Made by a program: the position numbers and the translations under genes
Shown here: positions 1 through 57,101 of the stretch, piece by piece
How the letters are laid out: every line of letters starts with the position of its first letter
Numbering within the stretch: the first letter of the stretch is position 1
Origin: Deltaproteobacteria bacterium
GTDB taxonomy: Bacteria; Desulfobacterota; Syntrophia; Syntrophales; Smithellaceae
Length of the DNA: 57,101 bases
Reading direction: 5' to 3'
NCBI GenBank assembly: GCA_025361065.1
Contig: JANYAY010000073.1
Coordinates: 1 to 57,101, forward strand
The notes under the pieces: model-generated
Seen by the model: only the letters and a program-made list of their open reading frames with translations
Database searches by the model: none
Told to the model about the DNA's origin: nothing

Positions 1-15
1 CGCTCGCCAAAATCG

Positions 16-56
16 AAGTAAAGGGGCTTCCGGCTACGCCTTCAGCCCCTTTACTT
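16..56. repeat. perfect 13-bp inverted repeat (hairpin)
   Basis: AAGTAAAGGGGCT at 16-28 is perfectly complementary to AGCCCCTTTACTT at 44-56, around a 15-base loop. There is no T-tract after it on the plus strand. It could be a gene-end hairpin from the gene beyond the left edge. Its style (GC-rich loop with a 'GGCTACGCC' core) recalls the attC hairpins near 54 kb, but no RYYYAAC or GTTRRRY core is visible, so attC is not claimed. Confidence 0.5.
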
Positions 57-204
57 AAGCATAGTAAAAGCGGACATATCATGTGCTACAAAATAGGACT
101 TTTCTATTTGCTCCTAACATAAAAATAACTGCATAAAAATAACTGCAATTTTCTTGACACTAAAGCCGTGGCTCCCTATACTGAATCAACTTTGCCCTGA
201 TGTT

Positions 205-285
205 TTAATCCCGCTAGCGCGGGACGAGCGTTAATTCTTCTCAGCGAGCTCGTGACGTGATTGATCAACCTGAGAAATACAATAC
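205..285. repeat. interspersed repeat family R1, copy 1
   Basis: The core reads TTAATCCCGC, a short palindromic loop, GCGGGACGAG, then TTAATTCT. It is followed by CAGCGAGCTCG and a GTGATTGAT-like tail. Core and tail both recur at 10231-10345, and the core alone at 30539-30571. The CCCGC/GCGGG arms form a small hairpin. No coding frame crosses it. Confidence 0.6.
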
Positions 286-312
286 TCCTGTATGAGTAAA
301 TCCGGAGCATAT

Positions 313-414
313 ATGAATGATATAGTCAATAAGCTTAAAGGCCGCGGAGGGCTGATTTTCTTGGCAGTGGCTGTTGTTATTGAGCGTGTCTATATTTTCG
401 TACGCGGTAAATAG
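313..414 (+). CDS. possible 33-residue single-span membrane peptide
   Basis: A short open frame starts at an ATG with a GGAG six bases upstream and runs 33 codons to TAG. The product has a basic N-terminus (NKLKGRGG) followed by one hydrophobic stretch (LIFLAVAVVIERVYIFVRGK), which would make a one-pass membrane peptide. I do not recognise the family. It lies between a copy of repeat R1 and the ECF-like cluster and is too short to be convincing from composition alone. It could be a chance frame or the remnant of a larger gene. Confidence 0.3.
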   Translation: MNDIVNKLKGRGGLIFLAVAVVIERVYIFVRGK

Positions 415-1170
415 GCTTCTTAGGCGACAAGACGGACGAAGAACTAATTAAAAGATAAAATGGTGAATGTTGGCGATAGTGAAAATGTGACTGGTCCTGA
501 TTTCCTGTTCAATCTTGATAAATAGGTTCAGACTTCAAATACTAACAGGCATAATTGCTAATCTGATTAATTTATTGAATTCTAGATGAAAGGTGAGAAC
601 GCAAAGAGGAGGTTGTTGTAAATCGTTCTTTTCTCTTGACAAGAAAAATAGAGAGACTCCCCATCTCGTCCTGGTTCTATCATAAAAAATATTATGACAA
701 CCAACTGATTGTTTTTCTTGCATTTTGTTTCTGATGCTGTATTATTCGTAATGTATTCGCCGGCGAGTAAATCGAAGATAACCCATGCTAAGCGGATTCA
801 TGCGCTGGCAGAATAAATATGGAATAGCCATGCAACCGATGCCCCATCGGTTGACGTGATCTTTGAATAGAATGTATTGAAGATGATGTCGTCTGTTACC
901 GTAATTGAAAATGGAATGGGCATACCTTTCGTAGATGTATCTGAACTTTTTCAAAGAATCGATGGGGTCACGGAAATAACCAGGGGAGGCAACCCAAAAG
1001 GGCGATTCTCGCATGGGGAGGATGGAAGAAGTCAAATCTTAACCTTTGGACTATTGAGAATCAGTTCTCCATTTGATAGGAGATGGATTAAGTCTGCAGC
1101 CAATTAATTACAGCCGGTGGACAGCGGGACGTTTGACGGCAGAGGTTTTATCGAAAAAGGAGAAACATGA
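415..1170. other. region without a supported gene
   Basis: Open frames here (minus 535-723 and 742-1035, plus 877-1107) lack good ribosome sites and recognisable motifs. A 9-bp inverted repeat (CAACCGATG/CATCGGTTG) lies near 834-854. AAGGAG at 1157-1162 is the ribosome site of the next gene. The region may hold decayed sequence, since no 5' part of the MFS gene truncated at 6514 is seen here. Confidence 0.5.
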
Positions 1171-1749
1171 ATGAATGGACAACTTTTCTGTGTTATAGTT
1201 GGATTGTGCGCATTTATCGTAGCCTTTGTCCTTGGCACGGCAGCAACATTTACTACAGGGATTCCGCTTGTTGGGGGATTGTTTAACGGTGTATTGACCT
1301 CAATGATCTTGACCATAGGGATGCTTGGAACTAGAAATAAATATAAATGGTCCGGCACCGTAATGTGGTTTGTATTTTCAACCGCCGCAATTTTTACTAC
1401 AACGCTCGGCCCGCCGGGTGTTTACAAACTGCTAATTGGAGTGGCGGCGGGCTTAACGTGGGATCTTTTATATCGGGTATTTAAATACAGGCGTGTCGGG
1501 CTCTATTTAGGCGCGATAGCAGGCGGTCTGATTATTACAGGATTGTTAATTTTGATCTTACAGCTAATGATAAAAGGCTTTGCTACTTATTTATCAGCAG
1601 GCAGTGGTAACATTCATGTAAGCCTTGATCGGCTCATATCATATATTTACTTTCTCATACCAATGAATATAGTTGTAACTATTTGTGGTGTATTTTTGGG
1701 AGAAAAAGTGTTTGAAAAAAGGTTAAATGATATTCTAAAGGTTAATTGA
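1171..1749 (+). CDS. ECF-type transporter S-component-like membrane protein
   Basis: A 192-residue, very hydrophobic protein with about five to six membrane segments. A glycine-rich first pair of helices (GIPLVGGLFNGVLTS) and a last helix ending in GVFLGEKVFEKRL are typical of substrate-binding S components of energy-coupling-factor (ECF) importers, which bind a vitamin or metal and hand it to a T/A/A' module. The start is chosen because AAGGAG lies eight bases upstream; an ATG four bases earlier is out of frame. The next gene, a double ABC ATPase, starts one base after the stop, and a T-like membrane protein follows, so the trio fits a complete ECF module. The substrate is unknown and no riboswitch was recognised upstream. 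The S assignment is by topology and context. Confidence 0.6.
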   Translation: MNGQLFCVIVGLCAFIVAFVLGTAATFTTGIPLVGGLFNGVLTSMILTIGMLGTRNKYKWSGTVMWFVFSTAAIFTTTLGPPGVYKLLIGVAAGLTWDLLYRVFKYRRVGLYLGAIAGGLIITGLLILILQLMIKGFATYLSAGSGNIHVSLDRLISYIYFLIPMNIVVTICGVFLGEKVFEKRLNDILKVN

Positions 1750-1750
1750 C

Positions 1751-3022
1751 GTGCTTGAGATTGGACTTGGAAAAATAACGCTTGGGCGGGACGCTGTTCT
1801 TGAGATTGTATCTTCAGTTTTCGTGAGCCCCGGCGTTCGAAATCTGTATGTTGGCGCTAATGGCTCGGGGAAAACTTCCCTCTTTCGATATATCGCAGGT
1901 CAACTTAGGCCTCTACTTGATCAGTCGTCCGCACCTTGTATCCGCGTTAATGGCAAATTATTACAACCTTTGACAATGAGTGTCTGTGCTTTTGTTCCGC
2001 AATCACCTAATGATGGCCTGTTTGGTTTGCCGGTATGTGATGAGTTGGAAACAGCGTCTGATTCAGTTGATAATAATTTTTTACAGTCATTAATTGGATT
2101 GTTTGAACTTTCACCTCTTCTTTCACGCTTCAGTTACGAGTTGTCAGATGGGGAACGCATGAGAACTTCTATCGCTATTGCATTAGCGGCAAGAAGAAAT
2201 TGGCTTGTACTTGATGAATGGGCGACACATCTAGACTTAGTGTGGCAAAACAAGATATCGCAATATCTCACGCAGCAGGTCAAAAATGACGGGTGCGGAA
2301 CATTGGAGTTTGTAAACTCTGATCAACCTGAAATTCAAACCATGCGGCTTGATTTACAGCTTCATAATAAAAATAGCATTTCTAAATTGGCTGAGCGACC
2401 TGGACCTGAGGATATGGGGGTAGCATTTGGACGAAGCAGATCTTGTTTAAATGCTTTTGAGGTGAAGCATAGTGGGTGGCTTCGTCGTGGCACATTTCGT
2501 AAACGAGTTCAGCCCAAGGTTTTTAAATCAGGCAACTTAATTGCTGTTGTTGGTCGCAACGGTAGCGGGAAAACCACATATCTAAGACAACTATCCAATG
2601 TGCGTTGGTCAATAAGGGGCAATCCGAATGTTTCTCTTGTTCTCGCTGAACCTGGCTTGCAAATAATGGTAGATGATATAGAAAAAGTATTATCACAGGC
2701 GCAATGCGGCGCAGAATCCAGACGATACGTTTTAAATCAAATTATCTATACACAACCGTCTATCAGCACTGGTCTACTTAATTTTAGCCGACGGAAATTA
2801 CTAGGAGCCTTTCTTGCACTAAATAGTAAGGCACCTCTTATTGCAATCGACGAGTTTGCAGTGGGTCTTGATGAAACATCTTTAGACACGATGAGGGCAA
2901 TGATTGTATATTGTGTGCAAAGTTTACGGAAGTGCGTTATCGTTTCAGCATTTGATACACAGCATCTTGGGCTTTTGCCAGTTGATCAAATTATTGATCT
3001 TGATGTGGAGGGTGTGTGTTGA
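1751..3022 (+). CDS. fused double ABC ATPase (ECF A-A' like)
   Basis: A 423-residue protein with two ABC ATPase domains. Domain 1 has Walker A GANGSGKTS (about 35-43), a Q-loop in FVPQSPNDG (81-88), signature LSDGE (131-135) and Walker B WLVLDE (151-156) followed by HLD. Domain 2 has Walker A GRNGSGKTT (268-276) and Walker B LIAIDE (363-368), but its signature is degenerate (NFSRRK, about 344-349). One of the two composite ATP sites is therefore probably weak, as in many asymmetric exporters and importers. There are no membrane segments, so it must act with the membrane proteins on either side, most likely as the EcfA/EcfA' pair in one chain. The start is GTG, one base after the previous stop. 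It overlaps the next gene by seven bases, indicating translational coupling. Confidence 0.75.
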   Translation: MLEIGLGKITLGRDAVLEIVSSVFVSPGVRNLYVGANGSGKTSLFRYIAGQLRPLLDQSSAPCIRVNGKLLQPLTMSVCAFVPQSPNDGLFGLPVCDELETASDSVDNNFLQSLIGLFELSPLLSRFSYELSDGERMRTSIAIALAARRNWLVLDEWATHLDLVWQNKISQYLTQQVKNDGCGTLEFVNSDQPEIQTMRLDLQLHNKNSISKLAERPGPEDMGVAFGRSRSCLNAFEVKHSGWLRRGTFRKRVQPKVFKSGNLIAVVGRNGSGKTTYLRQLSNVRWSIRGNPNVSLVLAEPGLQIMVDDIEKVLSQAQCGAESRRYVLNQIIYTQPSISTGLLNFSRRKLLGAFLALNSKAPLIAIDEFAVGLDETSLDTMRAMIVYCVQSLRKCVIVSAFDTQHLGLLPVDQIIDLDVEGVC

Positions 3023-3681
3023 TTCGGGATTCGGGATTCGTAGGGTACGCCCTTATTGGACAGTGCATGCCATTTTTGCTAACAAGTCGCGCCAGTGTGC
3101 TAATATTTTTATTGATTAGTGGGTTTGTATTACTTGCACATCTTATGTCCTTGCGCATCTCAATGATTGTTAGCCGTAAGTATCTATTCTTCATTGAATT
3201 GATTCTATCGCTATTGGCGCTTATAGTTATTGTACTGAATTTTTCGCCAACATGGGCTGCCTTCTTAATGAGTTCTGCACTGGTCCTTATGTTGAGTGAT
3301 TGGGTTAATTTTAGAATACTGTGTGGCTGGTTTATTCCAAGGAAAAAACAGCCACTTCATACACAGCCAACTCTTCTTGAAAATTTCGCAATTGTAATTG
3401 CTAATGTAAGGCCCCTCATTTTTGATTTTAAAGATTCGCGTCGTTACTCACTTGGATGTGAAAGTGGTGGTTTTTTTTCAAACATGCTCGAAAGCGTTAT
3501 TAGCTTTTTTGTTCATATGTTCGGGTTGGGTGAGAGAATCACTCGAGTAGCTCATATAAGACGCTTCAGGCTTGGGAGCAATTGTTTAGTTACGCATAAC
3601 ATTGCGTGGTCTCACTTTGCATGGTTTGCAGATATTTGTTTGTTGACTCTACTTTTTTGTTACATTATAGGATTAATATGA
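3016..3681 (+). CDS. EcfT-like transmembrane protein
   Basis: A 221-residue protein with hydrophobic stretches near residues 18-45, 55-75, 80-95 and at the C-terminus, separated by a polar cytoplasmic segment. Near the end, AHIRRFRLG resembles the Ala-Arg-Gly-type coupling helices by which T components (CbiQ/EcfT) contact the ATPases, but it is not canonical. The GTG start overlaps the ATPase stop, and the gene's own stop overlaps the next ATG (ATGA). Position between an S-like protein plus double ATPase and two unknown genes suggests the T scaffold of an ECF importer. Similarity to CbiQ at 22.9-23.7 kb is not obvious by eye, so this is a context-based call. An unrelated membrane protein remains possible. 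Confidence 0.45.
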   Translation: MLIRDSGFVGYALIGQCMPFLLTSRASVLIFLLISGFVLLAHLMSLRISMIVSRKYLFFIELILSLLALIVIVLNFSPTWAAFLMSSALVLMLSDWVNFRILCGWFIPRKKQPLHTQPTLLENFAIVIANVRPLIFDFKDSRRYSLGCESGGFFSNMLESVISFFVHMFGLGERITRVAHIRRFRLGSNCLVTHNIAWSHFAWFADICLLTLLFCYIIGLI

Positions 3682-4694
3682 AAACAACAATGATTCAAAA
3701 AGAACAAACGCCCTTAGAGAGTTATGGCCTGTTACTCTTTCCCACATACCGCTTCGTTTTAAGTCCCAGTGGATTGTTTCGCCAATCCGGCGGCACATCA
3801 AACACAGGTCTTTTCGCGTATGCTTTAGAGGCTATTTGTAGATCGGAGCAGCTTTGGGAAACATTCGGTCCGCTTTCTGCTGAAAAGTTGTATTTAAGAA
3901 TTTTATCAGAAGCGATCTCTGAAAAAGAGAGCTCTCAATGGTGGCGTTGGGAGAAGAATCCATCGCGGGCGGACTATCTTTATCCCTTTGATTGGGATGA
4001 CCAATTTAAGGCAATGGATGGACTTCAAGCATATGCTAGCCTAAAGGCCGAAAGGGCATCCGAACTCCGGTTCCCCAGTGCGGCTGTGTTGACTCATCGC
4101 ATTTCCAAATCTCTTTATTCATCTTCTGAGCTTGGTGAAGACGTTAAGCTTAACACATCAAACAAAACCGCTCTTTTTATGTTTGATGAGAGTAAAGGGG
4201 CTAAGCTGGGTAATAAGGAAGATATTTTTGTTACGGCTGTTGTTCTGGAGTCGGCGGCAAGATATGGTCTATACGACAACTTAGGATTCAACGCAGTCGC
4301 GCTTGACTTATATAAAAGGTTACTATTTGCGGCAGAGGAAGGCCTGATGCGGCGGTTACCGTTTCACACACTTTCGCGATGCTATTTATCATGGGCTCAT
4401 TTTATTTATCTGCTCGACAGAATTAGTCTTAATCTTGGCGTAGAATCAAAACTTTATGATTTTACATATCTATACGCGCAGCATGTTACGACATCCGCCC
4501 CAACAGTTATTGAGCTGGCTAATGAAAGGCATGATGCTTATTTTCGCAAAGCATTAGGCATGCAAGCTTTTCACCGATCATCTGATAGTTGTTTAGATGA
4601 CACGATTGTATATAGACACAGACGTCTTGGTGATTATTATTCATCTCCTGTTTGGGATGATATACTTGCTCATAACTGCATACATGCCAGCTGA
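3678..4694 (+). CDS. unknown protein, possible alpha/alpha-toroid fold
   Basis: A 338-residue soluble protein I cannot assign. The start is the ATG in the ATGA overlap with the previous stop; an in-frame upstream start at 3606 would lie inside the previous gene. It is rich in Tyr, Trp and Leu helices. Residues about 101-116 read YPFDWDDQFKAMDGLQ, a 'P-x-D-x-DD-x-x-x-A-x-x-x-L' pattern like those in alpha/alpha-toroid proteins of the terpene-cyclase/prenyltransferase-repeat type. That is a by-eye resemblance only. There are no signal peptide or membrane segments. Tight coupling to ECF-like genes suggests it works with the transported compound or the transporter. Function unknown. Confidence 0.6.
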   Translation: MKTTMIQKEQTPLESYGLLLFPTYRFVLSPSGLFRQSGGTSNTGLFAYALEAICRSEQLWETFGPLSAEKLYLRILSEAISEKESSQWWRWEKNPSRADYLYPFDWDDQFKAMDGLQAYASLKAERASELRFPSAAVLTHRISKSLYSSSELGEDVKLNTSNKTALFMFDESKGAKLGNKEDIFVTAVVLESAARYGLYDNLGFNAVALDLYKRLLFAAEEGLMRRLPFHTLSRCYLSWAHFIYLLDRISLNLGVESKLYDFTYLYAQHVTTSAPTVIELANERHDAYFRKALGMQAFHRSSDSCLDDTIVYRHRRLGDYYSSPVWDDILAHNCIHAS

Positions 4695-4774
4695 AGAGCT
4701 AGATTTTTGAAAATACAACTTAAGGAACTTCCTACCCTTTTGTAGGACAGTTGCATTAATAGGAATATTATTAA
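4695..4774. promoter_or_regulatory. short spacer with small hairpin and ribosome site
   Basis: TCCTAC/GTAGGA forms a short hairpin (about 4729-4748) without a convincing T-tract. AGGA at 4761-4764 lies ten bases before the ATG at 4775, which is the likely authentic start of the next gene (see the frameshift entry). Confidence 0.3.
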
Positions 4775-4938
4775 ATGACAACAACTGATAAAAAACGAAG
4801 AAGAAAAAAAATCTAGGGAAATGGATATACCAGTGCGACAACGATGAAAAGTGCTGGAAGTCGTGGGATAAGTCCAGTGGTAAGTTTATAGCAGCTGGCG
4901 AACGTGCTGCACAGTTCCTTCATTTAATATTTGATTTC
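4775..4938 (+). other. out-of-frame 5' end of the AAA+ gene (A8 frameshift)
   Basis: An ATG at 4775 with AGGA ten bases upstream opens MTTDKKRRRKK and then hits TAG just after a run of eight A (4804-4811). If one A is added, or the ribosome slips -1 on A-AAA-AAA, the frame continues without a stop through 4812-4938 (NLGKWIYQCDNDEKCWK and onward) straight into the AAA+ frame. The 4939 TTG start is therefore probably not the true start. The alternatives are a homopolymer sequencing error, a real inactivating indel or programmed slippage; sequence alone cannot separate them. Confidence 0.6.
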
Positions 4939-6483
4939 TTGAATCCTCGACGGCAGGTGAAAAATCCTGTTTATGTGATCTTACAGATGCGGAAGTTCAC
5001 AGACTCTACTACTCGAGAAGAGGTCCTTGGTTCGCTTCTAACATTACAAACAATTCCACCTGAATTATTTGTAGAGGCGGATTCTTATAGAGCACTTGAT
5101 AGAACTATCGAAATTCTTACTCCAGCTCTCTATGTCGAAACAGATTACGATCAGGAGAAGGAAACGATACTTCTTAAGCATATGACGGGGTGGTCTAAGA
5201 AGGACGAATTGAAAAACAGGCAAGCTTTATTAGAATGTGATTGGAATATTGATGTTGTACTTTGCCTCCGTCAACTTGATGAGACTCTTGATAAAAATGG
5301 CACTGGGCGTCTTACTGCTTTTGTGGAACCTAAAAAACCGCCAACAGGTTATTCCACCATTGATGGCGTTTGGAAACCCGATGGCCCCGACGCTGAAAAG
5401 AATGGACGGGCAGCACTTGAATCTTGTGTGTGCATACCATGGGTACCGCCATGGATAAGATATTATGGAGCAAAAAACAAAAAATGTGTTTTATATCTTC
5501 TTAAAGGTGAAAACGCCAGATCTGCACTAATAAGCATATCTGATAAGGCATGGAGAAGAACCTCGGTAAGGAATATTTTACTGGCGGGAGGACCTGGCGC
5601 CGGCAAAGAAGTTGCTGCACTACTTATTCATGCTGGCCGAGCAAAAAATAATTTTAAAGCCATTTCTATTGGTGGTTCGTCTTGGAACAATATGGAAATT
5701 GCCTTTCTTGGCCAAGGACAACCCGGAAGTGCACGAACTCTCTTGACTGGTTTCGTTGAAGAGTCAAGAAATGGGACATTGCTTGTTGATGAGACGGATA
5801 AAGCTGATCGGTCCATCAGGGATGCGTTGCTGAGAGTTCTTGAAAGCGATGAATTTCATAGGCCACATAGTGGTGAAAGAGTCGATATTAGCGGACCATC
5901 AAGACCATTATTTGTATTTGCGGGTAGTGGTGAGGGGGCAGCTGTTGATAAACATAAAAAGAAAGAGAAGAAGCTTGATTATGAGGGAACGCGTGTCGAT
6001 AAGATGTCGAGAATAGCGAGAATGGAATTAGAATATCCACCAGATTTTTGGCAGCGCATGGATGTTAAAATAGAGTTAAAGCATCCATACAAAAACACGG
6101 ACCAAAACACGGACCCAAAAAGAGACGATGATGAATCAGTATTTGATACCTACGTTAAGTACTTTCTCAATCACGCGAGAGGATCATTACGACTTACAGA
6201 CTATTCGCCATTTATCTCAGATCGATTATTGTTTCTAACTCAAGATATTGTTGATTCACAAATTGGAAGTCAGTGGTGCAAATTTACAGCCGCCTTGCAG
6301 GATGCATTAAAAAAGAATACAGTAAAAACTGATCTGCCTAACCTACGAATAGTAAGAAGCGCGGCATCAATGCTTTTTGAGAAAATTTCTCATAAAGCTA
6401 TGTGTGGTGAACTTATGGATATAACCGACAAGAAGATAAAAAAGCTTGCTGAGGAAGCAGTAGACAACGTTAAAAATGGATAA
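4939..6483 (+). CDS. sigma54-activator-type AAA+ ATPase lacking GAFTGA
   Basis: 514 residues in the open frame as given (TTG start); the natural protein probably begins about 55 codons earlier. The N-terminal ~200 residues are unrecognised. The AAA+ core has Walker A GGPGAGKE (217-224), a helix pair ending ARTLLTGFVEESRNGT, Walker B LLVDE (281-285), a sensor region with FVFAGSGEG, and an FWQRMDVKIEL segment matching the arginine-finger region of bacterial enhancer-binding proteins. Where those proteins carry GAFTGA for sigma54 contact, this one has FLGQGQPGSA. There is no C-terminal HTH. It is therefore unlikely to be a normal sigma54 activator; a remodelling or signalling role for the neighbouring gene products is inferred. 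Codon use is AT-rich like the rest of the cluster. Confidence 0.65.
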   Translation: MNPRRQVKNPVYVILQMRKFTDSTTREEVLGSLLTLQTIPPELFVEADSYRALDRTIEILTPALYVETDYDQEKETILLKHMTGWSKKDELKNRQALLECDWNIDVVLCLRQLDETLDKNGTGRLTAFVEPKKPPTGYSTIDGVWKPDGPDAEKNGRAALESCVCIPWVPPWIRYYGAKNKKCVLYLLKGENARSALISISDKAWRRTSVRNILLAGGPGAGKEVAALLIHAGRAKNNFKAISIGGSSWNNMEIAFLGQGQPGSARTLLTGFVEESRNGTLLVDETDKADRSIRDALLRVLESDEFHRPHSGERVDISGPSRPLFVFAGSGEGAAVDKHKKKEKKLDYEGTRVDKMSRIARMELEYPPDFWQRMDVKIELKHPYKNTDQNTDPKRDDDESVFDTYVKYFLNHARGSLRLTDYSPFISDRLLFLTQDIVDSQIGSQWCKFTAALQDALKKNTVKTDLPNLRIVRSAASMLFEKISHKAMCGELMDITDKKIKKLAEEAVDNVKNG

Positions 6484-6513
6484 TACATTAACAGATTAGT
6501 CCATTTCTGCGGT

Positions 6514-6726
6514 TTGTGTTGGTCGGCTCAGCTTCTGTTACAGAAGGGAATGGATCCGGTAACGGCCGAGCACGGCGGGGCCGGCGTTATTTATAATGAA
6601 CTTCTGAGGCAGGCGTATATGCTGTCCTTTAATGATGTATTTTTTGTTCTGGCAATAATAATTCTCTGCATGCTGCCCTTCGTACTGTTTATCCGTCATG
6701 TTGATTATAGCGCCGTAAAGCCATGA
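6514..6726 (+). pseudogene. 3' stub of a DHA2/EmrB-type MFS efflux permease
   Basis: The frame encodes the C-terminal ~60 residues of a 14-helix drug:proton antiporter: a loop with GMDPVTAEHGGAGVIYNELLRQAYMLSFND, the last helix FVLAIIILCMLPFVLFI and a short RH tail. The nominal TTG start has no ribosome site and the rest of the gene is absent. The coding signal begins within about 30 bases of the end of the AAA+ gene. The efflux gene was evidently cut when the AT-rich cluster arrived or by a linked deletion. Base composition becomes more GC-rich here. Confidence 0.7.
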
Positions 6727-6904
6727 TATTTCTCAGCGCTCAGCGTTGAAATTTGTAAAAGCGTCCGGGCGCAAAGGCTTATGATCCGTCATGAGCCGGC
6801 GGGCGAAGTCGCAATGCCGCTTTTGCCTGTCAATAAAAGATTAAGTTGGGCCAGCTCTGCACTGCCGGGAAAAAGTCAAACAGAGATGCCCATCTGTCCT
6901 GGTA

Positions 6905-8863
6905 TTAGATCTCCCAGGCTGCCTTCGCTCCTTCAGTTGTTGCTTCAATAATCCGGCGGGGAGTGTTGGCATCACCGACGATAAAGTGGCGAATGCCTTG
7001 CCTTATCAGCATGTCTTTGAGTGTGCTTCTGGGCGTCACGCCAATCGCGACGATAACCTGGCCGACCGGTTCGAGCTTTCGATCCTCGCCGTTTTGCGTC
7101 ACAACTACTGATCCTTCCGCAATCCGCTTTACAGTTGTGCCGAACAGCAGTTTGATTCCGGCTGCCCGGAGGCGCTTATGCAGCATGTACCCGTGAGCGG
7201 CAAAGGGCAGCACAGGCGAAGCAGGCAGCATTTCCACGAGGGTAATATCTTTGATGCCTTTTTCACATAGGAAATCGGCCGTTTCCATACCGACAAGCCC
7301 CCCGCCGATGATGACTATGTTATTTTTAGGTTTAACTTCGCCATCCAGAATCTGCCAGGCATCACAAACTACCGCTGAGTTGATGCCCTCAGCCGGACAG
7401 GTCGCTTTACCGGCGCCGATAGCGAGGATGACGACATCGGGTTTGCCCGCTTCGATCATGGATTCGTTTACTTCGATGTTTGTCCTGATTTCCACACCTT
7501 TCTTGAGACAATTTGCCGTCAGGGTCCGTATATATTTGCCGTACACCGCTTTGTGCGGCGCTTTCGCCGCATAACGGACATTTCCACCTGTTTGGTTTTC
7601 CTGCTCGAAGAGAGTTACGCGATGCCCCAGGCGCGCGGCCTCGAAGGCAGCGGTCAGCCCGGCGGGCCCGCCGCCGACAATCCAGACATTACGGTTGATT
7701 GCCGTCGGGGCCGGAGGGTAAAGTAATTCCTGCCCTGTCTGCGGATTAATGGCGCAACGAATCGGCAGCGCCTCTAATGACAGACGTTCAATGCATCCCT
7801 GATTGCAGGCCAGACATTCCATTGTATCCTCGGGATGTCCGGCCACGGCGTTTTGAAGAAAATCGGGGTCGGCCAGATGTTGTCTGGCCACGGCAATAAA
7901 ATCCGCATCACCTCTCGCGATTACTTCATCCATGACATAGGGATCGACATAGCGCCCGACGGAAATGACGGGGACAGCCGTCACTTCTTTGATTTTCCGG
8001 GCCAGATGCGCCTTAAAACCCTGGTTGTATTCAACAGGAGCGCTGGGATTAGGCGTATCAATATTTACTTCCGGGTTGCTGTGGGTGCCGAAGGACACAT
8101 TGATGATGTCCGCACCGGCACTGACCAGATCGGGGATAATGGTTTGCATGTCGGAGATGGTATAGCCGTTTTTAATGCACTCTTCGCCAGAGATCCGGAT
8201 GGACATCGGGAAATCCTGACCCACCTGTCTGCGGACTTCCCGGAGGCAATCGAGCATGAAGCGTGATCGTCCGCGGAAATCGCCGCCGTATTTATCGGTG
8301 CGACAATTGGAATTGGCCGAGAGAAACTGCATGAGCAGATAACCATGGGCACCGTGGAGTTCCACGGCGTCAAAGCCGGCATTTCTGGCGCGCACGGCGG
8401 CGCTGCCGAAAGCGGCGATGGTTTCCTCTATCTCTTCTTGTGTCATCTCGCGCGGCGCACCTAAAAAGCCAAAGACATAACTGGGTATGGCTGAAGGGCC
8501 GACAGCTTTCTTTTTGCGTTGCAAAAGGTAGTTTTCGCGGCCAGTGTGGTGCAACTGCATGGCGATCTTGCTGCCCCGGGCATGAACGACCGCGGCAAGT
8601 TTGGTTAGCCCGGGAATAAACTTGTCATCCCATACGCCCAGGCAGCGGGGCGAAGCCGAGCCCAGAGGATGCACTTCCGTGATTTCGGTGATGATCAGTC
8701 CGGCGCCGCTGGCGGCCCGGCGGTTCATATAAGCCAGGTTTGCTTCGCTGACGGTGCTGTCATTATTGCCCAGGGCTGTTCCCATCGGCGGCATGACCAG
8801 CCGGTTGCTGATTTCCAGATTTCTAATCCGTATTGGTTCGAGCAGGTGTTTTAAAGTTTTCAT
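6905..8863 (-). CDS. NADH:flavin oxidoreductase / 2,4-dienoyl-CoA reductase-like enzyme
   Basis: A 652-residue protein of the usual size for the FadH / trimethylamine-dehydrogenase family. The N-terminal ~350 residues form an old-yellow-enzyme TIM barrel binding FMN (NRLVMPPMGTALG, then ELHGAHGYLLMQFLS with the catalytic H-x-Y region). Next comes a four-cysteine 4Fe-4S motif (CLACNQGCIERL with a further Cys in PIRCAINP). The C-terminal half has two dinucleotide folds (VGGGPAGLTAA for FAD; IGGGLVGMETADFL for NAD(P)H). Members reduce enoyl or dienoyl thioesters and other activated double bonds. Starts at ATG with GGGGAGA upstream. It appears monocistronic, ending facing the MFS stub. The exact substrate cannot be read from sequence. 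Confidence 0.88.
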   Translation of the reverse strand: MKTLKHLLEPIRIRNLEISNRLVMPPMGTALGNNDSTVSEANLAYMNRRAASGAGLIITEITEVHPLGSASPRCLGVWDDKFIPGLTKLAAVVHARGSKIAMQLHHTGRENYLLQRKKKAVGPSAIPSYVFGFLGAPREMTQEEIEETIAAFGSAAVRARNAGFDAVELHGAHGYLLMQFLSANSNCRTDKYGGDFRGRSRFMLDCLREVRRQVGQDFPMSIRISGEECIKNGYTISDMQTIIPDLVSAGADIINVSFGTHSNPEVNIDTPNPSAPVEYNQGFKAHLARKIKEVTAVPVISVGRYVDPYVMDEVIARGDADFIAVARQHLADPDFLQNAVAGHPEDTMECLACNQGCIERLSLEALPIRCAINPQTGQELLYPPAPTAINRNVWIVGGGPAGLTAAFEAARLGHRVTLFEQENQTGGNVRYAAKAPHKAVYGKYIRTLTANCLKKGVEIRTNIEVNESMIEAGKPDVVILAIGAGKATCPAEGINSAVVCDAWQILDGEVKPKNNIVIIGGGLVGMETADFLCEKGIKDITLVEMLPASPVLPFAAHGYMLHKRLRAAGIKLLFGTTVKRIAEGSVVVTQNGEDRKLEPVGQVIVAIGVTPRSTLKDMLIRQGIRHFIVGDANTPRRIIEATTEGAKAAWEI

Positions 8864-8913
8864 GATCTATCTCCCCGAGTTTAAGATGCTGAATATAATT
8901 ACATAACCGGTGG

Positions 8914-10209
8914 TTATTCTTCGAGCGGACCTGCTTTGCTGTTAAGGCCGGCGCTTTTTCCCAAATCGAAGCAATGTGCTAATCCGCAGGCTTCCAGCGC
9001 CTCTTCCGCAAAGTTGCAGCAATTGTGGGTAGGCGGATTATAGTCATAAACTCTTGTCGGGCTCCCGGAAGTTAGTGCATGCTCAGGATTGTAACTTTTA
9101 GCATAGCTACTTAGACAATTCTTATACCATTGGGTTGTTTTCCTGGTGGCTTTTTTGTCAAGGCAAATGGGCATTGTTGCATAATGGGGTTCTTTATTAT
9201 CCAATTTATTTCGTTCATTTTTATCGGTAAATTCCACAATATCAAATTTATCTACCGTCACACCCAGTAAATTTATTACCGCTCCGGCTTTAGAATAATC
9301 TTTAATGCCCGCCTTATTTAAATCAGTCAAAGATTGTAACTCCACCTGATAAAATGAATTGGGATTTGCTTCGCTGCGTATAGCGCAGTGGGAGAAGATT
9401 CCGTTCCACATTACATAAAGTTCCAGCGTCGGTTCTTTAAGTACTTTTGAAGAATATGATGCGGCGCCCCGTTTTTCTTGAAAAGATTTAATCTTGGCAT
9501 CAATTGTTTCTTGATTTACTATGGAAAATCCTGCTTTAGGAAGATCTGAATCTTCGAAAAAAGAATAGGACTTATTCTTCGATACATCAGTTTCAATGCT
9601 GGTTTCGCCTCTACGGTTCCTTTGTCTTCCCTGAACCGTTTTGTTGCTGGCGATGGGTTTTTGGTAATAATAGCCAATTGCCTTAATGCGCGAACTGTCA
9701 ATGCCAAAATTCTCTACAATATATGCTTTGATATTGGCGGCTCGTCGATAGGATAGTTTAACATTGACCGCCTTTTGACCGACATTGTCTGTATGTCCTG
9801 CGATGACCACCGACATTGAGGGATATTTGCTCAGGAAGACGGCAATTCTCTTAATGTCATTGTGATATTGTGGTTTGATGTTTGCCTTGCCGGTGTCAAA
9901 TTGTACCTCCAGCGCAAGGGAAACATTTTCCGGCAAGGGTTCCACTGGAGAAACTGTTGTCGGCTCTATTGCCGTGCCGGTTTCTTTTGCCGGCTTCATT
10001 TCTTTTTCCACTTCAACAGATGGAGATAGAGAAGTCGCGGCCGGTTTTTCAGCTCTGGGGTCATTGGCCTCCCGGGCAGGTAAAGCTGAATTCAATTCCG
10101 GATTGACGTCTGCAGTGCTAACCGGGGTTATTGATTTTTGAGAAGCACAACTGACAAGCAATAAACCCACTAGCAAAAATGAAAACTTTCTTTTGATATT
10201 TTCGAACAT
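8914..10209 (-). CDS. OmpA-family lipoprotein with C-terminal papain-like domain
   Basis: 431 residues. The N-terminus is a lipoprotein signal (FLLVGLLLVSC-A lipobox, Cys at about 21), then a Pro/Glu-rich linker to about 95. A classical OmpA-C peptidoglycan-binding domain follows (VQFDTGKANIKPQY ... VIAGHTDNVGQ ... LSYRRAANIKAYIV ... AIGYYYQKPIASN). The last ~200 residues are a second domain with a conserved-looking His (IFSHCAIRS) and a later Cys-rich motif (THNCCNFAEEALEACG), the order His then Cys seen in permuted NlpC/LRAT-like papain folds. It would anchor in the outer membrane, grip peptidoglycan and perhaps cleave amide or ester bonds. GGGAGA ribosome site. An R1 repeat copy sits immediately upstream. 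Confidence 0.75.
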   Translation of the reverse strand: MFENIKRKFSFLLVGLLLVSCASQKSITPVSTADVNPELNSALPAREANDPRAEKPAATSLSPSVEVEKEMKPAKETGTAIEPTTVSPVEPLPENVSLALEVQFDTGKANIKPQYHNDIKRIAVFLSKYPSMSVVIAGHTDNVGQKAVNVKLSYRRAANIKAYIVENFGIDSSRIKAIGYYYQKPIASNKTVQGRQRNRRGETSIETDVSKNKSYSFFEDSDLPKAGFSIVNQETIDAKIKSFQEKRGAASYSSKVLKEPTLELYVMWNGIFSHCAIRSEANPNSFYQVELQSLTDLNKAGIKDYSKAGAVINLLGVTVDKFDIVEFTDKNERNKLDNKEPHYATMPICLDKKATRKTTQWYKNCLSSYAKSYNPEHALTSGSPTRVYDYNPPTHNCCNFAEEALEACGLAHCFDLGKSAGLNSKAGPLEE

Positions 10210-10224
10210 TATTTATCTCCCGCC

Positions 10225-10345
10225 TAATGTTTTAATCCCGCTCACGTGGGACGAGTGTTAATTCTCGTGAGCTCGCTCGCGATATAATGACGTTCATTTC
10301 ATGCCTCGACAGCGAGCTCGCGAGGTGGTTGATTACAAGTTTGTA
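10225..10345. repeat. interspersed repeat family R1, copy 2 (longest)
   Basis: The core TTAATCCCGC ... GGGACGAG ... TTAATTCT (10232-10265) is followed by GAGCTCGCT and, 30 bases later, the inverted AGCGAGCTC, then GAGGTGGTTGAT. The tail matches copy 1. The inverted GAGCTCGCT arms give a larger hairpin. It lies directly upstream of the OmpA-lipoprotein start, so it may form part of that gene's leader. Confidence 0.65.
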
Positions 10346-10533
10346 TAAAATGATATTATATGTTTTCTTTCCGCTTTTCAAGGAATACCCGGCGCATTCA
10401 TCCGGATCACGATCAAGGCCTTAATCGCGCCGATTCCTGAATGACGGCAAGGTGCCCGGCACTGTGCGCTCATCTTCTTTTGGGGATGCCGTCAGGGAAC
10501 CATTTTTTTACTGTAGCCAGTTGATGCATACTT
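10346..10533. other. intergenic stretch
   Basis: No gene, clear promoter or strong hairpin was seen. It holds a mixed GC-rich segment (10390-10490) that does not read as protein in any frame for any length. Confidence 0.4.
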
Positions 10534-10701
10534 ATGGTTAATAAACAAGAAATGATTAGTTTAGAACCTAGCTTTTACAAGTTCCCGACATGCCTGAGAA
10601 ATTGCCCGATCAATATCTCCCGCCCCTACAGGGATGTTGGGGATTTTTGCGGAGGATGTAAAAACAGGAAGGCGCTTTATTTTTTTCGGATTTCGGGCTA
10701 A
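10534..10701 (+). CDS. possible 55-residue four-cysteine peptide
   Basis: An open frame from ATG to TAA encodes MVNKQEMISLEPSFYKFP, then TCLRNCP and FCGGCKNRK: paired CxxxC and CxxC motifs that could bind zinc or an Fe-S cluster. No ribosome site is visible. The first 19 bases (ATGGTTAATAAACAAGAAA) recur with one change at 22034, where the frame is broken, so this may be a relic of a repeated gene start. Unrecognised. Confidence 0.22.
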   Translation: MVNKQEMISLEPSFYKFPTCLRNCPINISRPYRDVGDFCGGCKNRKALYFFRISG

Positions 10702-10710
10702 TATAAATTC

Positions 10711-11427
10711 ATGAATTTGGAATTAAAACAAAAGCAGTTTAACTCTGCCATGGAGCTGTATGAAGGCCGCAATTGCCATAAATTATTCGGCATTTTCGTT
10801 GCGATGACAAATATTTCCCTGCAAATATATACATTGTCACGTGTGCTCACCATTTCCATAGGAATCCGGTGGCAAATCATATCCTTTATCGCAGCTTACC
10901 TGATCACGGACTTCGTAAACGGCCTGGTGCATTTATATATGGACGACAATGACAATTATGAGTCCTGGACCGGTCCGTTAATTGCAAATTTTCACCTCCA
11001 CCATAGAACTCCCAGATACCAGGACAATAAAATATTTGTGGTTTATTTTAATGAAACGGGATCAAAAGTATGGCTGATTTTCTATCTTGCTGCTGTCGCT
11101 ATTTTATTGCAACAACACAATATTAATACCGTCCTTTTATATACGCTGACCTATATAGGCATCCTATCCTCGGTCGCGGAACTTTCCCATTATCTGACTC
11201 ACAATTCCAATTCGCCGGTTGTCAACTTTCTTGCCCGCAGCAAATTACTTTTGCCGAAACGGCAGCATGCCCAACATCACCTTATGGATAATATCAGTTA
11301 TACCTTCTTAAACGGTGTGACCGATCCGCTGGTGGATTTTATTGCCCGGCGTTTTTTTACCGGATATAAGAATAAAACCGATCTGCATTATGCCAGGTAT
11401 TCCGGGGTGAACTCGCCGCGCCGCTGA
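10711..11427 (+). CDS. CarF/TMEM189-like lipid desaturase
   Basis: 238 residues with four or so membrane segments and the histidine layout of the CarF / plasmanylethanolamine desaturase (PEDS1) family: D-x(5)-GLVHLYMDD, then NFHLHHRTP, and KRQHAQHHL later. These histidines bind a di-iron centre that uses O2 to introduce a vinyl-ether double bond in ether phospholipids; CarF is the myxobacterial member. Length matches the family. The ORF begins with ATG 26 bases after TTTTTTCGGAT and no strong ribosome site is seen. An O2-dependent enzyme is unexpected beside obligate-anaerobe genes. An alkyl-lipid hydroxylase of the same superfamily is an alternative. Confidence 0.72.
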   Translation: MNLELKQKQFNSAMELYEGRNCHKLFGIFVAMTNISLQIYTLSRVLTISIGIRWQIISFIAAYLITDFVNGLVHLYMDDNDNYESWTGPLIANFHLHHRTPRYQDNKIFVVYFNETGSKVWLIFYLAAVAILLQQHNINTVLLYTLTYIGILSSVAELSHYLTHNSNSPVVNFLARSKLLLPKRQHAQHHLMDNISYTFLNGVTDPLVDFIARRFFTGYKNKTDLHYARYSGVNSPRR

Positions 11428-11636
11428 TCCCGGGAAGAGGCAGCCGGTTGAACTGTCAAAGACAAGGACGCGTTTATCGCTGCGGCCAAGACACGCCAGT
11501 GGGACCGCGAGAAAACCTTCAGAACATTGGCATAACCGCCGGTTTTGTTAAATCAGCAAATTATATTATTGACGTCAATTGCCTCTTAATGTTAAAAAAA
11601 TCGTAATATCAAAAAATATCGGAAGGTGATTTCTAT

Positions 11637-11978
11637 ATGACGATAAAAAATTATGCAATATTGGCAGTGTCGTTTGCAGTATTAATATCTCTTTTTGCCG
11701 GAAAAGCTTTTAGCAGTGATTACACCGAGGGGAAAATCATCTTTAAGAGTAAATGCCAAGTCTGCCATTTCATCGAGGGGGATGGAAATTTAGTTTCTGC
11801 CTACCAAAGACAATACAGGCCCAAGGATTTCTCTAAATCTATTTCCTGGGAAGGATTGAGCGAAGAGAAAATTAAATTTGTTCTGATGAGGGGCCAGGGT
11901 GTTATGCGGCCGATTCCTTTGAACGCCGAAGAATCCAAGGCGTTAACCGGTTATATGATGAATGAGCTGAAAAAATAA
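11637..11978 (+). CDS. small periplasmic monohaem cytochrome c
   Basis: 113 residues. A signal peptide (basic MTIKNY then a hydrophobic stretch ending AGKAFS-S) is followed by a c-type domain with the haem-binding CQVCH near residue 39 and a distal Met in GQGVMRPIPLN as sixth ligand. This is the size of class I cytochromes that carry electrons in the periplasm. GGAAGGTGA lies upstream of the ATG. It stands alone, between the desaturase and a small ferredoxin; the electron partner is unknown. Confidence 0.83.
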   Translation: MTIKNYAILAVSFAVLISLFAGKAFSSDYTEGKIIFKSKCQVCHFIEGDGNLVSAYQRQYRPKDFSKSISWEGLSEEKIKFVLMRGQGVMRPIPLNAEESKALTGYMMNELKK

Positions 11979-12089
11979 AATACCGATTGCCATCGCCTGT
12001 CGGGAAAAGACATTTGGGGAAAATGATACTCGAATTTACATTACTATACCAATATTAATTGAACAAAACGTTTGAGCGTGAGATGAATT

Positions 12090-12353
12090 TTGGAATGCGA
12101 AGAAATCGGTAAAAAAGATGGTAATAGGGATAATGTTAAAAGAACCTATACAAATGGTGAGGTCACCATTGTGTGGGAAGCACGAAAGTGTACACGCTCA
12201 GGAATTTGCGTAAAGGATAACCGCGATGTTTTTAAACCCAAAGAAAGACCATGGGTAAAACCTCTTAATTCAACAACGGACAAAATAATTGAAACTGTCA
12301 AAAAATGCCCATCCGGTGCATTGACTTATTTCTTGGTGAATAAAGGGACATAA
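12090..12353 (+). CDS. single-cluster [4Fe-4S] protein, YjdI family
   Basis: 87 residues. From residue 18 it matches the divergent one-cluster ferredoxin domain of YjdI: RTYTNGEVTIVWEARKCTRSGICV, then KPKERPWVKP and a terminal VKKCPSGALTYF. The cysteines (C-x5-C ... C-P) are the cluster ligands seen in the family. The TTG start at 12090 is the only in-frame option near the conserved region, since the ATG at 12083 is out of frame. Members are often found with N-acetyltransferases or redox proteins; here neighbours are a cytochrome and a broken recombinase. Confidence 0.75.
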   Translation: MECEEIGKKDGNRDNVKRTYTNGEVTIVWEARKCTRSGICVKDNRDVFKPKERPWVKPLNSTTDKIIETVKKCPSGALTYFLVNKGT

Positions 12354-12367
12354 CATCTAATTGGTGA

Positions 12368-12661
12368 AGACCGGCGGCTTATGTTGGCTCAGTCCGGGGC
12401 CTGTCCAAGTATTATAAGCGTAGCCCCGAAGAAATCACTCAGGAAGAAGTCTGTGGGTATTTCCTCTGGCTCGTGAAGGAAAGAGGCATAGTCCGCAGTA
12501 CTTTAACGATCCCCTTAATTGACATCAAGTTTTTCTTTGAGATAACTCTCAAACGGGAGTGGTTTATTTTAAATATCGTACTGCCCTAAAAAACGAAAAA
12601 GCTTCCGGTTATTCTTAGTACCAAAGAAACAAAACATCTCCTGAAAAAAAATGTTAAGTGA
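12368..12661 (+). pseudogene. remnant of a tyrosine recombinase (N-terminal part)
   Basis: The frame reads RPAAYVGSVRGLSKYYKRSP, EEITQEEVCGYFLWLVKERG and, after an in-frame TAA at 12587, KTKKLPVILSTKETKHLL. This is the SAM-like core-binding domain and linker of phage-integrase-type recombinases associated with transposons (the KLPV-x-LS motif precedes the catalytic domain). The catalytic Arg...His-x-x-Arg...Tyr half is missing and the 5' end is truncated. It cannot be active. It is the only recombinase trace in the window and does not look specifically like an integron integrase. Confidence 0.72.
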
Positions 12662-12755
12662 TTCTGCTATCTAATATCAGGGATTAGAGTATTGCATTTT
12701 TGATCTACGTACGCAAATAATATGCAAAATCTGCTACAAGTAACAACAGGATGTC

Positions 12756-13859
12756 ATGGATGAAATACTGCGCATACTTATTCTGGAAGACAGGCCAAGC
12801 GATGCCGATCTTGCAGAATTTGAACTGACGGAAGCAGGAATTGAATTCACGTCGGAACGAGTAGTGACCCGGAATGACTTTTTGAGGGCGTTGGAGGAAT
12901 TCTATCCCGATCTGATTCTCTCCGATTATGATCTTCCGCAATATAACGGGGCTCTGGCACTTGCTGAAGCTAGAAAGAGATGTCCCGACACGCCCTTTAT
13001 TCTGGTAACCGGCGCCGTAGGAGAAGACAGGGCCATCGAAATTCTTACGCAGGGTGCCCAGGATTACGTCCTGAAGAATCATCTTCGGCAGCGACTTGTA
13101 CCGGCCGTCAGGAGAGCCCTGGCGGAGGCGCAGGAACACAAAGCACGCAAGGCGGCGGAACGTGAACTCAGAAATACTTACAGAACTATGGAGGAAAGGG
13201 TCAGACGGCGGACAGCGGAATTGCGGGCGGAAGTAGATGAACGAAAACGAGCGGAAGAAAAATTCAGAGACAATGAGGCGCGTTTCCAAAAACTCTATCA
13301 AAGCAACCCGCATCCCATCTTCATATGGCAAAAACAAGAAGAAGATTTTGTGCTGATCGATCTCAATCTTGCGGCAAGGCTGGTCATAAAGAAAGATGCC
13401 CTTAATCTTATCGGGAAGCGATCCGGTGAGATATATTCAGAAAGAAATAGCATCCTGCAGAATCTCCATCAGAGCTTTGACAGCAAGGGCGTGGTCCAAC
13501 GGGATGTATGGTCCCGCCATTTCCTGCCGGGAAAACTGCTGAAAACAACCTACGTTTATGTCCCGCCAGACCTGGTTATGATCCACGCAGAAAATATCAC
13601 GGAGCGCGAGCAAGTAAAAGAGGCGATTCAGAAAAATGTCCTCCATCTCAGGCAGGTGATCAATGCAATATTCCCGCTTGTTGCTGTGTTGACCCCGGAT
13701 GGTACATTGATGGAAGTGAACAAAGCAGCCCTGGAGACAGGCGGGCTGATGTTCGAGGATTGTCAGGGTAAAAAGTTCTGGCAATGTTATTGCTGGAGCT
13801 ATTCACCCGAGCAGCAGGAGCGGTTGCAAAAAAAATTGCGCAAGGGCCGCTCTTGGTGA
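12756..13859 (+). CDS. response regulator with PAS domains, frameshifted near the 3' end
   Basis: 367 residues in the open frame. Residues 1-120 are a receiver domain (ILEDRPSDADLAE, phospho-acceptor Asp in LILSDYDLP, Lys in YVLKNH). A coiled-coil linker (about 125-175: RTMEERVRRRTAELRAEVDERKRAEE) leads to two PAS-like domains (from about 178 and 298). The frame then ends KLRKGRSW at 13859, but the same PAS domain continues in the +1 frame to 14019. There is no kinase domain in either frame, so it would signal through its PAS modules or partner kinases. The upstream sequence carries the recombinase remnant rather than a partner kinase. Confidence 0.72.
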   Translation: MDEILRILILEDRPSDADLAEFELTEAGIEFTSERVVTRNDFLRALEEFYPDLILSDYDLPQYNGALALAEARKRCPDTPFILVTGAVGEDRAIEILTQGAQDYVLKNHLRQRLVPAVRRALAEAQEHKARKAAERELRNTYRTMEERVRRRTAELRAEVDERKRAEEKFRDNEARFQKLYQSNPHPIFIWQKQEEDFVLIDLNLAARLVIKKDALNLIGKRSGEIYSERNSILQNLHQSFDSKGVVQRDVWSRHFLPGKLLKTTYVYVPPDLVMIHAENITEREQVKEAIQKNVLHLRQVINAIFPLVAVLTPDGTLMEVNKAALETGGLMFEDCQGKKFWQCYCWSYSPEQQERLQKKLRKGRSW

Positions 13860-14019
13860 AAAATTGCGTTATGATGTCCTTGTGAGAATGGCGGGTGGCC
13901 ACATGACGACCATCGATTTTTCCCTCGCGCCTATGTTCGATGATGATGGACAAATCACTTTTCTCGTCGCGTCAGCTGTTGACATTACCAGCCGCAAAAG
14001 GGCCGAGGCAGGCATTTGA
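13828..14019 (+). other. A8 frameshift and out-of-frame end of the PAS protein
   Basis: A run of eight A lies at 13828-13835. Dropping one A continues the protein as NCARAALGEKLRYDVLVRM, then GGHMTTIDFSLAPMFDDDG, QITFLVASAVDITSRKRAEA and a stop at 14017-14019. This is a perfect PAS/PAC ending. The gene either carries an indel at the homopolymer or was misread there. It is the second A8-associated break in the window. Confidence 0.7.
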
Positions 14020-14223
14020 AAATCCCCAAGTTTTTTTTGCGGCCCCTCATGCATGACGTGATTTCAGACATTCGTTTCCTCAGTTGCCGGCTCATTAGCA
14101 AAAATCAACGAGGGATAAGTCAATTTGCTTGACATGAGCGCCTGTTTTAATGCAAAACCCACCCGGATAGAATATTTAACAGTCAATCTATGGTGAAATG
14201 TGGAAAAGGAGTAAAAGAGCACC

Positions 14224-16167
14224 TTGAGTTCCCCTGTACCCCCCTTCTGTAAATGCCGGAGGATGATATTCATCTTCCTGCCTCTGCTGGTTCTGGCCAT
14301 TAATACAACGGTCTTTGCCCAGGAGAACAACGTCGTTTATCCTCTCCTGCCTGCAGGCTACACATCCATCCGGGTCTTTGACAGCCAGGGAAGGTTCGCG
14401 GGCCGGATCCTGCCGGCGAAGCGCTACTGGGTTGGGATCGACCAGATTCCGGTTTTCCTGCAAAAAGCCCTCATTGCCATCGAGGACGCCCGTTTCTATG
14501 AGCATGGCGGGATCGACATGCGTGGAATCGCCCGGGCCCTGGTGCACGATGTGATCAAAGGTCGAATGGCCGAAGGAGGTTCGACCATCACCCAGCAACT
14601 CATCAAGAACAAGTATTTCCACGGAGAGAAAACCATCAAGCGCAAGGTCAGGGAAGGGATCCTGGCCATGGAATACGAACGAAAATACACCAAGAAGCAG
14701 ATTCTGGAGATGTATTTCAACGAAGTCTATTTCGGAAATGGGGCATGGGGTGTTGTGCAGGCCGCCCGCCTTTATTTTGACAAGGCTCCCCAGGAATTGA
14801 ACGAAATCGAATGCGTCCTTCTGGCCGCCGCTCCCAAAGCCCCGACCCGCTATAATCCTTCAGGGAACCCGGTCAAGATCGGCAAGAGGAAGAACCTGAT
14901 CCTGAAGCGCATGACGACCCTGAAAATGATTACGGCCCGGCAGGAAAAAACACTGCGGTCCCGTCCCATCTCCGTCCTGAAATCAGGAGAAGCACCGTCT
15001 TATCTGGCCCATGTACGCTACAAACTAATCGAACGTTACGGACCGGAAGTCGTCGAACAAGGCGGGCTGGACGTCATCACGGCCATGGATTTACCGATGC
15101 AGCGATTGGCCGAGCGGACATTACGGGAAGGCGTCCGGCGCATCTCTCCTAAGCTTCAAGGCGCCTTGTTGGCCCTCGATCCGAACACGGGGGACATCCT
15201 GGCGGCCGTCGGAGGGATTGATTTCGTTGAGAATCCCTATGATCGGGCTTTTTTTGCCAAACGGCAACCCGGTTCGGCCATTAAACCTCTGATCTATGCG
15301 GCGGCTCTGGAAAAAGGTTATACGGCGGGCACAATCCTGAATGATACGCCTGTGGCCTACAACCGGGGAAACAATGAAATGTGGGCTCCGCAAAACTATG
15401 AGAGAAAACTTTACGGAGACCTCAGCCTTCGGCAGGCCCTGGCCTATTCGAACAACGTTATTACCGTGAAACTTCTCGAGGCCATCGGCGTTCCCTATTT
15501 TGTTGATTTTGCCGTCCGCCTGGGGTTGCCGTTGCGCACCCCCAATGATCTTTCCCTGGCTCTCGGCACCGAGGACGTTACCCTGCACGATCTCGTCTCA
15601 GTTTATACCCCGCTGGCCAACGGCGGCCTGCGTCCTCAATCCAGGACCATCCTCCGCGTCTATGACCGCAATCGCCAGACCTGGACGGAAATGCCCCCGG
15701 CCACAGCCCCGGTCCTCTCTCCGGCCGCCGCCTTTGTGACGACCCGTATGCTCATGGACGTCCTCACCTACGGCACCGCCAAAAGCCTGAAAAGTTTCAG
15801 CCTTAAACGGCAAGCCGCCGGGAAGACGGGCACAACAGACGATTACCGGGATGCCTGGTTTATCGGTTATACCCCCCAGGTCATAACGGGTGTCTGGGTC
15901 GGTTATGACAAGCCGAGGCCTGGAGGACCGGGATTTACCGGCGGGGCCGTTTGTGCCCCCATCTGGGGAAGCTTCATGCGCGGGGCTTTGGCCGGGAAGC
16001 CGGTTGTTGCCTTCCCGCAACCCGATACGGTTATATCCGTTCTGATCGACCCGACGACGAACGAGCTGGCGACGCCTCTGTGCCCCGTCTCACGGGAAGA
16101 GTTCTATATTACGGGTACTCAACCGACAAAGGACTGCGAGAAACACAAAGACCCCGATCTCGAATAA
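14224..16167 (+). CDS. bifunctional penicillin-binding protein 1A (peptidoglycan synthase)
   Basis: 647 residues. An N-terminal membrane anchor (IFLPLLVLAINTTVFA) is followed by a GT51 transglycosylase domain with the catalytic Glu in AIEDARFYEHGGID (about residue 87), GGSTITQQL and RKVREGILAMEYE. The C-terminal transpeptidase has the Ser-x-x-Lys in QPGSAIKPL (about 350), SNN and KTGTT (about 533). It polymerises and crosslinks peptidoglycan at the outer face of the inner membrane. Shorter than E. coli PBP1A because the OB-like insert is absent. The TTG start has GGAG 15 bases upstream; ATG at 14263, which would keep the whole anchor, is an alternative. It converges with the radical SAM gene. 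Confidence 0.9.
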   Translation: MSSPVPPFCKCRRMIFIFLPLLVLAINTTVFAQENNVVYPLLPAGYTSIRVFDSQGRFAGRILPAKRYWVGIDQIPVFLQKALIAIEDARFYEHGGIDMRGIARALVHDVIKGRMAEGGSTITQQLIKNKYFHGEKTIKRKVREGILAMEYERKYTKKQILEMYFNEVYFGNGAWGVVQAARLYFDKAPQELNEIECVLLAAAPKAPTRYNPSGNPVKIGKRKNLILKRMTTLKMITARQEKTLRSRPISVLKSGEAPSYLAHVRYKLIERYGPEVVEQGGLDVITAMDLPMQRLAERTLREGVRRISPKLQGALLALDPNTGDILAAVGGIDFVENPYDRAFFAKRQPGSAIKPLIYAAALEKGYTAGTILNDTPVAYNRGNNEMWAPQNYERKLYGDLSLRQALAYSNNVITVKLLEAIGVPYFVDFAVRLGLPLRTPNDLSLALGTEDVTLHDLVSVYTPLANGGLRPQSRTILRVYDRNRQTWTEMPPATAPVLSPAAAFVTTRMLMDVLTYGTAKSLKSFSLKRQAAGKTGTTDDYRDAWFIGYTPQVITGVWVGYDKPRPGGPGFTGGAVCAPIWGSFMRGALAGKPVVAFPQPDTVISVLIDPTTNELATPLCPVSREEFYITGTQPTKDCEKHKDPDLE

Positions 16168-16208
16168 GCCGTTTCCAATTCCATTCCGGCAACAGACTGC
16201 TTCATTTT

Positions 16209-17129
16209 TCACGCTTTCAGAAACAGCTGCCAGCCTGCATAGAGGGATCCCGGAATGAAGTCCAGTGCCCCGGAAGCCTCGGCGACAGGAGTAAATCCGC
16301 AGGAATGGCAGTTGATTTCCCCACGGCTTTTTACATAGCAGCCCTTGGTGATTGTGCCGTCCGGATCGACATTGATCAGGATATCGTCATGGCAGCGCCA
16401 GTGATTATCAATCATGGCTTTTAGCCGTCCTGAAGAATTCAAGATAGGGAAGTCCCGTTTTTTAAAGTCGATTAATTTATCAATGGCGGCACGGCGGTCT
16501 TCCCCGGATAAAGCAAGGTCATCTTCCCCCTGATTATAGGGATAGAAAAACTGGACGGTCATCCCCTGCACGGTGGGCGTGTTCCGCACCCACTCGGCCA
16601 GAGATCCCACATCCCGCCAGTTGAGGCGATTCAAGGTGCAATGGATAAAAACCCTGGGGTGCTTCGTTGTCTCTAGGTTCGAGCACACACGTGCAAAAGA
16701 GTTGCTCCGCAGTTTATCCTGAGTTTCTTTCATGCCGTCGAGGCTGACCCAGAGAATATCGGCGGGAACATCCAGCGGCAGCGTCCCGTTGGTTGTCACC
16801 GCAACGCGCAGGAAGCGCTTCCTGGCATAACGGACAAGATCATGCAGACGATACGAGCCATCCTGCCACAGCAGCGGCTCACCGCCTTCAAAAACGATAA
16901 TGCGGGTTCCCAGACTGGAGAGCGCTTCCATTGCCGCAATGGCTGTGTTCCAGGACATAGGGCTGTTTTCGCGATCTGCGCGCCGATGAAAAGGGCAGGC
17001 CAGGCAGGCAAGATTACACCGGTAGGTAACCTTGAAGCTTGCCAGCAGGGGAATCTTGCGACCCTGAATTATTCGCTGGAAATAGAAGCGCGAAAGGTCG
17101 AGCGGCCAGGGGAGATGCATAATTTTCAT
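16209..17129 (-). CDS. radical SAM protein
   Basis: 306 residues with the SAM-binding CxxxCxxC motif in YRCNLACLACPFH (about 34-41), a GGEP motif (IVFEGGEPLLW) and TTNGTLP, the normal layout of the partial TIM barrel. The C-terminal part carries further cysteines (WRCHDDILINVDPDGTITKGC and NCHSCGF) that could ligate an auxiliary cluster, as in SPASM/twitch-type enzymes. The reaction cannot be named; relatives modify peptides, lipids or cofactors. Its start overlaps the stop of the upstream cupin gene by four bases, so the two are probably one operon and may act on the same compound. Confidence 0.82.
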   Translation of the reverse strand: MKIMHLPWPLDLSRFYFQRIIQGRKIPLLASFKVTYRCNLACLACPFHRRADRENSPMSWNTAIAAMEALSSLGTRIIVFEGGEPLLWQDGSYRLHDLVRYARKRFLRVAVTTNGTLPLDVPADILWVSLDGMKETQDKLRSNSFARVCSNLETTKHPRVFIHCTLNRLNWRDVGSLAEWVRNTPTVQGMTVQFFYPYNQGEDDLALSGEDRRAAIDKLIDFKKRDFPILNSSGRLKAMIDNHWRCHDDILINVDPDGTITKGCYVKSRGEINCHSCGFTPVAEASGALDFIPGSLYAGWQLFLKA

Positions 17130-17452
17130 TTATAATACACAGCCAGCCATATTGTTTCCTGATCGGGATCAGTCCATTCAATCCTATGTCTGTCGTGCTG
17201 AGGAATCTGTACATAATCCCCGGGACGCAAAATAATTAATTCTTCTGTGCCTGCAAAACGCAAATTCGCGCTTCCCTGCAGAAGAATCACCCATTCGTTT
17301 TCCTCCTGATCGCACCAGAAACCATCGGGCGAAGCATGTCCCCGGGAAACAATCCTTTCCATTTTGAATGTTTTTCCTGTCAGTATTTCTTCAAACAGTT
17401 CATCAGGTAATTTAGTTGGAATATCACCAAAGATATTTTTTTTGCTCATCAT
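17126..17452 (-). CDS. cupin-domain protein
   Basis: 108 residues, a single cupin barrel: GFWCDQEENEWVILLQGSANLRF is motif 1 (with E-x-E-W-V-I-L-L-Q-G) and PGDYVQIPQHDRHRIEWT is motif 2 (H-D-R-H). The spacing and EWV...Q-G form match the family often annotated as cupin/phosphoribosylaminoimidazole-carboxylase-like small proteins. Metal ligands are partly present. It is coupled by a four-base overlap to the radical SAM gene. A second, broken cupin lies at 17677-17910 and is more divergent. Confidence 0.75.
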   Translation of the reverse strand: MMSKKNIFGDIPTKLPDELFEEILTGKTFKMERIVSRGHASPDGFWCDQEENEWVILLQGSANLRFAGTEELIILRPGDYVQIPQHDRHRIEWTDPDQETIWLAVYYK

Positions 17453-17528
17453 TTTATGTTAATATCCTGCCGGCGGTAGCAAATTGTCATTCTCTGCCGT
17501 CTCAATTTTCCGATAAAGGTTGTGTTTA

Positions 17529-17579
17529 TTAAGCCATCATATTTCCTGTACCAGAGTAGTAATAAATAATGCCATTCAT
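17529..17579 (-). pseudogene. 5' stub of a flavodoxin-type gene
   Basis: After a strong GGGAGG ribosome site, an ATG opens MNGIIYYYSGTGNMMA and then a stop. IYYYSGTGN is the FMN phosphate-binding loop at the start of EFR1-type flavodoxin/ferredoxin proteins. Nothing further of the gene remains. It follows an attC-like site in the same orientation, so it is probably the beginning of a truncated cassette. A complete EFR1 gene sits in the other cassette cluster at 54956. Confidence 0.5.
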
Positions 17580-17610
17580 GTTGCCTCCCGAGTTTTATTT
17601 TGATTTTATC

Positions 17611-17675
17611 GGCTAACGGTTAAACTCACGGGGAGGCGCGAATGCACGCCGACCCCCTGGAGCGCCTGATTATGC
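17611..17675 (-). repeat. attC-like recombination site (degenerate)
   Basis: On the minus strand it begins GCATAAT (weak R''), continues CAGGCGCTCCAGG, a GC-rich loop, CGCGCCTCCCCGTGAG, and ends GTTAGCC (R'-like). The inner GGCGC...GCGCC arms pair. The layout follows attC, but R'' is not RYYYAAC, so the site is decayed or diverged. Confidence 0.45.
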
Positions 17676-17676
17676 T

Positions 17677-17910
17677 TTATTCTTCAAAAACTTCACATTC
17701 TAATTTAAAATTCGGCGTATGAACCAAAACAAGTTTGGCTTTATCAGATCCCGCATTTTTGTAAGTAAATCGCTCTCCTTTGCGGATGAAGCAAACATCA
17801 CCGATAGAAAGGCTGCGCGACTCTTCATTGACAGTAAAAATCATATTCCCGCAAACTATATAATAATATTTGTCCGATCGATTTGACCAAATAAGCCGAA
17901 AAGGTTGGTT
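17677..17910 (-). pseudogene. 5'-truncated cupin
   Basis: The frame ends EVFEE-stop and contains KYYYIVCGNMIFTVNEESR, SIGDVCFIRKGERFTYKN and LVLVHTPNFKLECE. This is the second half of a cupin barrel, with PG-like turn SIGD and no His in motif 2. There is no start codon; the frame runs back into the stop codon of the nuclease gene. The junction coincides with the AACCAAC (R''-like) core, so the loss of the cupin start is probably linked to cassette movement. Confidence 0.6.
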
Positions 17911-18443
17911 TATTTATAACCTTTGGTACGGAGCACATCCTCAATCTTTCTAAAACCTTCAAGCCCATTATAATATGCAGCATTATTCTTAACTGGAGCA
18001 TATTTCTCAGCTTCAGTATTAATTTCTAAAAATATAGGGAAAAATAACCATGTCCCATCCTCTTTGTTCCAGTCAGTTTTTAATAAGTCAACGACATCTT
18101 TTGATGGTACAAAATAAATCTCTGGTGGTTTGCCGCTTTGGGGCCAATCGTATAAAGCAACAAATGCATACCAATGTGAATTTCCTGTGTCATTTTTTGA
18201 CTTAGATGAAACACCCCAAGTTAAATACTTCCCGTACTTCCCATGAGAATTATATGGTTTTGTAGCTGTTTTCACTTGTAATGAAATTGTATTATTACCT
18301 TCTGGAGTTGTTACAAGTAAATCTGATGATGGAACTCCGCCTCTTGGCAAGGCCACTACAAAACCTAAAGCAGATAAATATGATGCAACATAGAACTCAC
18401 CTGCAGCACCTGTTATTGCAGTACTAGGTTTAGCTTTACTCAT
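17910..18443 (-). CDS. PD-(D/E)XK nuclease-like cassette protein
   Basis: 177 residues. GAAGEFYVASYLSALGF near the N-terminus, then GVPSSDLLVTTPEGNNTISLQVKTA, gives the Glu ... Asp ... Gln-x-Lys pattern of a PD-(D/E)XK nuclease fold (E in AAGE, D in SSDLL, QVK). Families of this form occur singly in genomes and in integron cassettes, where they are thought to be nucleases, but activity is not proved by sequence. GGGAGGG, which overlaps the attC end GTTGGGA, is the ribosome site. AT-richer than the neighbouring chromosomal genes, as is usual for cassettes. Confidence 0.65.
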   Translation of the reverse strand: MSKAKPSTAITGAAGEFYVASYLSALGFVVALPRGGVPSSDLLVTTPEGNNTISLQVKTATKPYNSHGKYGKYLTWGVSSKSKNDTGNSHWYAFVALYDWPQSGKPPEIYFVPSKDVVDLLKTDWNKEDGTWLFFPIFLEINTEAEKYAPVKNNAAYYNGLEGFRKIEDVLRTKGYK

Positions 18444-18451
18444 TTTTACCC

Positions 18452-18507
18452 TCCCAACGAGGAATTCACCGGGCGCGGCAGCGCTCCGGTGAAATGATAC
18501 GTTAGAT
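18452..18507 (-). repeat. attC site between cassettes A1 and A2
   Basis: On the minus strand: ATCTAAC (fits RYYYAAC exactly), GTATCATTTCACCGGAGCGC, a short GC loop, CCGGTGAATTCCTC and GTTGGGA (fits GTTRRR, last base A rather than a pyrimidine). The TTCACCGG/CCGGTGAA arms are a perfect 8-bp stem. It starts directly after the stop of the first gene and ends in the ribosome site of the next. Confidence 0.75.
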
Positions 18508-19095
18508 TTATAGTAGGCTCAAAATTGCCGAAGCTATTGTAGCGATATTTGCAGCATGAGGCAGACTCGCCAAGAGAGCTGACATTATTGATTTCTTTGG
18601 TTGGCCAGACTGGATTTGTGATTCCAATGCATCCACGATCTCGTATGCGGATTGTCTCTCAGAATCTGGAATATCTAACTTCGCCAGCTCTCGACGGAGT
18701 TCACTTATGTGATTGAGAATTCGATTATCGATTTGAACAACATTATAAGAATAGTCGACCGAGTTTTGATTTACTCGCGCGTTGTTGCCAGTAATATTGA
18801 ATGTGATATGCTGAATTTCCTTTTTTGCATCCTGAAGTCCGAGTTTCTCCACATCCATTTGATAGTTCGCTGGAATCCCACCAAATTTCTCATAGAAACC
18901 TGGGTCAATAACTTTGTATGTCTCTTCCGCACCATTGGACATTTTTCTAATAATCAAATCACCTGACTCAATGAGGAGTTTACCGGCATCCATAAATATT
19001 TTCGACTTCTGCACGCTTGCTTTAAGCCCTGAAGTTCTCGAACCATCTTTCTTAAGAAGCTCGACAGTATCATTCATTAATTCTCTAAATGGCAT
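18508..19095 (-). CDS. unknown cassette protein with C-terminal hydrophobic segment
   Basis: 195 residues from the ATG at 19095. The ATG at 19113 lies inside the GTTAGAT core and has no ribosome site, while AAAGGAG sits six bases before the second ATG. The middle holds ITFNITGNNARVNQNSVDYSYNVV, an 'N-A-R-V-N-x-N-S-x-D-x-S' string I associate with linkers in abortive-infection-type proteins (AbiTii-like); this is recollection, not a search. A helical segment (LRRELAKLDIPDSERQSAYEIVDALE) and a hydrophobic C-terminus (ALLASLPHAANIATIASAILSLL) follow, the latter a possible membrane or pore helix. First cassette of cluster A. A defence role is possible but unproven. Confidence 0.6.
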   Translation of the reverse strand: MPFRELMNDTVELLKKDGSRTSGLKASVQKSKIFMDAGKLLIESGDLIIRKMSNGAEETYKVIDPGFYEKFGGIPANYQMDVEKLGLQDAKKEIQHITFNITGNNARVNQNSVDYSYNVVQIDNRILNHISELRRELAKLDIPDSERQSAYEIVDALESQIQSGQPKKSIMSALLASLPHAANIATIASAILSLL

Positions 19096-19111
19096 ACGAA
19101 TCTCCTTTTTC

Positions 19112-19152
19112 ATCTAACAATTAATATACTTGCCAGGTATTTTCCGATATTT
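19112..19152 (-). promoter_or_regulatory. shared cassette start site A (attI-like)
   Basis: Minus strand: AAATATCGGAAAA, 13 bases, TATTAATTGTTA, completing the R' core GTTAGAT. The same two blocks at the same spacing occur at 51965-52005 ahead of cassette cluster B. It is a candidate attachment site; it is too short a match to exclude chance without a genome search. Confidence 0.5.
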
Positions 19153-19210
19153 CAGGCAACACTACTTGATTTCATGAAAAATTAAAAGAGAAAATACGTC
19201 ATAAAATCAA

Positions 19211-19276
19211 CGCAATTGAGCTTTCGCGATGGCTCTTTTCCGGCCGCAGGAGAGTTGATGAGGAGGTTTGTCGCAC
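19211..19276 (-). pseudogene. fragment of a CbiO-like ABC ATPase
   Basis: The minus strand reads DKPPHQLSCGRKRAIAKAQLR, matching the signature region DKPPHHLSCGQKSAVAIATV of the CbiO gene at 22203-22937. Only about 22 codons remain. A short duplication of the cbiO signature region, or a relic of a second cobalt-type ATPase gene, explains it. Confidence 0.5.
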
Positions 19277-19306
19277 AGATGCTCCGGGCTAACCGGAATT
19301 CGTGTA

Positions 19307-20128
19307 CTATGCCCATCCCCAGTTTGGTTTCTGTACCGAAGATCCGATCTGTAGAAGTTCGGCTCTTTCTTTTACCGGCATGATCTCCACAATAGTACTG
19401 AATATGGGCGCGCCGCTGTCTTCTTTTATGCCGCCGATATACACCATATTGGAATTCAGATCTGATATGTCTTTGCAAATGACAATATTGTCGCCCGGAA
19501 TAGCTTCCCTGATATAATTTATCCTCATGGATTTTATGTAATATTGCATGTGTTGCTCAACGGGAAAACAGTCCGTGGCAAAATCAATGTATTTCGCGTT
19601 ATTGATATGGCCATTGATATCCGTGTCACTGTAGCCGATCGTTTTTTTATAAGCGATTTTTGTGTGGGAAAAAGGCTTGATTTTTCCCAGTCGGGAGTTT
19701 GTTATGGCCCTTTCTTCAAAAAACGGAGGGTACTGGACGTTTATTAATTCACTTTTTTTCGGTTGCCTTGTTTTTGTATCGATTATTATCCACATGGATA
19801 CCACCCTTATGATCACATCACCGGTGGCATCGCGCACAATAAAGTCCCTTTCAAATTCGAGTTTTTTCGGCTTTTGATGCCAGGTCTCTATTGTAATATC
19901 TTCATTCCAGAAAGGATATCTTTCTATTTCCGCCTTGGCGCGCATTAATATCCAGATAACGCCGCATCGTTTTTCTATCGCTTCTATGCCAATGCCGAGA
20001 TTTTCCACATGCAGGCTTGATATATCCTGCAGATAATTAAAAAGGGCGCTTATTTTTAATTTTTTCGTTAAGTCAATGTCGCGCAGTCCGACATGATAAT
20101 TATTTTTAAAAACAGAAACAGGCTTCAT
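19307..20128 (-). CDS. acyl-ACP thioesterase (FatA-like)
   Basis: 273 residues from MKPVSVFKNNYHVGLRD. The frame extends to 20257, but only this ATG has a GAGAAG ribosome site. It is a tandem hot-dog protein: first fold with LFNYLQDISSLHVENLGIG and GVIWILMRAKAEIERYPFW; second fold from about 160 with IGYSDTDINGHINNAKYIDF, carrying the Asp/Asn-x-His residues of the thioesterase active site. It releases free fatty acid from acyl-ACP in the cytoplasm. Its length matches bacterial FatA-type enzymes. It lies upstream of cassette cluster A and downstream of the CoA-transferase on the same strand, though a 300-base gap argues against one operon. Confidence 0.8.
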   Translation of the reverse strand: MKPVSVFKNNYHVGLRDIDLTKKLKISALFNYLQDISSLHVENLGIGIEAIEKRCGVIWILMRAKAEIERYPFWNEDITIETWHQKPKKLEFERDFIVRDATGDVIIRVVSMWIIIDTKTRQPKKSELINVQYPPFFEERAITNSRLGKIKPFSHTKIAYKKTIGYSDTDINGHINNAKYIDFATDCFPVEQHMQYYIKSMRINYIREAIPGDNIVICKDISDLNSNMVYIGGIKEDSGAPIFSTIVEIMPVKERAELLQIGSSVQKPNWGWA

Positions 20129-20368
20129 GCAACACTTCTCTCGATAAGAATTTGACAGGAACTCGTTTCCCGGAGAACGGAGTATATTTTTTCTACAATT
20201 GCCTGTCAATGAAATCTTGACTACAGATTGGGGCACGGCACCGATATCTGTAATCAAGCGTGAATGGTGTTTCTCCCGAATTGCTGTCCGGCAACTTTGT
20301 AAATGTCGGTTGGTTGCGTAGCACAGAGGAAAATGCTTTTACAAATACGCGCTAACCGGCTGAATCGT
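20129..20368. other. intergenic stretch between thioesterase and CoA-transferase
   Basis: No supported gene. The 3' part ends at the 23-bp direct repeat at 20369. Confidence 0.4.
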
Positions 20369-20391
20369 CATTTACGTCATATCGGGCTTTT
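20369..20391. repeat. 23-bp direct repeat, copy 1
   Basis: CATTTACGTCATATCGGG plus CTTTT is repeated exactly at 22146-22168 in the same orientation. The two copies bracket the CoA-transferase gene and its upstream region (about 1.75 kb). Confidence 0.75.
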
Positions 20392-20424
20392 GAGAAGGCT
20401 CTTGTCGCGGCTTTGCCTGCTTCT

Positions 20425-21762
20425 CTATGCTTGATCAAACCAGATTTTCATTTCCCGGGCCTGCGCTGTGAGTTCATCGCGGAACATGGGATGCGCAATG
20501 CCGATCAGTGCTTGTGCTCGCTGCCATGTTGATTTTCCCTTAAGTTGCACGATGCCGAACTCCGTGGCGACGTATTGCACACAGGAACGGGGAACCGTCA
20601 CGATCGATCCGGGTCGCAGCGTGGGGACGATGCGGGAATGGACGTCACCTTTTTTATCCTTAAAGGTCGAACTCAAGGCGATGATCCCTTTTCCGCCCCG
20701 GGAATTGAAAGCGCCGAAAATGAAGTCGAACTGGCCGCCTGTGCCTGAAATCTGGGCTGTTCCGGATGATTCGGAACAAACCTGACTGAACAGATCAACC
20801 TCCACGGCGTTGTTGATGGCCATGACTTTACTGTTGACGGCAATAGCGCGAGGGTCGTTGGTGTAGTTCACGGGGTAGGAGGCGCAGGCCGGATTGTTGT
20901 CGAGAAATTCATAGAGCTTCTTCGTTCCCATAGCGAAGGTGTAAACCATCTTAAAACGGTCCGTTGTCTTCTTGTTGCCGGTAATCTTCCCGGCGTTGTA
21001 GAGATCCACCATGGAATCTACAAGCATTTCCGTGTGGATTCCCAGATCGCTGAGATCGCTGTCGGCTAGCATATTGCCGATGACGTTGGGCAATCCGCCG
21101 ATGCCGAGCTGTAAACAGGCGCCATTCTCGATCTCCTTCATGATGTGTCCGGCGATCTGAATATCTATTTCCGAGGGAGTGGCCGGGGGGATCTCCAGAA
21201 TCGGACTGTTGTTTCCCTGAACGATGTAATCGACCCGTGACAAATGTACCGATTCCTGGTTTCCGCCTAGGCAGTGGGGCATGTTTTCATTGATCTCCAC
21301 GATGACCTTTTTGGCTTTCGTGATGGCTGCCGACGTCAGGGAATTGCACATACCGAAATTGAAATACCCTTGCGAATCCATTGGCCTGGCGCTGACGAAA
21401 ACGTAATCGTAGTTCTTGTACTTGCGGATGACCCGGGGCCCCTGATGATAGGTAAAGGGGATGTAGCTACAGAGTCCCTGCCGGTAAAGTTTCCGGCTGA
21501 CACCGGAAAAATGCCAGTCGCTATAGATGAAGTGCTTCCGCTGAGGATCCGCTTCGATAAATTTGGGTATCTTGCAGATGCAGACGCCGTCTAGCTTGAC
21601 GTTGGTCAGCTCTTCCACGCGCAAGGCGAGGGCTTCATCAATCAATTCCGGCCGGAGGACGAATTCTGAGAAGAAGATCTCATCCCCCGATTTGATCATC
21701 TGCGCCACTTCGGCGGCGGTTCTTAACTTCTCTTGATATCTTGTTCTGTTTAGCTCTTCCAT
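20425..21762 (-). CDS. acetyl-CoA hydrolase / 4-hydroxybutyrate-type CoA-transferase
   Basis: 445 residues, full length for class I-type CoA-transferases of the Cat1/AbfT group. The N-terminal half carries FFSEFVLRPELIDEAL and DYVFVSARPMDSQGYFNFG. The GNQESVHLSRVDY region follows, then LQLGIGGLPNVIGNML and DLGIHTEMLVDSMVDLY, with the expected catalytic Glu in the latter, and a glycine-rich GTGGQFDFIFGAFNSRGGKGI. The enzyme swaps CoA between acyl-CoA and acetate or another carboxylate, fitting a fermentative or syntrophic metabolism. AGAGGAGATGT ribosome site. It is flanked by a 23-bp direct repeat. Confidence 0.87.
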   Translation of the reverse strand: MEELNRTRYQEKLRTAAEVAQMIKSGDEIFFSEFVLRPELIDEALALRVEELTNVKLDGVCICKIPKFIEADPQRKHFIYSDWHFSGVSRKLYRQGLCSYIPFTYHQGPRVIRKYKNYDYVFVSARPMDSQGYFNFGMCNSLTSAAITKAKKVIVEINENMPHCLGGNQESVHLSRVDYIVQGNNSPILEIPPATPSEIDIQIAGHIMKEIENGACLQLGIGGLPNVIGNMLADSDLSDLGIHTEMLVDSMVDLYNAGKITGNKKTTDRFKMVYTFAMGTKKLYEFLDNNPACASYPVNYTNDPRAIAVNSKVMAINNAVEVDLFSQVCSESSGTAQISGTGGQFDFIFGAFNSRGGKGIIALSSTFKDKKGDVHSRIVPTLRPGSIVTVPRSCVQYVATEFGIVQLKGKSTWQRAQALIGIAHPMFRDELTAQAREMKIWFDQA

Positions 21763-21963
21763 AAATCACATCTCCTCTTCGATAATTTGTTTCAGCTGGT
21801 TTAAAAGACTTATTGACAATACGCACCTGCTGCTTTGTGGATGTGACTTTTTATCAAAAAAGGGATTCACTACAACACATGGCCTGAGGCTTGCGGCATT
21901 TCGCAGATAGTCAGTGATAAGAACTTTCTTTTCCAGGATAAAGTATAGGGAAAGCTTTACCAT

Positions 21964-22145
21964 ATGTCAAGAAAATGATGCCCGCAAAATCAATGCGTGG
22001 TGTAGTTCCAATACTTAAGCTGAGGTATATTTAATGGCTAATAAACAAGAAAGAAATTGTTGAGGAGATTTCTTATACATTGCTGGAACTCAGGACTGCT
22101 GAAACACTATTGATTTATAGTGTAATGATTTTGACATTTTATTGC
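21964..22145. other. decayed sequence upstream of the CoA-transferase
   Basis: A plus-strand ATGGCTAATAAACAAGAAA at 22034 matches the gene start at 10534. Its frame breaks after MANKQERNC, but the next frame reads KKEIVEEISYTLLELRTAET onward for about 50 codons, running through the repeat at 22146. This looks like a frameshifted small gene. Function unknown. Confidence 0.3.
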
Positions 22146-22168
22146 CATTTACGTCATATCGGGCTTTT
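22146..22168. repeat. 23-bp direct repeat, copy 2
   Basis: Exact copy of 20369-20391 in the same orientation, located just after the 3' end of cbiO. Confidence 0.75.
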
Positions 22169-22202
22169 AGAATCATCATTTCATGGTATTTCAACAACCT
22201 GC

Positions 22203-22937
22203 TCAGTATCTCTGGAGCGACAAAGGAAGTTCCAAATTATTCTCTTCGAGTAGTTTCCTGTCCGAGAGGATTTCCCGGGCTGGACCGTCGGCCGCCACCG
22301 TTCCTTCCCTGATCACGATGCAGCGGGAACAGACATCCAGGATCAGGTCGAGGTCGTGGGAGGCGATGATGCGCGAATGGGAGAAGGTCGTAAGCAGGTT
22401 GATAAGGAGCCTCCGCGATTTGGGATCGAGGTTTGCGGCAGGCTCATCCATCGCCAGGATATCAGGCTCCATAGCCATAACCGTAGCGATGGCGACGGCG
22501 CTCTTCTGGCCGCAGGAGAGATGGTGCGGCGGTTTGTCGCGCAGGGCGAAACTGTTTACGAGATTCAGGGCATCATGCACACGTTGGCGGACATCCTCTT
22601 CCTCCATGCCGAGATTGCGCGGACCGAAGGCGACATCGTCGTAAACGGTGGGCATAAAAAGTTGATCATCGGGATTCTGAAATACGATGCCGACTTTTTT
22701 CCGGATTTCCTGGCGTGTCTTGCCCGTCAGATGAAGGTCGCCGATAGTCACTATCCCTGATGTGGGGAGGAGGTGGCCATTTAAGTGTAAAAGCAGGGTG
22801 GACTTGCCTGCGCCATTGCCTCCAATGATGCCGACCGCTTCACCGTGGGTGATGCGAAAGGAAACATCACGAAGCGCCTCCGTCGAGTCGGGATAGCGAA
22901 AAAAAACATTCCTGAAATCAACAATATGATGGCTCAT
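22203..22937 (-). CDS. cbiO: cobalt/nickel importer ATPase
   Basis: 244 residues from MSHHIVDFRNV; the frame is open to 23006, but AGGAG sits eight bases before this ATG and the gene then overlaps cbiQ by four bases. Walker A GGNGAGKST, Q-loop FQNPDDQLF, signature LSCGQ, Walker B DILAMDEPAANLD and switch His (IIASHDLD) are all present. It is the A subunit of an ECF-type metal importer, powering CbiQ/CbiM at the inner membrane. CbiO-type ATPases form homodimers here since only one ATPase gene is present. Confidence 0.9.
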   Translation of the reverse strand: MSHHIVDFRNVFFRYPDSTEALRDVSFRITHGEAVGIIGGNGAGKSTLLLHLNGHLLPTSGIVTIGDLHLTGKTRQEIRKKVGIVFQNPDDQLFMPTVYDDVAFGPRNLGMEEEDVRQRVHDALNLVNSFALRDKPPHHLSCGQKSAVAIATVMAMEPDILAMDEPAANLDPKSRRLLINLLTTFSHSRIIASHDLDLILDVCSRCIVIREGTVAADGPAREILSDRKLLEENNLELPLSLQRY

Positions 22938-23743
22938 AAAAACAACTCCTGAAAAAAGCGGCCGAGTATTTCGGAAACGGGATAAAACCGAAAGACAAAC
23001 AGACAAACCACAACCGAGCCTGCGAAGATCATGTCCCGTGTGGCGATAGAGTAGTGTTTGCCGGTCGGCATATCCCCCTGAAAACCCCGGGCCAGCATGG
23101 CAAAATAGATCCGCTCGGCCCGTTCGACGGTCCGGAGAAAAAGGACCCCCATGATGCGGACAAAAACTTTAACGTCCGTTCCCTTGCGGCCAAAAGACCT
23201 CATGTCGCGAGCCCGAACGATGCGCATGGTTTCTTCGGCGAGGACAAAAATATAGCGGTACAGGAAGAGAAGCTGTGAAACAAAAAGGGACGGCATGCCG
23301 AGTTGGCGGAGGGCATGACAGACCGTCGGGAAAGAAGTCGTGGCGATCAGCAGCAGCGCCGTGCTTACAGTCAGAATAAACTTAAGCAGGATGGAGGCAA
23401 AAGAGAACCATCCCGCCGCGACAGTCAGTGCCGGTAAAACTGCTACCGGCGCGGTATCCAGCAGGGGGTTGAAAATGCCGATAAAAATTGCGAAGGGGGA
23501 AACAATCGCCACCTTCTTGACAATGAACCACAGGGGAATTTCTCCTGCGGTCAACAGTATTGCCGGAAAGAGAAAAAAAGGGAAAAGCGCCGCTACCTCA
23601 TACTTGGGAAAGGATATCACAGTAAAGAGAAAAAGCAGAGATGTGATCAGTTTAATCCGGGGATCAAGCCGATGGACGAAGGTGTCCGCATAAGAGAGTC
23701 TATCGAGATACCCGATATTGTAATATTGCTCGTCAAAGGCCAT
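22934..23743 (-). CDS. cbiQ: cobalt/nickel importer T component
   Basis: 269 residues with five to six hydrophobic segments (for example LITSLLFLFTVISFP, LLFLYRYIFVLA). It shows the two coupling motifs of the CbiQ/EcfT family in VRARDMRSFGRKG and MLARGFQGDMP (Ala-Arg-Gly type). It joins the S component to the ATPase. It lies two bases downstream of cbiM and overlaps cbiO. Confidence 0.88.
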   Translation of the reverse strand: MAFDEQYYNIGYLDRLSYADTFVHRLDPRIKLITSLLFLFTVISFPKYEVAALFPFFLFPAILLTAGEIPLWFIVKKVAIVSPFAIFIGIFNPLLDTAPVAVLPALTVAAGWFSFASILLKFILTVSTALLLIATTSFPTVCHALRQLGMPSLFVSQLLFLYRYIFVLAEETMRIVRARDMRSFGRKGTDVKVFVRIMGVLFLRTVERAERIYFAMLARGFQGDMPTGKHYSIATRDMIFAGSVVVCLFVFRFYPVSEILGRFFQELFL

Positions 23744-23745
23744 TG

Positions 23746-24786
23746 TCAGCTTTGCCTTTTCTTGAAGGTTTTGATCCCGAATCCGATCAACATAATCAGC
23801 CCCAGGACAATGGCGCTCCCCACTATGCCGGCCACTGAAGTGCCCGGTTCAATTTGCGGCCAGGAAGCAGGTTTCCCGTCTTTGCCTGCGGCGGGTGATG
23901 TTGACGGGAAATTGTAGTCCGGAAGAAAAGCGGTCTTTTCCTGAACTTTCCTCAGAGCGGCGGCGATGCCTTGCGTTTGTTGTGCCAGTTCTCCCTTTCG
24001 AGTAATTTTTTCGATGGACCATTCCAGGCCGTCCGGATGAGTTGAGGCAAACCAGGAGAGGGCTCCACCGGTGATGACAGTTATGATGGCAAAGACTATC
24101 AGAATATTTTTGACCGGGGTACCGGCAGCGTGAGGACGGGAGGTGATATTGCTTTCGAGAAACTCCGGCCGGGCGCTCTGGACATAGCTGATGATCCCGG
24201 CTGTGACAAATCCTTCCACGAGGCCGATAGCCAGGTGTATCGGTTGCATGAGGAGGAGAAAGGTGTCCAAGGGCAATTCACTCTTGCCGGAGAGGAGCGT
24301 TTCCAGCACAACGGAAAAAGCGCCCAGCTGCAGTGCAATGAGCGCGCTTACGATCGCAGCGATGGACAGCCGTCGGGTACTTGTTCCCTTTCCCGCGATG
24401 GGTTTATAAATCAAAGGGTAGGCGAGAAAGCAGGGGTAGATGCCCAGATTCCAGATATTGCAACCCAGGGCGAGCAGTCCGCCGTCGGCGAAGAAGAGCG
24501 CTTGCACTGTCAGGACTGAGGCCAGGACGAGAAAAGCCGCATAGGGACCCAGCATGATGGCCAGGATCATGCCCCCGCCCAGGTGTCCGCTCGAACCGGT
24601 GCCGGGAATGGTGAAATTGATCATCTGGGCGGCAAAAATGAATGCGCCCATAACTCCCATAAGAGGAATTGTTTTGTTGTCGATCGTTTCCTTGAGCTTC
24701 TTTGATGCATACCCGAGTGCCGCCAGCGATCCGGCCCACATTGTTGCGCCCACCGCCGGAGAGAGTAAAGCGTCTGCCATGTGCAT
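23746..24786 (-). CDS. cbiM: cobalt/nickel importer S component with fused PDGLE domain
   Basis: 346 residues. Residues 1-215 are CbiM: MHMADALLSPAVG, with the His2 N-terminus that binds the metal, and multiple helices including GHLGGGMILAIMLGP. The C-terminal ~110 residues contain STHPDGLEWSIEK (the PDGLE motif of CbiN/NikN-type accessory subunits) followed by a periplasmic loop and a last helix (IVLGLIMLIGFG). M and N functions are thus joined. Metal (Co2+ or Ni2+) cannot be decided, and no cobalamin riboswitch was recognised upstream of the operon. Confidence 0.88.
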   Translation of the reverse strand: MHMADALLSPAVGATMWAGSLAALGYASKKLKETIDNKTIPLMGVMGAFIFAAQMINFTIPGTGSSGHLGGGMILAIMLGPYAAFLVLASVLTVQALFFADGGLLALGCNIWNLGIYPCFLAYPLIYKPIAGKGTSTRRLSIAAIVSALIALQLGAFSVVLETLLSGKSELPLDTFLLLMQPIHLAIGLVEGFVTAGIISYVQSARPEFLESNITSRPHAAGTPVKNILIVFAIITVITGGALSWFASTHPDGLEWSIEKITRKGELAQQTQGIAAALRKVQEKTAFLPDYNFPSTSPAAGKDGKPASWPQIEPGTSVAGIVGSAIVLGLIMLIGFGIKTFKKRQS

Positions 24787-24805
24787 AATGAATTTCCTTC
24801 CTTTT

Positions 24806-25588
24806 TCAGAAGCGGATGGCTATCCCCGTCATCAGCGACCAGTCCGTTTCCAATGAGTTCAAACCGTATTTCACGCCGCAATCCAGATCAATATTTTCAG
24901 CAAGTGAATAGATCAACCCTCCGATGAGGAAGGCAGGATCGTTCTTCTCATTTTTATCGGGATTGCGTTCGATTGCGATGTTGGCAACCAGCTTCAGATT
25001 TTTGAGCGCTTCCCAGTTTGCTGCCAGAGAGGCATGCCAGATATTTTTTTGCTCATCGACCTTGTTTTCATTTCGAATATATCCCAGATTGACATGAAGT
25101 GCCCAGGGAGATAACTCTTTTGACCCGATTAGAAAGGCCTGATAGCCGACTTCTCCGGCTCCCAGTCCCTTTTTATAGTCACCGGTGGGTATGCGGATAC
25201 CCGGCTTCAACGCCAAACTGCAGCCTTTTTTATCGAAGAACCGCCACTTGGTTTCGAAAACGATGTCGGAGAATCCATTTTCAGCGTGGGTCGTTGATGT
25301 ATTTTCCTCGATCTTTCCCCACTGATAGGGAAGGCTGAAGACTATATCGATGTTTTCGACTATTCCATAGGACAGGATCGTCGCCACCTGTCCCCCTGTG
25401 GTCTTTATGGCTACGCCGTCAACAGTTTCTTTTCCCGAGTCATATTGATTGTTCAGTTCCAGTTGGAACTTACCCTTGCCTTGGGTACCGGCATCATCGG
25501 TAATCAATGGGTGGGCTGCCCAGGATAGTTCAGCTGCGACCAGCAATGCCGAGAGAAGAAATCCTGCTATCAATCTATACAATTTCAC
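24806..25588 (-). CDS. predicted outer-membrane beta-barrel protein
   Basis: 260 residues with a cleavable signal (LIAGFLLSALLVAAELSWA-A) and then alternating polar/aromatic strands: GKFQLELNNQYDSG, NIDIVFSLPYQWG, IVFETKWRFF, ALKPGIRIPTG. The terminal Phe of TGIAIRF is typical of outer-membrane barrels. It resembles the MetA/phenol-degradation-type 'transporter' barrels. It is the first gene of the cbiMQO transcription unit (19 bases before cbiM), so it may admit the metal or a metal chelate through the outer membrane; that link is inference from position. Confidence 0.68.
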   Translation of the reverse strand: MKLYRLIAGFLLSALLVAAELSWAAHPLITDDAGTQGKGKFQLELNNQYDSGKETVDGVAIKTTGGQVATILSYGIVENIDIVFSLPYQWGKIEENTSTTHAENGFSDIVFETKWRFFDKKGCSLALKPGIRIPTGDYKKGLGAGEVGYQAFLIGSKELSPWALHVNLGYIRNENKVDEQKNIWHASLAANWEALKNLKLVANIAIERNPDKNEKNDPAFLIGGLIYSLAENIDLDCGVKYGLNSLETDWSLMTGIAIRF

Positions 25589-25826
25589 GTCTGCGTTCCT
25601 GTCGTGTTACGTTTTATTCTTTTGTAGCATGGGAGGAGTTTTTGTCAAGTCTTTTTCGAAAATATTTTCAGAAAACGGAAATGCCGGGGAAACCCTTGAA
25701 TTAAATTTGCATTCCCGTCATTGACAAAATTTTACGGATATATAAGACTGAAGGCAGGCAAAAGAAGCTTGCAAAATGATGTTTACGGCACTATGTTCAG
25801 AAAATAATAATTAAGGAGTATCTTTT

Positions 25827-26675
25827 ATGGTATCAGATCAGCAACCCGCAAAATTTCGTGGCGCTTCGCGTTACGTTCTCGATGAAGAATTGGCCAAAAT
25901 TGTAAATATTTCCATGGCATTGGAAATGCCACTCCTGCTCAAAGGAGAGCCGGGCACAGGCAAAACAATGCTGGCACATGCAATTAAGGAAAGTTTGCAT
26001 ATGCCTTTGATTGTTCTCAATGTTAAATCCAGCATGAAGCTGGTTGATGCGCTTTATCAATATGATACATTAACCCGTCTCAATGACAGCCGCTTTGGTG
26101 ATTCCCAACGCAATGTCAGCAATATAGAAGAATATCTCAAAATGGGGAAGATCGGTCAGGCCTTTGTTGCGGAAAAGAAAGTCGTTCTTTTAATCGATGA
26201 GATTGACAAGGCTGACAATGATTTTCAGGACGATATGCTCGACATTCTCGATCAAATGCAATTTGATATTATGGAAACCGATAAAACAATTTCCGCCAGA
26301 CACCGGCCGGTGATAATAATTACTTCCAATGCGAAAAAGGATTTGTCCGATCCTTTTCTCGGCCGCTGCAATTTCCATCACATCGCTTTTCCCGACCGTG
26401 ATTTGATGCGCCAGATTATCGGAGTGCACTTTCCTGATTTAAACAGTGATCTGGCCGGAGCTTGTCTGGATGCTTTTTACCGGCTGCGTGATGTTCGCGG
26501 AGTCGAGAAAAAACCGGCCACCCGGGAGTTGATTAACTGGATCCGTGCCTTGCAGGCAGATCCGGATTTCCAGTTAAAAAGTCTGAAATCAGGAAAAATT
26601 CCTTATCTGGGTGTACTCTTCAAGAAGAGCAATGACCTGTATATGGCTTTGCATCAGTCGTCAGCGTCCAAATGA
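25827..26675 (+). CDS. MoxR-family AAA+ ATPase
   Basis: 282 residues, standard size. Walker A GEPGTGKTML (about 39-47), Walker B VVLLIDEIDKAD, a sensor 1 IIITSNAKKD and an arginine-finger region (DPFLGRCNFHHIAFP) are present. It begins at ATG with AAGGAG upstream. MoxR proteins act as chaperones that load cofactors or activate enzymes together with a von Willebrand A (vWA) protein, and the next gene is such a protein. A MITE now lies between the two, starting three bases after this stop. Confidence 0.88.
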   Translation: MVSDQQPAKFRGASRYVLDEELAKIVNISMALEMPLLLKGEPGTGKTMLAHAIKESLHMPLIVLNVKSSMKLVDALYQYDTLTRLNDSRFGDSQRNVSNIEEYLKMGKIGQAFVAEKKVVLLIDEIDKADNDFQDDMLDILDQMQFDIMETDKTISARHRPVIIITSNAKKDLSDPFLGRCNFHHIAFPDRDLMRQIIGVHFPDLNSDLAGACLDAFYRLRDVRGVEKKPATRELINWIRALQADPDFQLKSLKSGKIPYLGVLFKKSNDLYMALHQSSASK

Positions 26676-26678
26676 GAT

Positions 26679-26845
26679 AACGACCTCGTAAAAAGCCCAT
26701 ATGCTGTTTATCACCTTCAGGTGACGTTGGCGCAGCATCCCTCCCCGGCCTTCGCCGGGGCAGGCTTATTGCGACGTACGTTTAAAGTACGACTCACTCC
26801 TCGGGATTTGCGCGCCTTGCCTCTGGATCTTTTTACGAGGTCGTT
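26679..26845. mobile_element. MITE-like element M1 (terminal repeats CTCGTAAAAAG)
   Basis: The left end AACGACCTCGTAAAAAG (26679-26695) is a perfect 17-bp inverted match to the right end (26829-26845). The interior is shared with M2 (CATATGCTG, GCAGCATCCCTC, CTCGGGATTTGCGCGCC). It has no coding capacity. It carries smaller nested hairpins (CCCCGGC/GCCGGGG). It separates moxR from its vWA partner. Confidence 0.8.
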
Positions 26846-26883
26846 GAAAATTTATAATTTTGAAAATTTTGAGATAAATCCTT

Positions 26884-28077
26884 ATGTTTGTAAACTTTTT
26901 CTATATGCTGCGCGATAAAGGGATTCCTGTTTCTCCCAAGTCATTCCTGCTTCTGCAAAAAGCACTGGGTATGGGGTTGATCCGGTCTTTGGAAGATTTT
27001 TATATTGCCGCCCGTTCTTTACTGATTAAGAGTGAACGCTATTTTGATGTTTATGATACGGTCTTTGCCGTGGCATTTCACGGCGTTGTTGAAGCCGATC
27101 CCACAGAGGAGGAACTGACCGAAATTGCCAGAGCACTGCTTGACGAATGGTTAAAAAATCCGGCCCAAATGGCCCAGGCGCTCGGTCTGCCGGAAGATGC
27201 CTTAAAGAAAATGACGCCGGAAGAGTTATTGGATTATTTCCAGAAGCGTTTGAAGGAACAAACGGAAGCGCATCATGGCGGCAATTACTGGATTGGAACT
27301 AAAGGTACTTCACCTGTTGGCCATTCCGGCACTCATGCGGGCGGTATGCGTGTGGGCGGCCGATCGCAAAATAAATCGGCAATAAAGGTTGCGCTCGAAC
27401 GCCGCTATCGCGACTATTCGCAGGAAGGGCCGATTACCCCTTCGCAAATTGGCGAAGCGTTAAAAAGGCTTAAATATTTAAAACCTTCCGGCCCGCGGGA
27501 TATGGTCAACATCGATAAAACAATTTATGAAACGATGCGCAATGCCGGTGAAATAGAGATTATTTTTGACCGCCGGCTGGCCGACCGCCTGAAAGTGAAA
27601 CTGCTGATCGATAACGGTGGCTGGTCCATGGACCCCTATGTGGAGCTCGTCCAGGTTCTTTTTCATTATGCCAATTTTCAATTCAAAGAATTGGATATTT
27701 ATTACTTCCACAACACCATTTATAGAAACGTCTGGCAGGATCCTGAACGCCACAAAAAACCGCTGCCGGTGGAAGATTTTGTCCGCAGCGATCCGGAAAC
27801 GCGGCTGGTTATTGTCGGCGACGCTTCTATGGCCCCTTATGAGCTTGTTAATGCCAATGGCGCTATTTACGCCAACCAAAATTATTCCCTGCCCAGCATC
27901 GAGTATCTGAAGATTCTGGCTAAAACATTCCGGCATGCCGTCTGGCTCAATCCTGTATCGCAAGATGCATGGCGCAATGACTGGACAATTCAAAATATCA
28001 GGAGAATATTCCCGATGTTTGAACTTACTCTGGATGGATTGGAAAAGGCTGTGCAGCATTTAAGATCCCGCAATTAA
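26884..28077 (+). CDS. vWA-domain protein (CoxE-like), MoxR partner
   Basis: 397 residues. The N-terminal helical part (MFVNFFYMLRDKGIPVSPKSFLLLQKAL) is typical of CoxE-like proteins paired with MoxR ATPases. The vWA domain begins near residue 235; its metal site region reads LLIDNGGWSMDPYVEL in place of the usual D-x-S-x-S, so only some MIDAS ligands remain. Later GDASMAPYEL and WLNPV complete the fold. It probably docks the MoxR hexamer on its target; the target is unknown. The ribosome site is weak, and M1 upstream may have replaced the original leader. Confidence 0.82.
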   Translation: MFVNFFYMLRDKGIPVSPKSFLLLQKALGMGLIRSLEDFYIAARSLLIKSERYFDVYDTVFAVAFHGVVEADPTEEELTEIARALLDEWLKNPAQMAQALGLPEDALKKMTPEELLDYFQKRLKEQTEAHHGGNYWIGTKGTSPVGHSGTHAGGMRVGGRSQNKSAIKVALERRYRDYSQEGPITPSQIGEALKRLKYLKPSGPRDMVNIDKTIYETMRNAGEIEIIFDRRLADRLKVKLLIDNGGWSMDPYVELVQVLFHYANFQFKELDIYYFHNTIYRNVWQDPERHKKPLPVEDFVRSDPETRLVIVGDASMAPYELVNANGAIYANQNYSLPSIEYLKILAKTFRHAVWLNPVSQDAWRNDWTIQNIRRIFPMFELTLDGLEKAVQHLRSRN

Positions 28078-28341
28078 TCCTGACGACCTGTAAAAAATTT
28101 CCCGGCAGGTCCAGCCATGCGCCGGTTTCCTGCAGGGGAAGGTATATGCGAAGTTTAAGCGATCGTTAATCTTTGTCGGGGAATGAATTATGACAAAAAA
28201 TAAGTTTGCCGATTTTGCCTGAAGCTATTGGAAGGCCTTCAGTCTTCCTAAAAATAATGCTGATTTTGTTACAATAACTGCCAATATTAAATGCAATCTT
28301 AAACTAAAACTGATTAACTTTAGATCAAAAAAGGAGGGATA
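28078..28341. other. intergenic stretch
   Basis: No gene. It ends with AAAGGAGGGATA, the ribosome site of the TetR gene. Confidence 0.5.
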
Positions 28342-28980
28342 GTGAAATCGAGTTCGGGAGAAAGAAGAAAAAAAGAAAAGGAAAATCGAAGAAACGCAAT
28401 TTTAGAGGCAGCACGAAAGCTATTTTTTGAAAAAGGTTTTAAATCTGTAACAGTTGATAAAATTGCCGCCAGCGCCGAGCTAAGCAAAGGTACGATATAT
28501 CTGTATTTTGAGAGCAAGGAAGAAATATACGTTCAGATATTAATTGCTGATAATGATGATTTTCATAAAAGGATGTGTGATATTATTAAAAAGAAAGCAT
28601 CGGCATCTAATCTTTTATTGGACTTTGCCAGGCTTTATGTTGATTACTTTCTTTATGATAAGGAGTTGTTCCGGATATTTATGGCTTTTATGATAAGAGC
28701 TGATCAAATGATTCTTAACGAGGAACAAGATGGCAATCTGATGCGCACAATGAATAATAATATCCGGCTCATTGCGGAAATACTCCAAAAGGGAATTGCT
28801 TCCGGTGAATTTCTCCCGGATGTCAATGTCCGGCAAGGACAAAATGCCATTTGGGGTTTGCTCAATGGTATTATTTCACTTTATCTTTTTACTGGTGCAC
28901 CGGCAGAGCGGGCAAAAAAAATTCATGCCATAGTTAAGGGCAGTTTGAAGATTTTTATTAAAGGAATGAAGAAAAACTAA
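28342..28980 (+). CDS. TetR-family transcriptional regulator
   Basis: 212 residues, GTG start supported by GGAGGG. The DNA-binding domain (about 13-60) reads RRNAILEAARKLFFEKGFKSVTVDKIAASAELSKGTIYLYFESKEEIYVQIL, a textbook TetR helix-turn-helix. The C-terminal ligand domain is helical (DFARLYVDYFLYDKELFRIFMAFM). It resembles regulators of fatty-acid or efflux genes. The nearest possible targets are the divergent isochorismatase/HMG-CoA lyase genes or the MoxR pair. No operator was pinned down. Confidence 0.85.
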   Translation: MKSSSGERRKKEKENRRNAILEAARKLFFEKGFKSVTVDKIAASAELSKGTIYLYFESKEEIYVQILIADNDDFHKRMCDIIKKKASASNLLLDFARLYVDYFLYDKELFRIFMAFMIRADQMILNEEQDGNLMRTMNNNIRLIAEILQKGIASGEFLPDVNVRQGQNAIWGLLNGIISLYLFTGAPAERAKKIHAIVKGSLKIFIKGMKKN

Positions 28981-29000
28981 AATCAGCCTTGTTCCGGATT

Positions 29001-29540
29001 CTATTTAACAATCTTATAAATATCCTTAAAATTGGCATCGGTTGCCGACCGCAGAAGTTCAAAAAGGACCATTTCAGTGCAGGTCAGATGGGCGCCGGCG
29101 CCTGTCATGGCGGTAAGCCCGATATGGTTATTTTCTTTTGTGCGGGAGGATATGGCGTCAGCCAGAACGTGGACATCATAACCATTATCAATTAAATCGA
29201 CGGCCGTCTGGTAAACGCAAACATGGCTTTCAATTCCAAGGATAAGAGCATTCCGGCGGCCAAATGACTTTAGCTTTTCCTGGAAATGGGCATTTCCCCA
29301 GCAACTGAAACTTTCTTTGCCCAGCCGTTCAATGCCATCTAGTTCCGGGGCGAGAGCAGCTATTGTTTGCCCTAATTTTTCGGGAATTTGTTCCGTGACA
29401 ATTATCGGCAGGTTAAATATTTTTGCTCCCTTGATTACCTTGGTGGCGTTTACAAGAAGATTTTCCTTGTCGTACATGGCCTGAAAAAGATTGCCCTGAA
29501 TATCGATCACAATTAATACTGCTGAACTGCAAGAGATCAT
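29001..29540 (-). CDS. isochorismatase-like cysteine hydrolase
   Basis: 179 residues from MISCSSAVLIVIDIQGNLF; the frame runs back to 29615, but GGGGG lies just before this ATG and an earlier start would overlap the HMG-CoA lyase gene by over 70 bases. Catalytic triad positions are visible: Asp in VIDIQ, Lys in IERLGKESFSCW and Cys in ALILGIESHVCVYQTAVDL. It hydrolyses an amide or vinyl-ether substrate, unspecified. It starts two bases downstream of the preceding gene's stop, so the two are co-transcribed. Confidence 0.85.
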   Translation of the reverse strand: MISCSSAVLIVIDIQGNLFQAMYDKENLLVNATKVIKGAKIFNLPIIVTEQIPEKLGQTIAALAPELDGIERLGKESFSCWGNAHFQEKLKSFGRRNALILGIESHVCVYQTAVDLIDNGYDVHVLADAISSRTKENNHIGLTAMTGAGAHLTCTEMVLFELLRSATDANFKDIYKIVK

Positions 29541-29541
29541 T

Positions 29542-30474
29542 TTATTTCCCCCTTTTGTTGTCGGCGACGAATTTGTGCTTTTGTGGCAGACCGGCTTGAA
29601 AAAGCGAGCTCGCAATTTTTACCTGTGGTAATGTTTCCTGTAAAAATTGGCAAACGCCGAGAAGTTTTTTTAAATTAATACCTGTTTTAATTCCCATCTC
29701 TTCAAACAGGAAAGCTGTTTCTTCGGTAGAGGCGTTGCCGGAAGATTTGGGCGCATAGGGACAACCGCCCAGACCGCCTGCCGCCGCATCGAAGGATCTT
29801 ATGCCAATATCATAGGCGCGCAATGTATTGGCTAAGGCCAGCCCGCGTGTGTTGTGGAAATGCGCTCCGAAACTAATTTCCGGAAAATGTTTTTGGGAGG
29901 CGCTGAATTTTTCTTCAACCATTTTGGGATTACCGAAACCAACTGTGTCGCACAAAGTAATTTCTTTTACGCCGCAAGCAGCTACTTTATCGACAGCCCG
30001 TAAGACGGCATCAGTTTTAATGTTGCCTTCAAAAGGACAGCCAAAGGCTGTGGCCAGTGCGACTTGCAGCGTTATACCGGAATCACAAAGATATGCCCGG
30101 CAGATTTGCTTCAATTCTTCTATTGATTCCTCAGGTGTTTGCCGGACATTGCAGCAATTATGGGCATGGCTTACGGAAAAGAAGAAGATAAATTTACGGA
30201 TGCCGCTGGATGCGGCATTTTCCGCTCCGCGAATATTGGGGACAAGGACGGAAAGAACAACATCCCGCAGGGCATTCACAGCTTTGACCACTTCCACGAT
30301 ATCCTTGAACTGCGGAATTGCTTGCGGGGCAACAAAAGAACCGATTTGCATTTCTTTAATGCCGCAGGCGGCAAGCCTTTTGATGATTTGGATTTTCTTA
30401 TCTGTTGGTACGAAGGAATCTATGTTCTGCAATCCATCCCGCGGCCCGACTTCGATAATTTTCACTTTCTCCAT
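29542..30474 (-). CDS. hydroxymethylglutaryl-CoA lyase family enzyme
   Basis: 310 residues, a full-length HMG-CoA lyase-type TIM barrel: IIEVGPRDGLQN at the N-terminus (metal Asp, catalytic Arg), EMQIGSFVAPQ, SVSHAHNCCNVRQT, ITLCDTVGFGNP, HFHNTRGLALANT (metal His pair) and GGLGGCPYAPKSSGNASTEE with the active-site Cys. It cleaves 3-hydroxy-3-methylglutaryl-CoA (leucine breakdown) to acetoacetate and acetyl-CoA. The branched-chain amino acid importer at 41-46 kb fits that pathway, although it is not linked. First gene of a two-gene unit with the hydrolase. Confidence 0.9.
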   Translation of the reverse strand: MEKVKIIEVGPRDGLQNIDSFVPTDKKIQIIKRLAACGIKEMQIGSFVAPQAIPQFKDIVEVVKAVNALRDVVLSVLVPNIRGAENAASSGIRKFIFFFSVSHAHNCCNVRQTPEESIEELKQICRAYLCDSGITLQVALATAFGCPFEGNIKTDAVLRAVDKVAACGVKEITLCDTVGFGNPKMVEEKFSASQKHFPEISFGAHFHNTRGLALANTLRAYDIGIRSFDAAAGGLGGCPYAPKSSGNASTEETAFLFEEMGIKTGINLKKLLGVCQFLQETLPQVKIASSLFQAGLPQKHKFVADNKRGK

Positions 30475-30538
30475 CTACAATCTCCTGATTCGGGGGCAGT
30501 ATAAGAAGGAAAGGGAAAAATGTCAAATTAAAGGCAAA

Positions 30539-30590
30539 TTAATCCCGCTCACGCGGGACGATCTTAATTCTCCGCAGCTTGACTGTTTTA
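30539..30590. repeat. interspersed repeat family R1, copy 3 (short)
   Basis: TTAATCCCGCTCACGCGGGA followed by CGATCTTAATTCTCCGCAGC. It holds the hairpin core only; the AGCGAGCTC tail of copies 1 and 2 is missing. It sits between divergent genes. Confidence 0.6.
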
Positions 30591-30646
30591 TAAGTATATA
30601 TTATAATAAAAAAAAGTGAATAAAATTTGCTGGAAAGGAGCCTTCA

Positions 30647-31012
30647 ATGTTCCAGATTGCAGCATACGAAAAATATAGTGATGGACAGACAATCTTTAAA
30701 GAGGGAACGCATGGAGATTGGTTGTATATAGTGGAAGATGGGGCTGTGGAAATTTCCCGGACGGTGAACGACAAGAAGATATTAATTGCGACTTTTAGAG
30801 AAGGAGAAATTTTCGGGGAAGTTGCCTATATTGCTAAAGTTGAACGATCAGCCACGGCCAAAGCAGTGGGGAATACGACCATCGGCGTTATTGATCGTGA
30901 ATTTTTTGATCAGGAATTTAACAAACTTTCAGCCAATTTTCAGTTGATTCTCAAAACATTGGCTTTGCGTCTCAAAAAAACAACAGATGTCCTTGTCGCA
31001 ATGCAAAAATAA
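30647..31012 (+). CDS. cyclic-nucleotide-binding domain protein
   Basis: 121 residues, essentially one cNMP-binding beta-roll: YSDGQTIFKEGTHGDWLYIVEDGAVEIS, FREGEIFGEVAYIAKVERSATAKAVGNTTIGVI. The phosphate-binding cassette (GEVAYIAKVERSATA) has Glu-...-Arg as in functional CNB domains, with Ile/Lys where CRP has Leu/Phe. It has no HTH, so it is a stand-alone sensor or an adaptor. AAGGAG ribosome site. It is followed by rpsT with its own promoter. Confidence 0.82.
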   Translation: MFQIAAYEKYSDGQTIFKEGTHGDWLYIVEDGAVEISRTVNDKKILIATFREGEIFGEVAYIAKVERSATAKAVGNTTIGVIDREFFDQEFNKLSANFQLILKTLALRLKKTTDVLVAMQK

Positions 31013-31111
31013 CCCCGGCTGATTATCTGTAATAAGAATGCTGTTCGGGCAATATGATTGAAACGGCAGGAAAATGTCAATTAAAGCAGATAATTTACCT
31101 GTAAATTGCGC

Positions 31112-31140
31112 TTGACAGCTCTTCTTAATTGGGCTAAACA
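31112..31140 (+). promoter_or_regulatory. sigma70-type promoter of rpsT
   Basis: TTGACA (31112-31117), 17-base spacer, TAAACA (31135-31140), placed 35 bases before the rpsT start. Confidence 0.6.
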
Positions 31141-31175
31141 ATCCGCCTTATTATAAAACCTAGGAGGAGATTCTT

Positions 31176-31442
31176 TTGGCAACACATAAATCAGCAGAAA
31201 AACGTGATCGTCAAAGCGAAAAACGCCGCAAGCGTAATGTCGCCGACAAGTCCGCGATCAAAACAAAAATCAAATCGGTACTTAGCGCAGTGGAGGCTAA
31301 AGATAAAGAAGCATCCGTCAAAGCGCTCAAAGCCGCCGTTCCGGCAATCGATAAAGCCGCCGTTAAAGGCGTGATTCACAAGAAAAATGCCTCGCGCAAA
31401 ATTTCCCGGCTGACCAAAAAATTAAACGCTCTTCAAGGCTGA
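31176..31442 (+). CDS. rpsT: 30S ribosomal protein S20
   Basis: 88 residues, rich in Lys/Ala/Arg: MATHKSAEKRDRQSEKRRKRNVADKSAIKT, then KDKEASVKALKAAVPAIDKAAVKGVIHKKNASRKISRLTKKL. This is the standard S20 three-helix protein that binds 16S rRNA. A TTG start follows AGGAGGAG. TTG starts are common in rpsT and contribute to its self-limiting translation. Own promoter upstream and a strong terminator downstream. Confidence 0.95.
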   Translation: MATHKSAEKRDRQSEKRRKRNVADKSAIKTKIKSVLSAVEAKDKEASVKALKAAVPAIDKAAVKGVIHKKNASRKISRLTKKLNALQG

Positions 31443-31448
31443 TCAATA

Positions 31449-31494
31449 ATGAAGCTGCCGGCCTTTAATAGCCGGCAGCTTCATTGCTCTTTTT
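31449..31494 (+). terminator. rho-independent terminator of rpsT
   Basis: A perfect 14-bp stem (ATGAAGCTGCCGGC at 31449-31462, complement at 31471-31484), 8-base loop, then a T-rich tract GCTCTTTTT. Confidence 0.9.
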
Positions 31495-31499
31495 CCTTA

Positions 31500-31893
31500 A
31501 TCAGGTGAAATTTACCGGTTTAGCGGTTTCAATATATATTCCTGCCGCAGTTTATCCTAAGTGAAGAAGTTAAGGAGATAAAAATCGACTTGGTCCTTCT
31601 TCTTTTCTAAAAAGACAGTTCTTGCTTTGAAAATATTTCCTGAATATCTGTGTGGGCAAATCCATGTCTGCGATATTTAAAACAGGGCCGACATTATTTA
31701 TAATATCATAGCTTACAAGCCACAAGCATTATAATCCCGGCTGAAAGGCTATCTTTTTATTGATATTAATAGCTGCATCAGCTATCTATAAATAACATAG
31801 ATAAGATCCAACGGAAACCACACTTTAAAGATTTTCTAAATATGTTTTGTCGGTAAGAATGGCAGTAAATAACAACGGTGGAGGATTATTCGT
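31500..31893. other. 394-base intergenic stretch
   Basis: AT-rich with many short alternating AT runs (31680-31850). No gene, repeat family member or clear promoter hexamer pair was recognised. It ends with GTGGAGGA, the ribosome site of the next gene. Confidence 0.5.
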
Positions 31894-33471
31894 ATGAAGC
31901 TATGTAGTTTGCGCATGGGGAAAGTAATCGGATCATTTTTTATTGCCTTGATCCTCGTTGGTTGCGCCGGCGCACCCCAGGTTAAATCTTTTAAACTCAA
32001 TCCCATAAAGGTCGAAAAAGGTTCGCCGGAAAAAAGTTTCTGGCGTGATCAGGTTGCTTATCCTTTTGGTGTTCAGTACGCAAAAGCAAAAGACTCCAAA
32101 GGAATTGAATGGGAAGTTGTCTATATGGATGAGTATTTTGGCTTTGATCCCCATCCGCAGGTTCTCGTGCTCATCCCCGGCAAAGGAGATTTCGCTGCGT
32201 ATTTCGGCCATGTGATGAAAGTTGCCCTGGAAAATGGTTTACGGGTCATCGTGCCCGATTTACCCCACTTTGGCAAATCCATTCCCGGCAATCTGGATAA
32301 GCCACTTTCCCGCAGCCTGCAGGACACAAGGGAAGTCATGCATGACATTATTGTGGGTCAGTTGGGAGTGAAGAAAGCTACTTATTTAGGCCACTCGCTG
32401 GGCGGTCAATGGGTTCTTGGTTATGCTTTAACATATCCCGGTGCAGTAGAAAAAATTATCCTGGAAAGCCCGGCCGGGCTGGAAGAATATCCGTCAAAGA
32501 TTAAGATCGGCGATAAAGAGATGCTCCTGTTTGATGATTCGCAAAAGGATATGGCGTCCTGGGAAATTGTTTGGGGAGATCGTTTAAAACAGGGATTGAT
32601 GCAGGATGAAGAATACTGGAGAAATTTTGCTTATTTCAAGCATAAAAACCCCAAAACCGGCCGCATTGAACGATCGAAAACAGGTTTTTTTATTAATGAT
32701 ACCGAATATGCAAAATATTTTACCGAAGTAAGGATTGCCCTGAACTATGGCAATAAAAGAGAGCATTACAATTTCTGCGCCGAGGATGCGCGGGACATTT
32801 ATTCTCTGGGAATTGAAGTGCGCAGGGAAGATCACAACAACCTTTACAAGAGAATAAAGAATATCAAGGTGCCAATATTCCTAACATTTGGCGAAAAAGA
32901 TCCTTTTGTGCCCAACGGGTTCAGTGGAAAGAGCAATTTGAAATGGGAAGTAATTAAACCCTTTTACGACACCTTGAAAAAAGAAGGGAATCCGCCTTTG
33001 GTCAAAATATATTCCGGTGCCGGCCATTTTATTCACACTGATTTTCCGGACTTGTATTCTCAGGACGTGGTCAGTTTTGTTCTGAAATCCAGTGCCGGCG
33101 GCCCGCTGGAAGATGTCGACAGTTACAAATCGCCGGGCATTAAAATTCCCCCGGATGTGCAATCTTTTCTCGATCAATTCCAGAAAGATATTCTGACCTA
33201 TGATATGAAGAAAATAAGCCCGCATTATGCCGCGGATTTTAAACAAGATGGTTACAATCGGAAGGCATTCCTCGAAGTATTGAGTAAGACGGTCAACTTT
33301 GTAAATAATTATTTAATTAAATTAACGAAATTGGAAGCGGATAAAAATAATTCCAACATTGTGCTCATTGACGGTTCAGTTGACCTGGGGTCAATGACGG
33401 TACCTTTCGCTGATCGTTCCATGATTATAAGAGAAAATGGTGTATGGAAGTGGTACGGTAATCAAAAGTGA
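31894..33471 (+). CDS. lipoprotein alpha/beta hydrolase with C-terminal NTF2-like domain
   Basis: 525 residues. A lipoprotein signal (FFIALILVGC-AGAP) comes first. Residues ~55-400 form an alpha/beta-hydrolase: HPQVLVLIPGKGDFAAYF near the oxyanion hole, YLGHSLGGQW with the nucleophile Ser, and GAGHFIHTDFP with the catalytic His; the acid lies near TFGEKDPFV. Residues ~410-525 (VQSFLDQFQKDILTYDMKKIS to VWKWYGNQK) resemble an NTF2/SnoaL-type cone. It would be an outer-membrane-anchored esterase or lipase of unknown substrate. Its stop TGA is partly made of the left end of MITE M2. Confidence 0.78.
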   Translation: MKLCSLRMGKVIGSFFIALILVGCAGAPQVKSFKLNPIKVEKGSPEKSFWRDQVAYPFGVQYAKAKDSKGIEWEVVYMDEYFGFDPHPQVLVLIPGKGDFAAYFGHVMKVALENGLRVIVPDLPHFGKSIPGNLDKPLSRSLQDTREVMHDIIVGQLGVKKATYLGHSLGGQWVLGYALTYPGAVEKIILESPAGLEEYPSKIKIGDKEMLLFDDSQKDMASWEIVWGDRLKQGLMQDEEYWRNFAYFKHKNPKTGRIERSKTGFFINDTEYAKYFTEVRIALNYGNKREHYNFCAEDARDIYSLGIEVRREDHNNLYKRIKNIKVPIFLTFGEKDPFVPNGFSGKSNLKWEVIKPFYDTLKKEGNPPLVKIYSGAGHFIHTDFPDLYSQDVVSFVLKSSAGGPLEDVDSYKSPGIKIPPDVQSFLDQFQKDILTYDMKKISPHYAADFKQDGYNRKAFLEVLSKTVNFVNNYLIKLTKLEADKNNSNIVLIDGSVDLGSMTVPFADRSMIIRENGVWKWYGNQK

Positions 33472-33595
33472 TGACCTCGTAAAAAGTCCATATGCTGCGT
33501 TGCGCTGCATCCCTCGTCACTGCGGCGTACGCAAAAGTACGCCTCATTCCTCGGGATTTGCGCGCCTTGCCTCTGGAACTTTTTACAAGGCCATC
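33470..33595. mobile_element. MITE-like element M2
   Basis: Ends GATGACCTCGTAAAAAGT (33470-33487) and its inverted copy with two changes (33578-33595). The interior shares CATATGCTG, GCATCCCTC and CTCGGGATTTGCGCGCC with M1 but lacks M1's two internal insertions. It begins inside the stop codon of the upstream gene. Confidence 0.8.
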
Positions 33596-33709
33596 GAAAA
33601 TTGTTAATTGTTCATCTTTTATGAGTTCATAAAAAGTAAACATTAAAATATCAGTTAACGCTTTTTGCATTTGACTTAAGCAAAGTGGCTCACTGGACAA
33701 TTAATTGCT

Positions 33710-34531
33710 ATGATCCCGACAAGAAGCTTTCAGTTTAACCTGTCTCATTTTCGACAACAGTTCGGGGGCAGTAACCTGTCTAGGAGTGATCTGGTATGCG
33801 CAATCGGATATTACTTCCTGGGCGCTCCTTATCAAGCGGGAACCCTGGAGGCAGGTGGTAAAGAAAAATTAAATGTTAACTTTGCTCAATTTGACTGTTT
33901 TACTTTTGTAGAAACAGTCCTGGCGCTGACAAGGTGTGTCCTTGCGCATGATTTACCGCTGAAGAGTTTTCGGAGGCAACTGCAATTGATCCGCTATCGG
34001 CAGGGTTTAATTGATGGTTACGCTTCGCGCTTGCATTATTTTACCGATTGGCTTCACGACAACAAGAATAAGGGAATCGTCAAGGACATATCACGCCAAA
34101 TAGGTGCCAAACCGCAACACAAAGTTATTAATTTCATGACCACTCATCGGAATTCTTATCCGGCCCTGCAAGATGAAAACGTCTTTCAGGAAATTCGTAA
34201 AATAGAGAAAATAATATCGCTCCGTAAATTATATGTTTTACCGAGATCCGAATGCAGCGGCGCGGGGGGGAATATAAAAAACGGCGATATTATCGCTGTG
34301 GCCTCGCTTACGGAAGGCCTGGATGTCGCGCATGTCGGATTTGCTCTGTGGCGGGGAAATAAACTATATCTACTGCATGCTTCCAGCAAAGAAAATGAGG
34401 TGGTTGTTTCGGCAAAACCCCTGAATGATTATCTTCGACAAAATAAAAATTATACCGGAATTATCGCGGCAAGGGTTAAAGATGATGTTTCTGTGACCAG
34501 TATGTCCAAATTTATCTTGTTAAACAAATAA
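33710..34531 (+). CDS. DUF1460 / N-acetylmuramoyl-L-alanine amidase-like protein
   Basis: 273 residues. FAQFDCFTFVETVLALTRC carries the nucleophile Cys of the DUF1460 papain-like family, and LDVAHVGFALWRGNKLYLLHASS supplies the His; GAPYQAGTLE at the N-terminus is also typical. Family members are thought to cut cell-wall amide bonds. No signal peptide is evident at this ATG (MIPTRSFQFNLSHF), so localisation is unclear; the ribosome site is weak. It follows M2. Confidence 0.8.
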   Translation: MIPTRSFQFNLSHFRQQFGGSNLSRSDLVCAIGYYFLGAPYQAGTLEAGGKEKLNVNFAQFDCFTFVETVLALTRCVLAHDLPLKSFRRQLQLIRYRQGLIDGYASRLHYFTDWLHDNKNKGIVKDISRQIGAKPQHKVINFMTTHRNSYPALQDENVFQEIRKIEKIISLRKLYVLPRSECSGAGGNIKNGDIIAVASLTEGLDVAHVGFALWRGNKLYLLHASSKENEVVVSAKPLNDYLRQNKNYTGIIAARVKDDVSVTSMSKFILLNK

Positions 34532-34578
34532 TTAGGAGATACAATTGAGCAGAATGAGATACACGGAGGCAATTGATA

Positions 34579-34818
34579 ATGCCAATGAGTTTACGAATAC
34601 CCCGACAAAAGGAAAACATGATAGAAAAAGCGGCAATGAAAGAGAGAAAAACCAAGACAGCCTTTGTCCTTGAAGCAATTGATGAAAAGCTGGGCTTGGT
34701 CAGAAACAGAGAAAGTGCATTGCGTGATTTTGCGGGATGGCTTTCCAGCAAAGAAGCCGAAGAGCTGCGGCGCGCTACAGATGTATTTGAAACTATCCAG
34801 GAAGGCGATTGGAAATGA
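34579..34818 (+). CDS. vapB: antitoxin of a VapBC-type module
   Basis: 79 residues from MPMSLRIPRQKENMIEKAAMKERKTKTAFVLEAI; GGAGG lies nine bases before this ATG, so the TTG at 34573 was not chosen. The N-terminus looks like a ribbon-helix-helix DNA-binding domain, and the C-terminus (FAGWLSSKEAEELRRATDVFETIQEGDWK) is the charged toxin-wrapping tail. Its stop overlaps the toxin ATG (ATGA), the usual antitoxin-toxin coupling. It should repress its own promoter together with the toxin. Confidence 0.8.
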   Translation: MPMSLRIPRQKENMIEKAAMKERKTKTAFVLEAIDEKLGLVRNRESALRDFAGWLSSKEAEELRRATDVFETIQEGDWK

Positions 34819-35207
34819 GAATCATTCTGGATACAAATGTATATTCTGACTATGCGGAAGGGGAGTCTGAAGCTGTTGATATTATTTCCCGCAAAGCTCA
34901 CGAGATTTGTTTTCCGGCAATCGTTTTGGGTGAACTTTATTACGGTTTTGGAAAAAGTTCGCGGAAAAAATTAAACGAAGAAAAGATTGAGCAATTTATC
35001 AATCTTTTTCATGTGGAGATAATCGCGGTAGATGAAAATGTCTCCCGTAAATATGCGCTTATCTATGAATATTTAGAGAAAAAGGGCTGTAAAATTCCCA
35101 TTAACGATGTTTGGATTGCCGCTTGCTGCATGGCTGATGGCGGCACCCTTTTGACCCGGGATAAACATTTTATTAATGTCGAGCAAATTGAAAAGATCAT
35201 ATTGTAA
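34815..35207 (+). CDS. vapC: PIN-domain toxin (VapC family)
   Basis: 130 residues, start ATG in the overlap (RIILDTNVYSDYAEG). Acidic residues of the PIN RNase site are present: Asp in LDTN, Glu in VLGELYYG, Asp in INDVWIAAC and Asp in LLTRDKHF. VapC toxins cut structured RNAs such as tRNA or rRNA. Next gene starts 12 bases downstream, but is a separate efflux operon by content. Confidence 0.87.
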   Translation: MRIILDTNVYSDYAEGESEAVDIISRKAHEICFPAIVLGELYYGFGKSSRKKLNEEKIEQFINLFHVEIIAVDENVSRKYALIYEYLEKKGCKIPINDVWIAACCMADGGTLLTRDKHFINVEQIEKIIL

Positions 35208-35219
35208 TCACAGGCATTT

Positions 35220-36707
35220 ATGAAGATATTTTTCACCCGCTTACCCTTTATTATAATATCCATAGTAATCCTGGCTAATTGTGCCGTCGGACCGGATTTT
35301 CGTTCTCCGGAACTCGCTACGCCAGCGCATTACACGGTAGTGCCTCCGCCTTCACAAACAGTCAATATACCGTCAGAAAGTACGCCGGCGCAGCGCTTCG
35401 CCTTTACTGAAGACCTGTCCGGTGATTGGTGGACTCTCTTTCGTTCGCCGGAGCTCGACTTGATGATTAAGCAAGGTATTGCCGACAGTCCCACGCTTGC
35501 GGCCGCCCAGGCTGCGCTCCGGAAGGCCGAAGAGGACCTGCGGGCGACAAGCGGATCGATCTTGTATCCGGCTGTGGATGCCGGCCTGCAGGCGACACGC
35601 CAACGAATTTCCGGCAATGCGAACTTAGGACCGGGCGACACCTTCAATCTTTATAACGCTTCCGTCAGCGTTTCCTACAGCCTTGATCTTTTCGGCGGCG
35701 GCCGCCGTCAGATCGAAGCATATCAGGCTCAGGTCGATTATCAGCGCTATATCTTTGAAGCGACCTATCTGACCCTGACCGCCAATATAGTGACAACGGC
35801 TGTCCAGGAAGCATCAATTCGGGCACAGATAGCGGCAACGCAGGACATTCTGGCGGCGCAACAAAAACAACTGGATGTGATTAAAAAACAATTTGAATTG
35901 GGTGCGGTATCTAAAACGGCGGTACTGTCGCAGGAGACGGAACTGGCCATAACCCAGGCGGGATTGCCGCCGCAAGAAAAGCAGCTTGATCTGGCCCGTC
36001 ATGGTCTCTTAGTGCTTACCGGACAGTTTCCCGGTAATGGGAAGGTTCCTGAGTTTCGCCTTAATTCACTCCATTTGCCGGAATCCCTGCCGATAAGCCT
36101 GCCGTCGCTCCTGGCGCGCCAACGTCCCGACATTCGGGCTTCTGAAGCACTGCTGCACCAGGCGTGTGCGTCAGTCGGTGTGGCGACGGCCAATCTGTAT
36201 CCGCAAATAACTCTGAGCGCCGGCTATGGATTTCAGGCCATCAGTACCGACATTCTTTTCAATGGACAAAGTGTGGTCTGGAACCTGGGTGCCGGTCTTT
36301 TACAGCCGATCTTCCGTGGCGGGGAGCTTACAGCGCGGCGGCGCAGCGCTGTTGCTGCTTATGATCAGGCCGCGGCTCAATACCGGCAGACGGTTTTGAA
36401 AGCTTTTCAGGATGTTGCGGATGTGTTGCGCGCGCTGGAAACCGATGCCCGGACTTTACAGGCACAGATCCGGGCCGAGGCTGCCGCGAAAGCGACGCTT
36501 ACGGTGATTGAAAAGCAGTATGAGCTCGGTGCGGTGAGTTATCTGTCGCTGTTAATTGCCCAGCGGGATTATCAGAGAACACGGATTAATGTGATTGCGG
36601 CGCAGGCGCAGCGCTACGCGGATACCGCAGCTCTTTTCCAGGCCCTGGGCGGTGGCTGGTGGAACCGGCAATCGACGTCCGCAAAGGCCGAAAGAAAAGA
36701 AAAGTGA
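35220..36707 (+). CDS. outer-membrane efflux lipoprotein (TolC/NodT family)
   Basis: 495 residues with a lipoprotein signal (FIIISIVILANC-AVGPDF), the standard 'C-x-VGPD(Y/F)xxP' start of OprM/NodT channels. Two repeats of the OEP fold follow, with long coiled-coil helices (TAVQEASIRAQIAATQDILAAQ; ARTLQAQIRAEAAAKATLTVI) and LLARQRPDIRASEALL. It forms the trimeric exit duct for the adjacent RND pump. First gene of a three-gene operon; there is no linked regulator, unlike many efflux operons. Confidence 0.92.
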   Translation: MKIFFTRLPFIIISIVILANCAVGPDFRSPELATPAHYTVVPPPSQTVNIPSESTPAQRFAFTEDLSGDWWTLFRSPELDLMIKQGIADSPTLAAAQAALRKAEEDLRATSGSILYPAVDAGLQATRQRISGNANLGPGDTFNLYNASVSVSYSLDLFGGGRRQIEAYQAQVDYQRYIFEATYLTLTANIVTTAVQEASIRAQIAATQDILAAQQKQLDVIKKQFELGAVSKTAVLSQETELAITQAGLPPQEKQLDLARHGLLVLTGQFPGNGKVPEFRLNSLHLPESLPISLPSLLARQRPDIRASEALLHQACASVGVATANLYPQITLSAGYGFQAISTDILFNGQSVVWNLGAGLLQPIFRGGELTARRRSAVAAYDQAAAQYRQTVLKAFQDVADVLRALETDARTLQAQIRAEAAAKATLTVIEKQYELGAVSYLSLLIAQRDYQRTRINVIAAQAQRYADTAALFQALGGGWWNRQSTSAKAERKEK

Positions 36708-36755
36708 ATGAGGCGGTGGACATTAGCCTGAGCGATTCTCAAGAGGTGATGAAAA

Positions 36756-37886
36756 ATGACTAAACGAATGGTCATCATGCTGATCATTGTCGGTGTGATT
36801 TTCGGTGGAATTTTCGGGTATCAGGGATTCAGATCCTACATGATGAAAAAATACATGTCGTCGGCCGTTGCCCCGGCAGTTACGGTATCGGCAGTCAAAG
36901 CCGGCATGGAGGAATGGCAGACGCAAATATCGGCCGTGGGCACATTACGGGCAGTGCGCGGTGTCGATGTGGCCAATGAAATTGCCGGTCTGGTGCAAAG
37001 TATACATTTTAAGTCGGGAGACAATGTGCATGCGGGACAACTGTTACTGAAGATCAATGCTGATTCCGACATCGCCCAACTGCGCACGCTCGCGGCAGCC
37101 GCTGATCTGGCGCAAAGTGTTTATGAACGTAACAAAAAGCAGTTCCTGGCTCAGGCCGTAAGCCAGGCATCGCTTGATGTCGATGCCGCCGATCTCCAAG
37201 GCAAGAAGGCGCAGGTGGCCCAGCAGGAAGCACAGGTTATCAAAAAAACCATTCGTGCGCCCTTTGCAGGCCGGCTTGGTATCAGCTCGGTCAATCCCGG
37301 ACAATATTTGAACCCGGGAGACAAAATTGTTACTTTGCAGGCGCTTGATTCGATTTACATTGACTTCTACCTGCCGCAACAAGAACTCTCCCGTCTTTCA
37401 TCCGGACAGGAGGTTACCGTTGTAACCGACTCCTATCCCGATAAAATATTTAAAGGTAAAATATCAGCCATCAGCCCGAAGGTTGATCCGCAAACGCGCA
37501 ATGTCCAGATTGAGGCTATAGTTACCAATCGAAGGCATGAATTGCTTCCGGGCATGTATGCGACAATCAAGGTTCGGGCAGGGAAAGCCAAAAGCTATCT
37601 GACAATTCCGAGGACTGCTGTGACCTTCAATCCTTACGGCGAGACAGTCTACATAGCGGAGGAGAAAGGCGCAGCCAAAGACGGTAAACCGTCTCTGTTT
37701 GTGAGGCAGTCCTTTGTTACCTTGGGGCCGGCCCGTGGTGATCAGGTGGCGATTACGAAGGGGATCAAAGAGGGTGAACTCATTGTCACCAGCGGCCAGC
37801 TCAAACTTCGCGGCGGCAGCCCCGTGAATGTCAATAACAAGGTGCAGCCTGCAAACGATGCTAATCCTGTTCCGCAAGAACAGTAG
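36756..37886 (+). CDS. RND efflux periplasmic adaptor (membrane fusion protein)
   Basis: 376 residues. An N-terminal signal anchor (MVIMLIIVGVIFGGIFGY), then a barrel-sandwich hybrid half (GTLRAVRGVDVANEIAGLV), an alpha hairpin (LRTLAAAADLAQSVYERNKKQ onward), the second lipoyl half (IRAPFAGRLGISSVNPGQYLNPGD) and beta-barrel/membrane-proximal domains. It bridges the inner-membrane pump and the TolC-type channel. AGAGGTGA ribosome site; gap of 48 bases from the channel gene and 16 to the pump. Confidence 0.92.
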   Translation: MTKRMVIMLIIVGVIFGGIFGYQGFRSYMMKKYMSSAVAPAVTVSAVKAGMEEWQTQISAVGTLRAVRGVDVANEIAGLVQSIHFKSGDNVHAGQLLLKINADSDIAQLRTLAAAADLAQSVYERNKKQFLAQAVSQASLDVDAADLQGKKAQVAQQEAQVIKKTIRAPFAGRLGISSVNPGQYLNPGDKIVTLQALDSIYIDFYLPQQELSRLSSGQEVTVVTDSYPDKIFKGKISAISPKVDPQTRNVQIEAIVTNRRHELLPGMYATIKVRAGKAKSYLTIPRTAVTFNPYGETVYIAEEKGAAKDGKPSLFVRQSFVTLGPARGDQVAITKGIKEGELIVTSGQLKLRGGSPVNVNNKVQPANDANPVPQEQ

Positions 37887-37902
37887 TGGAGAAGAAAGTA
37901 CC

Positions 37903-40900
37903 ATGAAATTCACTGACATTTTCATCCGCCGTCCCGTTCTTGCTACCGTGGTCAGTCTGCTGATTCTGGTGCTGGGTCTGCGCTCCATTGATCTTCTCCC
38001 GGTCCGGGAGTATCCGGAAACCCAGACGGCGGTGGTGACTGTAACAACGGTCTATACCGGTGCCGACCCCGAATTGGTCTCCGGTTTCATCACTACACCG
38101 CTGGAGAATTCCATAGCCCAGGCTAATGGTATCGGCTACCTCACGTCGTCGAGCCTGCAAAGCGTGAGCACGATCACTGCAAATATGCGTCTGAACTATG
38201 ATGCCAACAAGGCCCTCACCGAGATTAACACCAAAGTAAACGCGGTGATCAATCAACTGCCCAAAGGATCGCAGCAACCGGTGATAAGTATCTCCACGGG
38301 TGAGGATATCGGTTCCATGATCATCGGCTTTTACAGCAAAGACCTGCCCACAAATAATATCACCGACTACCTGATCAGGGTTGTGCAGCCCAAGTTGCAG
38401 GCCGTCGAAGGTGTTCAGACTGCCGAGATCCTGGGCAAGCAGGAATTTGCCCTCAGGGCGTGGCTGGATCCGGTAAAGATGGCGGCCCTCAGTGTGACTG
38501 CCACGGACGTAAGCAATGCGCTTGTCGCCAACGACTTTATATCGGCACTGGGCCGGACTCAGGGACAGATGGTGACGGTGGACATCACGGCGGCGACGGG
38601 TCTGCACACGGTGGACGAGTTCCGTAAACTTGTAATCAAATCGACGGGCGGAGCAATTGTCCGCATCGGGGATGTCGCTAATGTGACACTTGGCGCGGAA
38701 AACTATGATAGTTCCGTACGCTTTGACGGTAAGTCCGCTGTGTTTATCAGCATAAAAGTTGCACCCAACGCTAATCTGCTTTCGGTCGCCAACTCTGTTC
38801 GTGCTGCTTTCCCGGCGATCACTGCTAATTTGCCCCAGGGTCTTGATGGACGCATTGTTTATGACGCCACGGATTATGTCAACAGCTCTATTAAAGAGGT
38901 AGTGCTTACCCTTGTTGAGGCACTGCTCATTGTCACCCTGGTAATCTTTCTGTCTCTGGGTTCTCTCCGTTCGGTGATCATCCCCACGGTGGCCATCCCC
39001 CTGTCGCTGGTCGGGGCATTCTTCATCATGATGGCACTGGGATACACCATAAATCTCATGACCCTGCTGGCCCTTGTACTGGCCATCGGTCTCGTCGTGG
39101 ATGACGCCATTATCGTAGTGGAAAACGTACACCGCCATATGGAAGAAGGAGTTCCCCTCCGGCAGGCGGCAATCATGGGCGCCCGCGAGCTTGGCGGACC
39201 GATTGTCGCCATGACGGTGGTGTTGATTGCTGTTTATGTGCCCATCGGGTTTATGGGCGGCCTCACGGGAGCTCTCTTCACCGAGTTTGCCTATACCCTC
39301 GCCGGTGCCGTGCTCATTTCCGCCATCATTGCCTTGACTCTTTCCCCCATGATGTGCTCGCGTTTTCTTAAACAATCAGGTCCGAATGAGCGACACCGCT
39401 TCACTGAGTTCATCGACCGCCAGTTTAATCATCTGCGGAACGGTTATGCCGGCATTTTGCGGTGGGCCCTCAACTCCCTGCCCGTGGTTGTGGTATTTGC
39501 CTTGATTATTCTGGGAAGCAATTACTTTCTGTTTACCAGCTCCAAAAGCGAACTGGCACCTCAGGATGACCAGGGCTTTATGATGACCATGCTCACGGCA
39601 GCCCCCGATTCCACATTGCAACAGACCCAGCTCTATTCGCTGCAATTAGCCAAGATACTGGCACCAATACCGGAAATTGAACATCTTTTTCAGGTCGAGG
39701 GATTTGGCGGTCTCAATTCGGGATTTGCCGGTCTGGTGCTCAAGCCGTGGGACCAGCGGAAACGCACAACCAAGATGCTGCAGCCGGAGATTCAAAACAG
39801 GCTTAGCGAAATAGCCGGGGCGAATGCGGTAGTCTTCCAGCCGCCGCCTCTGCCCGGCACGGGACATGGATTGCCCGTGCAATTCGTCATCGGCACCACC
39901 GAATCCTTCGCCAGGCTCAACGATGTCTCCCAGATTTTTCTGGACAAAGCGCGCGCAAGCGGTATGTTCATGTACGTAGATACTGACCTCAAAATCGATA
40001 AGCCGCAGACCGTGATGGAATTCGACCGGGATAAGATGGCGCAGATGGGGTTGACGATGCAGGATGTAGGCAGTTCCCTGGCTTCCATGCTGGGCGGTGG
40101 CTATGTCAATTACTTCAGCATGTCCGGCCGCTCCTACAAGGTCATTCCTCAGGTCAAGCAAAGTGAGCGGCTTACCGCCGATCAACTCAATAACTACCAC
40201 ATTAATACCGCCGCCGGTCAATCCATCGCTGTTTCCACCATTGCGAGCCTGAAAACCACCGTTGTGCCCGAATCCATTAACCACTTCCAGCAGCTCAATT
40301 CCTCCACCATATCCGCAGTCCTCACCCCCGGCATTACTCTGGGGCAGGCGCTCGATAAGCTCAAGACCATTGCCAAAGAGGTGCTGCCGGAAGGATACAG
40401 TATCGATTACGGGGGGGAGTCGCGGCAATACATGCAGGAGTCGAGTTCACTGCTCGTCACATTCGTTTTCGCGCTGATTATCATCTTCCTCGTACTGGCC
40501 GCCTTGTTTGAAAGTTTCCGCGACCCGATCATCGTACTCATCAGTGTGCCCATGTCCATCTGCGGAGCGCTGATTTTCATCAGCCTCGGCATCGGCGATG
40601 CGAGCTTAAACATCTATACCGAGGTGGGTCTGGTAACACTCATCGGTCTCATCAGCAAGCATGGCATCCTCATCGTGCAGTTCGCCAACGACCTGCAACG
40701 CGATGGCAAAAGCAAGCGCGAGGCCATCGAGCAGGCTGCTACCGTTCGCCTGCGGCCTGTCCTCATGACCACGGCGGCTATGGTACTGGGTGTATTGCCC
40801 CTGGTTTTTGCATCCGGTGCCGGTGCGGCGGGACGCTACAATATGGGTCTGGTGATCACCACCGGCATCGCCATAGGTACTTTGTTCACCGTGTTTGTTG

Positions 40901-40995
40901 TGCCGGCGATGTATTTGCTTCTGGCTCATGATCAGCAGTCCAAAATAGTTGGTGCCGGTGAACCATCGACGACACCAAATGCCGCTGCTCATTAA
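37903..40995 (+). CDS. RND efflux pump (AcrB/HAE1 type)
   Basis: 1030 residues from MKFTDIFIRRPVLATVVSLLI, with GGAG 13 bases upstream; the frame extends further back, but into the adaptor gene. Typical HAE1 length and topology: TM1, large periplasmic loop (DPELVSGFITTPLENSIAQANG), TM2-6, second loop, TM7-12. The proton-relay aspartates are in LAIGLVVDDAIIVVENV (TM4). The C-terminus ends VFVVPAMYLLLAHD. It exports drugs, dyes or lipophilic compounds using the proton gradient. The long antisense frames over this gene are shadows. Confidence 0.94.
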   Translation: MKFTDIFIRRPVLATVVSLLILVLGLRSIDLLPVREYPETQTAVVTVTTVYTGADPELVSGFITTPLENSIAQANGIGYLTSSSLQSVSTITANMRLNYDANKALTEINTKVNAVINQLPKGSQQPVISISTGEDIGSMIIGFYSKDLPTNNITDYLIRVVQPKLQAVEGVQTAEILGKQEFALRAWLDPVKMAALSVTATDVSNALVANDFISALGRTQGQMVTVDITAATGLHTVDEFRKLVIKSTGGAIVRIGDVANVTLGAENYDSSVRFDGKSAVFISIKVAPNANLLSVANSVRAAFPAITANLPQGLDGRIVYDATDYVNSSIKEVVLTLVEALLIVTLVIFLSLGSLRSVIIPTVAIPLSLVGAFFIMMALGYTINLMTLLALVLAIGLVVDDAIIVVENVHRHMEEGVPLRQAAIMGARELGGPIVAMTVVLIAVYVPIGFMGGLTGALFTEFAYTLAGAVLISAIIALTLSPMMCSRFLKQSGPNERHRFTEFIDRQFNHLRNGYAGILRWALNSLPVVVVFALIILGSNYFLFTSSKSELAPQDDQGFMMTMLTAAPDSTLQQTQLYSLQLAKILAPIPEIEHLFQVEGFGGLNSGFAGLVLKPWDQRKRTTKMLQPEIQNRLSEIAGANAVVFQPPPLPGTGHGLPVQFVIGTTESFARLNDVSQIFLDKARASGMFMYVDTDLKIDKPQTVMEFDRDKMAQMGLTMQDVGSSLASMLGGGYVNYFSMSGRSYKVIPQVKQSERLTADQLNNYHINTAAGQSIAVSTIASLKTTVVPESINHFQQLNSSTISAVLTPGITLGQALDKLKTIAKEVLPEGYSIDYGGESRQYMQESSSLLVTFVFALIIIFLVLAALFESFRDPIIVLISVPMSICGALIFISLGIGDASLNIYTEVGLVTLIGLISKHGILIVQFANDLQRDGKSKREAIEQAATVRLRPVLMTTAAMVLGVLPLVFASGAGAAGRYNMGLVITTGIAIGTLFTVFVVPAMYLLLAHDQQSKIVGAGEPSTTPNAAAH

Positions 40996-41029
40996 ACAGA
41001 TAGTGGTTTGTTAGCTTATTAAACCTGAC

Positions 41030-41192
41030 GACCTCGTAAAAAGTCGGAAAAGCCTCAGAATCGTCATTCCGGTCTTGTGACCTCGCGTGACCTTCAGGTT
41101 ATTAGGTTACGAAAGCCGGAATCCAGATATATCAAAGACTTATAAAAAGCTGGACACCGGTTTTCACCGGTGTGACGGACTTTTTACGAGAC
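41030..41192. mobile_element. MITE-like element M3, flanked by 13-bp direct repeat
   Basis: Left GACCTCGTAAAAAGTC, right GACTTTTTACGAGAC. The interior matches M4 (CCTCAGAATCGTCATTCCGG, CCGGAATCCAGATATATCAAA, ACACCGGTTTTCACCGGTG) plus a 37-base insertion. TATTAAACCTGAC occurs immediately before (41017-41029) and after (41193-41205), which looks like a target duplication. Confidence 0.82.
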
Positions 41193-41214
41193 TATTAAAC
41201 CTGACAATGTCCGT

Positions 41215-41922
41215 TTAAATTCCTAAATAAGCTTTTTTAACATTATTGTCCGTCAGTAAAGCGGCGGCTTGGCCTTCCAGGGTGATGAAACCGTTTTCCA
41301 TCACATAGCCGCGATGCGACAGTTTCAGTGCCAGATAAGCATTTTGTTCCACAAGAAATATTGTCATGTGTTGCTCAGAGTTGATCTTTTTGATCATCTC
41401 AAATATCTGATTCGTCATCAGCGGCGATAACCCCAGAGACGGTTCGTCCAGAAGCAGGAGTTTCGGTCTGGCCATCAGAGCCCTCGATATGGCGAGCATT
41501 TGTTGTTCGCCGCCGCTCAAAGTGCCGCCGGCCTGATGCCTGCGTTTATTCAAAAGCGGAAAGAGGTCAAAAATATAATCCATGTCTTTCCTGATTTCCC
41601 GCTGATCTGCACGCAGGAAGGCTCCCATTTCCAGATTTTCCAGTACGCTCAGTCCGGGGAAAATTCTTCGGCCTTCGGGTGCCTGGGAGATACCGGCAGC
41701 GACTATTTTATCCGGATCGGTTTTTTCGATGCGCTTATTGTTAAAAAAAATCTGACCGGAGCTTATGGGGACAAGGCCGGAAATGGTCATGAGCGTTGTT
41801 GTTTTCCCCGCACCGTTGGCTCCGATGAGCGAAACAATTTCACCTTCAGCCACGTTAAGCGAGATGCCTTTGAGCGCACGAATATTGCCGTAGCATGTTT
41901 CTACGTCAATTAATTTCAGCAT
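41215..41922 (-). CDS. livF: branched-chain amino acid ABC importer, ATPase 2
   Basis: 235 residues from MLKLIDVETCYGNIRALKG; the longer frame to 42018 would overlap livG by over 100 bases. Walker A GANGAGKTT, Q-loop SQAPEGRRIFPGLSVLENLEMGA (LivF-typical), signature LSGGEQQ, Walker B LLLLDEPSLGLSP and switch His replaced as in LivF (VEQN). It pairs with LivG to power uptake. It overlaps livG by 17 bases. Last gene of the operon. Confidence 0.93.
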   Translation of the reverse strand: MLKLIDVETCYGNIRALKGISLNVAEGEIVSLIGANGAGKTTTLMTISGLVPISSGQIFFNNKRIEKTDPDKIVAAGISQAPEGRRIFPGLSVLENLEMGAFLRADQREIRKDMDYIFDLFPLLNKRRHQAGGTLSGGEQQMLAISRALMARPKLLLLDEPSLGLSPLMTNQIFEMIKKINSEQHMTIFLVEQNAYLALKLSHRGYVMENGFITLEGQAAALLTDNNVKKAYLGI

Positions 41923-42703
41923 TGGTTTCCACTCCCAGGTAGGCTTTAATGACTGCCGGATTTTGGGTGATTTCCTGAGGCGTTCCGCGGGCGATCTCCT
42001 CGCCGTAATCGAGAACAAAAATATTCTGCGCCAGATTCATAACCAGTTTCATGTCGTGTTCAATGAGCAATACTGATAGATGGCGTTCCCGCCATAACCG
42101 GACAATCAGTTGTTCGAGTTCTCCGGTTTCCTGAGGATTCATGCCTGCCGCCGGTTCATCCAGCAGCAAGATCTGCGGGTCGCAGGCCAGCGCGCGGGCA
42201 ATTTCCAACCGGCGTTGAGCGCCGTAGGGCAGATTTCTCGCCAGGTCATTGACATACATGGTAAGCCCGATATATTCGAGGATAGAATAACTCTGATCCA
42301 CAATGTCATTTTCCTCGGTGCGTGTGCTATTCGGACGGAATATGGCACCGGCAATCCCTGCCCGTGTGCGGCAGTGGCGGCCGATCATGACATTTTCCAG
42401 AACAGTCATTCCCCCGAAAAGGCGGATATTTTGAAAGGTGCGCGCCAAACCCAGCTCGGTGATATGATTGATTTTCATTCCGTTGATACGCCGGGCTTTC
42501 CCTTGCGGCGGTTGAACCATAATATCGCCTGCATTCGGTGTGTAAATTCCCGTCAGGCAGTTAAACAAGGTGGTCTTCCCTGCGCCGTTGGGGCCGATAA
42601 GGGCGACGATCTGGTTTTTTTTAATTTCCAGACTGACCCGGTCCAATGCCTTGATGCCGCCGAAATTCATTGTCAGATTTTTAACTTCTAAAACATTATC
42701 CAT
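41906..42703 (-). CDS. livG: branched-chain amino acid ABC importer, ATPase 1
   Basis: 265 residues from MDNVLEVKNLTMNFGGIKAL; a TTG at 42718 would overlap livM's stop and adds only five residues. Walker A GPNGAGKTT, ARTFQNIRLFGGMTVLENVMIGRH (LivG-typical Q-loop region), LPYGAQRRLEIARAL (degenerate signature, normal for LivG), Walker B LLLDEPAAGMNPQE and LIEHDM with the switch His. Confidence 0.92.
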   Translation of the reverse strand: MDNVLEVKNLTMNFGGIKALDRVSLEIKKNQIVALIGPNGAGKTTLFNCLTGIYTPNAGDIMVQPPQGKARRINGMKINHITELGLARTFQNIRLFGGMTVLENVMIGRHCRTRAGIAGAIFRPNSTRTEENDIVDQSYSILEYIGLTMYVNDLARNLPYGAQRRLEIARALACDPQILLLDEPAAGMNPQETGELEQLIVRLWRERHLSVLLIEHDMKLVMNLAQNIFVLDYGEEIARGTPQEITQNPAVIKAYLGVETNAEIN

Positions 42704-42714
42704 AAATATCCCGC

Positions 42715-43926
42715 TCAATTTATCCGGCTGTCTTTCATCTTATGAAATTCATATTTTTTCCGCATATCCGCAAGGATGCCCTGAGGACGGAAGATCATCA
42801 TCATAATTAGAGCTGCACCGAATAAAATCATCCGGTAATCGCTGAATACCCGTAAATATTCAGGAAGCAGAATAAGGGCCAGTGCCGCGATAATAACACC
42901 GGGAATAGAACCCATGCCGCCCAAAACCACAATGGCTAGAATCATGGCCGATTCGAGAAAGGTAAAACTGGCCGGATTGATAAAAGTCGTTTTGGCGGCA
43001 AATAGAACGCCGGCCATTCCCGCCCAGGTTGCGCCCAGCGCAAAGGCGGTTAGTTTGGCTTTTGTTTTATCGATTCCCATTGCCTGGCAGGCAAGTTCAT
43101 CCTCCCGCAGGGCAACCCAGGCGCGTCCAATGCGTGAGTATTGCAGACGACGGATCACAAAAATCGTCAGAAGACATAAAACGATTAGTAAAAAATACAT
43201 GTAAATGGCTGATTGTTCCGGAGTTAGAGCCATTCCGAAAAAGCCGGGGCGTGGTATGTTGGAAATGCCGCTGGGACCGAAGGAAAAGGCGTTCCAGTTT
43301 TCCAGAACCAGGCGGATGATTTCCGCAAAGGCGAGTGTAACAATGGCCAGATAATCGCCGCGCAGACGCAGCACCGGAAATCCGACCAGAATGCCGGAAA
43401 ACGCGGCGAGCAATGCTCCGACAGGCAGGGCCGTCCAGAAGCCCAGACCGAAATGATAATTCAGCAGAGCGTAGCTGTATGCTCCGACGGCGTAAAAAGC
43501 CACGTACCCCAGATCCAGAAGACCGGCCAGTCCGACTTCAATATTCAATCCCAATCCCAGCATGACATAGATCAGTGCTGTGGTCATGATATTAACCTGA
43601 TAATGAGAGAAAACAAAAGGGAAAATCAGAGCGAACAGAGCAAGGATGATCAGGGCGGGGCGGTAGAGACGCGGCTCAGCCATTAAATGTTGCAGACGAG
43701 AAGCACTGGCCTGGGCGGCTGGGGTTGAGTGGCCCTTCCTTCTCAGGAAAAGCTGCCAGCAGAAGGAAAGCAGGAATGAGCCCAATCCGCTGAGAATGAT
43801 GTTGTGCCAGCGCCAGATGACGACATTTTCAATCGTGTTGACCTGCACCACCATGATGGGAAAGGTAAGCAGCATGAACCACAGGGCTACGAAAAATGAT
43901 TTTTTAAATTCTTCGGCAAGTTTCAT
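42715..43926 (-). CDS. livM: branched-chain amino acid ABC importer, permease M
   Basis: 403 residues, somewhat long because of an N-terminal extension with three extra hydrophobic segments (FFVALWFMLLTFPIMVVQV, IILSGLGSFLLSFCW). The LivM core follows: MLGLGLNIEVGLAGLLDLGYVAFYAVGAYSYAL, FPVLRLRGDYLAIVTLAFAEI, ALREDELACQAMGIDKTKAKL (EAA-like coupling loop) and VVLGGMGSIPGV. AAGGA ribosome site; 14 bases after livH. Confidence 0.92.
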   Translation of the reverse strand: MKLAEEFKKSFFVALWFMLLTFPIMVVQVNTIENVVIWRWHNIILSGLGSFLLSFCWQLFLRRKGHSTPAAQASASRLQHLMAEPRLYRPALIILALFALIFPFVFSHYQVNIMTTALIYVMLGLGLNIEVGLAGLLDLGYVAFYAVGAYSYALLNYHFGLGFWTALPVGALLAAFSGILVGFPVLRLRGDYLAIVTLAFAEIIRLVLENWNAFSFGPSGISNIPRPGFFGMALTPEQSAIYMYFLLIVLCLLTIFVIRRLQYSRIGRAWVALREDELACQAMGIDKTKAKLTAFALGATWAGMAGVLFAAKTTFINPASFTFLESAMILAIVVLGGMGSIPGVIIAALALILLPEYLRVFSDYRMILFGAALIMMMIFRPQGILADMRKKYEFHKMKDSRIN

Positions 43927-43940
43927 CGCTTTTCCTTGGT

Positions 43941-44843
43941 CTATACCTTTTGCTGGGAGGAACGCCCCAGGATTCCCTCCGGTTTGAAAATTAATATCAG
44001 GATCAGCAGGGCAAAGGCAAAAACGTTTTCATAATCACTGGAAATATAACCTGTGGCAAAGCTTTCGGTCAGCCCCAGAACAAGGCCTCCCAGCATGGCG
44101 CCGGGAATACTGCCTATGCCTCCCAAAACGGCTGCCGTGAAGGCCTTAATGCCCGCGCCAAACCCGATATAAAAGTTAATTCTACCGACATGCGAAGCAA
44201 TCAGCACACCGCCGATGGCGGCAAGGGCCGAGCCGATAATGAATGTGCGGGAAATAATCCGGTTGACGTTGATGCCCAGAAGCATTGCCATCTCTCTGTC
44301 TTGCGCGACAGCGCGCATGGCTTTGCCCATTTTGGTAAATTTCAAAATCAGCGTCAGGCCAATCATCAGCACAGCGGCTGTAAAAATGATTATAAATTCT
44401 GACGGGGCGATCCAACCGCTTATGGCTTCAGGCAGCAAAACATCCTGCAGCAGGTTGGGGAAGGGCAGAAAGTCGGATGTCTGAGCCAGCAGGACATAAT
44501 TCTGCAGGAAAATAGACATGCCGATAGCGCTGATGAGAGGTGAAAGTCTTGGTGCCTGCCGCAAAGGTTTGTAAGCGATTTTTTCTACGGAAAAGCCGTA
44601 GGCCGCAGCGTAAAAGACAGCCACGATGGTTGCCAGAATCAGGACCGCGACGCCGGTTAAACCATGCATGGTCAAGACAGAAGCTACTATAAGAGCGGTG
44701 AACGCACCGATCATGTATATTTCGCCGTGGGCAAAATTAATCAGCTCCAGGATGCCGTAAACCATGGTATAGCCCAAGGCGATCAGAGCATAAATGCTGC
44801 CCCGGGTAATGCCGCCTAGAAACAAATCCCAGAAATAATTCAT
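43941..44843 (-). CDS. livH: branched-chain amino acid ABC importer, permease H
   Basis: 300 residues: GSIYALIALGYTMVYGILELINFAHGEIYMIGAF near the N-terminus, AYKPLRQAPRLSPLISAIGMS, MRAVAQDREMAMLLGINVNRI (coupling loop) and AAVLGGIGSIPGAMLGGLVLGL, all diagnostic of LivH. It forms the membrane channel with LivM. A 195-base gap with repeats separates it from the binding protein gene. Confidence 0.93.
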   Translation of the reverse strand: MNYFWDLFLGGITRGSIYALIALGYTMVYGILELINFAHGEIYMIGAFTALIVASVLTMHGLTGVAVLILATIVAVFYAAAYGFSVEKIAYKPLRQAPRLSPLISAIGMSIFLQNYVLLAQTSDFLPFPNLLQDVLLPEAISGWIAPSEFIIIFTAAVLMIGLTLILKFTKMGKAMRAVAQDREMAMLLGINVNRIISRTFIIGSALAAIGGVLIASHVGRINFYIGFGAGIKAFTAAVLGGIGSIPGAMLGGLVLGLTESFATGYISSDYENVFAFALLILILIFKPEGILGRSSQQKV

Positions 44844-44849
44844 CGTTTA

Positions 44850-45037
44850 ATCGCCCTGAACCTTCAGCCTTTGGCCTTCACCGGCATACCCAGGCATGCG
44901 CCGGGGTTCCCTGCCGGTCTTCGAGTCCGGCAGGCGCCGGATTCCGTCCCGCGACCGCGGGACTCCACCTTCAACCATCAGTCTCCAGTATTGTGTGTTC
45001 TACCTTCAGTCTTCAGTCCTCAGCCTTCAGCCTTTTC
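44850..45037. repeat. repeat-rich spacer inside the liv operon
   Basis: Two kinds of repetition occur. One is a GC-rich hairpin-bearing segment (44880-44965: GCGCCGGGGTTCCCTGCCGG, GTCCGGCAGGCGCCGG, then CCGCGACCGCGG). The other is a degenerate 7-10 base CTTCAGTCCTCAGCCTTCAG-type direct repeat (about 44966-45036) that also appears at the other edge (44860-44880). No gene. It could attenuate transcription between the binding protein and the permeases. Confidence 0.55.
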
Positions 45038-46165
45038 TTATTTTATCTCCACATACACGCCTTTGCGCACCTGATACATGGAGAAACCTGCTCCAATGGC
45101 ATCACCTTCTTTATTGAATTTAATTTTCCCCAGAGGGGTATCAGTCTGATAGGTCCGCAAAGCTTTGGCAACTGCATTATATTCTGTTGATTTGGCCTTT
45201 TTCATGGCATTGAGAACTGCCTGCGTGGCCGCGTAGGCATTAAGATAAAATGCTCCGGGTTCTGTCCCGTATGCTTTTTTGTGCTCGGCGATGGCTGCTA
45301 TGGCCAGGGGATTTTTAGTCGTATCTTTGGGGCCGGAAGCGTAAACATCTTCCGCGTAGGATGCAGCCACTTTAATAAAAGTCTGGTCCTTGACGCCGTC
45401 ATCGGAGATGAAGGCGGTTTTCATTCCTTTCTTGCGCATTTGCTGCACAATGGAAGCAGCTTCGGGATGATAACCGCCATAAATCACGGCATCGGCCCGG
45501 GCATATTTTATTTTCTGGACAATGGCCGAATAATCTACTGCGCCCGGGGTGACACCCTCAAAAAGCACCACCTGAGCTTTTCCGGAGCCTTCGATGAATT
45601 TTTTAGCATACTCGGCAAAACCTTTGCCGTAATCGCCTTTATCATGAATGATAGCTATTTTATTGAACTTCAGCGTTTGCAGCGTGAAATCAGCGACCAG
45701 TTTGGCCTGTGTATCGTCGGGGGCAATCGTTCGGAAGAAATTCGGATATTGCCCCGACAAAGTGAGTTCAGGGCTGGTTGCCGATGGTGAGATGACAATG
45801 ATCCCGGCGTCTTTGTAAGTGCGCAAAGCAGCTTTGGTAGCGCCGCTGCAGATATGGCCGATGACGGCATCAACTTTGGCCGAGACCAGTTTTGTGGCGA
45901 CATTTGTTGCCATTTCCGGTTTGCAGGCATCGTCTTCAATCACCAGTTCCACTTTCCTGCCGGCAATACCGCCTTGTGCATTTATATCTTTAATGACCAG
46001 CTGGGCCGCTTTAACTGTAGGCAGTCCATAGGAAGCCAAATCGCCCGAATGGGCTCCGGCAATGCCGATTTTAATTGTATCGGCTGCCTGAGCTGTCGGG
46101 ATGGCGATTAACATCAGAAATAATAGCATTCCGAGGATGTATTTATGAACAAATTGATTTTTCAT
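45038..46165 (-). CDS. livK: branched-chain amino acid-binding protein
   Basis: 375 residues with a Sec signal (YILGMLLFLMLIAIPTAQAA-D). The type I periplasmic-binding fold follows: IKIGIAGAHSGDLASYGLPTVKAAQLVIKDINAQGGIAGRKVELVIEDDACKPEMATNVATKL, CSGATKAALRTYKDAGIIVISPSATSPEL and a hinge YDKGDYGKGFAEYAKKF-like segment. It binds Leu/Ile/Val (or a related compound) and delivers it to LivHM. First gene of livKHMGF; AAGGAG ribosome site and its own promoter upstream. Could be livJ-like; the distinction is nominal. Confidence 0.92.
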   Translation of the reverse strand: MKNQFVHKYILGMLLFLMLIAIPTAQAADTIKIGIAGAHSGDLASYGLPTVKAAQLVIKDINAQGGIAGRKVELVIEDDACKPEMATNVATKLVSAKVDAVIGHICSGATKAALRTYKDAGIIVISPSATSPELTLSGQYPNFFRTIAPDDTQAKLVADFTLQTLKFNKIAIIHDKGDYGKGFAEYAKKFIEGSGKAQVVLFEGVTPGAVDYSAIVQKIKYARADAVIYGGYHPEAASIVQQMRKKGMKTAFISDDGVKDQTFIKVAASYAEDVYASGPKDTTKNPLAIAAIAEHKKAYGTEPGAFYLNAYAATQAVLNAMKKAKSTEYNAVAKALRTYQTDTPLGKIKFNKEGDAIGAGFSMYQVRKGVYVEIK

Positions 46166-46195
46166 GGCGAACTCCTTGATAAAATTTGTGAAGTT

Positions 46196-46224
46196 TCAAT
46201 ACTTGAAAAGGCTTATGACGTCAA
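46196..46224 (-). promoter_or_regulatory. sigma70-type promoter of livK
   Basis: On the minus strand TTGACG, 17-base spacer, TATTGA, placed about 30 bases before the livK start. Confidence 0.5.
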
Positions 46225-46395
46225 GACTTGAATCCATTATTCCCGATACAAAATAATGGCGCATCCTGTTTTCGCGTACTTGCGAAATAACTCTTCCTTC
46301 CCGGAAGTGAGTGCCCGATAGTCTTCAAGGTAATGCTCTGTTTCGAATTGGTAATAAACACCATATGCTCCCCACATTTTGTGGCCCCAATTTCC
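46225..46395. other. intergenic stretch between divergent liv and rubrerythrin units
   Basis: No gene supported; the short minus frame here lacks a ribosome site. Confidence 0.4.
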
Positions 46396-46424
46396 TTGAC
46401 ATACAAGACCGCGTTTCCTATACT
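46396..46424 (+). promoter_or_regulatory. strong sigma70-type promoter of the oxygen-defence genes
   Basis: Perfect TTGACA (46396-46401), exactly 17 bases, TATACT (46419-46424). The hexamer is preceded by TTTCC, as in the promoter at 48645. Confidence 0.7.
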
Positions 46425-46611
46425 TTACTCCACAAAAAGGAAATTCTTAGCAAACCGAAAAGTTAGTGGCGAAACCGAAGGTAAAAAGGGAGCTCCATAT
46501 AGGTGCGGGCATTGCCGGAATGGTTTTTGTCGTGACGGTCGCCGGCCTGGATGAAGTGCCAAAGAAGTAGTTTGTCAAAGCAATGATAAAAAATAATTAA
46601 AGGAGAACATT

Positions 46612-47109
46612 ATGTCCAAATCAGAAGATGCGTTGAAAGAGGCTTTTGCCGGAGAATCACAGGCTAACCGAAAATATCTGGCTTTTGCGGTTAAGGCCGA
46701 TCAGGAAGGATTTGCTCAGGCCGCGAAATTGTTTCGGGCGGCTGCGGAAGCGGAAACAGTTCACGCTCATGCCCATTTGCGGGCATTAAAAGGAATTAGA
46801 TCCACCAAGGAAAACCTTCAGGAGGCGATAGCCGGAGAAACTCATGAGTTTAAAAGCATGTATCCGGGAATGATTGAAGTGGCCAAGGCTGAAGGAAATA
46901 AAGAGGCGGAGCGGTCTTTTAATTTTGCCAATGAAGTGGAGAAAATTCATGCCCGGCTCTATCAGCAAGTTCTGGAAAATCTGGATGGTGCAAAAGAATC
47001 TTACAGCTATTATGTCTGTCCGGTATGCGGCTATACTTCGGAAAAGGAAGCGCCGGAGACTTGCCCGGTATGCGGCGCTAAAGGAAAGATGTTTAAAAAA
47101 GTTGATTAA
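46612..47109 (+). CDS. rbr: rubrerythrin
   Basis: 165 residues. An N-terminal ferritin-like four-helix domain supplies the di-iron Glu/His ligands ([54 protein letters not shown]). A C-terminal rubredoxin-like domain carries [21 protein letters not shown]. It reduces hydrogen peroxide with electrons from rubredoxin/NADH in anaerobes. AAGGAG ribosome site. First of three oxygen-defence genes, with a near-consensus promoter upstream. Confidence 0.94.
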
Positions 47110-47141
47110 TAACAATTAACTCAAAGGCAAAGAGGTTGATC

Positions 47142-47516
47142 ATGGCAAATAGAAATGAAGTATACAAATGTGAGGTTTGTGGGAATATTGTTGAAGTCCT
47201 CCACGGTGGGGTGGGTAAACTGGTATGCTGCGGACAGCCCATGAAGCTGATGACGGAAAACACAACGGATGCTGCAAAGGAAAAGCATGTTCCTGTCGTA
47301 GAAAAAGTAACTGGCGGCGTAAAGGTGAAGATAGGAAGTGTAGCCCATCCCATGGAAGATAAGCATTACATAGAATGGATCGAGGTTATTGCGGACGGCA
47401 AAACGTATCGCCAGTTTCTTGTGCCGGGTCAAGCGCCGGAGGCGATATTCCCCATCGAGGCGGCGAATATTACAGCGCGGGAATACTGCAATCTCCATGG
47501 TCTCTGGAAGCTGTAA
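47142..47516 (+). CDS. dfx: desulfoferrodoxin (superoxide reductase, class I)
   Basis: 124 residues from [34 protein letters not shown], the N-terminal desulforedoxin Fe(Cys)4 site (CxxC ... CC). The catalytic Fe(His)4Cys site follows ([16 protein letters not shown], then [10 protein letters not shown] with Cys and His). It reduces superoxide to peroxide, which the flanking rubrerythrins can remove. The TTG at 47136 was not used, as AGAGG fits the ATG. Confidence 0.94.
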
Positions 47517-47569
47517 TAAGCTAAAATGATCGGGAATATAAAGATTGAACGATTCGGAAAGGCTAAAAA

Positions 47570-48088
47570 ATGATTAAATTATACAGATGCGTAATTTGCG
47601 GCGATGCGTATATCGGCGCCAATCCACCGTCAAACTGCCCCTTCTGCGGCGCCCACATTGGTTACATTCTGGAGGCAAAAGAGGCTGTAGTAAATTTTGA
47701 TGTTCCTCTTAGCGCCCAGGACAAAGCTAATGTGGAACACGCTCTCAATGTGGAAATAAGCAATTCGACATTTTATGCGTGCGCGGCGGCTAAAACCAAT
47801 GATCTTGAGGGAAAACTTTTGTTCAAGGCGCTGGGCAAGATTGAGGCGGAGCACGCGTCCATATGGAGGAAAATACTCAAGCTGAGCTCCGTTCCTCCGG
47901 GCAGCGAGACATGCCATACAGAGAATGTTGAGAACTTGAAAGAGTCCCACGAAAGGGAATCAAGGGCGATCGCATTCTATAGCAAGTCGGCCAAGGAATC
48001 GGATCATCCAAGGCTAAAGCAGCTTTTTGAAGCATTAGTGGAAATCGAAACGGATCACTTGCAATTATCGGAAGAAAGACTGAAATAA
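47570..48088 (+). CDS. reverse-order rubrerythrin (rubredoxin domain first)
   Basis: 172 residues. A rubredoxin-like knuckle comes first (YRCVICGDAYIGANPPSNCPFCGAHI), then a ferritin-like helical domain (LSAQDKANVEHALNVEISNSTFYACAAA, KALGKIEAEHASIWRKIL, ENLKESHERESRAIAFY, ALVEIETDHLQL) with Glu and Glu-x-x-His ligands. The domain order is opposite to classical rubrerythrin. It likely acts as a peroxidase with the preceding two proteins. Last of the three-gene set; 53 bases after dfx. Confidence 0.85.
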   Translation: MIKLYRCVICGDAYIGANPPSNCPFCGAHIGYILEAKEAVVNFDVPLSAQDKANVEHALNVEISNSTFYACAAAKTNDLEGKLLFKALGKIEAEHASIWRKILKLSSVPPGSETCHTENVENLKESHERESRAIAFYSKSAKESDHPRLKQLFEALVEIETDHLQLSEERLK

Positions 48089-48180
48089 AATAAAAATTAT
48101 TCGGAGCACCGGGGCGCCGGTCCACAGCAAATACCAGATAGTGTTGTTGCTGGAATCCTTCGTAAGGATTCATTTAAACT

Positions 48181-48321
48181 CAAGTTGGCCAAACCGAAAT
48201 ATTTATCCAGGTAAAAGATGGGTTATCCGATGAGGCCGGTAACATCGGTGAAGGCAGCAAACAATGCCCGCAGAACTGGATGGACAAGTATGTCGCATGG
48301 ATGAAAAAGCACACGGCCTGA
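48181..48321 (+). pseudogene. 3' remnant of an NADPH-dependent FMN-reductase-like gene
   Basis: The frame reads QVGQTEIFIQVKDGLSDEAG, then NIGEGSKQCPQNWMDKYVAW and a stop. It matches the C-terminal helix region of NAD(P)H:quinone/FMN reductases (DG-x-L-x-DE ... F-x-x-W). No start or FMN-binding part remains. Confidence 0.5.
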
Positions 48322-48386
48322 TGCTGTAAAGGAAAATACACATCAGAAAAGGAGACGGACACTGCTTCCTGAAAACCGGAAAGGAA

Positions 48387-48611
48387 GTGGTCCACAAAGC
48401 AACGGCAGGACACAGAATCTTTATTTATCTGACCGAAGAAAAGATAACGGCAAACGGCGAGACACTGAAGTCAAAAGACCAAGCACGCATAAATACCGAT
48501 GCTTCACTGGTCCTCAATGCACAGCAGCAGTCTGAACTGATTCTTATAGATGTTCCCTCATGCAAGGGATGGGGGTACGGTTCGGAGTTAGCGCCGGACG
48601 ACAAACATTGA
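48387..48611 (+). pseudogene. 3' remnant of a pirin-like cupin
   Basis: 74 codons: HRIFIYLTEEKITANGETLK, SKDQARINTDASLVL, NAQQQSELILIDVPSC. The pattern 'vfvY-v-x-G-x-v-x-vNGq-x-L-x-x-GDqarI ... LIDv' is the C-terminal cupin of pirin/YhhW proteins. The N-terminal half is missing and the GTG start lacks a ribosome site. With the preceding fragment it marks a degraded patch. Confidence 0.5.
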
Positions 48612-48644
48612 CACCGCACCCGACTTTTTGTGGTCAGGATTTCC

Positions 48645-48673
48645 TTGACATATTAACCAAATGTTACCATACT
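48645..48673 (+). promoter_or_regulatory. sigma70-type promoter of the carotenoid-isomerase-like operon
   Basis: TTGACA (48645-48650), 17 bases, CATACT (48668-48673). Context TTTCCTTGACATA is identical to that of the rubrerythrin promoter at 46396. Confidence 0.6.
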
Positions 48674-48806
48674 TCCGCGCATAAAAAGTAAATTATTATC
48701 AAAAAACGAGGCAAGCGCTTCGCGGAAAAAACAGTAAGAAGAAGTGGCTCGACAGCATTATCCTATTGTTAGACTTTAACCAATTTTTTCATGGAGGGGA
48801 TCATTC
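48674..48806. promoter_or_regulatory. leader of the oxidoreductase operon
   Basis: A 130-base leader ending in GGAGGGG before the ATG at 48807. No riboswitch fold was recognised. Confidence 0.4.
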
Positions 48807-50300
48807 ATGCCTGATTATGACGTTGTTGTAATAGGCGCCGGCAACGGTGGGCTTACGGCCGCCGCCGGGCTCGCTAAAAATGGACATAAAACCCTGCTGC
48901 TGGAAAAACACAATGTTCCGGGCGGATGCGCCACAAGCTTTATTCGGGGCAGATTTGAATTTGAGGTTGCCCTGCACCAGTTAAGCGGCATGGGATTCCC
49001 CGAATTTCCGGGGCCTTTGCGGGGAGTACTCAATGAACTGGGCGTAGTCGACAAGATCGAGTTCGTCCAGCAGAAAAACCTTTACCGTATTGTCGTTCCC
49101 GGGGTAATGGACATCAATCTAAAGGCCGAAAGGGCGGCGGCACAAGAGACGCTGATGGAAAAATTTCCGGCCGAGAAAGAAGGGATCAAAAAGTTCTTTG
49201 ACCTTCTCTATGCCTTCTGCACAGAAGCGGTCGGTGTAATGTTTATGAAAGACCCGGAGGCAAACGCTGAAAAATATCCCCTTTTTTTCCAACTGGCCCT
49301 GAAAGACACCCAAGGCATTCTTGACGAATACCTTAAGAACCAAAGTTTGCAGAACGCTGTATCCATCTACTGGAGTTATGCCGGTCTGCCGCCGAGCAAG
49401 CTTTGTTTCATGGAATTCGCCATGACACTCTGGGCGTATCTCGAATTCAAACCCTGGCATATAAAGGGAGGTTCGCAGGCAATGTCTAATGCTATTTGCG
49501 ACGCCTTCATCAATTCCGGCGGAGATGTGCGCTTCAATTGCGCAGCAAAGAAGATCAATGTCGCAAACGGCAAAATTCAATCCGTTATTACTGAAGACGG
49601 CGATGAAATATCCACAAAATTTGTGGTTTCCAACGCCGGTCCGATACCCACGTTAATTGATATGATCGGCGCAGAAAACTGCCCGGCGGATGAACTCAAA
49701 ACGCTCAATGCGAGGACGGTGGGTCTCTCGGCTTTCACTGTTTATATGGGTTTTGATTGTAATCCGGCTGATATGGGAATAGATAAAGCGACCAACTTCA
49801 TCTGCTCAACCACGGATGCTGATTCTGCCTACAAGAAGATGAATACGCTCGATGAGCCCGAGTATTCCCTCCTGACGTGCTATGATGTTGACGATCCGGA
49901 CTTTTCACCCCGGGGCGCATGTCAGGCCTCCCTCGTTACTCTGCAGTATATGCAGCCGTGGATGAGGATTCCGCAGGCCGAATATTACGACACAAAATGC
50001 CGCTTTGCCGAGAACTTGATAGACCTCGCCGCAAAAGTATTTCCGGACATCAGGAAACATATGGAGGAGGTTGAGCCCGCAACGCCGCTTACTCATATGC
50101 GCTATCTCGGACATCCGGGTGGTTCAATCTACGGATCGGAACACTTCACCAGAGAGACGAGCATGTTTGTCCAATCAAAGTCAACTATTCAGGGTTTGCA
50201 TTTCACCGGCGCCTGGAATGGCGCCGGCGGTTTTCAGCCCACTCTGCAGTCCGGTGCTTCTGCCGCCAGACAAATTTCACGACTTCTTAAAAAGCAGTAA
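48807..50300 (+). CDS. phytoene-desaturase/carotenoid-isomerase-like FAD oxidoreductase
   Basis: 497 residues. N-terminal FAD-binding VVVIGAGNGGLTAAAGLAKNGHKTLLLEKHNVPGGCATSF and HIKGGSQAMSNAICDAFINSGGDVRFNC (CrtI/CrtISO-type second motif). C-terminal TGAWNGAGGFQPTLQSGASAARQI is the FAD-closing motif. The family includes carotene isomerases, retinol saturases and phytoene desaturases. No other carotenoid genes are nearby, so the substrate is open. It forms an operon with a 2Fe-2S reductase 12 bases downstream, which implies an NADH-fed reductive reaction. Strong ribosome site and promoter. Confidence 0.83.
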   Translation: MPDYDVVVIGAGNGGLTAAAGLAKNGHKTLLLEKHNVPGGCATSFIRGRFEFEVALHQLSGMGFPEFPGPLRGVLNELGVVDKIEFVQQKNLYRIVVPGVMDINLKAERAAAQETLMEKFPAEKEGIKKFFDLLYAFCTEAVGVMFMKDPEANAEKYPLFFQLALKDTQGILDEYLKNQSLQNAVSIYWSYAGLPPSKLCFMEFAMTLWAYLEFKPWHIKGGSQAMSNAICDAFINSGGDVRFNCAAKKINVANGKIQSVITEDGDEISTKFVVSNAGPIPTLIDMIGAENCPADELKTLNARTVGLSAFTVYMGFDCNPADMGIDKATNFICSTTDADSAYKKMNTLDEPEYSLLTCYDVDDPDFSPRGACQASLVTLQYMQPWMRIPQAEYYDTKCRFAENLIDLAAKVFPDIRKHMEEVEPATPLTHMRYLGHPGGSIYGSEHFTRETSMFVQSKSTIQGLHFTGAWNGAGGFQPTLQSGASAARQISRLLKKQ

Positions 50301-50312
50301 GGGAGGGGAAAT

Positions 50313-51470
50313 ATGGCTAGAAAAGAAATCATCGGGAAGATATCCGGATATGACGAAATAATCAGAGAAAACGCAATTCTGGAAAAATACGGGTTTGACT
50401 ATCAGGCCAAAAGAGGAGAAGTTAAAAGCATCATTGATGCTCTGCACCCGCAGGGGCTTAACCTGACCGTAGCGGAAGTTGCTCAGGAGACTGCAACCGC
50501 AAAATCCATCAAGCTTGTTAGCGCAGACGGTTTTCTGCCGCCGTTTCAGGCGGGACAGTATATTAATCTCTTTGTGGAGACAGGCGGGGTCAGAACAAGC
50601 AGGCCCTACAGCATAGCATCAGCTCCCACGCAGACAGGTCATTATGAGATCACAATCCGCAGGGTGGAAGATGGATTTGTCTCTAATTACCTGCTCGACG
50701 ATTTGAAGACCGGTGATAAACTCAGCAGTACATCACCGTCCGGTAATTTCCATTATAATCCGCATTTTCACGGCGACAAACTGGCGTTCATTGCCGGTGG
50801 CAGCGGCATAACCCCTTTTATGAGCATGATAAGAGAACTGGCCGATAAAAACCTGGGCCGCCGGCTGCATCTGTTTTACGGGTGCAGGGTTGAGGATGAT
50901 GTAATCTACAGGGACGAACTGGACAGGATTGCCGCGGTCCACAGTAACTTCACCTGGGATTTGGTCATATCCGAACCGGCTCCTTCCTTCAGCGGAATCC
51001 GGGGATTTATCAGTGCCGGTCTGATAAAAGAGAGACTGGAAGGTCTGGACTGGACGTTCTATGTCTGCGGGCCGGAGGCTATGTATGATTTCTGTTTGCC
51101 GGAGCTTACGAAACTGGCGATACCGGCAAGAAAGATAAGGGTCGAAGTGATGGGCGTGCCGAAGAATATAGCAGCGCAACCCGGCTGGCCCCAAAACGTA
51201 AAAGCCGGTGCTGTTTCCAGGGTTGCGATAAAAGGAAAAAAGACGATCAGCGCGCCGGCCTCGGAGCCGCTCATGATATCACTGGAGAGGGAGGGCGTGG
51301 TAATTCCCGCCCTGTGCCGCTCCGGCGAATGCAGCCTTTGCCGGACCAAGCTGCTTTCAGGATCGGTCTATCAGCCGAACGGCGTAAAGCTGAGGAAGTC
51401 CGACCGGGCCTTTGGATATATCCATCCCTGCATGGCGTATCCGATAACCGACATTGAAATCCTGCTTTAA
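50313..51470 (+). CDS. NAD(P)H:FAD reductase with C-terminal [2Fe-2S] ferredoxin domain
   Basis: 385 residues. An unusual N-terminal ~50 residues (GYDEIIRENAILEKYGFDYQ), then a ferredoxin-reductase FAD domain (RPYSIASAPTQ), an NAD domain (LAFIAGGSGITPFMSMIRE, FYGCRVEDDVIYRDEL, FYVCGPEAMYDF), and a plant-type 2Fe-2S domain (PALCRSGECSLCRTKLLSG with a final Cys in YIHPCMAYP). The domain order FAD-NAD-2Fe2S is that of Hcr/VanB-like reductases. It is the likely electron donor of the adjacent oxidoreductase. GGGAGGGG ribosome site. Confidence 0.87.
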   Translation: MARKEIIGKISGYDEIIRENAILEKYGFDYQAKRGEVKSIIDALHPQGLNLTVAEVAQETATAKSIKLVSADGFLPPFQAGQYINLFVETGGVRTSRPYSIASAPTQTGHYEITIRRVEDGFVSNYLLDDLKTGDKLSSTSPSGNFHYNPHFHGDKLAFIAGGSGITPFMSMIRELADKNLGRRLHLFYGCRVEDDVIYRDELDRIAAVHSNFTWDLVISEPAPSFSGIRGFISAGLIKERLEGLDWTFYVCGPEAMYDFCLPELTKLAIPARKIRVEVMGVPKNIAAQPGWPQNVKAGAVSRVAIKGKKTISAPASEPLMISLEREGVVIPALCRSGECSLCRTKLLSGSVYQPNGVKLRKSDRAFGYIHPCMAYPITDIEILL

Positions 51471-51552
51471 ATAAAGACCAAAGCCGAAATGGGCTCTTCT
51501 TCATCTGGAGAGCGTTTGGGAATTGGGAGAATGGCTATCGCCTATTGCCATT

Positions 51553-51685
51553 GATGGTCTCGTAAAAAGTGGAAAAAGCCTCAGAATCGTCATTCCGGCG
51601 AAAGCCGGAATCCAGATATATCAAATACTTACAAAACGCTGGACACCGGTTTTCACCGGTGCGACGGACTTTTTACGAGTCCATC
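51553..51685. mobile_element. MITE-like element M4
   Basis: Ends GATGGTCTCGTAAAAAGT (51553-51570) and its inverted copy with one change (51668-51685). The interior is as M3 without the 37-base insertion and contains nested hairpins CATTCCGGC/GCCGGAATC and CACCGGT/ACCGGTG. CCATTG occurs just outside both ends (a possible short target duplication). Confidence 0.82.
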
Positions 51686-51964
51686 ACCATTGGTAAGTGA
51701 TAAACTTTAACCGCCTTGATTATGTTTGTTAAGAGGTGGCAACATCAACACGCCTTTCTGAATGTGAGGGTTCCGGATTTTTCAGTGACATACTTTCTTC
51801 CAACGGGTATTCATTATGAGGTGTTGCCATTATTCCTGGATTTTCACCCAATGGGCTTTTAGTCCTTATTACCGCAAAATACCAGGTAGAAAAAGTTCAT
51901 TTCTCTTTGATTTCTTAGCATTTTTTCTGTTTACATTTTTTAGGGAATAAATTAGTCTCGTACA
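51686..51964. other. intergenic stretch ahead of cassette cluster B
   Basis: TGGCAACA and its inverse TGTTGCCA lie 80 bases apart (about 51737 and 51822). A 33-codon minus-strand frame (51830-51729, MATPHNEYPLEESMSLKNPE ...) spans them, with AGGA close to its ATG; I do not recognise it. No integrase gene is present. Confidence 0.35.
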
Positions 51965-52005
51965 AAATTTCGGAAAAAGCCCATTGGGCATATTAATTGT
52001 TAAGT
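51965..52005 (+). promoter_or_regulatory. shared cassette start site B (attI-like)
   Basis: AAATTTCGGAAAA, 13 bases, TATTAATTGTTA, completing GTTAAGT (51999-52005; fits GTTRRRY). It has the same blocks at identical spacing as 19112-19152 on the minus strand. The 13-base middle differs (here GCCCATTGGGC, a palindrome). Confidence 0.5.
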
Positions 52006-52018
52006 GCCATGAGATTAT

Positions 52019-52753
52019 ATGACTGAACCCGTATTAAAATGCACGAATTGTGGGAGCGAACATGAACGAAGGTCGCTCATATGTCCTGAGTGTGGGAATC
52101 CTGGGATCACTAGCCTATATAAATATCTATCTTTTAATCAGCATTCGCTATCATTAATAATTAACAAGGAAGTATGGTTCCCTAAAGCCATTGATGTTAA
52201 CGATCCATTCGAATTCAAGTTTATGCTTTCAAGCATGGAATTGCATGGTATGGCTATCAATGAGGCTTCACTTCAAGACGCTCGAAAAGATGCTATGCAG
52301 TTGGGAGTGTTTTGCTTATCTGAAATCAACGACAATATTTTAATGTGGTCACATTATGCAAGTAATCACACTGGATTTTGTATTGAGTTCGAAAGAACGA
52401 AAGAAAATGATCTCAAACCTGAATCATGCGTTCCAGTTATATACCCCGCTGATGACTCTGTACCTGTAATAGATAATGAAAATCTTGAAACGAACAGCAC
52501 ATTTGCGAAAATAGCGACAACCAAATCAAAACTTTGGTCTTATGAGAAGGAATGGAGAATCATTTCAAGAGAGATCGGTGGCAGGACATATCCACTGCCA
52601 GGAGGTATAACTAGCGTAATCTTTGGTTGCAGGATGGACGAGCACAATAGAAATACAATTAGAAAAATCATAAAAACTGATATCAAATACTATGAAGCAA
52701 TAGAAGACGATAATCAGTATAAATTTAAAATTAAATCATTAAGCAGCACCTAA
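52019..52753 (+). CDS. cassette B1: zinc-ribbon plus DUF2971 protein
   Basis: 244 residues. Residues 6-28 form a zinc ribbon (CTNCGSEHERRSLICPECGN). The rest is DUF2971: LYKYLSFNQHSLSLIINKEVWFPKAIDVNDPFEFKF, VFCLSEINDNILMWSHYASNHTGFCIEF and WSYEKEWRII, the highly conserved family blocks. DUF2971 proteins are common single genes in cassettes and defence-type islands, but their activity is not established. No good ribosome site is seen before the ATG. The stop codon lies within the following attC core. Confidence 0.82.
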   Translation: MTEPVLKCTNCGSEHERRSLICPECGNPGITSLYKYLSFNQHSLSLIINKEVWFPKAIDVNDPFEFKFMLSSMELHGMAINEASLQDARKDAMQLGVFCLSEINDNILMWSHYASNHTGFCIEFERTKENDLKPESCVPVIYPADDSVPVIDNENLETNSTFAKIATTKSKLWSYEKEWRIISREIGGRTYPLPGGITSVIFGCRMDEHNRNTIRKIIKTDIKYYEAIEDDNQYKFKIKSLSST

Positions 52754-52869
52754 CAAAAGTTTACAGACCGACCGCCATCGCGCTTTTGCAGGCGTACAGC
52801 TGGTCATTCTTGGCAAAAAAGTCTTTAACACAAAGTTCGTGCAGGCGGCGGCTGAAACTCGCGTTATGT
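52748..52869 (+). repeat. attC site 1 of cluster B
   Basis: ACCTAAC (exact RYYYAAC) opens it, and GTTATGT (one mismatch to GTTRRRY) closes it. Inner arms GACCGACCGCC and GGCGGCGGCTGAAACTC resemble VCR/attC L boxes. At 122 bases it is a long attC. Confidence 0.75.
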
Positions 52870-52888
52870 GTAAGGAAGGAGACTTAAA

Positions 52889-53878
52889 TTGATAAAAAAA
52901 ATATTTTTGTTCGTTCTTATGCTTTTCATCTTACTAAATTATGGTAGCACTGCCGTTGCAAAAGAAAGAAATGCTACAAGCAAGAATAAGTCTAGGACAA
53001 CTAAAGAAAAAATAGATAATTCACCACTCATTCCCTTCGATATCAACACAGAAAAACTTCCATCTAATTTTACAGGTACCGATATTGTTAAACTTTATAC
53101 CACCATTCTAAAAAAAGCTCCCTTGAAAAAAGACGAGTTCGAGACTACTGCCGATTATGAAAAGAAATCTATGGTTGCTATTGCAGATGCAGATGACGTC
53201 TATGCATTGAAACTTGATCCGAATATGCCCCTTAGAAGTGGGCTAACGGTTCATACCTATAATGCAGACGCTCAGAATTTGCAGATTGACATAGAAACAA
53301 GACCGCTGAGTAAATATACCTTTAGTGATTATAGAGCATCGATGATCATCAAGCATTTTGCAGGCACTTCTCAATCCCATATAGGTTCCAACGCCTTTGG
53401 TGCAAAAGTATCGGTTACAAGCCTTACCGGAAAGCAATATGGCATTGTGTTAACAAACCAAAAAGATTTTGGAATAAGCCGCTACGATGACAGTCGTGTA
53501 GAGACAACACTTGTGAGTAATAGGACAATAAGCCTTATAATTGAAATACCACCAGATAAAGCAAAAATCTTGAAGAACAATATCGGAGTATTACTTTTAT
53601 GCAAACCACGGCTATATAAATTAAAAGAAGAAATAACGCCTTCAACTGAAAACGTTAGGGGGCCTGCTAAAATAAAACCACCAAAGCTGAGCAATGGTAA
53701 TGGTCTGATTTTTGAAGATGGTTATTATGCCGAGGCCACTTTTGACAGCCCTACAGAGATTTCTTATGATAGAAAATTCATAAACGTTGAGATTCTTTCT
53801 GTTTGGGCATACGAGATTAATACAGGAACGATACTTTTGAAAAAGCAAGTAAAGATAAATAAGGAGCAGGGCACATAA
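52889..53878 (+). CDS. cassette B2: unknown exported protein
   Basis: 329 residues. The TTG start is supported by AAGGAAGGAGA eight bases upstream. A signal peptide (IKKIFLFVLMLFILLNYGSTAVA-K) is followed by a Lys/Ser-rich linker, then a mixed alpha/beta region with no recognised motif (FTGTDIVKLYTTILKKAPLKKDEFETTADYEKK is the most distinctive part; 'KDEFETTADYE' is seen in several exported unknowns). No cysteines suggest an enzyme site. Cassette bounded by attC 1 and 2. Confidence 0.65.
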   Translation: MIKKIFLFVLMLFILLNYGSTAVAKERNATSKNKSRTTKEKIDNSPLIPFDINTEKLPSNFTGTDIVKLYTTILKKAPLKKDEFETTADYEKKSMVAIADADDVYALKLDPNMPLRSGLTVHTYNADAQNLQIDIETRPLSKYTFSDYRASMIIKHFAGTSQSHIGSNAFGAKVSVTSLTGKQYGIVLTNQKDFGISRYDDSRVETTLVSNRTISLIIEIPPDKAKILKNNIGVLLLCKPRLYKLKEEITPSTENVRGPAKIKPPKLSNGNGLIFEDGYYAEATFDSPTEISYDRKFINVEILSVWAYEINTGTILLKKQVKINKEQGT

Positions 53879-53922
53879 CCCGTCACTAAAGCCGTTCGCT
53901 GCGCTCCGGCTGATTTCTATGT
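53873..53922 (+). repeat. attC site 2 of cluster B
   Basis: GCACATAAC opens it (pairing with the GTTATGTG at 52863), then CCGTCACTAAAGCCG, TTCGCTGCGCTCCGGCTGA, and a decayed end TCTATGTGC in place of GTTATGTGC. AGCCG/CGGCT arms pair. Confidence 0.65.
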
Positions 53923-53957
53923 GCACTGCAAATAAATTGAGGGAGTGGTAAAGATAG

Positions 53958-54419
53958 ATGGGAGACGAAAACATTCGTGAAGTCCATCGGCAACTTCGGG
54001 TTTCGCAGGATAAATACACTTACTTTATTCTCGCCGTCGCAGGTGCTGCGGTGGCTCTCGCAATTAGGGAAACGCATGGCACCATGATCGTGTGGCCACA
54101 CGTATTGGTAGGGTTGGCGGTATTGTGTTGGGGCCTAAGTTTCTTTTACGGTTGTCGGCACCTTGAGTATGTTAACTCGTCCCTGTATGCCAATGTGGAT
54201 TTACTCAAAGTACAAAACGGGATACATCCCGAATACAACTCAAGCCCACAGATTGCTCTTGCTGCTGTTGAGGGTATTCGAGAAGCCGTCCAGAGCAATT
54301 CTGACAAAGCGAGCAGGCTGTCTCGCTGGCAGTTTAGGCTCTTGATTATCGGGGCATTGTTTTATATCGGGTGGCATATTTGGGGGATGGTATTGCTCAC
54401 TTTAGCACTGGCTAAGTGA
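53958..54419 (+). CDS. cassette B3: unknown membrane protein
   Basis: 153 residues. An amphipathic N-terminus (MGDENIREVHRQLRVSQDKY) leads into two close membrane segments (TYFILAVAGAAVALAI and VLVGLAVLCWGLSFFYG), then a helical soluble stretch (SSPQIALAAVEGIREAVQSNSDKASRL) and a final membrane helix (LLIIGALFYIGWHIWGMVLLTLAL). No family recognised. Small helical membrane cassettes sometimes act in phage defence as effectors, but nothing here shows that. Ribosome site AGGGAG. Confidence 0.65.
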   Translation: MGDENIREVHRQLRVSQDKYTYFILAVAGAAVALAIRETHGTMIVWPHVLVGLAVLCWGLSFFYGCRHLEYVNSSLYANVDLLKVQNGIHPEYNSSPQIALAAVEGIREAVQSNSDKASRLSRWQFRLLIIGALFYIGWHIWGMVLLTLALAK

Positions 54420-54425
54420 AAAAGC

Positions 54426-54473
54426 ACATAACAAATCGTTTGAGCCGACAAGCGGCTCAACTCGTCGTTGGGC
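54426..54473 (+). repeat. attC site 3 of cluster B
   Basis: ACATAAC opens (one mismatch), a perfect stem TTGAGCCG/CGGCTCAA sits in the middle, GTTGGGC closes (exact GTTRRRY). The clearest of the set. Confidence 0.8.
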
Positions 54474-54494
54474 TAAATAATAAGGAGAATGAAG

Positions 54495-54800
54495 ATGACA
54501 ATTCCTCATGATGATCTAATCAAAAAAGAATTAATATCTCTTCTTGCTTCCGCATCTGACGGAAGAATGGATGTACAGAAAATTTACGAAAAGCTTGCAA
54601 AATTACACCCCGAACTAACAGAGCAGGAAAAATATGATCGTTACAGAAACTCATTAAGTAAATGGGCAAATAGGGTACAATTTGCAAGACTTCATCTTGT
54701 TGATCAGGGCATGATTCATCGCGCTGGCGCTGGGCTCCGGGCGGCTAATGGCGTTTGGATTATAACAGAAAAAGGTCGTAAGTGTGCTGAAGGTAGGTAA
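54495..54800 (+). CDS. cassette B4: Mrr N-terminal-like winged-helix protein
   Basis: 101 residues from MTIPHDDLIKKELISLL. An ATG six bases earlier is too close to AAGGAG, which fits this one with seven bases. WANRVQFARLHLVDQGMIHRAGAGLRAANGVWIITEKGRK matches the end of the Mrr N-terminal domain ('NR-x-x-WA-x-x-x-L-x-x-AGLI ... G-x-W-x-IT-x-x-G'), which recognises modified DNA in Mrr-type restriction enzymes. The nuclease domain is absent. It could be a stand-alone DNA-binding protein or a regulator of a restriction system. Confidence 0.72.
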   Translation: MTIPHDDLIKKELISLLASASDGRMDVQKIYEKLAKLHPELTEQEKYDRYRNSLSKWANRVQFARLHLVDQGMIHRAGAGLRAANGVWIITEKGRKCAEGR

Positions 54801-54842
54801 GCTTTATAAAACTGTTCCTTTAAAGTACATATAAAAATGAAA

Positions 54843-54908
54843 GCCCAACCCGTCGCTCCAGCCGATCGCAGCCCGCTGGGCTGCTCCGGCTTAGCTTTTC
54901 GGTTATAT
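54843..54908 (+). repeat. attC site 4 of cluster B
   Basis: GCCCAAC opens (exact RYYYAAC, complementary to GTTGGGC of site 3). CAGCCGATCGCAGCCC and GGGCTGCTCCGGCT form the arms. GTTATAT closes (one mismatch). Confidence 0.78.
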
Positions 54909-54955
54909 AAAAATTAAATATACTTGTGAAATAATTTATCTGGAGATTAATTAGA

Positions 54956-55768
54956 ATGACAAAACAAATAGGAATTTTATGCTTCTCCCCAACAGGCACG
55001 ACAAAAAAAGTATGTACAGCCGTTGCCAGGGGAATGGGGGCAAATGATTTTCAAGGTTTTGATATAACGCTTCCTAAAATCAGAGCATCTATAATTAATA
55101 ACTCCAACAATGTTTTTGAGAATATAGATCATTTGATTGTCGGTGCACCTGTCTACTCGGGTAAGCTCCCGCTGCAAGTTTTGGAATGTCTAAGAGTCAT
55201 TGATGGAAAAGGGAAAGGAGCAAGTGCACTTGTCGTATATGGCAATAGAGATTATGGCATTGCTCTGCGTTGTATGGTGGAATTGCTTTCCGAACATGGT
55301 TTCAATGTTGGTGCTGCCGGTGCTTTTATCGGCCAACATTCATATTCGGATATCATACCTGTTGCAATAGGACGGCCAGACGAATTAGACATGGATAAGG
55401 CTCATCATCTGGGAATAAGAAGTATGAGTACGAATATATGTTTGAGTCCAGAGGATATTCCTGTTCAAATTGACATGGTTTCAAAATCCAACAAATATTC
55501 ATCTATTAAACCTTTCCACATTGACGCACTGTGCATTAAATGTGGAAAATGTGCAAAAAAGTGTCCGATTGGATTATTATCCTCTGATACAGGAAAGTAC
55601 CTGAATCGAGAGGCGAAAAAGCAGTGCATTGGCTGTATGGCATGTTCACGCATATGTATGCAACATGCCAAAGTTGCAAAGGTTAACCCGATCGTTAAAT
55701 TGGTTCTAAAACAAATTCTCGGAAAAGCTTCAAGAGAAAGAAAAGAACCGTTGGTTATTGTTGCTTGA
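54956..55768 (+). CDS. cassette B5: EFR1-type flavodoxin/ferredoxin protein
   Basis: 270 residues. Residues 1-160 are a flavodoxin-like domain (ILCFSPTGTTKKVCTAVARGM, an FMN phosphate loop; VGAPVYSGKLPLQVL). The C-terminal part has two 4Fe-4S motifs (CIKCGKCAKKCPIG and CIGCMACSRICMQHA). Such proteins shuttle electrons between a flavin and iron-sulfur centres. This is a metabolic rather than defence cassette, and a truncated relative starts in cluster A at 17579. GGAGA ribosome site. Confidence 0.87.
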   Translation: MTKQIGILCFSPTGTTKKVCTAVARGMGANDFQGFDITLPKIRASIINNSNNVFENIDHLIVGAPVYSGKLPLQVLECLRVIDGKGKGASALVVYGNRDYGIALRCMVELLSEHGFNVGAAGAFIGQHSYSDIIPVAIGRPDELDMDKAHHLGIRSMSTNICLSPEDIPVQIDMVSKSNKYSSIKPFHIDALCIKCGKCAKKCPIGLLSSDTGKYLNREAKKQCIGCMACSRICMQHAKVAKVNPIVKLVLKQILGKASRERKEPLVIVA

Positions 55769-55794
55769 TATCATGCTGGAGAAGCAACAATGTA

Positions 55795-55855
55795 ATTATA
55801 ATTTCAAGGGCAATACAGCCGATCGCTACGCTCCGGGTGATTTTTTCGTTTCTCT
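55795..55855 (+). repeat. degenerate attC at the end of cluster B
   Basis: CAGCCGATCGCTACGCTCCGG is shared with site 4, and TTTTTTCGTTTCTC replaces its TTTTCGGTTATAT end. The opening core has decayed to TTATAAT. It marks the right border of the array. Confidence 0.55.
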
Positions 55856-56026
55856 CTTTCAATTGCTAATCTTCAGTATTTCCAGTTTTATGTACCTATT
55901 GACTTTCAGGGAGGCGCCGCCGATAACCAAAATATGACATATATTTGACGCTGTCCGTCAAATTAAATATAGTTTACGACACTTAAGGAACAACTAATTG
56001 CAGAAATGGAGTGCCTGCGGGCGCGG

Positions 56027-56482
56027 CTACGCTGAAGCGGAAAGCGATTGCTCCTGAAGATACTCCATGTCATGATCCGGGATCGTCTCACCTGCATAAG
56101 CATCGTCAGGGGGGGTCCCAAGCAACAAACTTAGGCTTTGTGACATTTCGTAATCCTCATTAAAGCGAATAGCTGTTCCCTCATGCTCTGTTCTCACAAC
56201 GTGCCCTGTTACGGCAACGATCAGAGTGCCTTCAATATTTTCCGGAGTCTTTAGCTCTTCAAAATGAAATATAATTTCAATCCTTATAGGAGAATTTCCC
56301 GGCAAGGATTGTCCCTTTTTAATGAACATTCCTCCAGCTGCCATGTTTATTCCTTCATAATCGATAATTTCTGAAAGTCCGGCTGGGGGCATGGTCTCCA
56401 CGCTGACTGGTATATTGATATTGTAGCGTTGAAATTTTCTCCTGTCGCACATGAATCGCTTAAATTTTCTTCTTTCAATCAT
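56027..56482 (-). CDS. PilZ-domain protein (putative c-di-GMP receptor)
   Basis: 151 residues. ERRKFKRF and DRRKFQRYNINIPVSV give the R-x-x-x-R c-di-GMP-binding motif twice near the N-terminus. MAAGGMFIKKGQSLPGNSPIRIEIIF supplies the D/N-x-S-x-x-G-like second motif (here N-MAAGG). TGHVVRTEHEGTAIRFNE closes the barrel. It would bind c-di-GMP and steer motility or envelope processes. It overlaps the upstream small gene by eight bases. Confidence 0.82.
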   Translation of the reverse strand: MIERRKFKRFMCDRRKFQRYNINIPVSVETMPPAGLSEIIDYEGINMAAGGMFIKKGQSLPGNSPIRIEIIFHFEELKTPENIEGTLIVAVTGHVVRTEHEGTAIRFNEDYEMSQSLSLLLGTPPDDAYAGETIPDHDMEYLQEQSLSASA

Positions 56483-56711
56483 GGCTTAACCTGTAATCTG
56501 AATTAACTGAAGGAATCCAATGATTGAGCAGGTTCTGTACTGTTTGGGCCTTCCGTAATTCCCAATCAAGCAGATAGGTCATGAAAGAATATTGACTCTG
56601 CAGCAAGGTAATATTCAGCTGGTTAAACAATGACTTTGTCGATGTGCCTGTTGAATTGGAAGTTGTTTGTCGAGTGTAGGTATTTTCAGCCTCAGTGTCT
56701 TGCATTGACAT
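56475..56711 (-). CDS. small unknown protein upstream of PilZ gene
   Basis: 78 residues, Thr/Ser/Asn-rich N-terminus (MSMQDTEAENTYTRQTTSNSTGTST) and a hydrophobic-aromatic second half (LFNQLNITLLQSQYSFMTYLLDWELRKAQTVQNLLNHW). It has no signal peptide. CGAGGAGGAAAAATT before the ATG is a strong ribosome site, and the gene overlaps the PilZ gene, so it is a real translated partner. Family unknown. Confidence 0.65.
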   Translation of the reverse strand: MSMQDTEAENTYTRQTTSNSTGTSTKSLFNQLNITLLQSQYSFMTYLLDWELRKAQTVQNLLNHWIPSVNSDYRLSHD

Positions 56712-56822
56712 AATTTTTCCTCCTCGAAAAAAAGTTAAGCGGGTAATGAATTATTTCCCGCAGCCGCAAAACCTGAATTACCAGAAAAATTTTCCGGTAT
56801 TCATCAAAAACCGGGCAAAGTC

Positions 56823-56847
56823 TGCCGGAAAATAATTATTTTCGGCA
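56823..56847. promoter_or_regulatory. near-perfect palindrome, possible operator
   Basis: TGCCGGAAAATAA is followed by its inverse with one base missing (TTATTTTCGGCA). It is 111 bases upstream of the small gene/PilZ pair. It might be a regulator-binding site or a transcript hairpin. Confidence 0.35.
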
Positions 56848-56953
56848 ACCCTGCAGATGTTTTGCATTATTTATGCCAACTCTAAAAGTCGTAGTTATGC
56901 GGTCGGGAATTAATTGTTAGAAAACGCATCATAACTTCGCTCTGCATTTTGGT

Positions 56954-57101
56954 TCTATTCCGGTAGTGTCAAAAGTTTTATGAAAACTAGCGCGGATAAA
57001 TGAAAAGAGAGATAGGATTTGGTTTGGGAGTAAAGGCAGGCGTCTATTCCGGTAGTGTCAAAAGTTTTATGAAAACTAGCACGGATAAATGAAAAGAGAG
57101 A
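56954..57101. repeat. 89-bp tandem repeat cut by the window end
   Basis: A 59-base block beginning TCTATTCCGGTAGTGTCAAA at 56954 recurs at 57043 with one change (GCGCGG to GCACGG), spaced by 30 bases. The second copy reaches the last base of the window, so the array may continue. A 30-codon frame (57000-57092, MKREIGFGLGVKAGVYSGS...) spans the junction. Confidence 0.7.

Follow-up and report, generated by a model that had tools for sequence, protein, structure and literature searches.

The window, i.e., the whole analysed stretch of 57,101 nucleotides, is contig JANYAY010000073.1 of a Deltaproteobacteria bacterium placed in the Smithellaceae. An earlier note on this DNA claimed five open reading frames near its start, and all five are present where it placed them (Table 1). 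The first four are tightly packed, with a 1-bp gap between g1 and g2, a 7-bp overlap between g2 and g3, and a 4-bp overlap between g3 and g4, and they form one translationally coupled operon. The same packing had been claimed for g5, but the listed TTG start of g5 lies 244 bp past g4. An alternative ATG at 4775 would bring g5 to within 80 bp of g4 but requires a −1 shift in the A8 run. Coding-like usage upstream of the listed start reaches position 4813, and the start region of g5 looks frame-shifted.

Table 1. Coordinates of the features discussed, numbered from the first position of the window
Feature	Position	Strand	Description
g1	1171..1749	+	192-aa polytopic membrane protein, candidate S component
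g2	1751..3022	+	423-aa tandem ABC ATPase; LSDGE signature in the N domain, degenerate signature in the C domain
g3	3016..3681	+	221-aa membrane protein; candidate T component by position alone
g4	3678..4694	+	338-aa orphan soluble protein, mostly helical by prediction; contains YPFDWDDQFKAMDGLQ
g5	4775..6483 (listed ORF 4939-6483, TTG 4939)	+	AAA+ ATPase of the sigma54-activator type, without GAFTGA or HTH
A8 run	4804..4811	+	site where the frame from ATG 4775 must slip −1 to enter g5
Cobalt/nickel ECF cluster	22203-24786	−	clear CbiM and CbiQ family members

The GC content of the whole window is 46.3%, that of g1–g4 41.5%, and that of g5 41.1%, so the region is AT-rich as the earlier note described. 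However, the stretches at 9–13, 17–20, 28–35, and 52–57 kb of the window are equally AT-rich, and low GC therefore does not set the locus apart. An Rfam search of positions 1–7000 gave no THI box and no other credible match, the two matches returned being at chance level. Promoter-like sites numbered 18 (16.8 expected) and terminator-like sites 3 (5.8 expected). Searches for tRNAs and repeats gave nothing of use for the locus, and a phage search by DNA was uninformative.

The double ABC ATPase with a degenerate second signature is borne out by g2, which matches Pfam ABC_tran in two stretches (1.6e-18) and carries two Walker A motifs, with LSDGE in the N domain versus LNFSRRK in the C domain. 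The two ABC ATPase domains required of a group I ECF transporter are thus present, fused in one chain. In the C domain, the Q-loop glutamine is replaced by alanine and the switch histidine by phenylalanine; in the N domain, the position of the switch histidine holds a serine or a gap, depending on the alignment. From these alignments, the switch histidine appears to be missing from both domains. Catalytically complete ATP sites are expected of an ECF transporter, and it is unusual for any transporter to lack catalytic residues; g2 departs from this expectation.

Comparisons with reference ATPases point partly to the ECF family. Both domains of g2 have the ECF-type Q-loop length, as do all four ECF reference rows, whereas all three non-ECF rows are gapped by one residue. 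At E<=10, the C domain matches two of the four ECF rows and none of the three non-ECF rows. The N domain matches all seven, with CbiO slightly best (54.8 vs 48.5 bits), and in the ABC tree, where branches are very long, its own included, it groups with iron importers (100/97). The top match in a PDB sequence search with g2 is not EcfA. Nine plasmid records matched g2, five of them from Rhodococcus. In the one Rhodococcus record inspected, the match adjoins cbiQ and other ECF genes; three of the nine, all inspected, belong to ordinary non-ECF ABC importer operons. The sole plasmid match over most of g2, to an Enterococcus protein annotated as a fused ECF ATPase, spans 90% of the query at 24% identity (pairwise E 8e-20). 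The Q-loop pattern, once loosened to Q or G so that g2 passes, occurs in 22 of the 33 ORFs with a Walker A motif (g2 among them); of the remaining 11, 3 came from loci fetched with CbiQ. Collectively, the features of g2 suit a fused A-A protein of the ECF type, but not that type alone.

The evidence that g1 is an S component is more tentative. Its model has six helices at low confidence (pLDDT 58). At E<=10, g1 has two Pfam leads, PF09819 (E 1.4) and PF12822 (E 7.3); both are insignificant, both are ECF S-component families, and both span most of their profiles. No S-component family appeared in any of ten decoys, although three decoys gave matches of some family with lower E values. Against PF09819, the YkoE family, g1 scores 9.5 bits, under the curated 25.2-bit cut-off. 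A PF09819 search of the window's own genome at E<=0.01 gave no match, NCBIfam at E<=10 gave no match, hhalign against YkoE-type proteins gave no supporting alignment, and a PDB sequence search with g1 gave nothing useful. The fold search with the g1 model returned no significant match; the S component 3p5n ranked 23rd (Z 5.7, rmsd 3.4, 80 residues), which is no better than unrelated rows. AXXXA is described as a motif of S-component helix 1 (PMC11109136), and YkoE is reported to have a different motif at that position (PMC5037267). In g1, AFIVA lies in helix 1 (residues 14–18), and AXXXA also occurs in 34% of shuffles of this helix (3389/10000). Of the S-like membrane protein proposed earlier, the polytopic membrane protein stands, while its S identity has sub-threshold Pfam leads and no significant fold match.

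For g3, the T-like character suggested earlier was not recovered at the sequence level, and the CbiQ/EcfT-family T component required of a group I ECF transporter is not recognizable in it. The protein has no Pfam match at E<=10 and no match to the CbiQ/EcfT families of Pfam and NCBIfam at that threshold, and hhalign against CbiQ/EcfT gives a probability of 0.0. Its CbiQ/EcfT profile scores rank 48 and 142 among 805 rows, inside the shuffle range. A likeness by eye to the two EcfT arginine motifs was rejected as evidence: in a position-specific test, 76 of 1000 shuffles reached the score of the window protein and 849 of 1000 that of its Thermodesulfovibrionia counterpart. Among 270 real ORFs, a set that included true CbiQ proteins and g3 itself, 44 equalled or exceeded the score of the window g3 and 135 that of the Thermodesulfovibrionia g3. 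The latter has one sub-threshold Pfam match, to a holin family (E 0.016), and a PDB sequence search with g3 gave a single chance-level match.

The 338-residue g4 contains YPFDWDDQFKAMDGLQ and has no match in Pfam, NCBIfam, PADLOC, PHROGs, or PDB sequences, in agreement with its description as an unknown. The proposed alpha/alpha toroid (terpene-cyclase-like) fold was unsupported and has been dropped as a demonstrated fold. The g4 model is helical but of low confidence (pLDDT 43), the best Foldseek match is not significant (E 0.62), and the VIA matches are partial and helical (best Z 7.4, rmsd 3.1, 92 residues). Its self-similarity is equalled by 55/200 and 52/200 shuffles, and no internal repeat was detected.

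A contig of a Thermodesulfovibrionia MAG preserves the order g2(end)-g3-g4 at 62–75% protein identity. The C-terminal 109 codons of g2 are 75% identical to this copy, with a dN/dS of about 0.10, and both copies have the LNFSRRK signature and the switch histidine to phenylalanine replacement; g3 is 62% and g4 68% identical. Between the two genomes, the three genes differ at 46–51% of third codon positions versus 10–26% of first and second positions, so they are not chance ORFs. With dN/dS of about 0.10–0.26, the g2 C-terminal region, g3, and g4 are under purifying selection. The contig starts inside g2, and g1 is therefore not visible. At 18 bp after g4 lies a gene for a 250-aa membrane protein unrelated to g5. 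No third g2-g3-g4 locus was found in the searches made, and g4 was seen in two genomes only; phylum searches with g1 and g3 gave only weak partial matches outside their own genome. Plasmid searches with g4, g3, and g1 and viral contig searches with g5, g4, g3, g1, and the 250-aa protein gave nothing useful.

Based on these observations, we give slightly less than an even chance to g1–g4 being a dedicated ABC-type membrane complex that works like a group I ECF importer. The complex is very rare, possibly imports some nutrient, and is not classed as an ECF member. The layout and the features of g2 agree with the ECF importer trio proposed earlier, whereas g1 offers sub-threshold leads and g3 fails the EcfT/CbiQ sequence tests. 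If g1 is the S and g3 the T component, all components lie in one operon, as in group I. We infer these two roles, the direction of transport, and the role of g4. In the proposed mechanism, a scarce small molecule would be picked up in the membrane by g1, which g3 would link to the fused ATPase g2. On binding ATP, g2 would tip or release g1 and thereby let the substrate into the cell; hydrolysis would probably be slow or asymmetric because conserved catalytic residues are missing. By analogy with the thiamine-binding YkoF beside YkoEDC, g4 may act on the substrate in the cytoplasm by receiving, holding, or modifying it.

YkoEDC is a group I ECF system for thiamine or a precursor. Its genes have the order S, fused A-A, T, and in some species the gene for the soluble YkoF accompanies them (PMC5037267). 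In g1–g4, the fused A-A protein likewise lies between two membrane proteins and a soluble protein comes last, which matches this arrangement, and the best Pfam lead of g1 is, albeit insignificantly, PF09819. In contrast, g3 is unrecognizable as a T component, g1 falls under the PF09819 cut-off, g4 has no library match, no THI box was found in positions 1–7000, and g2 lacks catalytic residues. The MptD-type ECF transporter of Enterococcus shares with the locus the fused A-A protein that aligns over 90% of g2. Its gene order, however, is T, AA, S; its T matches PF02361 (6.2e-10) and its S matches PF09605 (1.2e-40), which g3 and g1 do not, and no g4-like gene is annotated in the stretch inspected. 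BLASTP of g1 and g3 against the Enterococcus S and T proteins gave no clear relationship. The cobalt/nickel cluster of the window also has an ECF-type ATPase (QNPDDQLF), which groups with CbiO-like tree rows, but this ATPase is single and canonical.

A literature search noticed no paper on the g1–g4(–g5) composition. As an importer, g1–g4 would count as an ECF-like transporter that has diverged strongly and whose soluble partner belongs to no known family. Moreover, its motor seems to dispense with the usual catalytic residues and would test the minimum ABC motor for moving an S component.

Less likely, but a serious alternative, is that the locus encodes another kind of tandem-ABC membrane machine, for example an exporter, a lipid or peptide extruder, or an envelope complex, with two non-ECF permease subunits and a soluble partner. 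The absence of significant family matches for g1 and g3, the failure of g3 in the EcfT tests, the grouping of the g2 N domain with non-ECF importers, and the further membrane protein behind the Thermodesulfovibrionia g4 all favor it. The reference matches of the g2 C domain, which are ECF ATPases, the ECF-like Q-loop spacing, and the S-component identity of both g1 leads argue against it. If g1–g4 is not an importer, g2–g4 would form the central part of an ABC membrane complex not yet described.

A regulatory or defence complex, in which a tandem ABC protein that binds ATP but hardly hydrolyses it senses a signal and acts via the membrane proteins, seems improbable. The full catalytic set is seemingly missing from both composite sites of g2, given the domain pairing that we assume. 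The rarity of g4, the AT-richness of the locus, and a Thermodesulfovibrionia contig end that may be the start of a REP-associated transposase also agree with such a complex. On the other hand, PADLOC at E<=1 gives no match for g1, g3, or g4, and the matches of g2 are consistent with generic ABC similarity. We know of no example with such a composition. Slightly less probable still is an undescribed kind of non-transport ABC machine, acting as a sensor, gate, or defence effector, in which a catalytically incomplete g2 is joined by two membrane proteins and a helical protein, all three of them orphans.

The full five-gene system, with g5 as a subunit for energy-dependent control or remodelling, is very improbable: g5 shares the strand and GC content of g1–g4 and might begin 80 bp past g4, but its start region looks frame-shifted, the sole other locus has a different membrane protein after g4, and AAA+-core matches are the most found for g5 elsewhere, which contradicts a five-gene unit. 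The five-gene system should be dropped whether or not g1–g4 is an importer. Neither the Thermodesulfovibrionia genome nor 261 further genomes of the phylum yielded a full-length relative of g5: the former has AAA+-core matches only (best 3.0e-7), and the latter gave nothing beyond such core matches, with no more than five candidates scored per genome. Plasmid searches gave partial AAA+-type matches, none covering 80%. Collectively, g5 is rejected as a component and is probably a separate neighbouring gene. Its description as an AAA+ protein of the sigma54-activator fold without GAFTGA or HTH is nevertheless accurate: residues 210–308 match Sigma54_activat (PF00158, 6.7e-10) with 39.3 bits against a 20.2-bit cut-off, the translation reads GQGQPGSARTL in place of the GAFTGA loop of Sigma54-dependent activators, and no HTH is among the seven Pfam families listed at E<=1. 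Similar to NtrC/PspF-type activators, g5 has an AAA+ core with a GKE Walker A; it differs from them in these two absences and in having its own N-terminal region.

The g1–g4 operon is real, rare and conserved, and it combines an unusual ABC ATPase (g2) with three proteins that have no significant family matches. All five ORFs of the earlier note are present where it placed them. The tight packing that it described holds for g1–g4, whose successive junctions are a 1-bp gap, a 7-bp overlap and a 4-bp overlap, but not for the AAA+ gene g5, whose listed start (TTG 4939) lies 244 bp past g4. The g1–g4 genes (41.5% GC) are AT-rich relative to the window (46.3%), although several other stretches of the window are equally so. 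Upstream of the operon, two GC-rich palindromes (window 17–55 and about 210–233) appear REP- or terminator-like by eye, and the latter is also among the terminator-like sites listed for the window.

Features of the operon, of the related contig L002 and of the rest of the window
Feature	Position	Strand	Remark
g1, candidate S component	1171–1749	+	
g2, tandem ABC ATPase	1751–3022	+	423 aa
g3, candidate T component	3016–3681	+	
g4, soluble orphan	3678–4694	+	338 aa
Orphan 250-aa membrane protein	L002 2018–2770		18 bp past g4; candidate extra subunit there
Two neighbouring ORFs, 177 and 201 aa	17910–19113	-	AT-rich stretch; no Pfam match at E<=0.001
Cobalt/nickel ECF cluster	22203–25588	-	CbiO-like ATPase, CbiQ, CbiM with PDGLE domain
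AAA+ ATPase gene, then 397-aa protein	25827–28077	+	397-aa protein without Pfam match at E<=0.001

A pattern scan for g4 only, which reaches close relatives only, covered contigs of at least 3 kb from 84,980 species, each represented by one genome, and returned a single relative, the 3,129-bp contig L002 of a Thermodesulfovibrionia MAG. Its gene order is the end of g2, g3 and g4, as in the window, with 4-bp overlaps and protein identities of 75% (g2 end, 109 codons), 62% (g3) and 68% (g4). The dN/dS ratios for the g2 C domain, g3 and g4 are 0.10, 0.15 and 0.17 by NG86 and 0.10, 0.26 and 0.21 by YN00. Because order is kept and dN/dS is low, the sequences indicate that g2–g4 is a maintained unit, to which g1 probably belongs because of the tight packing. 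L002 starts within g2, so the g1 position falls outside the contig; g1 had no match in that genome at E<=0.1. Genome searches with g4 gave a single positive among 99 relatives and a single one among 395 genomes of the phylum, in each case the window's own genome; among 230 genomes of the MAG's class only the MAG had it, and no plasmid did. L002 3030–3129 presumably resembles the start of a REP-associated transposase.

The N domain of g2 has GANGSGKT, the Q-loop Q, LSDGE and VLDE, and its switch His is apparently S, depending on the alignment. The C domain has GRNGSGKT and AIDE, with Q replaced by A, the signature LNFSRRK and the switch His replaced by F; the latter two are identical in L002. 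ABC ATPases usually pair the Walker motifs of one domain with the signature of the other, and if this pairing holds, both composite sites would be incomplete. In searches of PDB sequences, the best-scoring matches of whole g2 were twin RNase-L-inhibitor-type ATPases. With the N domain alone, a dipeptide-transport ATPase came first and EcfA fifth; with the C domain alone, RNase L inhibitors led and EcfA reached E 0.026. When ten rows are aligned, the Q-loop of both domains is as long as in all four ECF rows, and the three non-ECF rows carry a one-residue gap; the C domain matches two of the four ECF rows and no non-ECF row, and the N domain matches all seven reference rows, ECF and non-ECF alike. 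In the tree, the very long branch of the N domain groups with iron importers; the C domain stands, without support, beside the fused Enterococcus protein described next. Nine plasmid records matched g2: the one with the widest coverage is this Enterococcus protein, an ECF ATPase of fused type from a T-AA-S operon, five are from Rhodococcus (the one examined is an ECF cobalt-type cluster), and the remaining three, all examined, are ordinary ABC importer operons.

For g1, the only Pfam families at E<=10 are two S-component families, PF09819 (E 1.4, profile 9–118 of 121) and PF12822 (E 7.3, profile 44–160 of 169). Ten decoys gave four matches, none to S components; because three of these had lower E-values, the g1 leads weigh by family identity, not by E-value. 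A PF09819 search of 297 genomes (E<=0.01) gave no match in the window's genome. The AXXXA motif, said in PMC11109136 to mark S components docking on EcfT, is present in g1 but also in 34% of shuffles; YkoE is reported with a different motif (PMC5037267). The AlphaFold model of g1 has six helices (pLDDT 58), and its fold comparison gave no significant match. By gene position alone, g3 is a candidate T component; its hydrophobic segments span 28–46, 56–74 and about 196–221, and no sequence comparison connected it with EcfT. The Enterococcus T protein, though diverged, is recognised by Pfam (6.2e-10), unlike g3. No family match or PDB relative was found for g4, and the toroid fold once proposed for it is not supported: its model is helical and of low confidence, and no internal repeat was detected. 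Its DWDD motif may recall the DxDD motif found in terpene cyclases of class II.

The layout of g1-g2-g3 is that of YkoEDC, and some bacteria add the soluble thiamine-binding YkoF to the ykoEDC operon (PMC5037267). By this analogy, g1 would bind the nutrient, g3 would act as coupler, g2 would supply power, and the substrate, once in the cell, would be handled by g4, a reading that we favour tentatively, at somewhat under even confidence. The importer claim stays plausible, though unproven. Because g3 did not match the T family, we keep the set out of the ECF transporter class. Another kind of ABC membrane machine, in which g3 need not resemble EcfT, is possible but less probable. A complex that serves sensing or defence and whose ATPase is almost inactive, a reading consistent with incomplete composite sites, is improbable. 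The five-gene system of the earlier note, with g5 as an energy-dependent subunit for control or remodelling, is very unlikely: at L002 the 250-aa membrane protein takes the place of g5, and that genome has AAA+-core matches only (best 3.0e-7).

We found nothing that ties g5 to the g2–g4 unit. At a threshold of 1e-10, g5 passed in one of 49 relatives, its own genome. In a wider search of 262 genomes, scoring at most five candidates in each, four passed 1e-9: its own genome and three that match over only 105–111 residues of the AAA+ core. The g5 frame is open further upstream (563 residues), and codon usage at 4813–4938 is coding-like, scoring 0.12 per codon where wrong-frame windows of g5 do not exceed 0.05 and true-frame ones do not fall below 0.17. 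An A8 run (4804–4811) separates ATG 4775 from the main frame of g5, and a -1 frame shift at this run is probable within 4775–4941; if translation began at ATG 4775, a -1 slip there would be required, reflecting either an assembly error or frameshifting.

Elsewhere in the window, the CbiO-like ATPase of the cobalt/nickel cluster was assigned from motif and tree only, and a Phenol_MetA_deg-family protein adjoins this cluster.
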